Assembly: GCA_016201275.1 (NCBI GenBank)
Contig: JACQDB010000075.1
Span: 1-48,154 of the forward strand
Source of the DNA: Acidobacteriota bacterium
GTDB lineage: Bacteria; Acidobacteriota; Blastocatellia; UBA7656
Length of the DNA: 48,154 nt
Reading direction: 5' to 3'
Positions 1 through 48,154 of the stretch are shown one piece after another. The notes beneath the pieces are model-generated. The model saw only the letters and a program-made list of their open reading frames with translations. It did no database searches and was not told where the DNA came from. The stretch's first letter is position 1. The number at the start of each line of letters is the position of its first letter. The translations under genes and the position numbers were made by a program.

Positions 1-87
1 CTGTACGGGCGACCCTGTGGTGGTCGCCCCTCCTTGGAATCATGTTGCTTTCAAGAAGCGGCGACCACCGCAGGGTCGCCCGTACAG
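1..87. repeat. REP-like palindrome, family A (GGGCGACC core)
   Basis: Two 28-base arms (1-28 and 60-87) are reverse complements with one mismatch and enclose a 31-base centre. The core reads GGGCGACCCTG(T/C)GGTGGTCGCC. Related copies lie at 38525-38588 (inside a gene) and 46911-46945. The copy at 46911 also shares the flanking stretch resembling AAGTGCAACC, so the repeat unit is longer than the palindrome. It sits just downstream of the stop of the barrel gene at 115 and could act as a terminator there, but its recurrence argues for a dispersed repeat. Confidence 0.85.
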
Positions 88-114
88 GGTTGCACTTGAT
101 TTCAGCCACCATCC

Positions 115-2541
115 TTAAAAGGAGAACTTCATATAGGCTCCAAAGACGTTTGCTCGGTGGCTTGAATAACGCGAATCCAACAACAGAAACCGGCGGCCAT
201 CCTGCGTCGAAGTCAAGTTGTTGAACGGGTAGGGCGTCAAGCCATCCCAGGCAAAATCTTCCAGATGATACGGCTCATAGATGTAGCGCATACCGATGGT
301 CAAATTCGGCGCGAACTGATAATTGACATCAGCATTGAATTCGTTCAGGCGCGTTTTGACATCAGGGAACGGATAAGCCGTCGCATTCAACACATTGATG
401 CTCGAAGGCGTGGTCGGATTCAACGTCGTGATGCGCGTTGTGCCTTGTGAAAACGCATAATGCACATCAAGGAATAATTTGTCCTTGACCAGATACGTGG
501 TTATCCCTGCGCCAAAGGTATTGAGCAAATCGCGTTCATCACGGTTCCAGCGATTGGCCAGATCAAAAGGCACGGCGGTCTTGGCGATGCTCTGCAATGA
601 GGAAGCATAGCGCTCACGCGCATAGTTGGCGTAAAACGTGGTGTTCTCATTGACATTGTACAGCACATCTATGCTGCCATAGCCTTGCACATACTGCGTC
701 AAGCCGAAGAAGTTTTGGTCGTAATCGTCGCTCAGATAACCGAAAGTTCCCGACAGTCCGAGTTGCGGATTGAGGTGATATTGCCATTGCAAATTGACAT
801 CGTGACGCAAGCGTTTGGCTTGATCGAACATTCGCAGACGATTGAATTCCAACACTCCAGGGTCATAAACGATGGGCGAACGGTCGGCATAGTGATAACT
901 GAGCCTGCCGGAAAATTGCGCCGACGGTTTATAGTTAAGCGTCGAACCGATGGTGTGTTCATTGCTTCTTCTCACTTGGCGGTTGGCGCGATTCCACACA
1001 TCCAGTTTGTATTCCACCTCCCAAGTTAAAGGTTTGGCAATTTGCCACACCGATTCGGCGCTCGCCATCTGGTGCAGGAACGACACCGGCTCGTTTTCAA
1101 TCGGCTTGTTGTTGATGTTGGTGCGCCAGAACGATTCACCAAACGCCGCATAGCCGGGGAATTTAATATGCTCGGTGTTGTTGTCGTAATCATAGGCATT
1201 GTAGTGCAGATTCATCGTCCAGTTCTTCAACAATCTTGAGGTGAAGAGATGATCGTTGGTCAGCGTATCCACTTTGCCTTCGAGACTCGGACGCGGCAGC
1301 GCCGCCGTGCTGGTCACAGAGGTTCCGGCGGGCAAGCCCGAAGCGACGATGGCCGAGTTCAAGGTGAACGGCGCGAAGAGTTCATTCTGATGCCAGCGGC
1401 TCCAACCCACGGCGCTCGCCCAACGCGAATGGTGCGGCAGGTCTATGAAACCGGAGAACAGAAAACTGTCCGCGTCATTGCTTGGCGGCAACGCAAAGAT
1501 GCCGCGCGCAAACGCCATGCGATTGAACACTCCACCTGTGCCGGTGGCCTGCAAATCCGATATGCGAAACGGATTGTCAAAGGTCAAGGTCGAGATGTGG
1601 TTGGTAAATTTGGAGTGGGTGAAATCAAAATTCACCCCCCATTTTGATCTGAGGAAACTGGTGCCGACAGAAAATTGTGTGGTGCGTGTGTCAACTGATT
1701 CGGGCAACTCAATGGCCAGCACATTGAAGGTATCGCCTACGGGTGTGCCGACGCGCTCATAGCTTCCCGTGCCTAGTGGTTTTGCGCCGTAGCGCTTCTG
1801 ATCCCACAGCCGGAACCGTATGCTCCAACTGTCGGTCAGGTTGAGGCTCTGCGTAAAATCGAAGGTTTGGCGCTGCACACGCAAACGCGAAGTCGCACGA
1901 CTGGCGATAAAACTTTGCACGGCGTTCGGCAAATCGGCGCTCGGCAGAGTCTGAAAACTCTGGCGCACGCTGTTGGCTACGGTCAAGATGCCCGGCGCGC
2001 TGGAACCGAAAGACGAGCGAATGCCGTTGGCATATAGATACGGCAAGCCGTTCCATTCGACGGTGGTGCGAAACGCACTGTACTTGCCCATCTCCAAGCG
2101 GTAATGTTGATCGAGTTCGCTGGGTTCGCGCCCCAGCAGACGGAAATAACTCGGCGCGTTTTGCGGATTGGCGACGACTTTGAAGCGCCGGAATAACACT
2201 CCTTCGCGGACTTTGCGGAACTGTTCAAACTTGGAAGGACGCTCACCGCTGACTTCGCGTAACTGTCCGCCGATTTCAAAAAGGTATTTGAAACTGCCGA
2301 AGAAAGTCGGCGGAGTGTCGCCTTGCGTGGTCGCCGGTTTACTGTCTTTGTCCTTGCTGATGCGGTCATTTTTTTTGGCAGCGCTCTTCGTATCCTTTGC
2401 GACATCGGCTTTGTCGGTTGCCGCCATCATCTCGGAAAACCTATGGTCAATCTGTCCGACCGTCGGAAACGGCGCAAGCGCCAGCAGCGAGAGCATGACC
2501 ATTGGAGCCAACCATTGCCTGTACGTTTTTACTGTTTTCAT
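115..2541 (-). CDS. MtrB/PioB-type outer-membrane beta-barrel protein
   Basis: This 808-residue protein is predicted to be the outer-membrane barrel that sheathes a periplasmic multiheme cytochrome in a porin-cytochrome electron conduit. It opens with a signal peptide (basic start, hydrophobic residues about 12-27). A short charged linker rich in Lys/Asp follows, then hundreds of residues of alternating polar/aromatic strands. It ends in Phe (KFSF), the usual outer-membrane assembly signal. The N-terminal CXXC of Shewanella MtrB is absent; I see no cysteine at all. A strong ribosome site, AAAGGAGG, lies 8-9 bases before the ATG. The decaheme cytochrome gene lies 29 bp upstream on the same strand, which is the main support for the function; sequence alone says only large barrel. 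A plain porin is the alternative. Confidence 0.8.
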   Translation of the reverse strand: MKTVKTYRQWLAPMVMLSLLALAPFPTVGQIDHRFSEMMAATDKADVAKDTKSAAKKNDRISKDKDSKPATTQGDTPPTFFGSFKYLFEIGGQLREVSGERPSKFEQFRKVREGVLFRRFKVVANPQNAPSYFRLLGREPSELDQHYRLEMGKYSAFRTTVEWNGLPYLYANGIRSSFGSSAPGILTVANSVRQSFQTLPSADLPNAVQSFIASRATSRLRVQRQTFDFTQSLNLTDSWSIRFRLWDQKRYGAKPLGTGSYERVGTPVGDTFNVLAIELPESVDTRTTQFSVGTSFLRSKWGVNFDFTHSKFTNHISTLTFDNPFRISDLQATGTGGVFNRMAFARGIFALPPSNDADSFLFSGFIDLPHHSRWASAVGWSRWHQNELFAPFTLNSAIVASGLPAGTSVTSTAALPRPSLEGKVDTLTNDHLFTSRLLKNWTMNLHYNAYDYDNNTEHIKFPGYAAFGESFWRTNINNKPIENEPVSFLHQMASAESVWQIAKPLTWEVEYKLDVWNRANRQVRRSNEHTIGSTLNYKPSAQFSGRLSYHYADRSPIVYDPGVLEFNRLRMFDQAKRLRHDVNLQWQYHLNPQLGLSGTFGYLSDDYDQNFFGLTQYVQGYGSIDVLYNVNENTTFYANYARERYASSLQSIAKTAVPFDLANRWNRDERDLLNTFGAGITTYLVKDKLFLDVHYAFSQGTTRITTLNPTTPSSINVLNATAYPFPDVKTRLNEFNADVNYQFAPNLTIGMRYIYEPYHLEDFAWDGLTPYPFNNLTSTQDGRRFLLLDSRYSSHRANVFGAYMKFSF

Positions 2542-2570
2542 GATTTTGTCCTCCTTTCCTTAGCCTTCGC

Positions 2571-3644
2571 CTAGCGTTGCAGATTGATTCCCGAAGGGTG
2601 ATTCGAGCCGTGAATTTGCGAATGGCAATTAACGCAGCCTCGGCTCAAGGTGAACGCCGAATTGGGAACTCCCGGCACGGTTTGATGTCGCCCTTGTATA
2701 TGACATTGCTGGCACAGCATAGGAGATTTGGCCGCCAGCAACGACGGATTGTTTGACCCATGCGCTTTATGACAGGAGGCGCAATTTTCGCGCACCGGCG
2801 AATGCTCGAAGAGAAAGGGGCCGCGCTTTTCCGCGTGACATTGATAGCAGGTTTCGTTGGCCGTCGCGGTACGCATCAACTTGCCGCCGATGCCGCCATG
2901 CGCTTCATGACACGACGAGCAGGTGATCTGCTGTTCGCGGCTTTCATTGCGAAACAGATGCGACGAGCGTTGAAACTGCGCTTTGCGAACATCGGCGTGG
3001 CATTGATAACAGGTGTCGGCTTCGGTGCGCTGTTTGAGGAGTTTGTTTTCGGCCTGCGTGGTGTCGAAGAGTTGCGATTCGGAAAGTTTCGAGACCGGCG
3101 AATGATGAGCGCTGTGACAATTCAAACAGGACAGCCCCGCCGTTTCGTGCTTGCTGCCGCGCCAGTTGGAATGGGTTTTGGTTTGCGAGTGGCACTGCAT
3201 ACAATTCTGACTCGCTTCAAAGGCATTCAACTTGGCAGGGTTTTTAATCTTGGTGGCATCGCCGCCATTGGCGATGTGTTCTGCGCCATCGCCGTGACAG
3301 TTTTGACAACTGACAGCAGCAACATTGGCTGCCGCGTGACTGCCCAGAAGCGCAGCGCTCTTTTTGGCTTTGCCATGCACGGTCTTGCTCAAATTCTGAG
3401 CGATCTGCTCGTGGCAACTGGCACAGGCGCTATCGTCCTGCGCGAAATGTTGACCGCCGGGGTTGGTGGCTTCAGTGGAGAAAGCGCTGGTTGCGCCGAC
3501 CGTTGCTACGGGGTCGGCGCTTTTCGGTTGCGCGGCGGCGGTGCGTTGGTTGGGCAGGAATATAAAATATAAAAATGCTGCCATAGCACCGAACACCACC
3601 GCACTCTTGATAATTTTTGCGAGACGACTTTCGGTAATATTCAT
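2571..3644 (-). CDS. DmsE/MtrA-type decaheme c-type cytochrome
   Basis: The 357-residue protein carries exactly ten CXXCH heme-binding motifs (CASCH, CQNCH, CMQCH, CLNCH, CYQCH, CSSCH, CYQCH, CASCH, CQQCH, CVNCH), spaced as in the DmsE/MtrA family. Residues about 12-32 form one hydrophobic segment followed by AAAQ, so it is either an exported protein or one anchored in the inner membrane. It should carry electrons across the periplasm to the barrel encoded immediately downstream. The start at 3644 (MNITES) is chosen because AAAGGAGGTA lies just upstream. A longer in-frame extension to 3713 has no such site. No outer-surface multiheme partner (MtrC/OmcA type) is visible in the window. Confidence 0.92.
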   Translation of the reverse strand: MNITESRLAKIIKSAVVFGAMAAFLYFIFLPNQRTAAAQPKSADPVATVGATSAFSTEATNPGGQHFAQDDSACASCHEQIAQNLSKTVHGKAKKSAALLGSHAAANVAAVSCQNCHGDGAEHIANGGDATKIKNPAKLNAFEASQNCMQCHSQTKTHSNWRGSKHETAGLSCLNCHSAHHSPVSKLSESQLFDTTQAENKLLKQRTEADTCYQCHADVRKAQFQRSSHLFRNESREQQITCSSCHEAHGGIGGKLMRTATANETCYQCHAEKRGPFLFEHSPVRENCASCHKAHGSNNPSLLAAKSPMLCQQCHIQGRHQTVPGVPNSAFTLSRGCVNCHSQIHGSNHPSGINLQR

Positions 3645-4179
3645 ATGTTGTACCTCCTTTTTGAGTAAGCTAGAGCGGATGAGAACAGAGGCCGCTACAG
3701 AGTTGCGGCCCACGTTGGTTCCTCAACGATGGCCATTCAGACAAGGGACGTATGCGTAAATCGGTCAGCGTGTCTTGCGCGGCAGCGGAAGGCCGGCTTG
3801 TGGAGATCGAAAATAGAAAATGTTTTCGCGTCGTCCATTTCTTCAACATCCGGTCACCTTTTCCAAACATCGAGTCGGGCGATGGGCAGTCGCTGCGGTT
3901 AGCAATTGGGGGCCAACCACGCTCCACCTTGTGAGCCTGGGCGCAGAAGTTCCAGACGCGGAGTCCACTGTGCGAAATATAGAGGATTCTCACGCCAAAG
4001 AAAGCTGCGGATACGAAGTATTTGTCATGTAGCAATTTTGATACCCACGAAAATTTGCGGATTTTTCTTGATAAAGAATCAATAGCGGACTGAGGTTTGG
4101 GGAAAACTCCAGAGAGGGTGGGGAATCAAAACCGCTGCCGTAGCGGGATGAAGAGCGGCAAATAAAATTCGCCCTACGC
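3645..4179. other. Gene-free spacer upstream of the cytochrome operon
   Basis: This 535-bp spacer lies between the end of the BtpA-like gene and the start of the cytochrome gene, both on the minus strand, so it should hold the promoter of the electron-transfer pair. Short open frames occur, but none has convincing composition or homology. Apart from the ribosome site at about 3652-3660 I recognise no operator or terminator. Confidence 0.5.
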
Positions 4180-4983
4180 TTATCCACGCAGTTGTTCGGC
4201 GCTTTTCATCAAGCGTTTGACGCGCTGATGATCCACGCCGTTTTGCCATTGCCCGTCTTTTTTGAAGGCGGTGCCGATGATGAAGCCGTCGGCGATGGTA
4301 TAAAATTCTTTGAGGTTTTTGGCATCAATGCCGGAGCCTAAAATAATCGGCAGATGACAATGCGTTTTGGCTTCCTGCACATCTTTGCTTTGCGGTGCTT
4401 CGCCGGTAACCTTGCCGGTGACGATGACCACATCGCCGCGCATGAATTCGACCGCTTCGGCGGTTGCGGCAAGCGATATATCGGCGGTGAGGGCGTGCGC
4501 CGAATGTTTCTTTTTGATGTCCGCCCAAATTTTGATGCGCTCTGCGCCAATCATTTTGCGATAGCGCAATAGTTTCGCCGCCGAAGATTCAATCAAGCCT
4601 TCGTCAGCAACGTGGGCGAAGACGTAGCCTTCCACGCGGACGAAATCCAACTGGGCAGCGTGCGCTACGGCTAAGGCTTCAAGGTTGGCGGCGGCGAGAA
4701 TTTGAATGCCTGTGGGCAATTGGCTTTGGTGCTTTACGGCTTGCCCGATGACCGTCATGGCGGCGACGATTTCCGCGCCAACCGCGCCGCGCAGGTATGG
4801 CACGTCGTGCATATTTTCGATGATGATGCCGTCAACGCCGCACTCGCTATACAGCTTGGCTTCACGGGCGGCGGTCTTGATTAATTCGCTGATGCTCTGG
4901 TGATGCGCCGGTGTGCCGGGCAATGCGCCTACATGAATGACGCCGATAATGGGCTTGGCATTTGGGAAGAAATGGTTTTTCAT
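4180..4983 (-). CDS. btpA: BtpA/SgcQ family TIM-barrel protein
   Basis: The 267-residue protein matches the BtpA/SgcQ family over its whole length. It has the opening strand IIGVIHVGALPGTP, then GVDGIIIENMHDVPY, the central VEGYVFAHVADEGLI and the C-terminal ILGSGIDAKNLKEFY followed by DGFIIGTAFKKDG, which resembles the phosphate-binding end of a TIM barrel. In cyanobacteria BtpA is needed for stable photosystem I. In other bacteria (SgcQ) the enzyme activity is not settled, so I give no reaction. It is transcribed away from the M16 peptidase gene, with 69 bp between the starts. Confidence 0.85.
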   Translation of the reverse strand: MKNHFFPNAKPIIGVIHVGALPGTPAHHQSISELIKTAAREAKLYSECGVDGIIIENMHDVPYLRGAVGAEIVAAMTVIGQAVKHQSQLPTGIQILAAANLEALAVAHAAQLDFVRVEGYVFAHVADEGLIESSAAKLLRYRKMIGAERIKIWADIKKKHSAHALTADISLAATAEAVEFMRGDVVIVTGKVTGEAPQSKDVQEAKTHCHLPIILGSGIDAKNLKEFYTIADGFIIGTAFKKDGQWQNGVDHQRVKRLMKSAEQLRG

Positions 4984-5052
4984 TTGATGTCGCCTGGTTC
5001 ATTCAACGAGCGAAAATAATAATCGCAATCGCTGCAAAAAGGTACTGATGAA

Positions 5053-6432
5053 ATGCGTATGAAAAAAAATCTGACCTCAACTCTGACCGCGCTGTTGCTC
5101 CTCTTCATTGCTGTCGGCGCGCTGTTGCCAACGGCTGGCGCGCAATCCTTCCACGTCGCTTTCAAACAGTTTCAACTCGATAACGGTTTGCGCGTGGTGT
5201 TATCCGCAGACCACGCCGCGCCGGTTGTCGCCGTAGCGGTCTATTACGACGTAGGCTCGCGCAACGAAGTGAAAGGGCGTTCGGGCTTCGCGCATCTGTT
5301 TGAACACATGATGTTTCAAGGCTCCGAAAACATCGGCAAGGCCGAACATTTTCAGTACATCGAAAATAACGGCGGCACGCTGAATGGTTCTACGCATTCG
5401 GACTTTACCAATTACTACGAATTTCTGCCGTCGAATCAACTGGAACTCGCTTTGTGGCTGGAGTCTGATCGTATGCGTTCGTTGAAGATCACGCCAGCGA
5501 ATTTGAAGAACCAACAAGAGGCCGTCAAAGAAGAGAAGCGCCTCGGCGTGGATAATCAAGCCTATTGGCCAGCGTTGACCAGAATGGATGAAGCGATTTT
5601 TCAGAACTGGGCAAACGCCCATCCGCCTATCGGTTCGATGGCCGATCTTGATGCCGCGACCATCAAGGATGTGAAGGCGTTTTTCGATCTTTACTACGCG
5701 CCGAACAATGCTGTGCTGGCGATAGCCGGTGACTTGGACGTAGCGCAAACCGAAATCTTGGTGCGGAAATATTTCGCAACGATTCCGCGCCAACCGTCGC
5801 CGCCTGCGGTTGATGTCGCGGAGCCTTTGGCGGTCGCCAAAGCTAAAGAAATTGTTGAAGACCCGTTGGCCAACGCTCCGGCCATCGCTATGGCTTGGAA
5901 ACTTCCGGCCCGCCGCTCTGCCGACTGGTATGCCATCAGTATGCTCAAAGCGATTATGTTGGATGGCGCAAGCGCACGGTTGTATCAAAAGTTGATAAAA
6001 GAAAAAGCGGTGTCGTTGGAATTGCAGGGGACTATGGACGAACGCCGTGGGCCGAGCGCCCTGACGATTTTTTCGATTCACAAACAGGAAGCCACACCGG
6101 AAGCGGTGCAGGCGATAATCGAAGCCGAATTCGAGCGCGTCAAAACCGACGGCGTGACGGTAGAAGAATTGAACAAGGCGAAGAATCAATACCGGCTAGG
6201 CCAATTCGCCGGTGACGACGAAGACGGCGAATACGCCAGTCTGCAAACCGCTTTAGGACGCGCCACGGCGCTTGCGGAGTTCACCATGTTTGACGGCGAC
6301 CCGTCATTGATTAACACGGAAGTGGGGCGTTATCTGGCGGTCACGCCGGAGCAAGTGAAAGAAGCGGCGCGCCAATATTTCGGCACGGTGAATTGCTCGG
6401 TGTTGTACATCAAGCCTGCGATGAAGAAGTGA
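5053..6432 (+). CDS. M16 family zinc metallopeptidase, catalytic partner
   Basis: The 459-residue protein has an N-terminal signal peptide (MKKN..., hydrophobic to about residue 29, AGAQS cleavage-like site), so it acts outside the cytoplasm. The inverted zinc motif HLFEH is at residues 81-85, and Glu at about 161, 76 residues later, fits the third ligand of the family. The second half keeps the M16C-like region (DGASARLYQKLIKEK). In bacteria such proteins usually work with a second M16 protein that has lost the zinc motif. That partner is at 10522-12042, separated by accessory genes. ATG at 5053 is followed two codons later by a second ATG (5059), which gives a more ordinary signal peptide. 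Confidence 0.92.
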   Translation: MRMKKNLTSTLTALLLLFIAVGALLPTAGAQSFHVAFKQFQLDNGLRVVLSADHAAPVVAVAVYYDVGSRNEVKGRSGFAHLFEHMMFQGSENIGKAEHFQYIENNGGTLNGSTHSDFTNYYEFLPSNQLELALWLESDRMRSLKITPANLKNQQEAVKEEKRLGVDNQAYWPALTRMDEAIFQNWANAHPPIGSMADLDAATIKDVKAFFDLYYAPNNAVLAIAGDLDVAQTEILVRKYFATIPRQPSPPAVDVAEPLAVAKAKEIVEDPLANAPAIAMAWKLPARRSADWYAISMLKAIMLDGASARLYQKLIKEKAVSLELQGTMDERRGPSALTIFSIHKQEATPEAVQAIIEAEFERVKTDGVTVEELNKAKNQYRLGQFAGDDEDGEYASLQTALGRATALAEFTMFDGDPSLINTEVGRYLAVTPEQVKEAARQYFGTVNCSVLYIKPAMKK

Positions 6433-6465
6433 GAAGCACGCAGTAATATAGGATTTTAGAAAAAG

Positions 6466-6803
6466 GTTTCGTAGTACCGCTTTATGTTCTTTAAATGAAT
6501 AATCTGCCAAGCCCACGAAAGTGGGCGCAAGCATAAAGCCCAGTGTGAAGCAAAGCGTAACGCTGGGTAGAGAGTCGCAACCGTTTATCGGAGCCCGCGA
6601 AGCGGGTGATAGAACTGGCGAGTGATGGTCTATCACCCGCTTCGCGGGCTCATGAAAAATGTCTTGCTTACCCACCCCGCGCTGACGCACGGGGCTGTAT
6701 GCTGTCGCCTGCTCCGCAGGCTTGTATGATTATTTCTTCAATAAACAATAAGCGGAAGATGTGAAATGCGAAACCCTGCCGCTTAAAAGCGGTACTACGA
6801 AAC
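6466..6803. mobile_element. 338-bp inverted-repeat element (MITE-like)
   Basis: The ends are perfect 18-base inverted repeats (6466-6483 and 6786-6803; GTTTCGTAGTACCGC plus three T). The centre is a perfect 23-bp inverted repeat (6591-6613 and 6629-6651) with a 15-base loop. Between ends and centre the two halves are also related as inverted copies. Each has a small GC hairpin (for example GCCCACGAAAGTGGGC at 6511-6526), then an AAGCCC...GGGT palindrome (6539-6567). No coding capacity is evident and no clear target-site duplication is seen (AAAAAG left, AATGAG right). It ends three to four bases before the ribosome site of the kinase gene. It is probably a non-autonomous or REP-derived dispersed repeat at the left edge of an accessory island. 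Confidence 0.75.
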
Positions 6804-6820
6804 AATGAGGAGGCGCGCAG

Positions 6821-8701
6821 ATGCTTCGTTCGGGAGACAAAATCGGGCTTTACACGTTAATTCGCAAACTCGGCAAAGGCGCGTTCGGCGAAGTCTGGCT
6901 AGTCGAAGAACACGACGCCATTTTGTCCTCGCAATTCGCGCTTAAAATTCTCTTTGATGAAGACGCCGACCTTGATGCAGTCAAACAGGAAGCCTCCGTC
7001 TGGTTGCAGGCCAGTGGCCATCCGAATGTGATGCCAATTCACAAAGCCAGTGTGTATGACGGGCAATTTGTGATCGTCAGCGAATACGCCCCCAACGGTT
7101 CGTTGAAAGATTGGTTGAAACAACACGGCAGCAAAGCCCCATCCATCAAAGAAGCGATACGTCTCACCGATGGCATCCTTGCCGGACTTGAGCATCTTCA
7201 TGCAAGGCGCATCATTCACCGCGACATCAAGCCGGACAATGTGTTGATGCAGGGCGCGACACCACGCCTTGCGGATTTCGGCATCTCACGAATTTTAAAA
7301 TCAACCGTGCATTCGCAAGCCCTGGCGGGGACGCCGCAATACATGGCTCCCGAAGCGTTCAGAGGTGAACGTGATGAACAGACCGATGTATGGGCAGTCG
7401 GCGTTTTGCTTTATCAAATGGTGGGCGGACGACTGCCGTTTTCTGAAACCGATTTGTACGGCTTGATGAATCAAGTAGCGAATACAAAACCGCTGCCACT
7501 TGGCGCGGATGTACCGGAGCCTTTGCAGAAGGTGATTGCGAAGGCGATGGAGAAAGAACAGGCGAGGCGCTATCGGTCAGCAAGCGAGATGCGCGAGGCC
7601 TTGCATGAAGTGCAACGGCAAATTGAAGAAGCGGAGCGAAAATGGCGATGGCTTGAAGAGCAAAAGCGGATTGAAGCGCAGCAACGACAGCAGCTTGAAG
7701 ATCAGAAAAAACAACCGGCTGTAGAGCGAGACACAGAGGCAACAATTATAAGAGAGCCGCAGCCAGTCAAAGTTGAAGTGCAAAAGTCTCTCAAGTTTGA
7801 CTCGCCGAAGCGGTCTTCAAGGATTCCAAAAGAAGTGCCGCCGCAACCGCTTGCGAAGCCGAAACGCTCGCCGGTGTTAATTGGCGGGGGGGTGTTCGTC
7901 GCACTGATTTTTTTGGTAGCGGCGATTGTGCTGGCGGTGAAGAGTTTCAAACCTGCAAATCCAACTGCACCAACAAACCTGATAGCAACAACTTCTACAT
8001 CGGAAATCATCAAGCAAATCGAAGCGCAGATGGTACAGATACCGGGCGGCACATTTATGATGGGATCGCCGAAAAATGAGCAGGGGCGTAATGACAAGGA
8101 ATGGCCGCAGCATCAAGTAACCGTGTCATCGTTTTACCTGGGTAAGTACGAAGTGACACAAGCGCAATGGCGAGAGGTAGCGAGTTTGCCGAAGGTGAAG
8201 ATTGATTTGAATGCGACCCCGTCGCGTTTCAACGGCGATAACTTGCCCGTGGAAACTGTGAGTTGGGATGAAGCGGTGGAGTTTTGTGAAAGATTGTCGA
8301 GAGTAACCAGAAAAATGTTTCGTTTGCCTACGGAAGCCGAATGGGAGTACGCGTGCAGAGCCGGGACGAGGGGAAGGTATGCGGGGAACTTGGATAAAAT
8401 GACATGGTACGACAACAACTCCGATAACACGACGCATCAGGTCGGAGAGAAGCAAGCGAATGCTTGGGGCTTGTATGATATGCAGGGGAATGTGTCGGAG
8501 TGGTGTAGGGATGCGTATGGGGCTTACTCAAGTGAAGCGCAGAGGGATCCGACTGGCGCTAATTCAGGGGTGAACAGAATGAGACGTGGTGGCCGTTGGA
8601 ACCATAACGCACGGATTTGCCGGTCGGCATACCGTTCATGGATCACGCCCGACTATCGTGCCTTCTCCCTAGGCTTCCGCCTTGTGAGGACTTACCCTTG
8701 A
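6821..8701 (+). CDS. Membrane Ser/Thr protein kinase fused to a SUMF1/FGE-like domain (possible DGR target)
   Basis: The 626-residue protein has a PknB-type kinase domain at about 11-265. It shows a GKGAFGEV loop, Lys42 in FALKIL, HRDIKPDN (133-140), DFG (152-154) and GTPQYMAPE (170-178). A charged, coiled-coil-prone linker (265-345) leads to one membrane helix (about 352-374). An extracytoplasmic SUMF1/formylglycine-generating-enzyme-like domain (about 404-626) follows, with IPGGTFMMGS, LPTEAEWEYACRAG and GNVSEWC. Only one cysteine lies in the final GGRW...GFR region, so sulfatase-activating chemistry is unlikely; this C-type-lectin fold more often binds ligands. Its last 40 residues resemble a diversified region (see 8567-8690). 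GAGGAGG lies about 8 bases before the ATG. An outside-binding sensor coupled to an inside kinase is the natural reading. Confidence 0.93.
   Translation: MLRSGDKIGLYTLIRKLGKGAFGEVWLVEEHDAILSSQFALKILFDEDADLDAVKQEASVWLQASGHPNVMPIHKASVYDGQFVIVSEYAPNGSLKDWLKQHGSKAPSIKEAIRLTDGILAGLEHLHARRIIHRDIKPDNVLMQGATPRLADFGISRILKSTVHSQALAGTPQYMAPEAFRGERDEQTDVWAVGVLLYQMVGGRLPFSETDLYGLMNQVANTKPLPLGADVPEPLQKVIAKAMEKEQARRYRSASEMREALHEVQRQIEEAERKWRWLEEQKRIEAQQRQQLEDQKKQPAVERDTEATIIREPQPVKVEVQKSLKFDSPKRSSRIPKEVPPQPLAKPKRSPVLIGGGVFVALIFLVAAIVLAVKSFKPANPTAPTNLIATTSTSEIIKQIEAQMVQIPGGTFMMGSPKNEQGRNDKEWPQHQVTVSSFYLGKYEVTQAQWREVASLPKVKIDLNATPSRFNGDNLPVETVSWDEAVEFCERLSRVTRKMFRLPTEAEWEYACRAGTRGRYAGNLDKMTWYDNNSDNTTHQVGEKQANAWGLYDMQGNVSEWCRDAYGAYSSEAQRDPTGANSGVNRMRRGGRWNHNARICRSAYRSWITPDYRAFSLGFRLVRTYP
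8567..8690 (+). other. Candidate DGR variable region in the SUMF1 domain
   Basis: The segment encodes a C-terminal frame RRGGRW.....C RSAYR ... PDYR ... LGFRLV. The positions that are Asn-rich in DGR templates of this fold (GGSWNNN..NCRSA.RN.N.PD.RN.N.GFR) are here a mixture of Arg, His, Ile, Tyr, Ser, Trp, Ala and Phe. Constant codons (TGCCGGTCGGCA, ACGCCCGAC, CTAGGCTTCCGCCTTGT) alternate with the mixed ones. That is what adenine-directed mutagenic retrohoming leaves. No reverse transcriptase or template repeat is in the window, so the call rests on pattern alone; ordinary SUMF1 divergence is the alternative. Confidence 0.5.
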
Positions 8702-8719
8702 CGGTTTTAGCGCTCAAGA

Positions 8720-8737
8720 TGCAATCCTATGATTGCA
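8720..8737 (+). other. Hairpin just 3' of the candidate variable region
   Basis: TGCAATC CTAT GATTGCA is a perfect 7-bp stem with a 4-base loop, 18 bases after the stop codon of the kinase-SUMF1 gene. In DGRs such as that of Bordetella phage BPP-1, a short cruciform with a four-base loop lies just downstream of the variable repeat and is needed for efficient retrohoming. It is not followed by a T-run, so an intrinsic terminator is less likely. Confidence 0.5.
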
Positions 8738-8787
8738 CACAGGATGGTTTTGGACATGATTGACAGGAAGAACGGAGAAATAGATTT

Positions 8788-9204
8788 ATGCCAGCGCGTG
8801 ATAAATATCACCAGAGCGCCAAAAATGCGCTCATCAAAGACGGTTGGACAATTACCGATGATCCTTTGCGATTGCGCTTTGGCGGCAAAGATATGTATGT
8901 TGATTTAGCCGCAGAGCGGTTGCTGACGGCGGAAAAGGAAGGGCGGCAAATCGCCGTTGAAATCAAGAGCTTCATCGGTTTGTCGGAACTTGATGATGTC
9001 GAAAAAGCGCTGGGGCAATACTTCGTTTACAAAGCGGTGCTGGCACAGACCTAGCCTTTGAAGACTCTGTATCTGGCGGTTCCGAAAAAGGCTTTTGTGA
9101 ACATCTTTGAAGAACCGTTTGGACAGCTTATGCTTAAACAATACAACGTGCCTTTGTTAGTCTTTGATTGGCAAACTGAGGAGATCATCAAATGGATAGA
9201 CTAG
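8788..9204 (+). pseudogene. xisH: xisH, interrupted by an in-frame TAG
   Basis: The frame begins MPARDKYHQSAKNALIKDGW and continues DPLRLRFGGKDMYVDLAAE, EGRQIAVEIKSF and ALGQYFVYKAVL. This is the XisH family (fdxN-element excision controlling factor), with a PD-(D/E)XK-like fold (D in YVDL, E-x-K in VEIKS). After codon 88 there is a TAG at 9052-9054. The same frame then runs on without a shift through LKTLYLAVPKKAFVNIFEEP to KWID and a natural TAG at 9202-9204, giving the family's normal length of about 138 codons. The lesion is therefore a single nonsense codon. The end overlaps xisI by 13 bases, the usual xisHI arrangement. A sequencing error or readthrough cannot be excluded. Confidence 0.88.
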
Positions 9205-9530
9205 AACCATATCGCCAACTGATTCAAAAAATTATTGTCGCTCACACCGAAGTGCCTTACGCCGACGGTGAAATAACCTTCGAGACTTTCTTTGACCGCG
9301 AAGCCGACCGCTATTTGTTGATGCTGGTCGGTTGGGAAACCAGCGGCAAGCGCGTTCACGGCAGCCTCATCCACATAGACATTATTGATGGCAAGATTTG
9401 GATTCAACGCGATGGCACAGAGTATGGCGTTGCTAGAGAATTGCTTGATACGGGAGTGCCGAAAGACGCCATCGTGTTGGCATTTCATCCACCTGAAGTT
9501 CGACAAGATGCCGAGCTTACCGCAGCGTAA
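9192..9530 (+). CDS. xisI: XisI family protein
   Basis: The 112-residue protein is a full-length XisI. It has MDRLEPYRQLIQKIIVAHTE at the start, then FFDREADRYLLMLVGWE, HIDIIDGKIWIQRDGTE and the C-terminal GVPKDAIVLAFHPPEVR. XisI always travels with XisH; in Anabaena both affect excision of the fdxN element, though the pair is widespread without that element and its biochemical role is unknown. Its start codon lies inside the last codons of xisH, so translation is probably coupled; the nonsense codon in xisH may reduce expression. Confidence 0.9.
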   Translation: MDRLEPYRQLIQKIIVAHTEVPYADGEITFETFFDREADRYLLMLVGWETSGKRVHGSLIHIDIIDGKIWIQRDGTEYGVARELLDTGVPKDAIVLAFHPPEVRQDAELTAA

Positions 9531-9586
9531 TTTTTTGCCTGCTCTGCATCAAAATGTGAACCCAAAATTCACAAGGTGGAAGCCGC

Positions 9587-10525
9587 ATGACCGTCAAGCC
9601 GTTTGACCAGGGATTCAAATATCTCGCTGAGGATGACGCGGAATCGCTGCTGCTGTTGCTTGGCGTGCTGAAACCCGGCGAGTGGGCGAGCATCGAAAAA
9701 CTGCCCACGGAACTGAGCGTTTCAACCATCATCGCCGATCAACTCTATCGCGTCACCACCGAACACGATGCGCCGTTCATCGTTCATGTGGAAGCGCAGA
9801 CTCGTTGGACGGATGAACTCTTTGAGCGCTTGCCCAATTATGGCGCAAGGGCTTGGATGAAGCACAAACTGCCGGTGCATTGTTACGTGCTGGTCTTGCT
9901 CAAGAAAGGTATGCCGCGCCAGTTGCCGCGCTATGCGACGGTGAAAGCGGGTGGCGTGGAAATCAAAGCCCGACTCAACATCGTCAAGTTGTGGGAGTAT
10001 CCGGCGACGCGAGTCATACAGATGCAGCGCGAGAATTTGTTGCCCTTTGTGCCGTTGATGAAAGGCGGCGAGCGCGAGTTGCAACGCGGAGCCGAACGCT
10101 TGCGCGAAGTGAAAGACGAGCAGAAGCGCCGCGATTTGGGCGCGCATTTTGTCGCTTTCGGTGGACTGCGCTATAATCGGGAAAAAGTGATTGAGTTGAT
10201 ATTGGAGAAAAGTATGATCCCCATCGAACAATTGAAAGAGTCGAGTTTCTATCAAATGGTTCTCGAAGAAGGCGAGAAGAAAGGCGAGAAGAAAGGCGAG
10301 AAGAAAGGCAGAGAAAAAGGCCGGAGAGAAAGCGAAATCGAAACCGCTGCCGAGATATTGCTGGGACTTGTCGAGAAGCATTTTCCTCAGTCGAATCTTG
10401 CGCCGGACATCAAACGCATCAAAGACCCGAAAACGCTGCGGCAATTGTGTCTTGAAGTTTTCGACATGAAAAGCGCCAAAGCTTTGCAAAAACGCATCGC
10501 TGAACTTTCACTTCCCAAGAAATGA
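9587..10525 (+). CDS. Rpn/PD-(D/E)XK nuclease family transposase-like protein
   Basis: The 312-residue protein has the N-terminal Rpn/YhgA-like nuclease domain: FDQGFKYLAEDDAESLLLLL, then IADQLYRV and IVHVEAQTRW, the strand with the catalytic E-x-Q. A charged C-terminal part contains a near-perfect GEKK repeat (about residues 229-243), then a helical tail. Rpn proteins promote RecA-independent recombination and DNA cleavage in E. coli, and many are linked to defence or mobile DNA. At DNA level the GEKK stretch is a 12-base tandem repeat (10271-10310), which is prone to copy-number change. The stop overlaps the start of the M16 partner gene (ATGA). Confidence 0.85.
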   Translation: MTVKPFDQGFKYLAEDDAESLLLLLGVLKPGEWASIEKLPTELSVSTIIADQLYRVTTEHDAPFIVHVEAQTRWTDELFERLPNYGARAWMKHKLPVHCYVLVLLKKGMPRQLPRYATVKAGGVEIKARLNIVKLWEYPATRVIQMQRENLLPFVPLMKGGERELQRGAERLREVKDEQKRRDLGAHFVAFGGLRYNREKVIELILEKSMIPIEQLKESSFYQMVLEEGEKKGEKKGEKKGREKGRRESEIETAAEILLGLVEKHFPQSNLAPDIKRIKDPKTLRQLCLEVFDMKSAKALQKRIAELSLPKK

Positions 10526-12042
10526 CGAACCAACCGCATCTCAGGTTTTCTCGCGCTCTGGGGCTTGCCGCTCTGCTGGGTTTGGCAATCTCTCTTCAGC
10601 CCGTCGCCGCTGTGCAAACGCACCGTCAACGCCAGGCTCCGGCAGCGCCTTCCAAGCCGGCAGTAAAGCAACGTGATGCCGAAGCTTGGCGTCAACAGCC
10701 GCCTGCGCCTAGGCCTGCCAGACCGTTTGTGCTGCCCGCTTTGAGCGAAGTGAAACTCGACAATGGCCTCGCGCTGATTTTAATTGAAGACCATCGCGTG
10801 CCGATGGTGACCTTGACTTTGGGGCTTCCGGTAGGCAGCGCCACCACCGGCGTAAATCAAATTGCGCTGGCCGAAGCGACGGCTTCATTGCTCAATGATG
10901 GCGCGGGTCAACGCAGCAGCGAAGCCTTGGCGCGTGCTGTGGAATCGCTCGGCGGACAACTCGCGGCTTCGACCAATGACGACTACACGGAAATCAATGC
11001 GACAGTGATAGCGGAAAATCTGGAGGCCATGCTTGACCTGTTCGGCGATGTGGTGTTGCGCCCGACGTTCCCGGAAACCGAAGTCGCGTTGTATAAAAAA
11101 AATCGCATCGAAGGGTTGACGGTGCAACGTCAGGAGCCGTCTTTTTTAGTCTCTGAACGCTTCAATCTGGCGATTTATGGAGCGCATCCGTATGCCATTT
11201 CTGCGCCGACACCGGCAGCCGTAGCGGCGTTGGAGCGCCATAAAATCGAGGCTTTTTATCAGGCCAATTATCGCCCCGACGGGGCAACGCTCGTGGTCAC
11301 AGGCGATTTCGCGGCGACCAAAATCGCCGCGAAACTGCGCGCCTTGTTTGGCCATTGGCAGGCAGCATCTGGCACGCCGCAAAAATTTCCCGACTTGGTT
11401 GAACCCACCTCTCGCCGTATTTATTTGATTGACCGACCGGGTTCGGAGCAAGCCGATTTTCGCATCGGCAATCTGGCCGTAGCGCGTGCGGACGAGGATT
11501 ATTTTGCGTTGTTGGTGGCCAATGCGATTTTAGGCGATGGCACCAGCTCAAGGCTCTTTTTGAATATACGGGAACAGAAGGGCTATAGCTACGACGTTTC
11601 GAGTGCGGTTCACGCGCCGCAACGGCGCGGCACCTTTTTCGGGGCGTCGCAAACGCGCACCGCCGTCACGCTTGCGGCGATACGGGAAATGCTCAAGGAA
11701 TTTACCCGACTGCGGAATGAAAGAGTCAGCGAGAAAGATTTGCAGAATGCCCGGAATTATTTGAACGGCGGTTTTTCGTTGTCGCTCTCCACGCAGGGCG
11801 GCGTCAGCGATGCCTTGATGATGACGCGAATGTTGGGACTTGCGCCCGCTTATCTGGAACACTATCGCGAGCGCATTGCCGCCGTCACCGCCGAACAAGT
11901 GCAGCAGGTGGCGCGCCAATACATACGCCCGGAACAGGCGACCATAGTGGTGGTCGGCGATGCCGCGCAGTTGCGAAAATCATTGGCGACGCTCGGCAAG
12001 GTCGAGGTCTTTGCCACCACCGGAAAGCTGGTGAAAAAGTAA
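10522..12042 (+). CDS. M16 family peptidase-like protein, non-catalytic partner
   Basis: The 506-residue protein has a signal peptide (about 1-30), a Pro/Ala/Gln-rich linker to about residue 70, and two M16 half-domains. Where the zinc motif HXXEH should be (about 113-120) it reads IALAEATA, so zinc cannot be bound. The substrate-contact motif of the partner subunit is kept: NIREQKGYSYDVSS (R and Y). It should pair with the catalytic M16 protein at 5053-6432 in an exported heterodimeric peptidase. It overlaps the Rpn gene by four bases (ATGA), so it is now coupled to an accessory gene instead of its partner. Confidence 0.9.
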   Translation: MTNQPHLRFSRALGLAALLGLAISLQPVAAVQTHRQRQAPAAPSKPAVKQRDAEAWRQQPPAPRPARPFVLPALSEVKLDNGLALILIEDHRVPMVTLTLGLPVGSATTGVNQIALAEATASLLNDGAGQRSSEALARAVESLGGQLAASTNDDYTEINATVIAENLEAMLDLFGDVVLRPTFPETEVALYKKNRIEGLTVQRQEPSFLVSERFNLAIYGAHPYAISAPTPAAVAALERHKIEAFYQANYRPDGATLVVTGDFAATKIAAKLRALFGHWQAASGTPQKFPDLVEPTSRRIYLIDRPGSEQADFRIGNLAVARADEDYFALLVANAILGDGTSSRLFLNIREQKGYSYDVSSAVHAPQRRGTFFGASQTRTAVTLAAIREMLKEFTRLRNERVSEKDLQNARNYLNGGFSLSLSTQGGVSDALMMTRMLGLAPAYLEHYRERIAAVTAEQVQQVARQYIRPEQATIVVVGDAAQLRKSLATLGKVEVFATTGKLVKK

Positions 12043-12158
12043 AAAGGCTTTGCTTACCGTATCTGGTGGTGATGGGCTTGTGAGGGTTTGTAGGCAGAGC
12101 CGCAATCACTGACTGGGTAGTTCCGAAAGGGGAAGCAAATATCATCCCCTCATTCTCG

Positions 12159-12209
12159 TTGAGAAGCGGGCTGTGAGCGCCAAGCCAGCGCTCACAGCCC
12201 GCTTCTCAA
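12159..12209. terminator. Perfect 22-bp palindrome between convergent genes (family B repeat)
   Basis: The arms at 12159-12180 and 12188-12209 are perfect reverse complements (TTGAGAAGCGGGCTGTGAGC plus GC) around a 7-base loop. It lies between the convergent M16 and histidine kinase genes, where it could stop transcription from both sides, but there is no T-run. Its core GTTGAG(A/C)AGCGG(T/G)CTGTGA recurs at 12266, 23864, 47585 and 47915, so it is also a member of a dispersed repeat family. Confidence 0.75.
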
Positions 12210-12265
12210 TGGGAAGCTATTTTTTTCGCTATGGTCAAGGGGACGAGTCATCGCCCTTTTTTCTA

Positions 12266-12285
12266 GTCAGAGACTGCTGCTCAAC
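12266..12285. repeat. Half-copy of family B repeat
   Basis: GTCAGAGACTGCTGCTCAAC is a one-armed, slightly decayed copy of the family B right arm seen at 23898-23917 and 47919-47938. The 283-bp spacer 12043-12325 holds this and the palindrome at 12159 and nothing else that I recognise. Confidence 0.65.
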
Positions 12286-12325
12286 CGTATGCTATTTCTG
12301 GCCGCTTCCCTTACTTTTGCCGTAT

Positions 12326-15300
12326 TTATCGGGCAAAATCGCGTTCGCTTTCCAACGCATCCATGACGCGAATGAATTCCGCTTCGAGTTGGCTCAACAG
12401 TTCGGGCGCGTCGCGCAGCGCGGCTTGTTGACAGAGGTTGTTGAGGTGGGCGCAAAGCTGCGCCATCTGCATCGCGCCGATGCTGACGCAACTGCCGCGC
12501 AGGTAGAGCGCCGCGTTCGATAACGCCAAGCCATCGTCATGCACAATCGCTTCACGCATCACCTGCAACTGTTGCGCCGAGCCTTTCTGAAACAGCACAA
12601 TCAACTCGCCTAAAAAGTGGTAGTCGCTCTCTTTTTGCAGTTCTCGCAACTGCATCAGTATGTGTTGATCCAGAGGCATCAGCCGGTGCAGCAGATTGTG
12701 CGATTCGCTTTCCGTCACCATCGGATTGAGAACCGAAATGATGTCTTCCAGTTTAAGCGGTTTCATCAGGCAATTCTTGATGCCTGCCTGCATCAAGGTG
12801 TCGCGCTCGGCGCGCAGGCTTTCATCCAGCAGCGCGATGACCGGAACCGACGACTGTGGGTCGTTGGGCTGGCCATTGCTCAGTACGCTGGCATAGTCTT
12901 TGAGGTGCGCCGATTGGACATCCACAATCACTAGATCGTAAGGCTGGCTTCCCGTGGCTACCAAGGCTTCGGTCAGGGTGATGGTCGAATCTACTTGAAA
13001 GCCGAACGATTCCAATAGACTGAAGATAGCAGCTTGCTGGCTCGGGTTTTCTTCAATCAACAAAATGCGCCCGTGTTTACGCGGTATGGGTAACGCCAAA
13101 GTCGGCGTTTCGCCGGTCGCTAGAGCAACGCCTGTTGAGAATTGCAAGGCGGCTTGCTCGATCTCCAGACGATGACTTTTCAACAGCATTTGCTCCAGGC
13201 AATGAAAGAGTTGCGACGATTTTACGGGCTTGTTGAGATGAGCGCTGATGCCTGCGGATAGGAACTTTTCATAATCACTGCGGCGGCGCAGCGCCGTCAG
13301 TAACAGAATCGCGGTGTCTTTGAGTGCCGCGTCCGTTTGCATAGCTGCGACCATCGCCAGACCATCGCTGTGCGGTATTTGTAAATCCAGAACCGCCAGA
13401 TGAAACGGCGCACCGGCGCACGCCGCCGCCTGCATCTGTGCCAAGCCGTGTTGACAATCGGTGGTCAAGGTTTGCGTGATCCCCCAAATTCCCAACTGCT
13501 GCGCCAATAACTCGCGACTGCTGGCATGGTCATGCATGATGATGGCGCGCAATTTCAAGGGCGCAAAGAGGTCGCCTTTGTCAGCAAGTATTTTGGCGTA
13601 TTGGCGGTCAAAGTCGAGCGTGAACCAGAAGGTCGAGCCTTGCCCTGGCGCGCTCTCAATACCAATTTCGCCTTGCATCAATTCCACCAATTGTTTCGAG
13701 ATCGCCAGGCCGAGGCCAGTGCCGCCGTACTTGCGCGTCGTTGAACCATCGGCTTGCGTGAAGGGGTGAAAAAGTTTTTCCTGAATCTCCGGGGCAATGC
13801 CGATGCCGGTGTCGGTGACGGTGAAGCGGATTTTGAGGGTCGTGGCAGTTTGCGTGTCCAGCACGGCGCGCACCAAGACTTCGCCCTGTTCGGTAAACTT
13901 GATGGCGTTGGCGGTCAGATTAAGCAACACCTGGCGCAATCTTCCGGCATCGCCGCGCAGCACCGTCGGCACTTCGCCAGCCACAAAAGAGGCAAGCTCC
14001 AAGCCTTTGGCCTGAGCGCGCTCGGCCAGCAAATCCAGCACGGCTTCAATCGTGGCGCGGATATCGAAATCAATCTCTTCAATCAACATCTTGCCCGCTT
14101 CAATCTTGGAGAAATCGAGTACATCGTTGATGACTCGAAGCAAGGCTTCGGAACTCAGCTTGACGATGTCGGCATACTCGCGCTGCTCGTGAGTCAAGCC
14201 GGTATCGAGCAACAGATGCGTCATACCGATGATGCCATTCATAGGAGTGCGAATTTCATGACTCATGTTGGCAAGAAATTCGCTCTTGGCTTGATTGGCT
14301 TCTTCGGCTCTGAGTTTGGCCGCCGCCAGTTCTCTGGTGCGCTCGCGCACTTTGCGATCCAACTCCTTCAACAGCGTTTGCAACTCGCCATTCAACTTCT
14401 CGCGTTCTTCCAGAGAGCTTTGCAATTCTCTGTACGATTCATTGAGCCGCACCGTCAGGCGTTCAAAATCCTGCGTCAGTGCCGCGACTTCCGTGGGCGC
14501 GGTAGTGGTAGCCACGACGGTCGGTTGCGGTTGACCGGTGATGCTGAAATTGCGTACTTCGCTGACCAGTCGTTCCAGTGGCTGTGTGATGTTGCCAGCG
14601 ATATAGCGGGCAAAAAGAATGGAAAAGATCGCCGCGATGAGCGTCCAGATCAACGTCAATAAATAAAATTTTTCGTTGGCAATCTGTATCTGCAACACCG
14701 GTTGTTGCATAAACACCTGCCAGCCTGCATGAGTGGTGCTGCGTACCGACAGGTAATGGGTATCGTGCGGCGTATGGGCGTCGAGTTGGTCGAAATAGAA
14801 GAAGGAGTTTGGCGCGGCGGCTTGCGCTGCGCGCATCATCGGCTGCTCTTTGAGCGATTGCAGAGGCACATACAGTCCGGCATTGCTGGAAAAAATAATG
14901 TTGCCTTGCTGGTCAACTATGGTGATGGTGACTTCGCGTATGGTCTCGTAGCTTTGATTGAACTGATAAAATTTCGACAGGTCGAGCGAGCCTTCAACGA
15001 TGCCTTGCACTTGTTGGTTGGCCGCGAAAACCGGCACGCTGATGGCAACGATAGGCGCTGCCTGAAAGTTGCGACCAAGAAAAACCCCCGAAATATATGG
15101 CTTTCCGCTTCGCAGAGGCTGTAGGAAATAATCGCGGTCGCTTACCGTGGTGGGGCTGTCAAAAAAAGGCGAGCCATCGGGCGTCACCGGCGGCTGTACG
15201 ATCAAGGGCGTGCCGTGGCGATTCACCACCATCACGGTGCGAAACCCGTTATAGAGGTCGTGCGTCTTGGCGGTCTCGCGCTGCAAAACATCAGCTTGCC

Positions 15301-16024
15301 AATTGGGCGAATTCTCCAGCGTTTTGGCCAGCATCAGCAGGGCGCTCAAATGATGATCCAGATAATCATCTATGCTGTGGCTGATGGCTTGTGACGATTC
15401 GCGCAGGCGATTGCCCGCTTCCAACTGCGCGGCGCGGGAATGAAAATTGGCGTGAATGATGCTTAAAAAAAGAATTGGCAAAGTGGCGATGGAAACGATG
15501 CCTTGAAAAAGTTGAGTGCGAAGCGGCGGCGCGGTGGCGAAATAAGGCGAGGTCGGCAACCAGCGCGACAACGGCGTTAGCGCCAATAGTACCGTGGCGA
15601 TGATGAGATTTAATAAACCGTTCAACGAATCGGCAATGATGATAGACCAGGCAACGAGATTGGTAAATTTCAAGATGCCCAGATAGATCAGTATCAATAG
15701 CGGCAACCCCAACAACAGCCAGTACAGCAGGTCTGCCAACAACGGTTGCCAGCGGCGGCGAACCAACCAGCCGACTATCAGACTTTCCATTCCCATGTAG
15801 AGAAAGACATAAGGATTATGCCACAAGGCCACCGGTTCGCTGGCCGCTATGAGCGCCGCCAACAAGCCATAGCGCGGGCCATAACAGATGGCAATCAGCA
15901 GATAACCGATACCGCCAAAGACTATCTCCACGCGCCCAAACACCGGCAGCGGAAAATGATTCACCGCATATCCGAGGACACCTACGAAAACAGTGAGCAG
16001 CAATTTCTTATGGCTTACCTTCAT
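12326..16024 (-). CDS. Membrane hybrid sensor histidine kinase with two receiver domains and a degenerate Hpt domain
   Basis: The 1232-residue protein begins with about 190 residues of membrane helices (MASE-like). An extracytoplasmic Cache-like sensor, another membrane helix, HAMP and a coiled coil follow. The HisKA domain has the phosphorylatable His in [15 protein letters not shown], and the HATPase has [15 protein letters not shown] and [10 protein letters not shown]. Two receiver domains come next (Asp in AVLDLQIP and VIVDVQ; Lys in LNKPVK and LMKPLK), then an Hpt-like domain. In the Hpt the A-H-x-L-K-G-S motif reads A-L-Y-L-R-G-S, so the phosphorylatable His is Leu (codon 12506-12508). 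ATG 16024 is preferred: residues before it come from an upstream TTG and look non-coding. The signal sensed is unknown. Confidence 0.93.
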
Positions 16025-16217
16025 GCAACAGTCTCTGGATTGCCCAAACGCTTCCTGGTGAATTCGCGAACCGCATTTTGCACACGCGGTTCGCCGGATG
16101 CGTTGCCTGTCTATCTGGTGTTGGGTATGAACCCGGCGGCACAACAACCAGCGCGATGATTCAGGAGAACGGTAAGATCATGCGAGAGAAAATTAATCCG
16201 GGAATACTTTTTGTGAT

Positions 16218-16320
16218 GCGTATCCCTGCAACGGCGTCGCGGTAATCGCAAGGTTAGCAGACCCTGCAGGTCAGGTCATCGCCGCGTTCGCGTTACCGTT
16301 TCAGGTTTGCCCGAATACGC
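16218..16320 (-). other. Possible structured RNA in the leader of the histidine kinase gene
   Basis: Read on the minus strand, GCGTATTC (16320-16313) can pair over 8 bases with GGATACGC (16225-16218). The closing stem is followed at once by GGGCAAACC, a GAAA-containing loop, and an internal GACC...GGTC hairpin. CGGTAA can also pair with TTACCG. GGGCAAACC recalls the c-di-GMP-I (GEMM) aptamer, but the obligatory GACGCAAAGC is only AACGCGAACGC and the 3' half does not fit. I therefore call only a candidate structured element, about 194 bases before the kinase start. Nothing else is recognised in the spacer 16025-16527. Confidence 0.25.
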
Positions 16321-16527
16321 AACTTGGGGGCAATTTCACCACCGAAATCGGCCCGATAGATAAGGCTGATTCTTTTGTAGTAAACCACTGATTGCGGGAT
16401 TCCGAAAGCCTACTTTGGGGATTTCAACGAGCCTATGAGTTTTACCGCTCACAAAAAATCGTTAGAATCGCCCAGTTTTATTGAGTATTTTTAACCAGTC
16501 ACCGCGCCTCTAGCCTAGGGTTAGGGT

Positions 16528-18333
16528 TCAGGGATTGGGCATAGTGAATTTCACTTCACCGCTTTTGCTCAATAGTTTTGTCACCTTGTAACGGCTGAAG
16601 CCCGTGGTCTTGCTGCCTTCGTATTCGATTTCAAAAATGCCGCGTTGCGATGGCGCGAGGGTTGCCGGATTGACCGGCGCGGTGCGCGTTACTGCCGCTG
16701 TGCCTTCGCCGCGATCCAGAGTGATTTCGACCTGCAACTCTTCCAAGGCGGCATCGGAAATATTGGTCACTGCGCCGCGCACCTTGACGAGATTTTTATT
16801 GACTTCGGGAGTGCGCGACGGAAAAATCTGCGCTCGCGGTTTTTCAACCGGCGCGGGTGCGGTTTGCTGGCCGCGTATGCGCGCTACCAGATTGTTGGTA
16901 TAGGAATGCACCGCAGGAATGAAAAAGTACGCCAGCACTGCGCCGCCGATGAACAAGATCGCCAGCACCAGAGCGATAGCGCCGCCGCGTCCGGTCTCGG
17001 CGGCATCCAGGTCTTTGCCATAGTTGGTCAAAGCCGCTACGCCGTCCTCGCGTGGGCGCGTGGATTCTCCGATAATCAACGGCGCATCCGAAACTTCGGC
17101 AGGCAGACCGAGAACCGACCCCGCAGGCTTGTGCTTCATCGAGTGCGTCCCTGCGCTCTGCGTCTCCCAGTGCGGCGCAACTTGCGGCGCAGTGGTGGGC
17201 GCTGCTTTGAAAGTCGTCGGCACGGACGACAACGGCAGCGTTTCGGTATCCGCAGGCATGGGCTTTTGCGCTTCGACAAAGCGAGATTCTACAGGCGTGA
17301 TGACGGGCGCAGGGGACGAGGACGACGAACTCAAAGCGGTGGTTTGCGCTGCGTCGGCTTGATGATCCGGCGTAGCCGATGACGCAAGCGATTCGGTCGC
17401 CGGTAGTCTGGGCGCGAGCGGTTCAATAGTTGGCGGCTCAAAAAATTCGCGTTTGGGTCTGGGAGTGGACGCGAATTTCGCTGGTGCAACCGGCGCATCC
17501 AGACGCGCCGCGCTCGTCTCTATGGTGAAACTCGCAAGCTCCATCGTGGCATCCTGCTTGATGGCGGGTGGGTCTGGAAACAGGGAACCGCGTTGCGACA
17601 ACAAGGCTTCTTCCTGCGGCGAAAAAATATCCTCTTCGCTTGACGCAGACAAATTATCGGCAGCGGTTGGCGGCATAACTTCTTGCTCTTGCAAATCGCC
17701 TAACGCGGTGGTGGTCGCTTCGGGAGGTATAGCAATGAATGGCCTCGTCGCTTCGTCAAGCGTCGCTGGCTTGGCTGGTTGACTGGTCAAAATTTGTGTG
17801 CCGCCAGTTTCATCGCTTGCCGCTTGCTCGAATGGTGTTGGGCGATTTGCCATAGCCAGATGTTCGTCGTGCAATGCCGGAGTTTCTTCGCCAAATTGAT
17901 TTGGCGCAACCGCGAAAGACAACGGCTCAACTTCTTCAGCTTGGCTAGGCGCTGGTTCGTTGGCGAGTTTTTCTGCCGAGGCCGATTCGCTTGACGCCGA
18001 TTCCGCAAGCGATTTTTTCGCCTCACGTTTCGTAAAATCGGCGGCGGAAAACAAAGGCATGGTGTCGTTGACGGTTGGTTCTGATGCTGTCGCCTCTGGC
18101 GTTGTTGAAGGCGGTGTGCGGTCTGGCGACTCTGCTGTTTTCTCAACGGCTGACAGCAACCCGTGACCTGCGGCGTCTTCGGCTTCGTCACTGTCGGTCG
18201 CTTTGCTGCGGGTCATCAAATAAATGAGCAAGGTCAGACCCAGCAGGAAAAAGAGAATTGCCGATGCCCACAACAGCCAAGATACTTTGACTGGCGGATG
18301 CGCTTGAAGAAGATCAATCAATGTCAAAACCAT
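16528..18333 (-). CDS. Bitopic or two-helix membrane protein with disordered middle and FxLYD-like C-terminal domain
   Basis: The 601-residue protein has a membrane helix at about 17-40 and some 390 residues of Ala/Pro/Ser/Thr/Glu-rich low-complexity sequence. A second helix (about 460-485, VLAILFIGGAVLAYFFIPAV) is followed by a compact C-terminal beta domain with VRGAVTNISDAALEELQVEI, ending in KFTMPNP. That resembles FxLYD/DUF3426-type domains that follow a helix in acidobacterial and myxobacterial proteins. The function is unknown. The two helices would place the long disordered region on the cytoplasmic or periplasmic side as a tether. selA lies 114 bp upstream on the same strand, but the pairing has no obvious meaning. 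Confidence 0.75.
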   Translation of the reverse strand: MVLTLIDLLQAHPPVKVSWLLWASAILFFLLGLTLLIYLMTRSKATDSDEAEDAAGHGLLSAVEKTAESPDRTPPSTTPEATASEPTVNDTMPLFSAADFTKREAKKSLAESASSESASAEKLANEPAPSQAEEVEPLSFAVAPNQFGEETPALHDEHLAMANRPTPFEQAASDETGGTQILTSQPAKPATLDEATRPFIAIPPEATTTALGDLQEQEVMPPTAADNLSASSEEDIFSPQEEALLSQRGSLFPDPPAIKQDATMELASFTIETSAARLDAPVAPAKFASTPRPKREFFEPPTIEPLAPRLPATESLASSATPDHQADAAQTTALSSSSSSPAPVITPVESRFVEAQKPMPADTETLPLSSVPTTFKAAPTTAPQVAPHWETQSAGTHSMKHKPAGSVLGLPAEVSDAPLIIGESTRPREDGVAALTNYGKDLDAAETGRGGAIALVLAILFIGGAVLAYFFIPAVHSYTNNLVARIRGQQTAPAPVEKPRAQIFPSRTPEVNKNLVKVRGAVTNISDAALEELQVEITLDRGEGTAAVTRTAPVNPATLAPSQRGIFEIEYEGSKTTGFSRYKVTKLLSKSGEVKFTMPNP

Positions 18334-18447
18334 TTTGTTCCCGTCCCGAATCCCGCACGGCTAGGTTGTCTGGGTAATTTTCATGCGGCGGATTCTCTAT
18401 CAGAATATCAGCCTGAACTTTTCTGCTCAAGCAGGGCGCTGCTGTGC

Positions 18448-20025
18448 TTACCGTTTTACTGATGCGCCGCCTTGCGTGGCAGGTTGCGCGAGCGCGGCAA
18501 GCGCTTCAAGAATTACTGCTTCTTCCGGCGGCGCGACGGTGCGGAAATCCAGCAACACGCGGTCGCGTTCAGTGCGCCCAATGATCGGCGTCGAATGATT
18601 TCGTAAACTGGCTTCAATCCGCGCCGCCGTCAGGTCGCGCCCTGCTATGGCCAAGACCGCTGTCGGCAATTTCACTTCGGGAGCCGCGCCGCCGCCGATA
18701 ACCGAATGACTTGCTTCGACGACAACGTGCAAACTGCCATCGGTTACTTCCATTAATCGCCGCTGAAAATTTACGGCGCGTTCGGCAATCTGTTCCACCG
18801 TTAAAGCCATAGCGCGTATCACCGGCACTTCGTGAATGGCCGCGCCGCGTTCGTAAATTCTCAACGTCGCTTCCAATGCTGCATAAGTCATCTTGTCAAC
18901 TCGTAGTGCGCGCATCAACGGATTCTTTCGCACGCTTTCTATAATCGTTGTTGTACCGGCGATAATTCCCGCCTGTGCGCCGCCCAACATTTTATCGCCG
19001 CTGAAAGCCGCAACCTGTATGCCCGCCTGGAATGAGGCGCTGACGACCGGTTCATCAGTGACGCCAAACGGTGCAAGGTCTATCAGACAACCCGAACCCA
19101 AATCTTCAAACGTAGGAATCCCCGTGCGTTGCGACAGCGCGACCAGGTCGTGCAGGGTGGGGCGTTCGGTAAAGCCGATGACGCGATAATTGGACGGGTG
19201 AACGCGAAGAATCAAGCGTGTGTTGGCGTTGATGGCGCGTTCATAATCGCGGATGCGGGTGCGATTGGTAGTGCCGACTTCGCGCAATGTCGCGCCGCTT
19301 TTTTCCATCACTTCGGGGATGCGGAAACTGCCGCCGATTTCAATCAACTCGCCGCGTGAGACGATAACTTCGCCGCCTTCGGCCAGCGTATTCAACACCA
19401 GCAAGACCGCCGCCGCGCAGTTGTTGACCACAATGGCGTCATCACTGCCGACCAAGCGCGCCAGCAACTGCTGACAATGCGCTTCGCGTTTGCCGCGTTG
19501 CCCTGCGCCCAGATCGTATTCAAGATTCGAGTAGTGCGCGGCAACCTCGGCAACCGCTGCGATGGCTGCCGCCGCCAGCGGTGAACGCCCCAGATTGGTA
19601 TGCAGGATCACTCCCGTTGCATTGATGACGCGACGCAGCGACGGCTGTAGCAAAGACGCCGCACGCGCTTGCAAACGTCTTTCGATGTCGGAAAAAAAGT
19701 CTGGCGGCTGATGTCCGTTGTCCGGCGTCTGCGGCTCAGTGTCTAGGGTCTGGTGTCCGGCGTCCGGTTGTGGTGGTGGTTGAGAATTGCCGGTTTCGTA
19801 AGGCGCATCGTTGTCATTGATTTCAGACTGATGATTGAGATGGACGCCGGACGCCGAAGGCTGGACTTCCGACGCGGCGAGTATTTCGCGCCGCACTTCA
19901 TCAAGGATGTCGCGCAGCAAATCGCGCACTCGGTCGCGGCTCAAACTGACGGACAAACGCTCTGCCGCAGGGCTGGCCAGCAGGCTTTCGATAGACGGTA
20001 AGGCTCGCAGCAAGGCTTTGGTCAT
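18448..20025 (-). CDS. selA: L-seryl-tRNA(Sec) selenium transferase with a repeat-derived insert
   Basis: The 525-residue protein converts Ser-tRNA(Sec) to Sec-tRNA(Sec) with selenophosphate. The core is complete: VINATGVILHTNLGRSPL, the PLP-binding region with Lys in FSGDKMLGGAQAG, and EDLGSGCLIDL. It is about 60 residues longer than E. coli SelA (463). The excess lies at residues about 55-112, between the N-terminal helical domain (LPSIESLL...LLRDILDEVRREIL) and the catalytic core (DIERRLQARAASLLQPSLRRVINATG). This insert is Gln/Pro/Asp-rich and is encoded largely by heptanucleotide repeats (19716-19785). selB, selC and selD are not in the window. The gene diverges from the one at 20109, with 83 bp between them. 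Confidence 0.95.
   Translation of the reverse strand: MTKALLRALPSIESLLASPAAERLSVSLSRDRVRDLLRDILDEVRREILAASEVQPSASGVHLNHQSEINDNDAPYETGNSQPPPQPDAGHQTLDTEPQTPDNGHQPPDFFSDIERRLQARAASLLQPSLRRVINATGVILHTNLGRSPLAAAAIAAVAEVAAHYSNLEYDLGAGQRGKREAHCQQLLARLVGSDDAIVVNNCAAAVLLVLNTLAEGGEVIVSRGELIEIGGSFRIPEVMEKSGATLREVGTTNRTRIRDYERAINANTRLILRVHPSNYRVIGFTERPTLHDLVALSQRTGIPTFEDLGSGCLIDLAPFGVTDEPVVSASFQAGIQVAAFSGDKMLGGAQAGIIAGTTTIIESVRKNPLMRALRVDKMTYAALEATLRIYERGAAIHEVPVIRAMALTVEQIAERAVNFQRRLMEVTDGSLHVVVEASHSVIGGGAAPEVKLPTAVLAIAGRDLTAARIEASLRNHSTPIIGRTERDRVLLDFRTVAPPEEAVILEALAALAQPATQGGASVKR
19716..19785 (-). repeat. Heptanucleotide tandem repeats in frame inside selA
   Basis: On the coding strand about ten consecutive 7-base units vary around CCGGACG / CCGGACA / CCAGACC. 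Because three heptamers equal seven codons, the peptide has a seven-residue period: PDAGHQT, LDTEPQT, PDNGHQP. The same units and the same peptide occur in the methyltransferase gene at 34794-34837. Confidence 0.85.
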
Positions 20026-20108
20026 GGATTATTATTGACACGCTCAGGCGTGTGCCGTAAGTTTAGCATATCCCTTTGGGCGGGGCTTAGGGCTTGAGTG
20101 ATTTTTTC

Positions 20109-20729
20109 ATGGAACCAAAAACCAACATCAACCCCATAGATCAGGAGCTTGACCGGCTGGACGGCGAAATGCGGCGGCTGAAAATTGAGTACGATATTTT
20201 TTTTAATGGGGGCAGCGTCAAACCGCCTTTGGATACCAAAGGCCGCGTCGAAACCATTATCAAACGCCTGTTCGATGCCAAAAGTCTCACCTTCAGTCAG
20301 CGCTTTCGCTACAACAGTCTGGTGGCGCGTTACAATGTGATGCGCGAATTGTGGCGACGGCAGACCCAACACCGCGAAGAGAGCGGCAGACCGCCTACGA
20401 TTGAAGCGGTGTCAGCGGCGCGCTCGTTGAATGTGGTCATCCGCTGCGCCAATCCCAAAGCCGAGCCGGAAAAAGTCAGCGAGATTTATGATTACCTGAT
20501 TGCGGCCAAACGCGAATGCGGCGAGCGCGTCAACAATTTGAGCTTTGATATTTTTCAGAACTTTATCGTCTCGCGCACCAATCAAATCAAACAGCAACTG
20601 GCTTCGGAAGCCGTTGATTTCATCGTCGCGGTTGAAAACGGCAAAGTGAAATTCACCGCCAGAGCCTCTATGGACGAACCCACTCGAGTCAGCGGAATGC
20701 TGCGCGGCACCGGGCATTTGATTCGCTAA
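20109..20729 (+). CDS. Uncharacterised protein, possibly MXAN_5187 C-terminal-like
   Basis: The 206-residue protein is mainly helical. It begins DQELDRLDGEMRRLKIEYDI, followed by RVETIIKRLFDAKSLTFSQRFRYNSLVARYNVMRELW. This pattern resembles the C-terminal domain of myxobacterial MXAN_5187 and related acidobacterial proteins. The second half (about 110-206) contains NVVIRCANPKAEPEKVSEIY and a C-terminal VEFIVAVENGKVKF-like strand (here VDFIVAVENGKVKF). No catalytic motif, signal peptide or membrane segment is seen. ATG 20109 is chosen over an upstream TTG at 20094. The family assignment is tentative. Confidence 0.7.
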   Translation: MEPKTNINPIDQELDRLDGEMRRLKIEYDIFFNGGSVKPPLDTKGRVETIIKRLFDAKSLTFSQRFRYNSLVARYNVMRELWRRQTQHREESGRPPTIEAVSAARSLNVVIRCANPKAEPEKVSEIYDYLIAAKRECGERVNNLSFDIFQNFIVSRTNQIKQQLASEAVDFIVAVENGKVKFTARASMDEPTRVSGMLRGTGHLIR

Positions 20730-22600
<1,871 letters not shown>

Positions 22601-22653
22601 CCGCGATGAACCACCCTTCAACTGCTCACCAAACTGCATAGTGGAATACACAG

Positions 22654-22692
22654 CCGCCTTGAAAGTGGCTACCAGAGCCAGTTTCAAGGCGG
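22654..22692. terminator. 17-bp hairpin between convergent guaB and OppD-type genes (family E)
   Basis: The arms 22654-22670 and 22676-22692 (CCGCCTTGAAAGTGGCT and its complement, one mismatch) close on a 5-base loop between two convergent genes, a good place for a bidirectional terminator. A related palindrome, CCTTGAAACTGGCT...AGCCGGTTTCAAGG, lies at 24510-24542 within the rapZ-EIIA spacer, so this is also a repeat family. Confidence 0.65.
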
Positions 22693-22749
22693 AGAACAAA
22701 ATCTCTGATGGTGTACTTCTTTTGTGGTTTGGCAATTCGGTATGACTCA

Positions 22750-23781
22750 TTATTCCGCGAAGTGACAGGCGACGAAGTGTTGCGGCGCGAGTTCGCCAAG
22801 CGGCGGCTCTTGCTTGCAGAGGTCTTGCGCCAGCGGACACCGTGTGCGAAAGCGGCAGCCGGTAGGGAAGTCCAAGGGATTGGGCACCGCGCCCGGTATC
22901 GCTTCCAGCGTCGCCTGCCGCGCTGATAAATTGGGCAACGAACGAAACAAGCCGTGGGTATAAGGGTGCTTGGGGTTTTCAAACAATTCGTTGACCGTGG
23001 CGTATTCGACAATCTTTCCGGCGTACATCACCGCGACCTGATCGCAGGTTTCCGCGACCACTCCCAAATCATGAGTAATCAACAGCACGGACATAGCAAA
23101 CTCGTGTTGCAACTCTTTCAGCACTTCCAAGATCTGCGCCTGTATGGTTACATCGAGCGCCGTGGTCGGCTCGTCGGCAATCAGCAGTTGCGGTTTACAA
23201 ATCAACGCCATCGCAATCATGGCGCGTTGTTTCATGCCGCCGGAGAGTTGATGCGGATATTCATTGAAGCGGGTTTCCGGTGACGGTATGCGGACGCGGC
23301 GCAACATCTCTACGGCTATCTCTCGCGCCTCGCTTTTGGATTTCTTCTGATGTTCAAAAATAGCTTCGGTGATTTGTTTGCCGATGGTCATAATCGGATT
23401 GAGCGAAGACATCGGCTCCTGAAAAATCATGGCGAGGCGATTGCCGCGCAGGCTTCGCAATTGCGATTCATTTTTAGCCAGCAAATTCTCACCGCAAAAT
23501 AGAATTTCGCCGCCTTCATAACGCGCCGGGGGCGTCGGCAACAGTTGCAAGATCGCATAAGCGGTAACCGATTTGCCGCACCCGCTTTCGCCGACCAGTC
23601 CCAAAGTTTCACCTTTTTTCATTTGCAGACTGACGCCATCAACGGCTTTCAAGATGCCGTCTTCGGTGTGGAAATAAACCCGCAGGTCTTTGATTTCCAG
23701 CAACGCGGCACGAGAGTCGGATTGCGGATTGCGGTCAACGCAGTGCGTTGAATTGGATTGCGGATTGCTCGTTTCAGCCAT
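22750..23781 (-). CDS. OppD/DppD-type peptide ABC transporter ATP-binding protein
   Basis: The 343-residue ATPase has Walker A GESGCGKS, the Q-loop [12 protein letters not shown], signature [12 protein letters not shown], Walker [13 protein letters not shown] and the switch His in [10 protein letters not shown]-terminal oligopeptide-transporter extension has four cysteines around [14 protein letters not shown], which often bind an iron-sulfur cluster. It should power uptake of di- or oligopeptides, but no permease or binding protein is adjacent. The start at 23781 (MAETSN) is chosen because upstream codons run through repeat sequence. The first 30 residues (NPQSNS...RNPQSDS) are encoded by GCAATCC heptamers, so the conserved protein really begins near [12 protein letters not shown]. 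Confidence 0.92.
23716..23768 (-). repeat. GCAATCC heptamers in the N-terminal coding part of the OppD-type gene
   Basis: On the coding strand two GCAATCC pairs flank a centre containing the palindrome CAACGCACTGCGTTG. They encode NPQSNS and NPQSDS. Related heptamers lie at 23999-24030 (intergenic), 41718-41755 (inside a gene) and 47382-47416 (intergenic). Confidence 0.75.
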
Positions 23782-23863
23782 GATTTTTTCGCTAAGGTTG
23801 CACCGACGAGTAGGGCCTTGATTGAGGGCAGAACGAATTGCCAAGCAGGTTGACAATTCATTG

Positions 23864-23917
23864 GTTGAGAAGCGGTCTTTGGCCGCACCTCCCGGCGGTC
23901 AGAGACCGCTGCTCAAC
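23864..23917. repeat. REP-like palindrome, family B
   Basis: GTTGAGAAGCGGTCTTTGGC at the left and CGGTCAGAGACCGCTGCTCA (plus AC) at the right are imperfect reverse complements around a short loop. It lies in the 260-bp spacer between the PTS EIIA gene and the OppD-type gene. Family members are at 12159, 12266, 47585 and 47915. Confidence 0.75.
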
Positions 23918-23998
23918 TCATCTCGGCTTATTCTGCGATTCGCTATCAGGCTAAAAACTTGAAGCCGAGATTACTCCTGATTACGTTAGTGGCAATCA

Positions 23999-24030
23999 CA
24001 TCCGCAATCTGCATTCTGCAATCCGCAATC
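23999..24030. repeat. ATCCGCA heptamer array
   Basis: Four degenerate 7-base units (ATCCGCA, ATCTGCA, TTCTGCA, ATCCGCA) end 11 bases before the EIIA stop codon. They are the same family as 23716-23768, 41718-41755 and 47382-47416. Confidence 0.75.
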
Positions 24031-24041
24031 GCAAGGCTGGC

Positions 24042-24449
24042 TCATGATTTTTTCGGCGAGAGGATGTCGCTGGCCAGATAGATTTGCTTCTGACCTTCGT
24101 CGCGTATGCGATGCGCTAAATCGTTAAGCGTGGCCTCGGCTTCCTGTGCGGCGAGTTTGATAACCATCGGCAGATTCACGCCGGTCACGACTTCAACCGG
24201 GGCGTCACCTAAAAAACTGGCAGCGATGTTGGTCGGCGTGCCGCCAAACACATCGGTCATCAGCAACACACCAGTGCCGCTGTTGACGCGATTGATGGCG
24301 CGTTCGACCTCTTCGCGGGCGGTATCCACATCGTCGTGCCAGCCAATAGAGACCGCCGTAATGTGGGTGATTTCGCCGATAATCATTTCGGCAGCGGCTA
24401 CCAGTTCGTTGGCTAACTGCCCGTGTGTGACAATGACTCCACCAATCAT
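24042..24449 (-). CDS. PTS mannose-family EIIA domain protein
   Basis: The 135-residue protein is a stand-alone EIIA(Man) domain. It has GGVIVTHGQLANELV with the phosphorylated His at residue 9, LLMTDVFGGTPTNIA and VVTGVNLPMVIKLA. There is no EIIB, EIIC or EIID nearby, so it probably regulates within a partial phosphotransferase chain instead of importing sugar. Its position after rapZ in the rpoN operon is conserved in many bacteria. The only Shine-Dalgarno-like sequence, AAGGA nine bases before the ATG, is part of a CTAAGGA heptamer repeat. Confidence 0.93.
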   Translation of the reverse strand: MIGGVIVTHGQLANELVAAAEMIIGEITHITAVSIGWHDDVDTAREEVERAINRVNSGTGVLLMTDVFGGTPTNIAASFLGDAPVEVVTGVNLPMVIKLAAQEAEATLNDLAHRIRDEGQKQIYLASDILSPKKS

Positions 24450-24455
24450 TTTTTT

Positions 24456-24585
24456 TAGTCCTTAGTCCTTAGTCCCTAGTTCTTAGTTCCTGACTGGCTT
24501 ATCCCAAAACCTTGAAACTGGCTCCTGTAGCCGGTTTCAAGGCGTCGAGCAAACGAGCTAAGGACTAAGGACTAGGAACTAAGGA
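24456..24585. repeat. Inverted heptamer arrays filling the rapZ-EIIA spacer
   Basis: The left arm is five TAGTCCT-like heptamers (24456-24490) and the right arm is four CTAAGGA heptamers (24558-24585), inverted to each other. The centre contains the family E palindrome (24510-24523 / 24529-24542). The array starts 7 bases from the EIIA start codon and ends exactly against the TAG stop of rapZ (24586-24588). The whole spacer is repeat. Confidence 0.9.
24459..24463 (-). promoter_or_regulatory. Ribosome-binding site of the EIIA gene supplied by a heptamer repeat
   Basis: On the minus strand the last CTAAGGA unit provides AAGGA followed by CTA and A-residues, with 9 bases between AAGGA and the ATG at 24449. 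No other purine-rich site is present, so the repeat itself appears to serve as the ribosome-binding site. Confidence 0.5.
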
Positions 24586-25464
24586 CTATAACGCTCTGTA
24601 CCGCTGTTGATCTTTTTCGATGTCGCGGTGCATCACGGTTGTTTTATAGCCGAGATCGGCAAGTTGCCGGTGCAAGGCTTCGGCAATCATCACCGAACGA
24701 TGCCGCCCACCGGTGCAACCGATGCCGATGGTCAGATAACTTTTGCCTTCGCGTTTGAAGCGCGGCAACAAATAGGTGAGCAAATCGGCGAAGCGCTTGA
24801 TAGTCTCTTCGACTTCGCTTTCCGCTTGTAGATAATCAATCACGGCGGCATCGCGTCCGGTCAACGGGCGCAACTCCGGCACGAAATGCGGATTGGGCAG
24901 AAACCGCACATCGAATAACATATCCAGACTTCTGGGCAAACCATGACGGAAGCCGAATGAGGAAATCGAGACGTTCAATTCCTGTTCACTGCCTTTTTCG
25001 GTGAACTGCTTTTTGATTTCATCGCGCAGCGTATGAACCGTCAATTCCGAAGTGTCTATGATGATGTCCGCCAGATTGCGAATCTCGGCCAGCATTTGAC
25101 GTTCGTGTTCGGTGGCGGCTACGACGCTTTCATCCGACAACGGATGTGGGCGGCGCGTTTCGCTGTAACGGCGCAGCAACACCTCTTCGTCGGCTTCCAG
25201 AAACAGGACTTTGGTATCTATGCCCTTGCCGTGCAGTTCCTTGTGAATGCGCGGGAACAGCTTGAGAAAATCGCCTGACCGCACATCCACGACAAAGGCC
25301 GTGTGATTGATTTCGGCAGACTCCTCGCACAGCCGCACGAAGGTCGGAATCAATTGCACGGGCAAATTATCTACGGCGAAATAGCCGAGGTCTTCAAACA
25401 CCTTCAAGGCAGACGACATCCCCGCGCCACTCACTCCGGTTATGATGACCACCGCAACAGGCAT
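24586..25464 (-). CDS. rapZ: RapZ-like nucleotide-binding protein with altered Walker A
   Basis: The 292-residue protein is a complete RapZ (YvcJ/YhbJ). It has VFEDLGYFAVDNLPVQLIP, VVDVRSGDF, LFLEADEEVLLRRYSETRRPHPL, SFGFRHGLP, DVRFLPNPHFVPELRPLTG and the C-terminal IGIGCTGGRHRSVMIAE with VMHRD. RapZ controls amino-sugar synthesis through a small-RNA pathway in E. coli and binds nucleotides. Here the P-loop reads GVSGAGMSS: the usual Lys is Met at residue 16 (codon 25417-25419). The start at 25464 (MPVAVVIITG) is the family start; 63 extra upstream codons run through repeat DNA. No Shine-Dalgarno sequence precedes it, because a CTTTT repeat abuts the ATG. Confidence 0.95.
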   Translation of the reverse strand: MPVAVVIITGVSGAGMSSALKVFEDLGYFAVDNLPVQLIPTFVRLCEESAEINHTAFVVDVRSGDFLKLFPRIHKELHGKGIDTKVLFLEADEEVLLRRYSETRRPHPLSDESVVAATEHERQMLAEIRNLADIIIDTSELTVHTLRDEIKKQFTEKGSEQELNVSISSFGFRHGLPRSLDMLFDVRFLPNPHFVPELRPLTGRDAAVIDYLQAESEVEETIKRFADLLTYLLPRFKREGKSYLTIGIGCTGGRHRSVMIAEALHRQLADLGYKTTVMHRDIEKDQQRYRAL

Positions 25465-25581
25465 AAAAGGTAAAAGCGAAAAGGCAAAAGTAAAAGCCGC
25501 ATGGCAAAGCGCTTGACTTGGCTCGCTCAAAGGCAAAAGTACGTGGTACCTTTGCCTTCGAGCCTTTACCTTTTGCCTTCC
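25465..25581. repeat. Inverted AAAAGGC/GCCTTTT heptamer arrays filling the hpf-rapZ spacer
   Basis: The left arm is AAAAGGT, AAAAGCG, AAAAGGC, AAAAGT, AAAAGCC (25465-25498). The right arm carries the inverted units ACCTTTG, CCTTTA, CCTTTTG (about 25548-25577), with a further AAAGGCAAAAG before it. The array begins at the base next to the rapZ start codon and ends about one base from the hpf stop (25583). Confidence 0.88.
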
Positions 25582-25582
25582 A

Positions 25583-26116
25583 TCAGGGTTCGATGAGGCC
25601 GAAATTATTATCGGTGCGTTTATAGAGAATGCCGACTTTGCTGGTTTCGGCATCGCGAAATACCATGAAGAGGTCTTCGGAATCGGTCAGTAACAACGCC
25701 GCTTCTTCGGGGGTCATGGGTTTGACGCGATAGCGCCGTTCCTGAACGATGCGCGCTGCAGGCGGCGCGAGCGGCAAGGCACCGCCGGGAACCGGAGCGA
25801 CCTCTTTGGCCGGTTGGCGCTGACGCTTTTGCGATTTGAATTTCTCTTTAAGTTTGAGTACCTGTTTTTCAACCTTGCCAGCGGCGGCAATGATTGAATG
25901 ATTCAGGTTGTTGTTTTCGGCAACTCCGGTGAAGACATTGTCGCGCCAATAGACGACGATTTCCGCGCATTTGCGGTTCTTTTCCGCCGAGACAATCACA
26001 TGCGCACGCACCGGCGCGTGATCCAACACGCGGTCCAGTTTCTTTAATTCTTTGCGCGCCAGACGCTCGATGGTTGGTGTTACTTCTGCGTGACGACCTG
26101 TGAATTCAAAATCCAT
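25583..26116 (-). CDS. hpf: Ribosome hibernation promoting factor, long form
   Basis: The 177-residue protein starts MDFEFTGRHAEVTPTIERLA and has the N-terminal ribosome-binding S30AE domain (about 1-95) with DRVLDHAPVRAHVIVSAEKN. A basic linker follows, and then a C-terminal dimerisation domain (about 125-177: VKPMTPEEAALLLTDSEDLFMVFRDAET). This two-domain form pairs ribosomes into inactive 100S dimers. GGAGGTG is 8 bases before the ATG and fixes the start at 26116; an earlier in-frame Met lies in non-coding-looking sequence. The spacer to rpoN (26117-26306) carries a small ACTGGCGAACCAGT palindrome. Confidence 0.96.
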   Translation of the reverse strand: MDFEFTGRHAEVTPTIERLARKELKKLDRVLDHAPVRAHVIVSAEKNRKCAEIVVYWRDNVFTGVAENNNLNHSIIAAAGKVEKQVLKLKEKFKSQKRQRQPAKEVAPVPGGALPLAPPAARIVQERRYRVKPMTPEEAALLLTDSEDLFMVFRDAETSKVGILYKRTDNNFGLIEP

Positions 26117-26306
26117 TATGAAACACCTCCTTATTCGATAAATGCGGTTTGTGTGGATGGGTGATGGAGACAGGGGAATGAACACGACGCGAGTGCAGCG
26201 GGAGAATAAGTTGCCTGTGGCGCTCGAACCTTGGGTTGTCGCTGATGCTTGGTTCGCATAATGAATCAATCAGGACTGGCGAACCAGTGCCTGCCCACAG
26301 CCGTGA

Positions 26307-27845
26307 TTAGACGATAGACCGACGTTCGCGTGAACCGGGGATGTTCATCTGATCGCGGTACTTCGCCACCGTGCGCCGACTCAACTTGACGCCTTCGCGG
26401 GCTACGCGTTTGGCAATTTCATCATCGGTGATGGGATTATGGGGGTCTTCCTCTTCAATCATTTTTTTAATCTTGAGCTTCAATACCCGCGTCGAAACAT
26501 CTTCGCCGCTATCCGAACGCATCCCTTCGGTAAAGAAGCGCCGCAATTCATAAACCCCCTGCGGCGTGTTGACATATTTGCGATTGACGACGCGTGACAC
26601 CGTGCTTAAATGCATACCGATGTCTTCGGCAATATCTTTGAGCATCATCGGTTTGATCTGTTCGACGCCGTAATCGAGAAAATCCCGCTGGCGTTCGACG
26701 ATGGATTGGCAGACGCGATAAATCGTCTGCCGCCGATGCTCGATGTTTTTCAGCAGATCAACTGCCGAGCGAAAACGCTCTTTGATATAGTCGCGGGTCT
26801 CTTTGGAAGAGTCCTTGGATTCCATCATCTGGCGATAGGTCTTGTTGATTCTCAGGCTCGGCATTCCTTCATCTTCAAAGCGTATGACGTAATCATCGCC
26901 GACCTTTTCGATGGTGACTTCGGGAACCACCGGCTGGGCTTCATCGGAAGAATATTTGCGCCCTGGTTTCGGGTCCATCTTTTTGATGATGGCCATTTCG
27001 GCCAGCAGTTCTTCGACGGTCACGCCCAAGGTCTTGGCCAGATCGGGGAGCTTATGAGTTTGCAGGTTCTCGAAATAATCGCGCACCAGGCGATAGGCCA
27101 GCCGTTCGCTGTAGCCATAATATTCGAGTTGAATCAACAACGAATCGCGGACGTTTTGCGCCGCGACGCCGACTGGATCAAGGCGTTGCACGGTATGCAG
27201 CGCCTGTTCGACGACTTCCATAGGCCACGGCCCCATAGCCGCGATCTCGTCAATCGTCGCATCAATAAAGCCGGTGGTTTCGTCGAGGTTGCCGATGATG
27301 GCTTCACCGGCTTTGCAAACCTCTTCGGGAATTTCGGTCAGATGCAATTGCCAGATCAATTGTTCGTAGAGCGACTGGCGGCGCGTCAACATACTCTCGA
27401 AGGAGACTTCTTCGCGGGATTCATATTCGTGCGTTTTGTAGCCGGGGTCTAAATACTCTTCAAAGGTCGAGCCGAAATCAATCTCTTGAAAGGAATCGCG
27501 CTCGCGGTCGGGTTCGCTGTCCGGCTCCACTTGTGTGGTTTCGGTAGCCGCGCCATTGAGGAAGCCATCGCTGGCCGCTTCGCTGTTGGTCATGGCCGGT
27601 TCGGGCTTGGTGTAATCGGCGGTCGTCGCATCAATGTTAGCCATATCATCATTGACGGAAGCTTGACCATCGGGCGCATCGCCCGGCTCGATGGCATCCA
27701 ACACCGGATTGGCCACCAACTCGGTTGTCACCATATCCGCAAGTTCTAGCTTAGTCATCGCCAGCAGCTCTATGCGTTGCCGCATCTGCGGCGTCAGTAC
27801 CAGTTTCTGCGAGAGACTTGTTTGAAGATTGGGTCTAACTGACAT
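26307..27845 (-). CDS. rpoN: RNA polymerase sigma-54 factor
   Basis: The 512-residue protein has the Gln/Leu-rich activator region I ([20 protein letters not shown]) and an acidic variable region II (about 55-140). The core-binding region follows ([40 protein letters not shown]), then the helix-turn-helix ([20 protein letters not shown]) and the RpoN box [15 protein letters not shown] near residues 489-503. It directs transcription from -24/-12 promoters together with AAA+ activators, none of which is in this window. It sits between lptB and hpf as in proteobacteria. Confidence 0.97.
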
Positions 27846-27855
27846 AACACTCTAC

Positions 27856-27943
27856 CAGTCTTGAGTCTTGAGTCAGCCGTCCGTAGTCCGTAGCCGGAGA
27901 ATAGGTGCTACTTAATCACTAAGGACTACGGACGGCTGACTAC
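27856..27943. repeat. Inverted heptamer arrays filling the lptB-rpoN spacer
   Basis: A perfect 19-bp inverted repeat (27871-27889 / 27923-27941, AGTCAGCCGTCCGTAGTCC) is flanked by heptamers: TTGAGTC units (27861-27874), GTCCGTA units (27880-27893) and CTAAGGA (27919-27925). The right arm overlaps the TAG stop codon of lptB (27940-27942). The left end is about 10 bases from the rpoN start. Confidence 0.88.
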
Positions 27944-29094
27944 ATTCTGAAATTCTCTCCTAAATAAACTCGTCGTACTTCTTCGTCTTGTGTCAGCGCA
28001 TCGGGTGTTCCGGCTCTGAAAATCTGTCCTTCGTTGATTATATACGCTCTGTCTGTAATAGCCAGCGTTTCTCTGACGTTGTGATCCGTAATCAACACGC
28101 CGATGCCACGTTGACGAAGCTTTTGCAGTATTTTTTGTATATCAATGACGGCTATCGGGTCAATGCCGGCGAAAGGTTCATCCAGCAGAATAAAGCGCGG
28201 TTCAATGACCAGACAACGGGCGATCTCGGTGCGGCGGCGCTCCCCACCGGAAAGCTGATAGGCCTTGGTGTGGCGCACATATTCAATGTCCAGTTCATCG
28301 AGCAAGGATTCCAATTGGTGTTCGCGTTGGCGTCTGGAAAGCGACAGGGTCTGCAACACTAATAGAATATTTTCTTCGACCGTCAGTTTGCGAAAAACCG
28401 AAGCTTCTTGCGGCAGATAGCTGATGCCGTGGCGCGCTCGCAGGTACATGGGCAAACGCGAAATGTCTTTGGTGTCGAGAAAAATTTTTCCTTTGTCGGG
28501 TTTTTCCAAACCGACGATCATATAAAAGATGGTGGTTTTTCCCGCTCCGTTTGGCCCTAACAGGCCGACGATCTCCCCCTGTTTAATGTCCAGCGACACC
28601 TGATGCACGACGGTGCGTTTGCGATACGACTTTCGCAAGCCTTCGGCCCCCAGGACGCTGATGGTCTTCGGCGTCAGCGCCTTGCCGTTGGTGCTTGACA
28701 ACGCCAACGGGGTGCCGTGGTTGCCCGACGAGGGCGACGATTCATTCGCCGTTTGTCGCCTTGGTTGGTTGACGATTTTCGCTGCCTGATTCATAGGCTC
28801 GTTGAGGGACTCGCGCCGCGATTCAGGGTTGAATGGAACCGGCGAAGTCCGCGCCGTTGATTGCTGGTTGCGCGACTGCTCTTGGGCTTGCAGGGCAATG
28901 CCTGAGGCGAGGGTTTGCCTTGGCTCAAGCGCGGTGGTGAGACTGGGCGTATGCCGCTTTGCGGTCGCCTCTTGAGCAATGGGCAGGTCGGCGGAATCGT
29001 GAGAAAAGAGCCGGACTGCCGGCATTTTGCGAACTGAAGAATCAACGACGGACATAGTTTTATGGCCTTTTTTTACAGCTTTTCGCTTCTTCAC
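27940..29094 (-). CDS. lptB: LPS export ABC transporter ATPase LptB with a long N-terminal extension
   Basis: The C-terminal 240 residues are a complete Lpt[21 protein letters not shown], Walker [10 protein letters not shown], signature [13 protein letters not shown], Walker [25 protein letters not shown] and the typical ending [12 protein letters not shown]. It powers transport of lipopolysaccharide to the outer membrane with LptFG and LptC. Before it lie about 140 residues rich in Ser, Gln, Asn and Pro, probably disordered, which E. coli LptB lacks. The start is GTG at 29094, 6 bases after the upstream stop; ATG at 29055 (MSVVDSS) is an alternative that still keeps most of the extension. 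Confidence 0.95.
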
Positions 29095-29100
29095 GGTAAT

Positions 29101-31569
29101 CTATTTTTTGGTTAGCCTATGAGTTGATTTCACGCGCCCAGTGCCTTGCCGGTTTTCAACCACGACCTTATCATTGCGACTATAGAAAGTCAATTGAGCG
29201 CCCATGGTCGTGCCTTTTTCGGCATCTTCGACGCGTGCGTTTTTGCCGCTTAACACGGCGCGCCCGTCTTCCGAAGTATAAATTAATTGGTCGCCGGTTC
29301 CGCGCCTGCCGGGTTGCGCCAGCGCGACGTTGCCGACCGCAGTCAGGTGATCTACTTCATTCGACTCCTTCATCAAATACACATCCACCACTGCCGCTTC
29401 GATGTTGTCTGTGCCTTGTCGCGCCTTCACGTTGCCATCGTAATGCACGAGGCGCTCGGTGTCGGAATAAGTCATGCGGTCAGCCGTAGCAAACCCCGGC
29501 ACGACTTCGCTCTGCTTCTGGTCGGTAGTTGTTTTCACTTGATAGAGCGCGCTTTCTACCTTGCCAGTGGCAATCATCTTCTTATCGTTTTGAAACAGTT
29601 CTATGCGGTCGGCCTTGACGAAATTATCATCCTGCCAGCCGCGTGCATTGCCTGTATAAATCGCTACGCCGTCGGCATTGCGCGCATCGCCTTTTTCAGC
29701 GGTGATGAAGATCGGCGATTTGGTGTTCTTGAACGGCGTCGCCTCGTTGGTGGTGGCGCGGCTGTAATAAGTCGTCCGCACATCGCCGCGTGCGTGCGAT
29801 TCATCTTGGCGGTGGTCGTAATCTATCTCGTCGGCCTGGGTGCGCGCTTTGGCGTCCCATACCATAGGGCGTTTGCCGCGCAGCATCAAATATTCGCTCT
29901 GGCCTTTGTAGGTAGCGGCTTCGGCTACGGCGTTGCGGTCGCCTTCGTTGTATTTGAAATCGCCCTGTTGCACCAAGGTGTCCACATCCTGCGACTCGGG
30001 TATAAATTCCGCCGTCAGCAGTTTGCTGGTGGTCACACGCGGCGGATGAGCATTGGCCACGGTCGCTTCGATTTCGACTTTGACGCCGCCCGTCGCGTTG
30101 AAGGTCTTGACCTGATTGTTGGTTGGGAAAAAATCGGCGGTCATCTGCGGCGCGTGAATGGTCTTTTTATCCGCGCCTTTTTCAGCGCGCACCGGCGTCA
30201 CTTTCATCACCGCGTTTTCATTGGCCTGCGCGAAGGCGAGGTATTGACCATCAGGATAAAAATTCATGACCACTTGAGTGGCGCTCAATTCGCGTTCGGT
30301 CGGATTGAGTTTTTCATCCTGCGGTTTCGGCGGATGGATTTGCAGATTGGCGTTGCCGTTGGCGGTGATGGTGTTGATGGCGCTGCCGCTTTCGGTGGGC
30401 GAAAAGACGGCTTCGATGGTCGTGGCGCGAGCTTCTTTCACGGATGGCGAGCCTAACGATTGCACATAGGCTTCGCCATTGGCGATGGCGCGTGTCAGGC
30501 GCTGGTCATCGAAGAAAAAATCCATGTCGGTGGATTTGATTTCGGCCTTGTCGGTCTGTTTCAAATAGGCATTGCCACGCGCTTCGATGCGCTCGAATTT
30601 ATTCGCTTCGGTCAGCACGCCCAACATATCGTTGGCGCGCATTTCATCAGAGCCTTGCGTGACGATGACGTTATGGTTGAGCGTCACGCGATGTTCTTTT
30701 TTGTCAAAGAGGGCGGTGGCGGCGCGTATGCGCGTAGGCAATTTAGCCACCGGCAGAGCGCTCTTCGGCTTGCCGTCACTTGCCACATTAAGGCCGGTTT
30801 TATTGGCTTTTTTTGCTGCTTTGTCGGTTGCCGGAGGGTTGGCTTGAGCGCTGACCGCAGCCTGTCGGCGACGTTCCTGTTTGCGTGCGCGCTTGGCGGC
30901 TTTGCGGGCGGCGCGCTGTTCCGTGGTTTCGTTGTCGTTGTTGACTTGGGCTTTAGCGTTGGTTTGGTTGGCGGCGTTTTTGCTGGCGGCGGTTTCGGGT
31001 TTGACGGTCAAATCCACATCGTTGAGCAGGTGAACGCGCTCGTCCGGAATTTCGATCAACATTCCGGTAGCGTGGCCGGAAATCGTCGGGCTGTCGAATT
31101 CGACAGGCTCTTTGGTATCAATGATATTTTTTTCGTGGCTGTAATGCAGGTAGCTGGTTTTGAGCGTGCCGTTTTCGGTGGTCTGCACGACGACGTTTTG
31201 AATGAACTCGGCATCCAGAGTGTTGAGGTTGGCGGTGTCGCTGACTTTAGCGCGGTCTGCGGTGATCGAATCGTTGCGGTCGCCCTCTGCGCCGTAAGAT
31301 TCCAGCTTGACCTGTTCAAGTTCGTGCGTGCCGTCCGAATAAGCTTTATCCACGCCCGCCGTCAACACGAAGCGCACCCGCCCATCGGTTTCGTGAGCGT
31401 AGCGTGTGTTGTTGAAGATGGCCACGATGGTGCCCTGCAATTTCGATTCCACCGGGCTATTGTCAATCGGCTTGCGCTTCTTGACCAGATAAACGCCTAG
31501 CGACACCGCCACGGCAAGGAAGACCACGACGGCAAGAATTTTTCCAACAGAGACCAACCTGATTTTCAT
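29101..31569 (-). CDS. LptC-LptA (OstA-like) LPS transport protein, fused
   Basis: The 822-residue protein has one N-terminal membrane helix (about 10-28). An LptC-like periplasmic beta-jellyroll follows (GTIVAIFNNTRYAHETDGRV ... FDSPTISGHATGMLIEIPDE), then a basic linker (KAAKRARKQERRRQ). Several LptA/OstA-like repeats complete it (TLNHNVIVTQGSDEMRANDM, and ARGNAYLKQTD / VYTGNARGWQDDNFVKADRIELF near the end). It should form the periplasmic bridge carrying LPS from LptBFG to the outer membrane. The order lptC/A-lptB-rpoN is the standard one. ATG 31569 is preferred over the GTG just before it. Confidence 0.88.
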   Translation of the reverse strand: MKIRLVSVGKILAVVVFLAVAVSLGVYLVKKRKPIDNSPVESKLQGTIVAIFNNTRYAHETDGRVRFVLTAGVDKAYSDGTHELEQVKLESYGAEGDRNDSITADRAKVSDTANLNTLDAEFIQNVVVQTTENGTLKTSYLHYSHEKNIIDTKEPVEFDSPTISGHATGMLIEIPDERVHLLNDVDLTVKPETAASKNAANQTNAKAQVNNDNETTEQRAARKAAKRARKQERRRQAAVSAQANPPATDKAAKKANKTGLNVASDGKPKSALPVAKLPTRIRAATALFDKKEHRVTLNHNVIVTQGSDEMRANDMLGVLTEANKFERIEARGNAYLKQTDKAEIKSTDMDFFFDDQRLTRAIANGEAYVQSLGSPSVKEARATTIEAVFSPTESGSAINTITANGNANLQIHPPKPQDEKLNPTERELSATQVVMNFYPDGQYLAFAQANENAVMKVTPVRAEKGADKKTIHAPQMTADFFPTNNQVKTFNATGGVKVEIEATVANAHPPRVTTSKLLTAEFIPESQDVDTLVQQGDFKYNEGDRNAVAEAATYKGQSEYLMLRGKRPMVWDAKARTQADEIDYDHRQDESHARGDVRTTYYSRATTNEATPFKNTKSPIFITAEKGDARNADGVAIYTGNARGWQDDNFVKADRIELFQNDKKMIATGKVESALYQVKTTTDQKQSEVVPGFATADRMTYSDTERLVHYDGNVKARQGTDNIEAAVVDVYLMKESNEVDHLTAVGNVALAQPGRRGTGDQLIYTSEDGRAVLSGKNARVEDAEKGTTMGAQLTFYSRNDKVVVENRQGTGRVKSTHRLTKK

Positions 31570-31655
31570 CACCGGAGATTGTTACACACAGGCCGCGTCG
31601 CTTGCCAGTAGCGGTTTGTCTGTGGGACAGGCTTGACAGTTGGTTTACGGAATCA

Positions 31656-32138
31656 TTATTCCTGTGTCAGCCAGATTTCCCAGAATTCCAAATTAGCTTT
31701 GGGGTTATAGCGTCTGATTTCTTCCAAAGTTTTGAGGCGTTCGTTTTCAGTGATTGGATGGGTTTCAAGAGCCGCTGGATTCTCGCGGCCTTTGGCAATC
31801 ATGAAGATGCTTTCTAAGGCTTTCCCAAATCCTTGAAGGCTATCGGCGATCAATTGGGCATTCCAACTGGCTTGACCATTCATTGCGGTATATACCGATA
31901 ACTCATTAGTGGAAACATCAATGAAAATGGGGTCGCCGCTGCCATCTTCATAAGCGATGACAATCCAGCTTGTTCTCCAATCGCCGTTTTTATTTCCTGT
32001 CAACGGGGTGCAGTCTGGGTGAATGGCGTACCCAAGTTGAGCTTCATCCAGTTGCTCTGGCGAATAAATATGAACCGTCACATATCCGAGGGATACGGAT
32101 TGAAAAGGAACTGTTCTCAAGGCTGCTTCGATATTCAT
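31656..32138 (-). CDS. SMI1/KNR4 (SUKH)-like protein
   Basis: The 160-residue protein contains the SUKH-like core YAIHPDCTPLTGNKNGDWRT, SWIVIAYEDGSGDPIFIDVS and YTAMNGQASWNAQLIADSLQ. Small SUKH proteins are often immunity factors against nuclease or deaminase toxins, but many are orphans with unknown roles. No toxin gene is adjacent. The start lies 3 bases after the glycosyltransferase stop, with GAAGGTGAGG as ribosome site, so it is the last gene of the polysaccharide operon. Confidence 0.72.
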   Translation of the reverse strand: MNIEAALRTVPFQSVSLGYVTVHIYSPEQLDEAQLGYAIHPDCTPLTGNKNGDWRTSWIVIAYEDGSGDPIFIDVSTNELSVYTAMNGQASWNAQLIADSLQGFGKALESIFMIAKGRENPAALETHPITENERLKTLEEIRRYNPKANLEFWEIWLTQE

Positions 32139-32141
32139 GCC

Positions 32142-33950
32142 TCACCTTCCTTCCAGCGTATCGAACACGCGGGCGGCGTTGTGCTGCCAAGTGTAATTTT
32201 CGACAACCGTTTTTCTTGCCGCCGCGCCCAGACAATGGCGCAGGACTTCGTCATTCGCCAGTCTGTCAATGGCTTGCGCCAAACTATCGGCATCGCCCGA
32301 TTCCACCAGCAAACCATTTTCCTTATCGGCAATGACCTCGGTCATCTGCCCCAAGCGACTGGCTACGACAGGCCGCGCCATCGCCAGATACTCAAACAGT
32401 TTCGTCGGTGAGCCGAAAAATTCGCTGCCATCGCTGGCTGCAACGTGCGGCGCAACCAGTATGTCGCAGGCGTCCAGATAAGCCGCTACTTTGTCGTACG
32501 CGATGCGCCCCGTGAAGGTCGCACGTTCTTTTGCAGAAATGAATTTCGCTTCGCTGATGGCGCGTTCGTCGCCATCGCCTAAGAAAAGAAAGTGACAATT
32601 CGATTGCACCTTCAAAGCGGCTTCGGCCAGCACTGGCGCGCCGTGCCAGGGGCCAAAGGTGCCTAAAAATCCGACGACGATTTTTTCTTCGATGCCGAGT
32701 TGTTGGCGGATTGCTGCGCCGCCGCAACCCTTATGAAATTTTTCGGTATCAACGCCATTCGGATTGACGATGATTTTATTTGCCGCAACGCCTGCGCCGA
32801 TGAGATTGTCGCGCTCGACTGTGGAAACCGTGAAGATGAAATCGGCGGCGCGTTGATTCAAACGCTCGAAGCGTTCGAGCAAGGCGAGTTGCCCCACGGG
32901 GTCCCAACTGCGGCTCACCCAGACCTCCGAACCGTTGAACTCAAGCGCCAGCGGTAAGCCCGTGAATACCGACAACACCACGCCCGTCCAATTGAAACGA
33001 CTGTAGCGTTGATAAATAAAATCATATTTTTCATCTGCATCATGGTGCAGCCAACGGAGGCTTTTCGCCGTGAATACGAGATTATTCCATAACTCGAAAA
33101 GCGCTCGCGTCGCGCTGACACGAGCCGACGGTTTGATAGCATAAGGCGCATTCTCAAGCGTCGCAGTTGATTGCCGTTTAAGGTCAACTTGCGCCTGCTC
33201 ACTGGAAATTGTTGGTGTGCCGCTGACGACAAATTGCAGACGATGGCCAGCGGCTTGCGCGCCGCCGGTGAATCCGGCAACGTGCGTCATCAGTCCGCCT
33301 TCTTTGGCGCTGGTCAACGTGGCGCGAATGTAGAGCGCGGTTTGCGACACCTTGGAGAGCGAAGGAGTGAGGGAGTGAGGGAGTGATGGAGAAAGGGAGA
33401 AAGGGAGACGGGGAGACGGGGAGATTTCTGCATGGTTGTTGGCTTCAACGGTTTTGGCTTTGAGGGGTTGAGAATTGCTGTTTTGTGACTGCGCGTTGAG
33501 GCGTCGCAGGGAATTTCTAAACCGCAGAGCGAAGCCGAAAAACACCGTCAGCAGCCACGATAACGGAATGATGACGGCATAGCCGAACAGCAATTCCAGA
33601 GCCAGTCGCGGCGCTTCGAGGGCGAAGACGGAAAATCTTGAACGCGCAATCAGTTGGCCTTGGCGGTCGCCGAAGACGAGGCGATGCGCTCCGGTCAATG
33701 CGCCAAACAATAGCATCGAACCCCGCGAACTTTGTAAATCAATATCGTTGGTGAAGAGCGCAAACGTCTGAGGCCGGAGGGCGCGCACGCTGGTTAGCGC
33801 CTCGCGTTTTGAACTCCATTTCAAATCGGCTTTGTTGAGAAGGCGAATGGTTTGATGAGGGAAATGCGGCGCTGCCCAAGCCCGCGCCGCGCCTTCGTTG
33901 CCCGATAAATCTAAGAGTAAAACCAGAGGTTCATTCGCGGATTCATTCAT
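32142..33950 (-). CDS. GT4-family glycosyltransferase with N-terminal extension and repeat-derived insert
   Basis: The 602-residue protein has an N-terminal domain of about 110 residues (LLLDLSGNEGAARAWAAPHF ... LFGALTGAHRLVFGD) and a hydrophobic hairpin (about 112-145). A low-complexity Ser/Pro/Leu segment (about 175-200) is encoded by octamer repeats. The GT-B fold follows: HVAGFTGGAQAAGHRLQFV, YDFIYQRYSRFNWTGVVLS, then KIIVNPNGVDTEKFH, VGFLGTFGPWHGAPVLAEAA and GSPTKLFEYLAMARPVVAS. It should add a sugar to the growing surface polysaccharide. Donor and acceptor cannot be told. Confidence 0.88.
   Translation of the reverse strand: MNESANEPLVLLLDLSGNEGAARAWAAPHFPHQTIRLLNKADLKWSSKREALTSVRALRPQTFALFTNDIDLQSSRGSMLLFGALTGAHRLVFGDRQGQLIARSRFSVFALEAPRLALELLFGYAVIIPLSWLLTVFFGFALRFRNSLRRLNAQSQNSNSQPLKAKTVEANNHAEISPSPRLPFSLSPSLPHSLTPSLSKVSQTALYIRATLTSAKEGGLMTHVAGFTGGAQAAGHRLQFVVSGTPTISSEQAQVDLKRQSTATLENAPYAIKPSARVSATRALFELWNNLVFTAKSLRWLHHDADEKYDFIYQRYSRFNWTGVVLSVFTGLPLALEFNGSEVWVSRSWDPVGQLALLERFERLNQRAADFIFTVSTVERDNLIGAGVAANKIIVNPNGVDTEKFHKGCGGAAIRQQLGIEEKIVVGFLGTFGPWHGAPVLAEAALKVQSNCHFLFLGDGDERAISEAKFISAKERATFTGRIAYDKVAAYLDACDILVAPHVAASDGSEFFGSPTKLFEYLAMARPVVASRLGQMTEVIADKENGLLVESGDADSLAQAIDRLANDEVLRHCLGAAARKTVVENYTWQHNAARVFDTLEGR
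33354..33425 (-). repeat. Octanucleotide repeats in frame inside the glycosyltransferase gene
   Basis: The coding strand reads eight consecutive 8-base units: CTCCCCGT twice, CTCCCTTT twice, CTCCATCA, CTCCCTCA twice and CTCCTTCG. Three octamers equal eight codons, so the peptide repeats loosely as SPSPRLPF / SLSPSLPH / SLTPSLSK and the frame stays open. Confidence 0.9.
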
Positions 33951-33985
33951 TCAAGATTAGAAACGGAAAAGAGATCGTAGCAAAA

Positions 33986-34894
33986 CTATTTCGTCGCCGT
34001 GATGATGAGGTTCCAGCCGAAATGTCGCGCCAGCCATTGCAACATCGGCTCCGGCATCACTCGCCCAATCGCGCCCAGTTCGGCGCGGGTCAATTGATTC
34101 ACTTCAACTTTGCAGTCGCGGAAACGCGCAAACAGTTTGCGGACTTCGCGCCGCGTATAGGCCTTCACCAGAGGTCGCCCGCCGGTCTCCGTGTGTTCCA
34201 CATAACGGCTCATCAATGCGGCAGGCGAAGCGTTCCATAATTCGCCGCGCAGCAAACCACGTTTCAAAATAAGGCCGCCCCAATAATAGAGCGAGGCGCG
34301 ATGATAGACCATCACGATGGCTTTGCCGCCCGGCTTCAAGACGCGATGAATTTCTTGCGCCGCCTGTTCGGTGTTCGGCGTGTGATGAATGACGCCGAAT
34401 GAATAGACCACATCGAAACTCTCATCCGGGAAGTTCAAGTGTTCCGCGTCGCCCAAAAAAAATTCGCCTTGCTGTTCGTAAACCGCAAAGCGTTGACGGG
34501 CGATTTCGATGCTGCGCGGCGTCAGGTCAACGCCTGTGAACAATGCGCTGTTGCGGGCGAATTGCAAAGAGTCTGTTCCCGTGCCGCAACCAATTTCCAA
34601 GACGCGCTTGCCGCTGTACTGCGCGAATCCGATGACCGTTTTCATCCACGGCGCATAAACTTTGTAGCGATATTCTTCGATGGCGTCGAAATAGTCACGG
34701 GTTCCGAATTCCAGTTCTTTGGCGACGTGCGCCCCGCAAGGGTTGGCGCTCCATTGTTGTTGGGCGCGACGTTTGAATTCATCCAACCGTTCATTGTCCG
34801 GCGTCTGGTGTCCGGCGTCTGGCGTCTGGTATTCGGGAGTTGCTTCGTACTCGATGACCAGATTGCCGGGACTCTGTTTGCTGTGCTTGCTCAT
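33986..34894 (-). CDS. Class I SAM-dependent methyltransferase
   Basis: The 302-residue protein has the SAM-binding motif I RVLEIGCGTGTDSLQFARN, the acidic loop GVDLTPRSIEIA, motif II DAEHLNFPDESFDVVYSFGV and IHHTPNTEQAAQEIHRVLKPGG, as in Methyltransf_11 proteins. It sits between flippase and glycosyltransferase genes, so a sugar or lipid-linked glycan is the likely substrate. The N-terminal residues about 13-32 (EYQTPDAGHQTPDNERLDEF) are encoded by heptamer repeats shared with selA. The flippase gene lies upstream with 2 bases between them. Confidence 0.88.
   Translation of the reverse strand: MSKHSKQSPGNLVIEYEATPEYQTPDAGHQTPDNERLDEFKRRAQQQWSANPCGAHVAKELEFGTRDYFDAIEEYRYKVYAPWMKTVIGFAQYSGKRVLEIGCGTGTDSLQFARNSALFTGVDLTPRSIEIARQRFAVYEQQGEFFLGDAEHLNFPDESFDVVYSFGVIHHTPNTEQAAQEIHRVLKPGGKAIVMVYHRASLYYWGGLILKRGLLRGELWNASPAALMSRYVEHTETGGRPLVKAYTRREVRKLFARFRDCKVEVNQLTRAELGAIGRVMPEPMLQWLARHFGWNLIITATK
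34794..34837 (-). repeat. Heptanucleotide repeats in frame inside the methyltransferase gene
   Basis: The coding strand reads ATACCAG, ACGCCAG, ACGCCGG, ACACCAG, ACGCCGG, ACAATGA. It shares an exact run of 17 bases (GACGCCGGACACCAGAC) with the selA insert and encodes the same PDAGHQT peptide. Confidence 0.88.
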
Positions 34895-34896
34895 GA

Positions 34897-36204
34897 TTAC
34901 TTTTCAGTTTGCGTTGCTATCGGCGCTTCCGCTTTCAGACTCTTTCGATAGTAGTAAAGATGCAACAGGTAGTCCAGCAGCATAGTGAACGCGCCCGCCC
35001 ACGCTGCGCCCAGTGTGCCGTAGCGCGGCACAGTGACAAACAAACCGACGATGCTGACAAAGGTGACGACAAGAGCGATGTTGCGAATCGCCGCGCTGTG
35101 ACCACGCGCCGCAAGGAAAGTGTTGTACGGTTGAAAGAGACCTGCGAACAGATTGAACGCTGCAAACGGAACCAGGAGCGGCGCGGAATCGGCGTACTTG
35201 GGAAAGACGTGCGCCAATAAATAGGGGCCAAAGGCCGCCATTGCCAACGATGACGCCAGCAAAATAATGGTGTTCCATTTGGTGATGCGCTCCGGCACGC
35301 GCTTGACGTTGGCGAAAGCGCGAAAGCGCGTGATGGCCAGCGCACGCGCCAGCGTCGAAATCGGATTGGCTAATTTCTGCGCGCGATCATACAGCCCCAG
35401 CAAGGCTATGTCCGCCACAAAATATTTGATCACAAAATTGTCCAGCCGCACCGAAGCCGTCGCCGTGATGCGCGCCAGATACAAGTTCAAACCGTAATGC
35501 CGCGCCTCTTTGAGCGTCGGTCTGATGAATTGTGACGCGCCTTGAAACGCCGGGCGCAATTGCACCAGCGTCAACAAGGCGGCAATGCCGGTCGCCGTCA
35601 AATAGGCTACCAGAGCCGATTTCGCGGTTAAGCGATGCCGTACAGCCAGCACCAGCAGCGCGCTTAAATAAAGCCCCGACAGCGACAGTTGAAAGATGGC
35701 CAGTTGACGTATGCGATTCAACCCCTGACAACTGAGTTCTATCAATAATTGAAACGGCAGAAAAAACGCCAGCGCCGCCGCCGTCATCAATAGCCAGCGC
35801 AAATCGGTGTGAAAAACCAGATCAATCAACGGCGAAGTAGCGGCGATGAACATTGCCAGCAGCGCGCCAATCGCAGCGGCGAAATAGACCAGCGCGCCCA
35901 GCGCCCGCCGCTGGTCTTCCGCATTATGCGCCAGCGCCAGCACCCGCGAACCGGCGGCGAAAATTCCCACTTCAAAAAACAGATTGCTGATCAGTATGAC
36001 GCTTAAACAAAACGCCAGCCGCCCCATTTCCGTCGGCTCCATCCAGCGCAGCAACACCAAACTGACCAGAAGGTTGACCACCATCGCGCCGGTCTGCGCC
36101 GAAAACAGCACGCCGGTTTGCCGTATGGTCTCGCCGAAACGCGGCGCAGCAGTTGGCGCGGCGGGAAGTGAATTGGCGGATAAAGTGTCGGCTTCTGAGT
36201 TCAT
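34897..36204 (-). CDS. Polysaccharide flippase (Wzx/MATE-like)
   Basis: The 435-residue protein has about twelve membrane helices and the polysaccharide-synthesis flippase pattern: ETIRQTGVLFSAQTGAMVVN, LVLLRWMEPTEMGRLAF, then VRLDNFVIKYFVADIALLGLYDRAQKLA and the C-terminal AWAGAFTMLLDYLLHLYYYRKSL. It should move lipid-linked glycan units across the inner membrane. ATG 36204 is preferred; a TTG at 36231 would overlap the asparagine synthase gene by 14 bases. Confidence 0.92.
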   Translation of the reverse strand: MNSEADTLSANSLPAAPTAAPRFGETIRQTGVLFSAQTGAMVVNLLVSLVLLRWMEPTEMGRLAFCLSVILISNLFFEVGIFAAGSRVLALAHNAEDQRRALGALVYFAAAIGALLAMFIAATSPLIDLVFHTDLRWLLMTAAALAFFLPFQLLIELSCQGLNRIRQLAIFQLSLSGLYLSALLVLAVRHRLTAKSALVAYLTATGIAALLTLVQLRPAFQGASQFIRPTLKEARHYGLNLYLARITATASVRLDNFVIKYFVADIALLGLYDRAQKLANPISTLARALAITRFRAFANVKRVPERITKWNTIILLASSLAMAAFGPYLLAHVFPKYADSAPLLVPFAAFNLFAGLFQPYNTFLAARGHSAAIRNIALVVTFVSIVGLFVTVPRYGTLGAAWAGAFTMLLDYLLHLYYYRKSLKAEAPIATQTEK

Positions 36205-36217
36205 TCGTTGATGCCAG

Positions 36218-38239
36218 TTATCGAGTCGCAAGATTTGGTTTTGCGGTTGACGCCGCCCATGCAGATTCGTTGATTGCCGCGCCCGGATTGTCTATCCATT
36301 GGTCGTGCCACAGGCTCAGATTCAACAGGCTCCACAGGAAAAACGAATAATTGACGTTGCCGGTGCGGTGTTTGTTAATCAAGCGTTTAATGAATTCGTA
36401 ATCGAACAACTCGCGTCGCCGCAGAGACGAATTCAGCAAACTGCTTTCGACATAGCCGCCGAGTTTCGCCATCATCCATTCGTTGATCGGCACGCCAAAG
36501 CCCTGTTTCCGGCGTTGCAACACGCGCTCCGGGATGACGCCGCGCAAGGCTTGTTTCAATATCCATTTGGTTTCGCCGTGGCGATATTTCATGTGGCGCG
36601 GAATCGTCATGGCAAATTCAACCAGATGGTGGTCTAAAAATGGCACACGCGCTTCCAACGAATTTGCCATCGTGAATTTATCCACGCGCATCAACAACAA
36701 TTCGGCCAGACGCAATTTCAACTCTTGATAAATCATCTGCTCAAGTTTGTCGGCTTGCGGTTTTTGAGCAAGCAACCGCTGCACATCGCTTGCAATGATC
36801 TGGTGCGAAGAAAGCTGATGATCGTTGCCGTTGAGTTGTTGCAAAGCGGTTCGCGTAAAGAGTCTTTGCTTGTTGGTTTCATCAAAGATAAATGCGCCGC
36901 TCCAGAATAATTCTTCGCCAGCCGCAAATCTCCTGAACATATCGGGCAACAACTTTTTCGCAGGCGCAGGCAGTAACGATGCGCCGATGACGTAAGCGAA
37001 TCTTCCCGCCGCGCTCATCGCAGTACGCATGGGCTTTGGCAATTTTGCCAGCGGTTGCCACAGCCGGTCGTGCAAGTTCAAGTAGCGCGCATAATCTTGA
37101 TAGCCGCAGAAAAGTTCATCTGCCCCTTCACCGACTTGAATCACCGTGGTGCCGGATTCCCGCGTCAACTTCGATACGTAATGCAGTGGCACGCACACGG
37201 GGTCGGCTATGGGTTCGTCTTGATGAAAAACCATCTGTGGCAGAAACTCAATCAACTCGTTTTGAGTGATCAGAATTTCGTGATGGTCGGTGTGATATTC
37301 TCGCGCTACGAAGCGCGCTTCTTCGATTTCGTTAAACTCCGGCGCATCGGCAAACCCTACCGTGAAAGTGCGAACCGGTTGCGTCATCAATTGCGCCATC
37401 AATGCTACGTTGGCCGTCGAATCAATGCCGCCCGACAGCAAAACACCGAACGGCACATCGCTCATCATACGTTTTTCAATGGAAGCGGTGAGCAGGCGCA
37501 GAACTTCCTGCGCGGTTTCGGCTTCACTCAATTGCTGCGCCGGTTCGTCAACGATGGCGTCCCAATAGCGCGTGATTTTTATGTCCCCGCGTGAATTGCA
37601 AACCAGCAGACAACCGGCAGGCAATTTGTTGATGCCTGCAAACATTGTGCGCGGCGCGGGCGTCGTCAAAAAAGTCAGATAATGATAAAGCGATTCTTCG
37701 TCCAATTCTCGACCGATGGCGGGATGCGCGAGGATGGCTTTGATTTCGGAAGCGAAAATTAATCGCCCGTTTTGAATGGTGTAATAGAGCGGCTTGACGC
37801 CTATGCGGTCACGCACCAGCACCAGACGTTTCTGGTTTTCATCCCACAAAGCGATAGCGAAATCGCCTTCCAGGTCGGCGACGAAATCCAGGCCGCGCTC
37901 TTCGTAAAGATGAATGATGGTTTCGGTGTCGGTGCGCGAGCGATACAAATGCCCCTGATTTATTAAGGTTTTTCGCAGTTTTTCATGATTATAGATTTCG
38001 CCGTTGAAGGTGATCCACACCGTCTCGTCTTCGTTCGGCATAGGATTATGACCGGCAGGCGAGAGGTCAACTATCGCAAGGCGACGATGCCCAAATCCTA
38101 AGCGGCGGTCTTTGGTGACGTAAACGCCTGCGTCATCCGGGCCGCGATGACGGAGTTGATCGCGCATCGAAATGATGAGCGCTTCGTGGACATTCGGCGC
38201 GTTCACGCCGTATTCATAGATGCCTGAAATTCCACACAT
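36218..38239 (-). CDS. asnB: Asparagine synthase (glutamine-hydrolysing)
   Basis: The 673-residue protein starts MCGISGIYEYG, with the nucleophilic Cys2 of the glutaminase domain, followed by RHRGPDDAG and ITFNGEIYNHEKLR. The synthetase domain has the PP-loop LLSGGIDST and EGADELFCGYQDY. Members in surface-polysaccharide clusters often amidate sugar acids such as uronates instead of making free asparagine, which would suit this context. That is inference from position. Confidence 0.93.
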   Translation of the reverse strand: MCGISGIYEYGVNAPNVHEALIISMRDQLRHRGPDDAGVYVTKDRRLGFGHRRLAIVDLSPAGHNPMPNEDETVWITFNGEIYNHEKLRKTLINQGHLYRSRTDTETIIHLYEERGLDFVADLEGDFAIALWDENQKRLVLVRDRIGVKPLYYTIQNGRLIFASEIKAILAHPAIGRELDEESLYHYLTFLTTPAPRTMFAGINKLPAGCLLVCNSRGDIKITRYWDAIVDEPAQQLSEAETAQEVLRLLTASIEKRMMSDVPFGVLLSGGIDSTANVALMAQLMTQPVRTFTVGFADAPEFNEIEEARFVAREYHTDHHEILITQNELIEFLPQMVFHQDEPIADPVCVPLHYVSKLTRESGTTVIQVGEGADELFCGYQDYARYLNLHDRLWQPLAKLPKPMRTAMSAAGRFAYVIGASLLPAPAKKLLPDMFRRFAAGEELFWSGAFIFDETNKQRLFTRTALQQLNGNDHQLSSHQIIASDVQRLLAQKPQADKLEQMIYQELKLRLAELLLMRVDKFTMANSLEARVPFLDHHLVEFAMTIPRHMKYRHGETKWILKQALRGVIPERVLQRRKQGFGVPINEWMMAKLGGYVESSLLNSSLRRRELFDYEFIKRLINKHRTGNVNYSFFLWSLLNLSLWHDQWIDNPGAAINESAWAASTAKPNLATR

Positions 38240-38258
38240 AATTCAATCGGCAGTAGCT

Positions 38259-40502
38259 TCACGTTTTGCGAAAGGCAAACCGGCTGATGATTTCCTGCGC
38301 TCGTTTCCGGTCATCGAAACGAAACGGAATCAGCGCAAAGGCACTCATAAACGGCACGCGTTTTCGCAAGCGATAAATGATACCAGATGAACGCAGCCGC
38401 GTCCTGTACGATGGTGAAACCCAGCGACAACTCTTCAGGATTTCGTAATTCCATTGAGCAAAAGGCGAGTCTTGAGTTGGCTGGTTGGTTTCGTTATTTA
38501 GACTTTGATCAATCTTTGATAGCTTGTAGGGGCGACCCTCTGTGGTCGCCCCTACGTCAAGGGGCGACCCTCTGTGGTCGCCCGTACCTTCATTTGCGAG
38601 GTGCCCTGGATGATTGGAGATGTTGATGACCGGCACAATCATCAGCGCCGCGCTTTCGCCTTTGATGCGGACGACTTGATTTTCCTGCAACTCAACTTGC
38701 AAACCGGCGTCGCAGTTGAAAAAAAATTCAAACAGATGCTCGCCAACGCCTGTGAACATATCTTCAAATAACCAATATCCATAGCGTTTTTCAAAGGTAA
38801 TCTTGCGGCGATGCGTGACCGGTTCGGCGAGTCTTCTGTAGCCGTAATGCTCGGCGTCCAGCACGTCGCGCTGTGCCGTGCTTTCCCACGCATTGATTTT
38901 CGGCAAGACGTTTGTGCCAAGCGCGAAGGGTTGGTCTTGGTTGAGTTCGCTGATTTCCTGACGGTCTATGCGAACCGTGTTGTGATAAGCGGTCGAGCGA
39001 AACAGGTGTCGCCAACGCTTGCTCGCTGTATAAACATAGGTGCCGGGGTCGCGCAAAAAAGTTTGCCCGTAGGCGAAAAGCTCAAACGACAGCGCATCCG
39101 CATGGGCGTGCGAGCCGCGCCCGTTCGCGCCGTGATCGCCGCAATCCATAATCGCGTAGAGCGAAGCTTTTCGTTGAATAAAAATTTGCGCCTCGTTGAA
39201 GGCTTGCGAAGTCGGTGCGTGGTCGGTCACAGGCAACTCTTCAAATTTTTTCACGCCGTCTGCGCCGAACCACCAGAGCGCTTCTGCATCAATATGATTC
39301 GTTGGCTTGAAATTTTCTTCATCGAATAAAACGGCGGCGATGGACAACAGATAAGCATGATCGACTGAACGGCGCTCTGTGAATTTCAACAAGCGCCCGT
39401 CATCGCAATCGCCGAGCAGCGGCGCGGTTTGATCGGGCTTCAAATAAGCGCGGACGAAAGCAAACATCGCTTGAAACTTTCGCCAACTCGCATCGGGCAA
39501 GGCGACATCATTCGCTTTGCCCAGTGTGAAAAATAATAAAAAGATTTCCGTTACGAGACGGTGATAGGCGATAGAGGCTTCAAAGTCCACGCCATCTTCC
39601 AACACCTGCTTGTCGAATTGTTTGAGCAGTTCTTTGGCGCTGAATTTTACCCACGACTTTGATTCCTTGAAGCAGGGAAATGTTGAGCCGATAGCAAACA
39701 GCCCGATCAAATCCGACAGGTAATGATTGCTTGCAACGCGATGCGAAAATTCCAGGTTGGCGCGAATGAAGCGCCCGTGCGATAGCAGCGTTTTCAAACC
39801 TACTGCCATCACCACATCGGTCAGCAAAGGCGAAGCGCGAAATAAATTGAGCGCCGCTACGAGATTCACTGCGCGAATGCCGACTTCCATCGCCACCGTC
39901 CAGTTGATGCCAAAGCGCGGCGGGTTCAGGTCGCACCACGAAGTCAGTTGAGCAATGAATTCCGTCGTGTAACGCTCATCTCCGGTCAACGCATAAGCGC
40001 GGCCTAAAGTGACCAGATGATGCAGGCGATTCAACTCCCAGACGGCGCGCACGTCCGCACGTTTGCCTGGCGCTATGGGCATAAGCGTGTGATGCAGCAG
40101 CGGCCAGCGCGTTCCTGTTTCAATATCGCAGTGCCAGTTAATGACCTCGCCAAAATCGAGAGCGCGATTAAAAATCAAGAGGCGATGTTTGAGGATGTCA
40201 TCGGCTTCGCGTCGCGTTTGTTCGATGGTGTCAGGCAAGTGTTGCGCGATGAAGGCAGCCGTCTTTGCCAAATCACCGAGGCCGAAAGTCAGCGGCGGCA
40301 TTTGACCGGCGCGGATTTGCGAGGCGACTTGCGCGACCGAGGCAGAGTTGAGCGCCAGCGCGAGTTCGTCATCGCTGAGGAAACTTTTGCCTATGTCGTC
40401 AACGGCGCGATGATAAGTTTGCGAAGCTTGGCGACGCAGGCGCAAGAACACCTCCGCGCTCAATTCCTTGAGCGTCATGCCGCGCAGTTTTTGCCAGATC
40501 AT
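38259..40502 (-). CDS. Heparinase II/III family protein with an in-frame repeat insert
   Basis: The 747-residue protein has an N-terminal (alpha/alpha) toroid with LEFSHRVASNHYLSDLIGLF and a C-terminal beta-sheet domain with GRGSHAHADALSFELFAYGQ, FLRDPGTYVYTASKRWRHLF and RSTAYHNTVRIDRQE. This is typical of Hepar_II_III lyase-like proteins in exopolysaccharide clusters. It may trim or degrade the uronic-acid polymer made by the cluster. No signal peptide is seen. The start at 40502 (MIWQKLRG) is 11 bases after the O-antigen ligase stop; a longer frame overlaps that gene. Near the C-terminus a family A palindromic repeat (38525-38588) is translated in frame as GDHRGSPL / GATTEGRPY. Confidence 0.9.
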   Translation of the reverse strand: MIWQKLRGMTLKELSAEVFLRLRRQASQTYHRAVDDIGKSFLSDDELALALNSASVAQVASQIRAGQMPPLTFGLGDLAKTAAFIAQHLPDTIEQTRREADDILKHRLLIFNRALDFGEVINWHCDIETGTRWPLLHHTLMPIAPGKRADVRAVWELNRLHHLVTLGRAYALTGDERYTTEFIAQLTSWCDLNPPRFGINWTVAMEVGIRAVNLVAALNLFRASPLLTDVVMAVGLKTLLSHGRFIRANLEFSHRVASNHYLSDLIGLFAIGSTFPCFKESKSWVKFSAKELLKQFDKQVLEDGVDFEASIAYHRLVTEIFLLFFTLGKANDVALPDASWRKFQAMFAFVRAYLKPDQTAPLLGDCDDGRLLKFTERRSVDHAYLLSIAAVLFDEENFKPTNHIDAEALWWFGADGVKKFEELPVTDHAPTSQAFNEAQIFIQRKASLYAIMDCGDHGANGRGSHAHADALSFELFAYGQTFLRDPGTYVYTASKRWRHLFRSTAYHNTVRIDRQEISELNQDQPFALGTNVLPKINAWESTAQRDVLDAEHYGYRRLAEPVTHRRKITFEKRYGYWLFEDMFTGVGEHLFEFFFNCDAGLQVELQENQVVRIKGESAALMIVPVINISNHPGHLANEGTGDHRGSPLDVGATTEGRPYKLSKIDQSLNNETNQPTQDSPFAQWNYEILKSCRWVSPSYRTRLRSSGIIYRLRKRVPFMSAFALIPFRFDDRKRAQEIISRFAFRKT
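38525..38588. repeat. Two tandem family A palindromes inside the heparinase-like gene
   Basis: GGGGCGACC CTCTGT GGTCGCCCC occurs twice in tandem, separated by TACGTCAA, the second ending CCCGTACC like the copy at 46911. The reading frame passes through without a stop. Elsewhere (1-87, 46911-46945) the family is intergenic. Confidence 0.88.
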
Positions 40503-40513
40503 TCGTAGCGTTT

Positions 40514-42001
40514 TCACTGATGACGTTCGGAAAAAAGATTGGCCAGTAAACCAAGCAGAAAGAAAAAGTACAAATTCAAATCCGCGTAGAAACCGCTTTG
40601 CAGCGTCAAACCGGGAAGCGTATAAGCTGCCAATAAAATCATAAAGCCACTGCTCGCCAGAAATTGTTGGCGGGTGCTGGCACGCCGCAAGGCTCGCCAC
40701 GCCATCAAAAAAAGGTAGAGATTCGCCAATAAATACGGCACAAAACCGGTGAGGCCGAGTTCAGCGGCTATCCATAAAAAATTGGAATGCGGGGTTTCGA
40801 CAGCACGAATATCGCCCACCCAATCTACGTCTTGGTGTTGCCAGTCGGAAAAAATCACATCGAAGGATTCGCTGTAATTGGTCAAGCCCACACCGGCTAC
40901 GGGATTGGTTACGGCGATTCTAGCAGCGGTTTGCCAGGTCGCAATTCTGCCGTAGAGATTACGCGGGCTGGCCAATCGGCTGATGAACGAATACGATCCG
41001 CGCATCTCCATCCACGCCGCCACGCTGAATAACAACAGCAGCGCGATGGCGGCAAGCATAATTAAACGCCGCGCCGGATTCGTTGACGCGGCGGCGCGGT
41101 GGCGAGGCGGTGATGCGGCGGCGCGGAGTTGCGCTGCATCATCACCCTTGAATAATCGTTTCGAGTGGATGACATATTCGCTGGCCAGCCAGCCCAAAAA
41201 CAGCGTGACGCCGACGGTGCGAAATAGCGGCAGCAAGGTCGCGGCGACGCCAGCGGCAAGCGCCGCAAAGTAAATTAGGCGACCGCTCCGGTCGAATTTG
41301 ATTTGCAACAGTCGCGGCATCAAGCGCAAAAACAGCGTCAACAGCAAAGCGATGATGGCGAAAGAAGAATCGGCAGCAAACGCGCCATTGACGCGCAATT
41401 CGCCATCGCGCAAAACCGACGAACCTTTGTAGGCGAACAGATTCGCGCCGGTGAAATATTCGTAGCCGCCGGTGGCGAATAAAAAAAACGCCAGCCCCAT
41501 CACCAACACCATCAAGGTTTTTTCGCGCCCGTGCAGATTGACGTGATGCTTCGCTATGTGAAAAACCACCAGCGGCAACCAAAACGAATCAATGGCGATT
41601 TTGATGGCATACGCGACATTCGTGGCTTGCAGCAAGGCATTCAACAACGCCACTGCCGCAAGCCATAACCACGCGAGTTCAAACTTCGTGATTGAAAACC
41701 TCCGTAGCCCGGCGCTTTGAATTGCGGATGGCGGATTGAAGATGGCGGATGGTTGGTCGGGAACCGTTTGGTGTTGCCAAAACTTGAACAAGAGAAGAAG
41801 CAGCAAAGCGAAGGCAACGGCGCGATCAAAAGTGATGACCGATTTATCGAGCGGAAAGCGAAAATAAAATGACGCGACAGGCGACAGAATGAACCACGCG
41901 AGCAACAGATTTTCAAACGGCAAGGGAAGGCGGCTCAAGGCTTCGTTCAGGCGTTGAGCGATTGAGGCAGCAAAGATGACTTGGTGATGATTGGGTTTCA
42001 T
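40514..42001 (-). CDS. O-antigen ligase/polymerase family membrane protein
   Basis: The 495-residue protein has about eleven membrane helices and the Wzy_C/WaaL region: RIATWQTAARIAVTNPVAGV, GLTNYSESF, and the periplasmic ETPHSNFLWIAAELGLTGFV with the conserved His. It should polymerise or ligate the glycan delivered by the flippase. A cytoplasmic loop near residues 80-100 (QPSAIFNPPSAIQSAG) is encoded by ATCCGCC heptamers (41718-41755). Confidence 0.9.
   Translation of the reverse strand: MKPNHHQVIFAASIAQRLNEALSRLPLPFENLLLAWFILSPVASFYFRFPLDKSVITFDRAVAFALLLLLLFKFWQHQTVPDQPSAIFNPPSAIQSAGLRRFSITKFELAWLWLAAVALLNALLQATNVAYAIKIAIDSFWLPLVVFHIAKHHVNLHGREKTLMVLVMGLAFFLFATGGYEYFTGANLFAYKGSSVLRDGELRVNGAFAADSSFAIIALLLTLFLRLMPRLLQIKFDRSGRLIYFAALAAGVAATLLPLFRTVGVTLFLGWLASEYVIHSKRLFKGDDAAQLRAAASPPRHRAAASTNPARRLIMLAAIALLLLFSVAAWMEMRGSYSFISRLASPRNLYGRIATWQTAARIAVTNPVAGVGLTNYSESFDVIFSDWQHQDVDWVGDIRAVETPHSNFLWIAAELGLTGFVPYLLANLYLFLMAWRALRRASTRQQFLASSGFMILLAAYTLPGLTLQSGFYADLNLYFFFLLGLLANLFSERHQ
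41718..41755 (-). repeat. ATCCGCC heptamers in frame inside the O-antigen ligase gene
   Basis: The coding strand reads ATCCGCC, ATCTTCA, ATCCGCC, ATCCGCA, ATTCAAA, encoding PSAIFNPPSAIQS between two membrane helices. It is the same family as the arrays at 23716, 23999 and 47382. Confidence 0.82.
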
Positions 42002-42051
42002 CGTGATGATAATTCCGCGAAAGTTTTACGGCTTGCCTTTTAACTTCTGCC

Positions 42052-43155
42052 TTATCCCGGACTCGCTGCTTCGATGGCGTCAACGATGCGGCGCGCCGCC
42101 TGACCGTCCCACAAAGCCGGAACGCGCAACGCTTGCGCCGGATGGTCTAAAGCGTTCAGAGCTTCGCGGCGTATGGCTTCGGGGTCGTTGCCGACGATGC
42201 GATTGGTGCCTTCGGAAACCGTGATGGGGCGCTCGGTGTTGGGGCGCAAAGTCAAACACGGAATGCCTAGCGTCGTGGTCTCTTCCTGTATGCCGCCGCT
42301 GTCGGTCAACACCAGGCGGCTGTTGCTGTAGAGTTGCAGAAAATCGAGATAGCCGAGTGGTTCCGTCAAAATCAGATTGGGCAAGCGGGCAAGCTGTTTT
42401 TGTAGGCCGAATTCGTTAATCCGTGCGCGGGTGCGCGGATGAATCGGAAAGAGAATCGGCATTCTCTTCTGCACGGCTTCGAGAGCGTCGAGAATGCCCG
42501 CGAGCGTCGCTTTGTCGTCCACGTTCGACGGGCGATGCAAAGTCATGGCGCAATAATTTTTCGCTTGCAGGTTGAAGCGTTCAAGGACTGGCGACGACTT
42601 GGCGCGTTCCAATTGGCGATAGAGCGTGTCTATCATCACGTTACCGACGAAGCGAATTTTGTGCGGCGGCACGCCTTCGCGCCGCAAATTTTCATCACCG
42701 TCCTTTGATGGTGTGAGCAATAAATCGGCAAGCGCATCAGTCACCAAACGATTAATCTCTTCGGGCATGGCACGGTCGAAACTTCTGAGACCCGCTTCGA
42801 TGTGCGCCACTTTGACTGATAGTTTGGCGGCGACCAGTGTAGCCGCCATGGTCGAATTGACATCGCCGACGACGACCAGCCAATCGGGGCGGTGTTCGAG
42901 GATGACCGGCTCGATGGCCATCATGATGCGCGCCGTCTGTTCGGCGTGCGAGGCCGAGCCGATTTCAAGATTGATGTCGGGGCGGGGAATTTGCAGGTCT
43001 GCAAAAAAAGCCTCGCTCATCGCTTCATCGTAATGTTGCCCGGTGTGCAGCAGCAAGGGTTGTAGGCGGTCGCCTCGGCGCAGCATCTCATCCATCACCG
43101 GAGCAATCTTCATGAAGTTGGGTCGAGCGCCGACTACGTTGATGATTTTCAGCAT
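42052..43155 (-). CDS. wecB: UDP-N-acetylglucosamine 2-epimerase (non-hydrolysing)
   Basis: The 367-residue protein interconverts UDP-GlcNAc and UDP-ManNAc. It shows NVVGARPNFMKIAPVMDEM, LLHTGQHYDEAMSEAFF, VVGDVNSTMAATLVAAKL, VAHIEAGLRSFDRAMPEEIN, HPRTRARI and SGGIQEETTTLGIPCLTLR with the catalytic and substrate residues. The product would feed a ManNAc-containing repeat unit. It follows wzz with 4 bases between stop and start, as part of the polysaccharide operon. Confidence 0.96.
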   Translation of the reverse strand: MLKIINVVGARPNFMKIAPVMDEMLRRGDRLQPLLLHTGQHYDEAMSEAFFADLQIPRPDINLEIGSASHAEQTARIMMAIEPVILEHRPDWLVVVGDVNSTMAATLVAAKLSVKVAHIEAGLRSFDRAMPEEINRLVTDALADLLLTPSKDGDENLRREGVPPHKIRFVGNVMIDTLYRQLERAKSSPVLERFNLQAKNYCAMTLHRPSNVDDKATLAGILDALEAVQKRMPILFPIHPRTRARINEFGLQKQLARLPNLILTEPLGYLDFLQLYSNSRLVLTDSGGIQEETTTLGIPCLTLRPNTERPITVSEGTNRIVGNDPEAIRREALNALDHPAQALRVPALWDGQAARRIVDAIEAASPG

Positions 43156-43159
43156 GAGA

Positions 43160-43903
43160 TTACTCGCTCTTGGCTTGAGGTGATGGCTTGAAATAGGCTA
43201 CCAGAGCCACTATCGTGACACCGGCCAATAACGCGGCGAGGGCGGCGGCGGCGGCGTTGCGCCAACTGGTCGGCGGCGCAATCGAAGTGGCGACCACGGG
43301 TTCTTTGAGCGCTGTCTGGCGCGTCATCGTCGGCGAAGCGTTGTTAAATTTCGTGGTGTCCAGTTCGTCTTCGAGCTTAAAGAGCAATTCACTTGCAGCG
43401 GAACCTTTGGCTTGCAACGCTTTTACCTGCGTGGCCAATTTCTGTTCGCGGGACTGATGCGCCGCGATGGCGGCGGCGAAAAGTTTTTCGTGACGCGAGA
43501 TCACTTCATCGGCGACGGCCTGCGCCAATTTGACGGCTTGGCTTTCGCTGTCCGCCGAGGCGGTGATTTTCAACAGTATCGGGTAACGCGAAACTCTAGG
43601 GCCGACGATGATGGCTTCGGCGTGAATGCTGGTTTTTAACTGTTTGGGTTTGACGCCGATTTTGCTCGCCAGTTCATGCAGAAAGCCAGCGCTGTTGACC
43701 ACTTGTTCGGTGACGTAGGTATCTTCAACGGGGTCTTTCCAAACTCGTCCGACTTCGAGGATGGCGTCGGCGTTGTAGAGCGTCGGTTGTTGTTGCGCCA
43801 GATACATAGCGAGGGCAGCGGCGGCGATGACTAGAATCAACAACAGCCATTTGGCGCGCCACAGTGCCGCAACATATTTATCCAGATTGATTTCATCGTT
43901 CAT
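43160..43903 (-). CDS. Wzz-type chain-length determinant protein
   Basis: The 247-residue protein begins NDEINLDKYVAALWRAKWLL and has membrane helices at about 18-36 and 215-238. Between them is a periplasmic coiled-coil region (AIAAHQSREQKLATQVKALQ), and a Pro-containing stretch (VVATSIAPPTSWRN) precedes the second helix. No tyrosine kinase domain is present. It should set the length of the polysaccharide chain made by the polymerase. ATG 43903 fits the conserved start; the longer frame to 43981 does not. It is the first gene of the cluster. Confidence 0.9.
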   Translation of the reverse strand: MNDEINLDKYVAALWRAKWLLLILVIAAAALAMYLAQQQPTLYNADAILEVGRVWKDPVEDTYVTEQVVNSAGFLHELASKIGVKPKQLKTSIHAEAIIVGPRVSRYPILLKITASADSESQAVKLAQAVADEVISRHEKLFAAAIAAHQSREQKLATQVKALQAKGSAASELLFKLEDELDTTKFNNASPTMTRQTALKEPVVATSIAPPTSWRNAAAAALAALLAGVTIVALVAYFKPSPQAKSE

Positions 43904-43986
43904 GCGTTGGTCTGCAACTTTCGTTTTTATCAAGCCACGAAGTCTAAAGTACGCCATAGATGTTGCACAAGATGAAACCACAGGGC

Positions 43987-44041
43987 AAAAAACAAAGGCA
44001 CCGCGAAAGGTTTTTACCTTTCTTGATGCCTTTGCTTTTTT
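43987..44041 (-). terminator. Intrinsic terminator downstream of the glycine-zipper gene
   Basis: On the minus strand GCAAAGGCATC-GAAAGGT pairs with ACCTTTC-GGTGCCTTTGT around an AAAA loop, with a 2-base internal mismatch. TTTTTTG follows and A-residues precede it. It lies 20 bases after the glycine-zipper stop and separates that gene from wzz. Confidence 0.85.
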
Positions 44042-44059
44042 CAGAATTACTTCTGAGTC

Positions 44060-44404
44060 TCAGTATCTGTTACGATGTTTTAACAGATGATAGGCTGCGC
44101 CGCCACCCCCGCCGAGCAATGCGCCGATGCCCGCACCTTTCTTGCCGCCGAAGAGCGCTCCGAGTCCGGCACCAATTGCCGCCGGTGCGGCAATGGTCAA
44201 GGCCGTGCGCGTCTTGGACCCCATGCCGCTGGAACGATAGGACGGATTCACATAACAGTCGCTCGCCACTCGCGCATACGGTGCGCGATAGCGCCGCGAG
44301 GCATAGGTTCTGCGGTGCCTGTGACAGGCGAAACTTTCAGGCGCGACGGCTAGAAAAATAATCGCCAGGAGCAACGATACAACTGCGATTTTCTTTTTTA
44401 TCAT
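44060..44404 (-). CDS. Exported glycine-zipper protein
   Basis: The 114-residue protein has a signal peptide (MIKKKIAVVSLLLAIIFLAV, cleavage near SFA-CH). A short Arg/Tyr-rich segment (RHRRTYASRRYRAPYARVA) follows, and then a Gly-rich double helix (IGAGLGALFGGKKGAGIGAL, LGGGGGAAY) typical of glycine-zipper membrane-associated proteins. The function is unknown. GGGGGAAAG lies about 7 bases before the ATG at 44404. It has its own terminator, so it is probably monocistronic. Confidence 0.8.
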   Translation of the reverse strand: MIKKKIAVVSLLLAIIFLAVAPESFACHRHRRTYASRRYRAPYARVASDCYVNPSYRSSGMGSKTRTALTIAAPAAIGAGLGALFGGKKGAGIGALLGGGGGAAYHLLKHRNRY

Positions 44405-44989
44405 CTTTGGCTTTCCCCCTTTATGAATGGATTTTTGGTTCGTGAAGAAGTTTGCGGCAATCACTATGCCAACTCTTGAACCTCGCAGAGAATTGAAAAA
44501 AGGCATAAAATGCTGGGGTTTTTGGCCTTTTTTCCTTACCGATAAGAACGAAAAAATGGTGGCGTGTAAAAATTACATTCCATATCGTGCGCGGCTTGAT
44601 GTGGGCGAACCGAAATCGTGCGCGAACCGAAGGCGGTGATATCCAGTTGGAAGACGAACGAGCTTTGAGCGGCAGAGGGCGCGGCTTGAAGCGGCGTTTG
44701 AGGTGCGGTTATGTCGGTCATCGGTTGAGTCGTATAGATAAACGACGGTCACGTTTGTACGCATAGGTTGGCGAGAAGGGCGCGACAGAGGCAGCCGATT
44801 GCCGGTTTCCCTGCGAAAGTTTTCCCCCTTCCGGTGTACCTGCTGATGAAAAAATGGTCAGTAAAAAAAAGTGAAAATCATCAACCGCATAGCAATGCGC
44901 TTCGCAAAAAAACTTGAAAAAATTTTTCTGCTTTGATGCCTTGACCAAATTTTGGCGAGAGATGTAGAGGGCGAAGTTTGCGGTATCGT
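44405..44989. other. Spacer between glycine-zipper and HAD genes
   Basis: This 585-bp stretch has no convincing gene. Both flanking genes are on the minus strand, so it holds the 3' end of the HAD operon and the promoter of the glycine-zipper gene. The minus strand around 44776-44835 (ACACCGGAAGG, GCAGGGAAACCGGCAATCGG) is GC-rich and may fold, but matches no motif I can name. No repeat of the other families is present. Confidence 0.4.
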
Positions 44990-45226
44990 CTATTCGCCGA
45001 GTTTCTGCACCAGCATGATGGCGAACATCGGATGTTTATCGAGGACGCGATATTTTTCTTTGAAGTCATCGGGCGCGTGGTCGCCGCGCAAATCCACCAC
45101 CGCCATTTCGCCATCGGGGATGCGTTCGGGCGAGCCGAAGACGCGATAACGCGAAGCCCGCACGGTTACCAGTTTAACGTCCAGATCGCTGGCACGTTCG
45201 GCCTGCTGCAAAGTTAAAATTTTCAT
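44990..45226 (-). CDS. Small conserved-looking hypothetical protein
   Basis: The 78-residue protein runs MKILTLQQAERASDLDVKLV ... FGSPERIPDGEMAVVDLRGD ... MFAIMLVQKLGE. It is mixed alpha/beta without signal, membrane segment or catalytic motif, and I do not recognise the family. Its ATG overlaps the TGA of the HAD gene (ATGA), and GGAGGCA precedes it inside that gene. Translational coupling is likely, and the two products may work together. Confidence 0.72.
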   Translation of the reverse strand: MKILTLQQAERASDLDVKLVTVRASRYRVFGSPERIPDGEMAVVDLRGDHAPDDFKEKYRVLDKHPMFAIMLVQKLGE

Positions 45227-45966
45227 GCCTTGCCTCCTAAGCTTTCGATGATGCGCGGAATCGCTGTGAAGTCTGCGGTCACGGCGTCGGCAATTGTGGT
45301 TTCGTCTTTTTGCATAGGCGTCACGCCGACAAAGCGTATGGCGTAAAAGTTCGCTCGTTTTGCGCCGATGATGTCGGTGGGTTCGAGGTCGCCTATGTGA
45401 ACCATTTCCTGTGGTCGAGCGCCAAGCGTAGCCGCAGTCATGGCGAAGACATTGGCGTGCGGTTTGGCGCATCCGGCTTCGTCAGAAAAGACCAGCGAAT
45501 CGAAAGCCTCCAGAATACCGGCCTGGCGCATCAACTGTTTTAACACACGCCCCGGCGAAAAACCTATATCGGAAATGATGCCTAGGCGGTAGCGTTTGGC
45601 TAATTGCTCGACGACCAAAAGCGCGCCGCGAACCAATACCGGTGGGCGTTCGTGTATGCCTTCTTCATAAGCGCGGACGATGTTTGCCATCGCTGCTTCG
45701 GGTAAAGAGGCATTCAGATGATGGAGGACGCGCGCCAGTCTTTGGCTTGCCGTCAGAGTGCGATATTGCTCGCTCCAGATGAGGTGATGCGATTCGGCTT
45801 CGAGTCTGGCGGCCTGCTCGATTTGGGCCTCGGTGAAATTGCCGCCTTCGGCATTCAAGGCGGCTTGCAAAAAATGACGGCGGCGTTCCTGATACAGTTT
45901 GAAGCCGCCCGGCGCTTCCGTAAACAGGGTGTTCCAGAAATCGAACGAAATTGCTTGTATTGCCAA
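45223..45966 (-). CDS. HAD-superfamily hydrolase
   Basis: The 247-residue protein has motif I SFDFWNTLF (nucleophile Asp; the second Asp of DxD is Trp, a known variant), motif II LGIISDIGFSPG, motif III Lys in CAKPHANVF and motif IV MVHIGDLEPTDIIGAKRANF. It is a cap-containing phosphatase-like protein of unknown substrate. The start is uncertain. The conserved protein begins at AIQAISFDF; TTG 45966 has AGGAG five bases upstream, while the longer frame to 46239 runs antisense through rsmG and is not credible. Confidence 0.88.
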   Translation of the reverse strand: MAIQAISFDFWNTLFTEAPGGFKLYQERRRHFLQAALNAEGGNFTEAQIEQAARLEAESHHLIWSEQYRTLTASQRLARVLHHLNASLPEAAMANIVRAYEEGIHERPPVLVRGALLVVEQLAKRYRLGIISDIGFSPGRVLKQLMRQAGILEAFDSLVFSDEAGCAKPHANVFAMTAATLGARPQEMVHIGDLEPTDIIGAKRANFYAIRFVGVTPMQKDETTIADAVTADFTAIPRIIESLGGKA

Positions 45967-46026
45967 AATGACTCCTGCCCATTGTGATGCGAGCGATTGT
46001 GTTTCGCCGCGCTCGAACCTATTGTA

Positions 46027-46689
46027 ATGATTGCGATGAACCCCAACAAACCGGAAAACGAAAAAGCGCGGGAAGAATTTCAAGCGGCGCTGCTTGAAGC
46101 CTTGAGCGCTTTCCACCTCGGCGCGCTGGGCGATGAGCAGTTGGCGCAACTGGTCGAGCATTACGCGATGATGCGGGAATGGAACCGGCATAGCAATTTG
46201 ACGCGCATCGTTGCGCCGTTTGAAGCGGCGCGGCTGCATTATGCTGAATCATTGTTCGGAGCGCGCTGGTTGGGCGCGGCGCGTGCAGTTTTAGACATCG
46301 GCAGCGGCGCGGGGTTTCCCGGCTTGCCGCTTGCGGTTGCCTGCCCCGGAGTTGAGGTGACGGCGCTGGAAGCGAATCAGAAAAAAGCGCTCTTTTTATA
46401 CGAAGCGAAAGACGCTTTGCAACTCCAAAATTTCAAAGTTGCCCGAGCCCGCCTAGAAGATTTCGATTGTCGTCGGTTTGATTGGTTGTGCAGTCGAGCG
46501 CTGGATCGCGCCGATGCGGTGATGCCACGGGTCTTGAATCATCTGGGCGAGCGGCAACATCTGATGCTTTATTGTGCGCCGGATATGGTCGAACACCTCA
46601 AGCAGAAAGCGGCCATCGGTTATCGCCTCGAAACTCATCGGCTACCGTTTGCCGCCACCCGCCTCGTCGCTATTTTTTCCCGTTCGTAA
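46027..46689 (+). CDS. rsmG: 16S rRNA (guanine527-N7)-methyltransferase
   Basis: The 220-residue protein has LVEHYAMMREWNRHSNLTRI and the SAM motif VLDIGSGAGFPGLPLAVACP, followed by VTALEANQKKALFLYEAKDA and the arm DWLCSRALDRADAVMP. It methylates G527 in the 530 loop of 16S rRNA; loss gives low-level streptomycin resistance in other bacteria. It diverges from the HAD gene with about 60 bp between. ATG 46027 or 46036 may be used; the earlier frame start at 45997 lacks support. Confidence 0.95.
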   Translation: MIAMNPNKPENEKAREEFQAALLEALSAFHLGALGDEQLAQLVEHYAMMREWNRHSNLTRIVAPFEAARLHYAESLFGARWLGAARAVLDIGSGAGFPGLPLAVACPGVEVTALEANQKKALFLYEAKDALQLQNFKVARARLEDFDCRRFDWLCSRALDRADAVMPRVLNHLGERQHLMLYCAPDMVEHLKQKAAIGYRLETHRLPFAATRLVAIFSRS

Positions 46690-46828
46690 AGCAAAGTTGG
46701 CCGGTTTGCCGTGATCCTTGCTTACGCAAGGCGCGGTTGTGGATAGCGACGCGAGAGCGTTTTCGAGGCTCTGGAAAATTTGCCTCTGCAAAAAAATGCC
46801 GCACGTCAGCGCCTGACTTCATCGTGGT

Positions 46829-46858
46829 GTTGCGAGAAAAATTGTTGCGAGAAAAATG
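46829..46858. repeat. 15-base tandem duplication
   Basis: GTTGCGAGAAAAATT is followed directly by GTTGCGAGAAAAATG, differing only in the last base. Confidence 0.8.
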
Positions 46859-46910
46859 CCTGATTGACCGGGCGCGGTTGCTGAGGATTGCGGATGAAAG
46901 CAAGTGCAAC

Positions 46911-46945
46911 CTTGTACAGGCGACCCTGCGGTGGTTGCCCGTACC
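46911..46945. repeat. Family A repeat, single arm
   Basis: The sequence around GGCGACCCTGCGGTGG matches the right arm of the window-start palindrome read in reverse, and the match extends into the flanking AAGTGCAACC. Two substitutions (GGTTGCC for GGTCGCC, ACAGG for ACGGG) mark decay. Confidence 0.75.
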
Positions 46946-47381
46946 AGGCATTGGAAAAGTATTCACGTCTTGCAAGTTATTTCATCCACCCTTTCAGGTT
47001 TCCGGTTTGCCGGTTGGTCATTTCAAAAGAGCCTCTGTGAATGAAACCTGTCACAATGACTTGTTGCCGGGCTGGTCATCAACTCAGGCGCGAAAAATAT
47101 GAGCAAAGATGAGCAATTCAGGGACGGCGAGGCGATGGCACAGCCATTGCTATTATCAACACCGGAAGCTTGAGGCACAGAGTTTCAAGGTGCTTTCTTA
47201 TGGTGCCATCATGCTTTGTCGGGAAATGGCGCGATAGACTGGCACGTATCATTCTAGTACCAACCGCAAAGAACCTCACCAGCTTTGCGGCGGATGATAC
47301 AGTGCCGCCTCGCGCATAACTTTTAATGAAGAACCCTCTCTACATTTAAGTTCCGACGAGAGCATGATGGCCCGCTTTCTA

Positions 47382-47416
47382 AATTGCGGATTGCCGAATG
47401 CGGATTGCGGATTGGC
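47382..47416. repeat. ATTGCGG heptamer array
   Basis: Five heptamers (ATTGCGG, ATTGCCG, AATGCGG, ATTGCGG, ATTGGCA) lie in the gene-free tract. This is the intergenic form of the repeat also found in frame at 23716 and 41718. Confidence 0.8.
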
Positions 47417-47584
47417 AACCGCTGCCTTCAACCTCTGCTAAATATTAAATCTCTGCTAAAAAATATTTACTGCATCTGGCGTCTTCTGTGCCCGTACTCA
47501 ACATCTTGAGGTATTCACCCCAACGGCATACAACATCTATGGAACCTTCACGCTCACTATAGCAGGTTGCAGAGATATGCGATT

Positions 47585-47640
47585 GGTTGAAAGGCGCGCT
47601 CCGACCATAAATTGCGGCGGTCACAGACCGCCTCTCAACC
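47585..47640. repeat. Family B repeat with one decayed arm
   Basis: GCGGTCACAGACCGCCTCTC (47617-47636) plus AACC is a clear right arm. GGTTGAAAGGCG at 47585 is a decayed left arm. Confidence 0.65.
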
Positions 47641-47914
47641 AGGTGTCATGGTCGTGGGCAAATGAAATTCGCTATAAGATTGAAAATGAAATCAGCTTGC
47701 CAATCACTGCACCGCCAAGAACACGAAGGGGCTTGATGGTTGCTTTGGCGTCGTGATTTTTGTGAGCTTGGGGATGCAGTGATTTTGTGGTTGCTCCGTA
47801 CCGGAGAGTCAAAGGTTTTCTTCAACCAATGCAAATTCCGTGTAACGACCCAGCCGGTTTGAAAATTGCCGGTCGCTTCGTTGGTGCGCCGTCGGCGCAC
47901 CGGAGAGCCAAGCC

Positions 47915-47938
47915 AGCGGTCACAGACCGCTGCTCAAC
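47915..47938. repeat. Family B repeat, single arm
   Basis: AGCGGTCACAGACCGCTGCT followed by CAAC matches the right arm of the copy at 23864-23917 with one substitution. It contains its own AGCGGT...ACCGCT palindrome. Confidence 0.7.
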
Positions 47939-48041
47939 GGGAATCAGGGGATTCTATTTTCTTCCAACTCCCTTAGCTCGACTTTGTACAATTTCAAATT
48001 GAACCACACCAATCAAGGGCTGACCTTGCGGTTCGCGCATT

Positions 48042-48084
48042 GAATTATTGAACCTCATCTCAACAAGCTGAGGTTCAATAATTC
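48042..48084. repeat. 16-bp perfect palindrome
   Basis: GAATTATTGAACCTCA (48042-48057) and its exact complement (48069-48084) enclose an 11-base loop. It is AT-richer than the other families and has no partner gene in the window; a terminator of a gene beyond the right edge is possible. Confidence 0.65.
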
Positions 48085-48154
48085 TAGGTGCTGAAAAAGC
48101 CAATGAAATCAGGCTGCTGCGCCGCTGAAAAATCTAGCAACGGAGAGCCGAGGC

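Follow-up and report, generated by a model that had tools for sequence, protein, structure and literature searches.

The protein encoded at 6821–8701 of the window (the whole stretch of 48,154 nucleotides that was analysed) is probably a receptor-like membrane kinase descended from a DGR target, and the loss of reverse transcriptase and template from its genome has probably left its binding face fixed. We hypothesize that a cytoplasmic Ser/Thr kinase is joined through one membrane span to an outer FGE/C-lectin domain, and that this outer domain binds a ligand and thereby tunes the kinase. The binding face is of the type rewritten by DGRs, and the gene would most likely have come from a DGR target, either as a former remote target or as a copy of one. 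Its own genome would later have lost both the enzyme and the template, leaving a face that evolves by ordinary mutation.

Domain make-up and homology of the kinase gene

6821–8701, + strand: protein of 626 aa with a Ser/Thr kinase, a single hydrophobic span and an FGE/C-lectin domain, from Pfam matches, the hydrophobic stretch and kinase motifs
8024–8689, + strand: FGE-sulfatase domain with the C-type-lectin fold; by sequence, its nearest relative of solved structure is Treponema denticola TvpA (2y3c)
8584–8695, + strand: DGR-variable-region-like 3' end of the gene (RGG...GFRLVRT), from the match to a DGR template repeat of the same class

Pfam places a Pkinase match at residues 11–252 (E 4.3e-47) and an FGE-sulfatase match at residues 402–623 (E 6.9e-52), with one hydrophobic span between them near residues 352–376, where the top 19-residue stretch starts at residue 352 and has a mean of 2.93. 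The preliminary description had read the gene as a kinase-SUMF1 fusion with a single membrane span, and these matches bear that out. The HRD, DFG and APE motifs of the kinase domain are all kept, and the kinase is therefore likely to be active. By Pfam the protein has the kinase-CLec arrangement, a Ser/Thr kinase with a C-terminal CLec domain, and a variable-region-like end is present where this C-lectin/FGE domain reaches the 3' end of the ORF. The C-terminus reads RGGRWNHNARICRSAYRSWITPDYRAFSLGFRLV, and the SUMF1/C-lectin skeleton described earlier for the last 40 residues (GGxW, CRSA, PDxR, GFRLV) is located there in full. SUMF1, the formylglycine-generating enzyme, has two active-site cysteines near its C-terminus, C336 and C341 in man. 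The FGE stretch that matches this active site has one Cys (600), and the SUMF1 alignment has a 3-residue gap there. A single-sequence AlphaFold model of the FGE domain had a mean pLDDT of 34.4 and was set aside.

When the FGE domain is compared by sequence with the PDB, the DGR variable protein TvpA comes first (2y3c, E 8.1e-33; SUMF1 scores 1.3e-22), and the alignment with TvpA runs gap-free through the variable end of the domain. At the DNA level, positions 8560–8740 were searched against 162 genomes of the class, with at most five candidates scored per genome. Among the matches listed, five of the 162 genomes were hit, its own included, and the best match outside its own genome was a DGR template repeat (L035, genome G152; E 6.7e-9), to which positions 8585–8705 are 70% identical. 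This template repeat lies directly behind a reverse transcriptase carrying the motif GLPIGNLTSQHFAN. The variable region of the same DGR (L040) is 2.5 kb from the template and, read by eye, differs from it almost only at template adenines, plus one base missing. An Asn-rich template of the L035 type was readable beside each of nine DGR reverse transcriptases (L035, L045–L052). An ungapped automatic scan for template and variable-region pairs over 12 loci returned pairs in L047 and L048 only; it missed the L035/L040 pair because template and variable region are split over two loci, and that pair was read by eye. A protein search of the contig collection gave nine loci with every match confined to residues 2–287, the kinase part, and was not used.

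With TvpA as the best solved relative and a DGR template as the best class-wide DNA match among the matches listed, the assignment of the domain to the FGE/C-lectin type of DGR targets is supported, and the homology to DGR targets is real. The earlier observation that nearly every Asn position of known templates carries another residue here also holds against L035: seven of the nine AAY (Asn) codons of this template are altered and two still encode Asn.

Searches for a reverse transcriptase and a template

No reverse transcriptase or template was detected in the assembly, which has 6,840,417 bases in 162 contigs and is 98.71% complete, although an assembly in 162 contigs could lack a 2-kb cassette. 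An RVT_1 profile search of the genome gave 0 matches. This profile scores nine of nine DGR reverse transcriptases, tried as proteins, above its cut-off, and as a genome search it did detect an N-truncated enzyme in a relative (G005), so it should have detected one here. With the L035 reverse transcriptase as a query, 10 of the 162 class genomes gave 14 matches below E 1e-40 (counting the query), whereas the window genome and its relative G006 had none at E 1e-10 or better. The weaker matches seen in other genomes are taken to be other reverse transcriptases; those read within the family carry QG...SP-type motifs. Phage and plasmid collections gave no match.

For the template, three DNA queries were run against its own genome: the window region, the template of L035 and the region of L036 from G006. 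All first-look candidates were scored (8, 33 and 12, respectively), and no template repeat was found. Besides the gene itself, the queries matched a 70-base tail on contig C78 (L015), 22 bases on C2 (L016, E 0.36) and 23 bases on C22 that fall inside an FGE gene (L005). The tail on C78 is not a template but the end of a broken FGE gene of 97 codons with the terminus PDSRNLNLGFRLVRTYN. Its start resembles the caspase-type gene in L042 (Peptidase_C14), although L015 itself has no Pfam match; from sequence, it looks like an FGE tail fused to a caspase-like start by an internal deletion. Located at positions 1263–1556 of L015, it provides a second FGE tail besides that of the window gene, and a 6-bp hairpin and xisHI come after it.

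The preliminary description had noted that neither component lies within the window, which agrees with these genome-wide searches covering its contig. It had also inferred active diversification from a distance and proposed looking through the genome for a DGR reverse transcriptase and for a template repeat nearly identical to the variable region. Both searches came back empty in this assembly; with no RVT_1 match, no DGR reverse transcriptase match and no template repeat, active diversification of the gene is not supported. The cyanobacterial yardstick of a variable region at least 50% identical to a DGR-borne target of the same genome finds no such target here, because no DGR was found in the genome.

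Among relatives in the family, G006, from a sister genus and 98% complete, holds several target-type genes, and no DGR reverse transcriptase was detected in it. A candidate template on its contig C148 (L124, 1000–1620) is in fact a decayed FGE gene of the target type, interrupted by stop codons and with a shortened variable end, RGGGWFDVAPRYRSAYRDWRTTGLRIVRTL. Two other G006 loci, L118 and L120, have similar FGE domains with a common variable-end frame and 3' flank behind different fronts, a kinase in one and TPR repeats in the other; the FGE module seems to have been shuffled between front domains. In G005, from another sister genus, an FGE gene is followed directly by the N-truncated DGR reverse transcriptase, which is without its first ~130 residues and matches residues 133–360 of the 363-residue query. 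No intact DGR enzyme was found in the seven genomes of the family, and the window genome itself has 13 FGE matches. The simplest account of the data from G006, G005 and the window genome is that the family lost its DGR and kept orphan targets, which are now fixed.

Tests for a footprint of rewriting and competing explanations

The genomes searched include a single member of the genus, the window genome itself. Compared with the L035 template, which comes from another genome (G152), the window gene has 14 of 26 template adenines changed and 18 of 82 other bases (p 2.7e-3). The other bases split into 3 of 46 changed at codon positions 1–2 and 15 of 36 at third positions, and against third positions alone the adenines do not stand out (14/26 vs 15/36, p 0.24). 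An ordinary FGE paralogue of the same genome, L011, passes the same test (20/26 adenines vs 33/82 others, p 1.0e-3); the p values for the paralogues L008, L005 and L012 are 0.074, 0.34 and 0.50. Since L011 scores as well as the window gene, the test is not specific and mostly sees residues that are free to vary. The result for L011 and the comparison with third positions count against past diversification of the window gene, which these alignments leave not proven. The endings of the template-Asn codons lean towards a DGR past: a final C or T is found in 8/9 in the window gene, 9/9 in L008, 8/9 in L005, 5/9 in L011 and 3/9 in L012.

We also compared differences by codon position between the variable part and the rest of the domain in 44 of 55 pairs of genes, leaving out 11 as too diverged by the cut-off; p values are uncorrected. 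The clearest pair is L036 and L043 of G006, with 11, 8 and 1 differences at positions 1, 2 and 3 in the variable part (26 codons) and 27, 25 and 75 in the rest (195 codons; p 2.9e-6). The remaining pairs among L036, L041, L042 and L043, all from G006, point in the same direction (p 9e-4 to 0.021), and the signal weakens when a pair includes L039b, also of G006, or L037, from a different genome (p 0.0059 to 0.54). Cross-genome pairs, for which no recent common template is possible, also lean this way, if more weakly: L008 with the G006 genes gave p 0.0071 to 0.05, and L005 showed an excess at positions 1–2 with L042 (p 0.0053) and L041 (p 0.0068). Part of the excess is therefore ordinary amino-acid change, and because these pairs lean the same way, the signal rises clearly above them in no pairs but the strongest of G006. 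In those pairs, copying from one template is the best account of the pattern.

No clear footprint of this kind extends to the window gene. Against L008, the kinase-FGE paralogue given the closest comparison, differences at positions 1, 2 and 3 number 12, 10 and 15 in the 26 variable codons and 55, 45 and 103 in the 182 others (p 0.17). Third positions differ at 15 of 26 codons in the variable part and at 103 of 182 in the rest and are thus not shared, and there is no sign of recent shared templating of the two genes. The nine other partners of the window gene showed no clear footprint either (p 0.029 to 0.54).

A hairpin behind the gene had also been put forward as a DGR feature:

8720–8737, + strand: perfect 7-bp stem with a 4-nt loop (TGCAATC-CTAT-GATTGCA), 18 bases past the stop codon (8699–8701)

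Its form and its distance from the stop codon are as first described. The window was divided on both strands into 2404 overlapping stretches of 80 nt: 25 of these, this hairpin counted, contain a perfect stem of 7 bp or more closed by a 4-nt loop, and 123, about 5%, do so with loops of 3–8 nt. Because such stems occur in the background of the window, the hairpin alone is weak evidence. The same 7-bp/4-nt form stands at nearly the same offset behind one FGE gene of G006 (L039), and among six genes adjoining a DGR one (L046) has a perfect stem of at least 7 bp behind it. A family-wide hairpin rule was rejected, with perfect stems of at least 7 bp at 3 of 17 gene ends (window, L039b, L046), not clearly above the ~5% background. 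Separately, a pyrimidine-rich CCCTTTTACCCTTTTAC-like stretch was seen by eye after the stop codon in L036, L043, L037, L031, L040, L046, L049 and L050; this is possibly a homing signal 3' of target stop codons.

These results can be read in other ways. The gene could encode an ordinary kinase with an FGE/C-lectin domain and no history as a DGR target; DGRs elsewhere would exploit the same fold, and surface loops would vary as they do in any paralogue family. We think this unlikely, even though the A-site test is as unspecific as L011 shows it to be, the genome has 13 FGE matches yet no detectable DGR, and the distance from L008 at third positions is as large in the variable part as in the gene body. 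Against it stand three observations: outside its own genome, the 3' end has its best match, among the matches listed, in a DGR template; eight of the nine template-Asn codons still end in C or T where L011 and L012 keep fewer; and kin in G006 carry a DGR-like footprint.

At the other extreme, the gene could be an active remote target whose enzyme and template are missing from the assembly, sit on an element not present in every cell, or act only at times. A genome 98.7% complete with 0 RVT_1 matches, no template in that genome, no match in phage and plasmid collections and no shared templating with L008 all make this improbable. In its favour, trans-acting remote targets have been described, the G006 footprint exists without a detectable enzyme, the hairpin at 8720–8737 has the DGR form, and, in excerpts of PMC10907252, diversified targets with no matching template in the assembly are attributed to cells with an intact DGR, which long reads show as structural variants. 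Also on the available excerpts of that paper, the organism Thiohalocapsa PB-PSB1 has a DGR locus for which long reads uncovered structural variants whose parts are intact. A version in which the kinase is still diversified in trans, with the window genome and G006 sharing DGR-type targets whose reverse transcriptase and template are carried by an element that the assembled cells do not have or that some of them have lost, is in our judgement very doubtful; if true, the clade would keep a pool of kinase receptors that is rewritten only while the element is present. Descent from a DGR target, followed by loss of the DGR, is the reading we prefer.

Known systems and gene neighbourhood

Kinase-CLec variable proteins with dispersed remote paralogues are known from cyanobacterial DGRs (PMC7517822, from the portions available). 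The window gene shares with them a Ser/Thr kinase in front, a C-terminal CLec/FGE-type domain, a 3' variable region and dispersed paralogues. It differs in that the cyanobacterial genomes, in the same portions, hold a DGR whose template the remote targets match, whereas none was found in the window genome, which belongs to another class. Kinase-lectin DGR targets, remote ones among them, are thus already published for cyanobacteria, and the window gene is a further member, most likely an inactive one. TvpA, which belongs to a DGR according to excerpts of PMC7159879, resembles the window FGE domain more closely by sequence than any other solved protein, without gaps through the variable end, but its solved chain has no kinase, and it has a DGR where none was found in the window genome. 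DGRs of the same class (L035/L040, L045–L052) share the Asn-rich RGGSWNN...GFR-like template type and have FGE targets where the locus reached them; they differ in having their own reverse transcriptase and template, neither of which was found in the window genome. FGE-type lectin sensors are also part of the FGS/CLec conflict systems that are linked to DGRs in multicellular bacteria (PMC7159879 and PMC10907252, both in excerpt). These resemble the window protein in a C-terminal FGE-type lectin domain, a presumed sensor, behind other domains, but their partners in those excerpts are vWA-MoxR, whereas the next genes in the window are M16 peptidases and xisHI. Two further papers mention DGRs and acidobacteria (PMC10686091, PMC10504277); in the parts available, the DGRs described are from Gammaproteobacteria and viruses and not from the group of the window genome.

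If the preferred descent from a DGR target is correct, it suggests that a DGR-target scaffold can outlive its mutator, as targets persist in a family in whose seven genomes no intact enzyme was found and in which one sister genus (G006) retains the footprint of past rewriting. Such sets of orphan targets could show how fast variable faces become fixed once diversification ends. They also call for caution, as not every FGE-type C-terminus is an active variable region.

The immediate surroundings of the gene comprise the following:

6466–6803, no strand assigned: MITE-like element immediately upstream of the kinase gene, bounded by perfect terminal inverted repeats of 18 bp and containing a further inverted repeat of 23 bp
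8788–9189, + strand: xisH-like gene with an in-frame TAG at 9052–9054, a neighbour and probably not part of the system
9192–9530, + strand: xisI-like gene, a neighbour

The xisH-like frame stays open past the TAG, so it is either a recent pseudogene or a sequencing error. As a component of the system, xisHI was rejected: among the matches listed, the FGE-tail motif stands at most 420 bases upstream in 2 of 35 xisH loci (one locus, L108, has only 181 bases upstream), both in the window genome, so we treat xisHI as a chance or local neighbour. The 10 of 162 genomes with a strong DGR reverse transcriptase match and the 20 of 162 with xisH share five, more than expected by chance (p 0.003). Family f9 supplies 6 of those 10 and 7 of those 20, and because many of both sets sit in this family we draw nothing from the overlap. 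Between 5053 and 12042, two M16 peptidase genes flank the kinase-FGE gene, xisHI and an ORF with no Pfam match (9587–10525), as if the kinase-FGE/xisHI block had been inserted between M16 peptidase neighbours.
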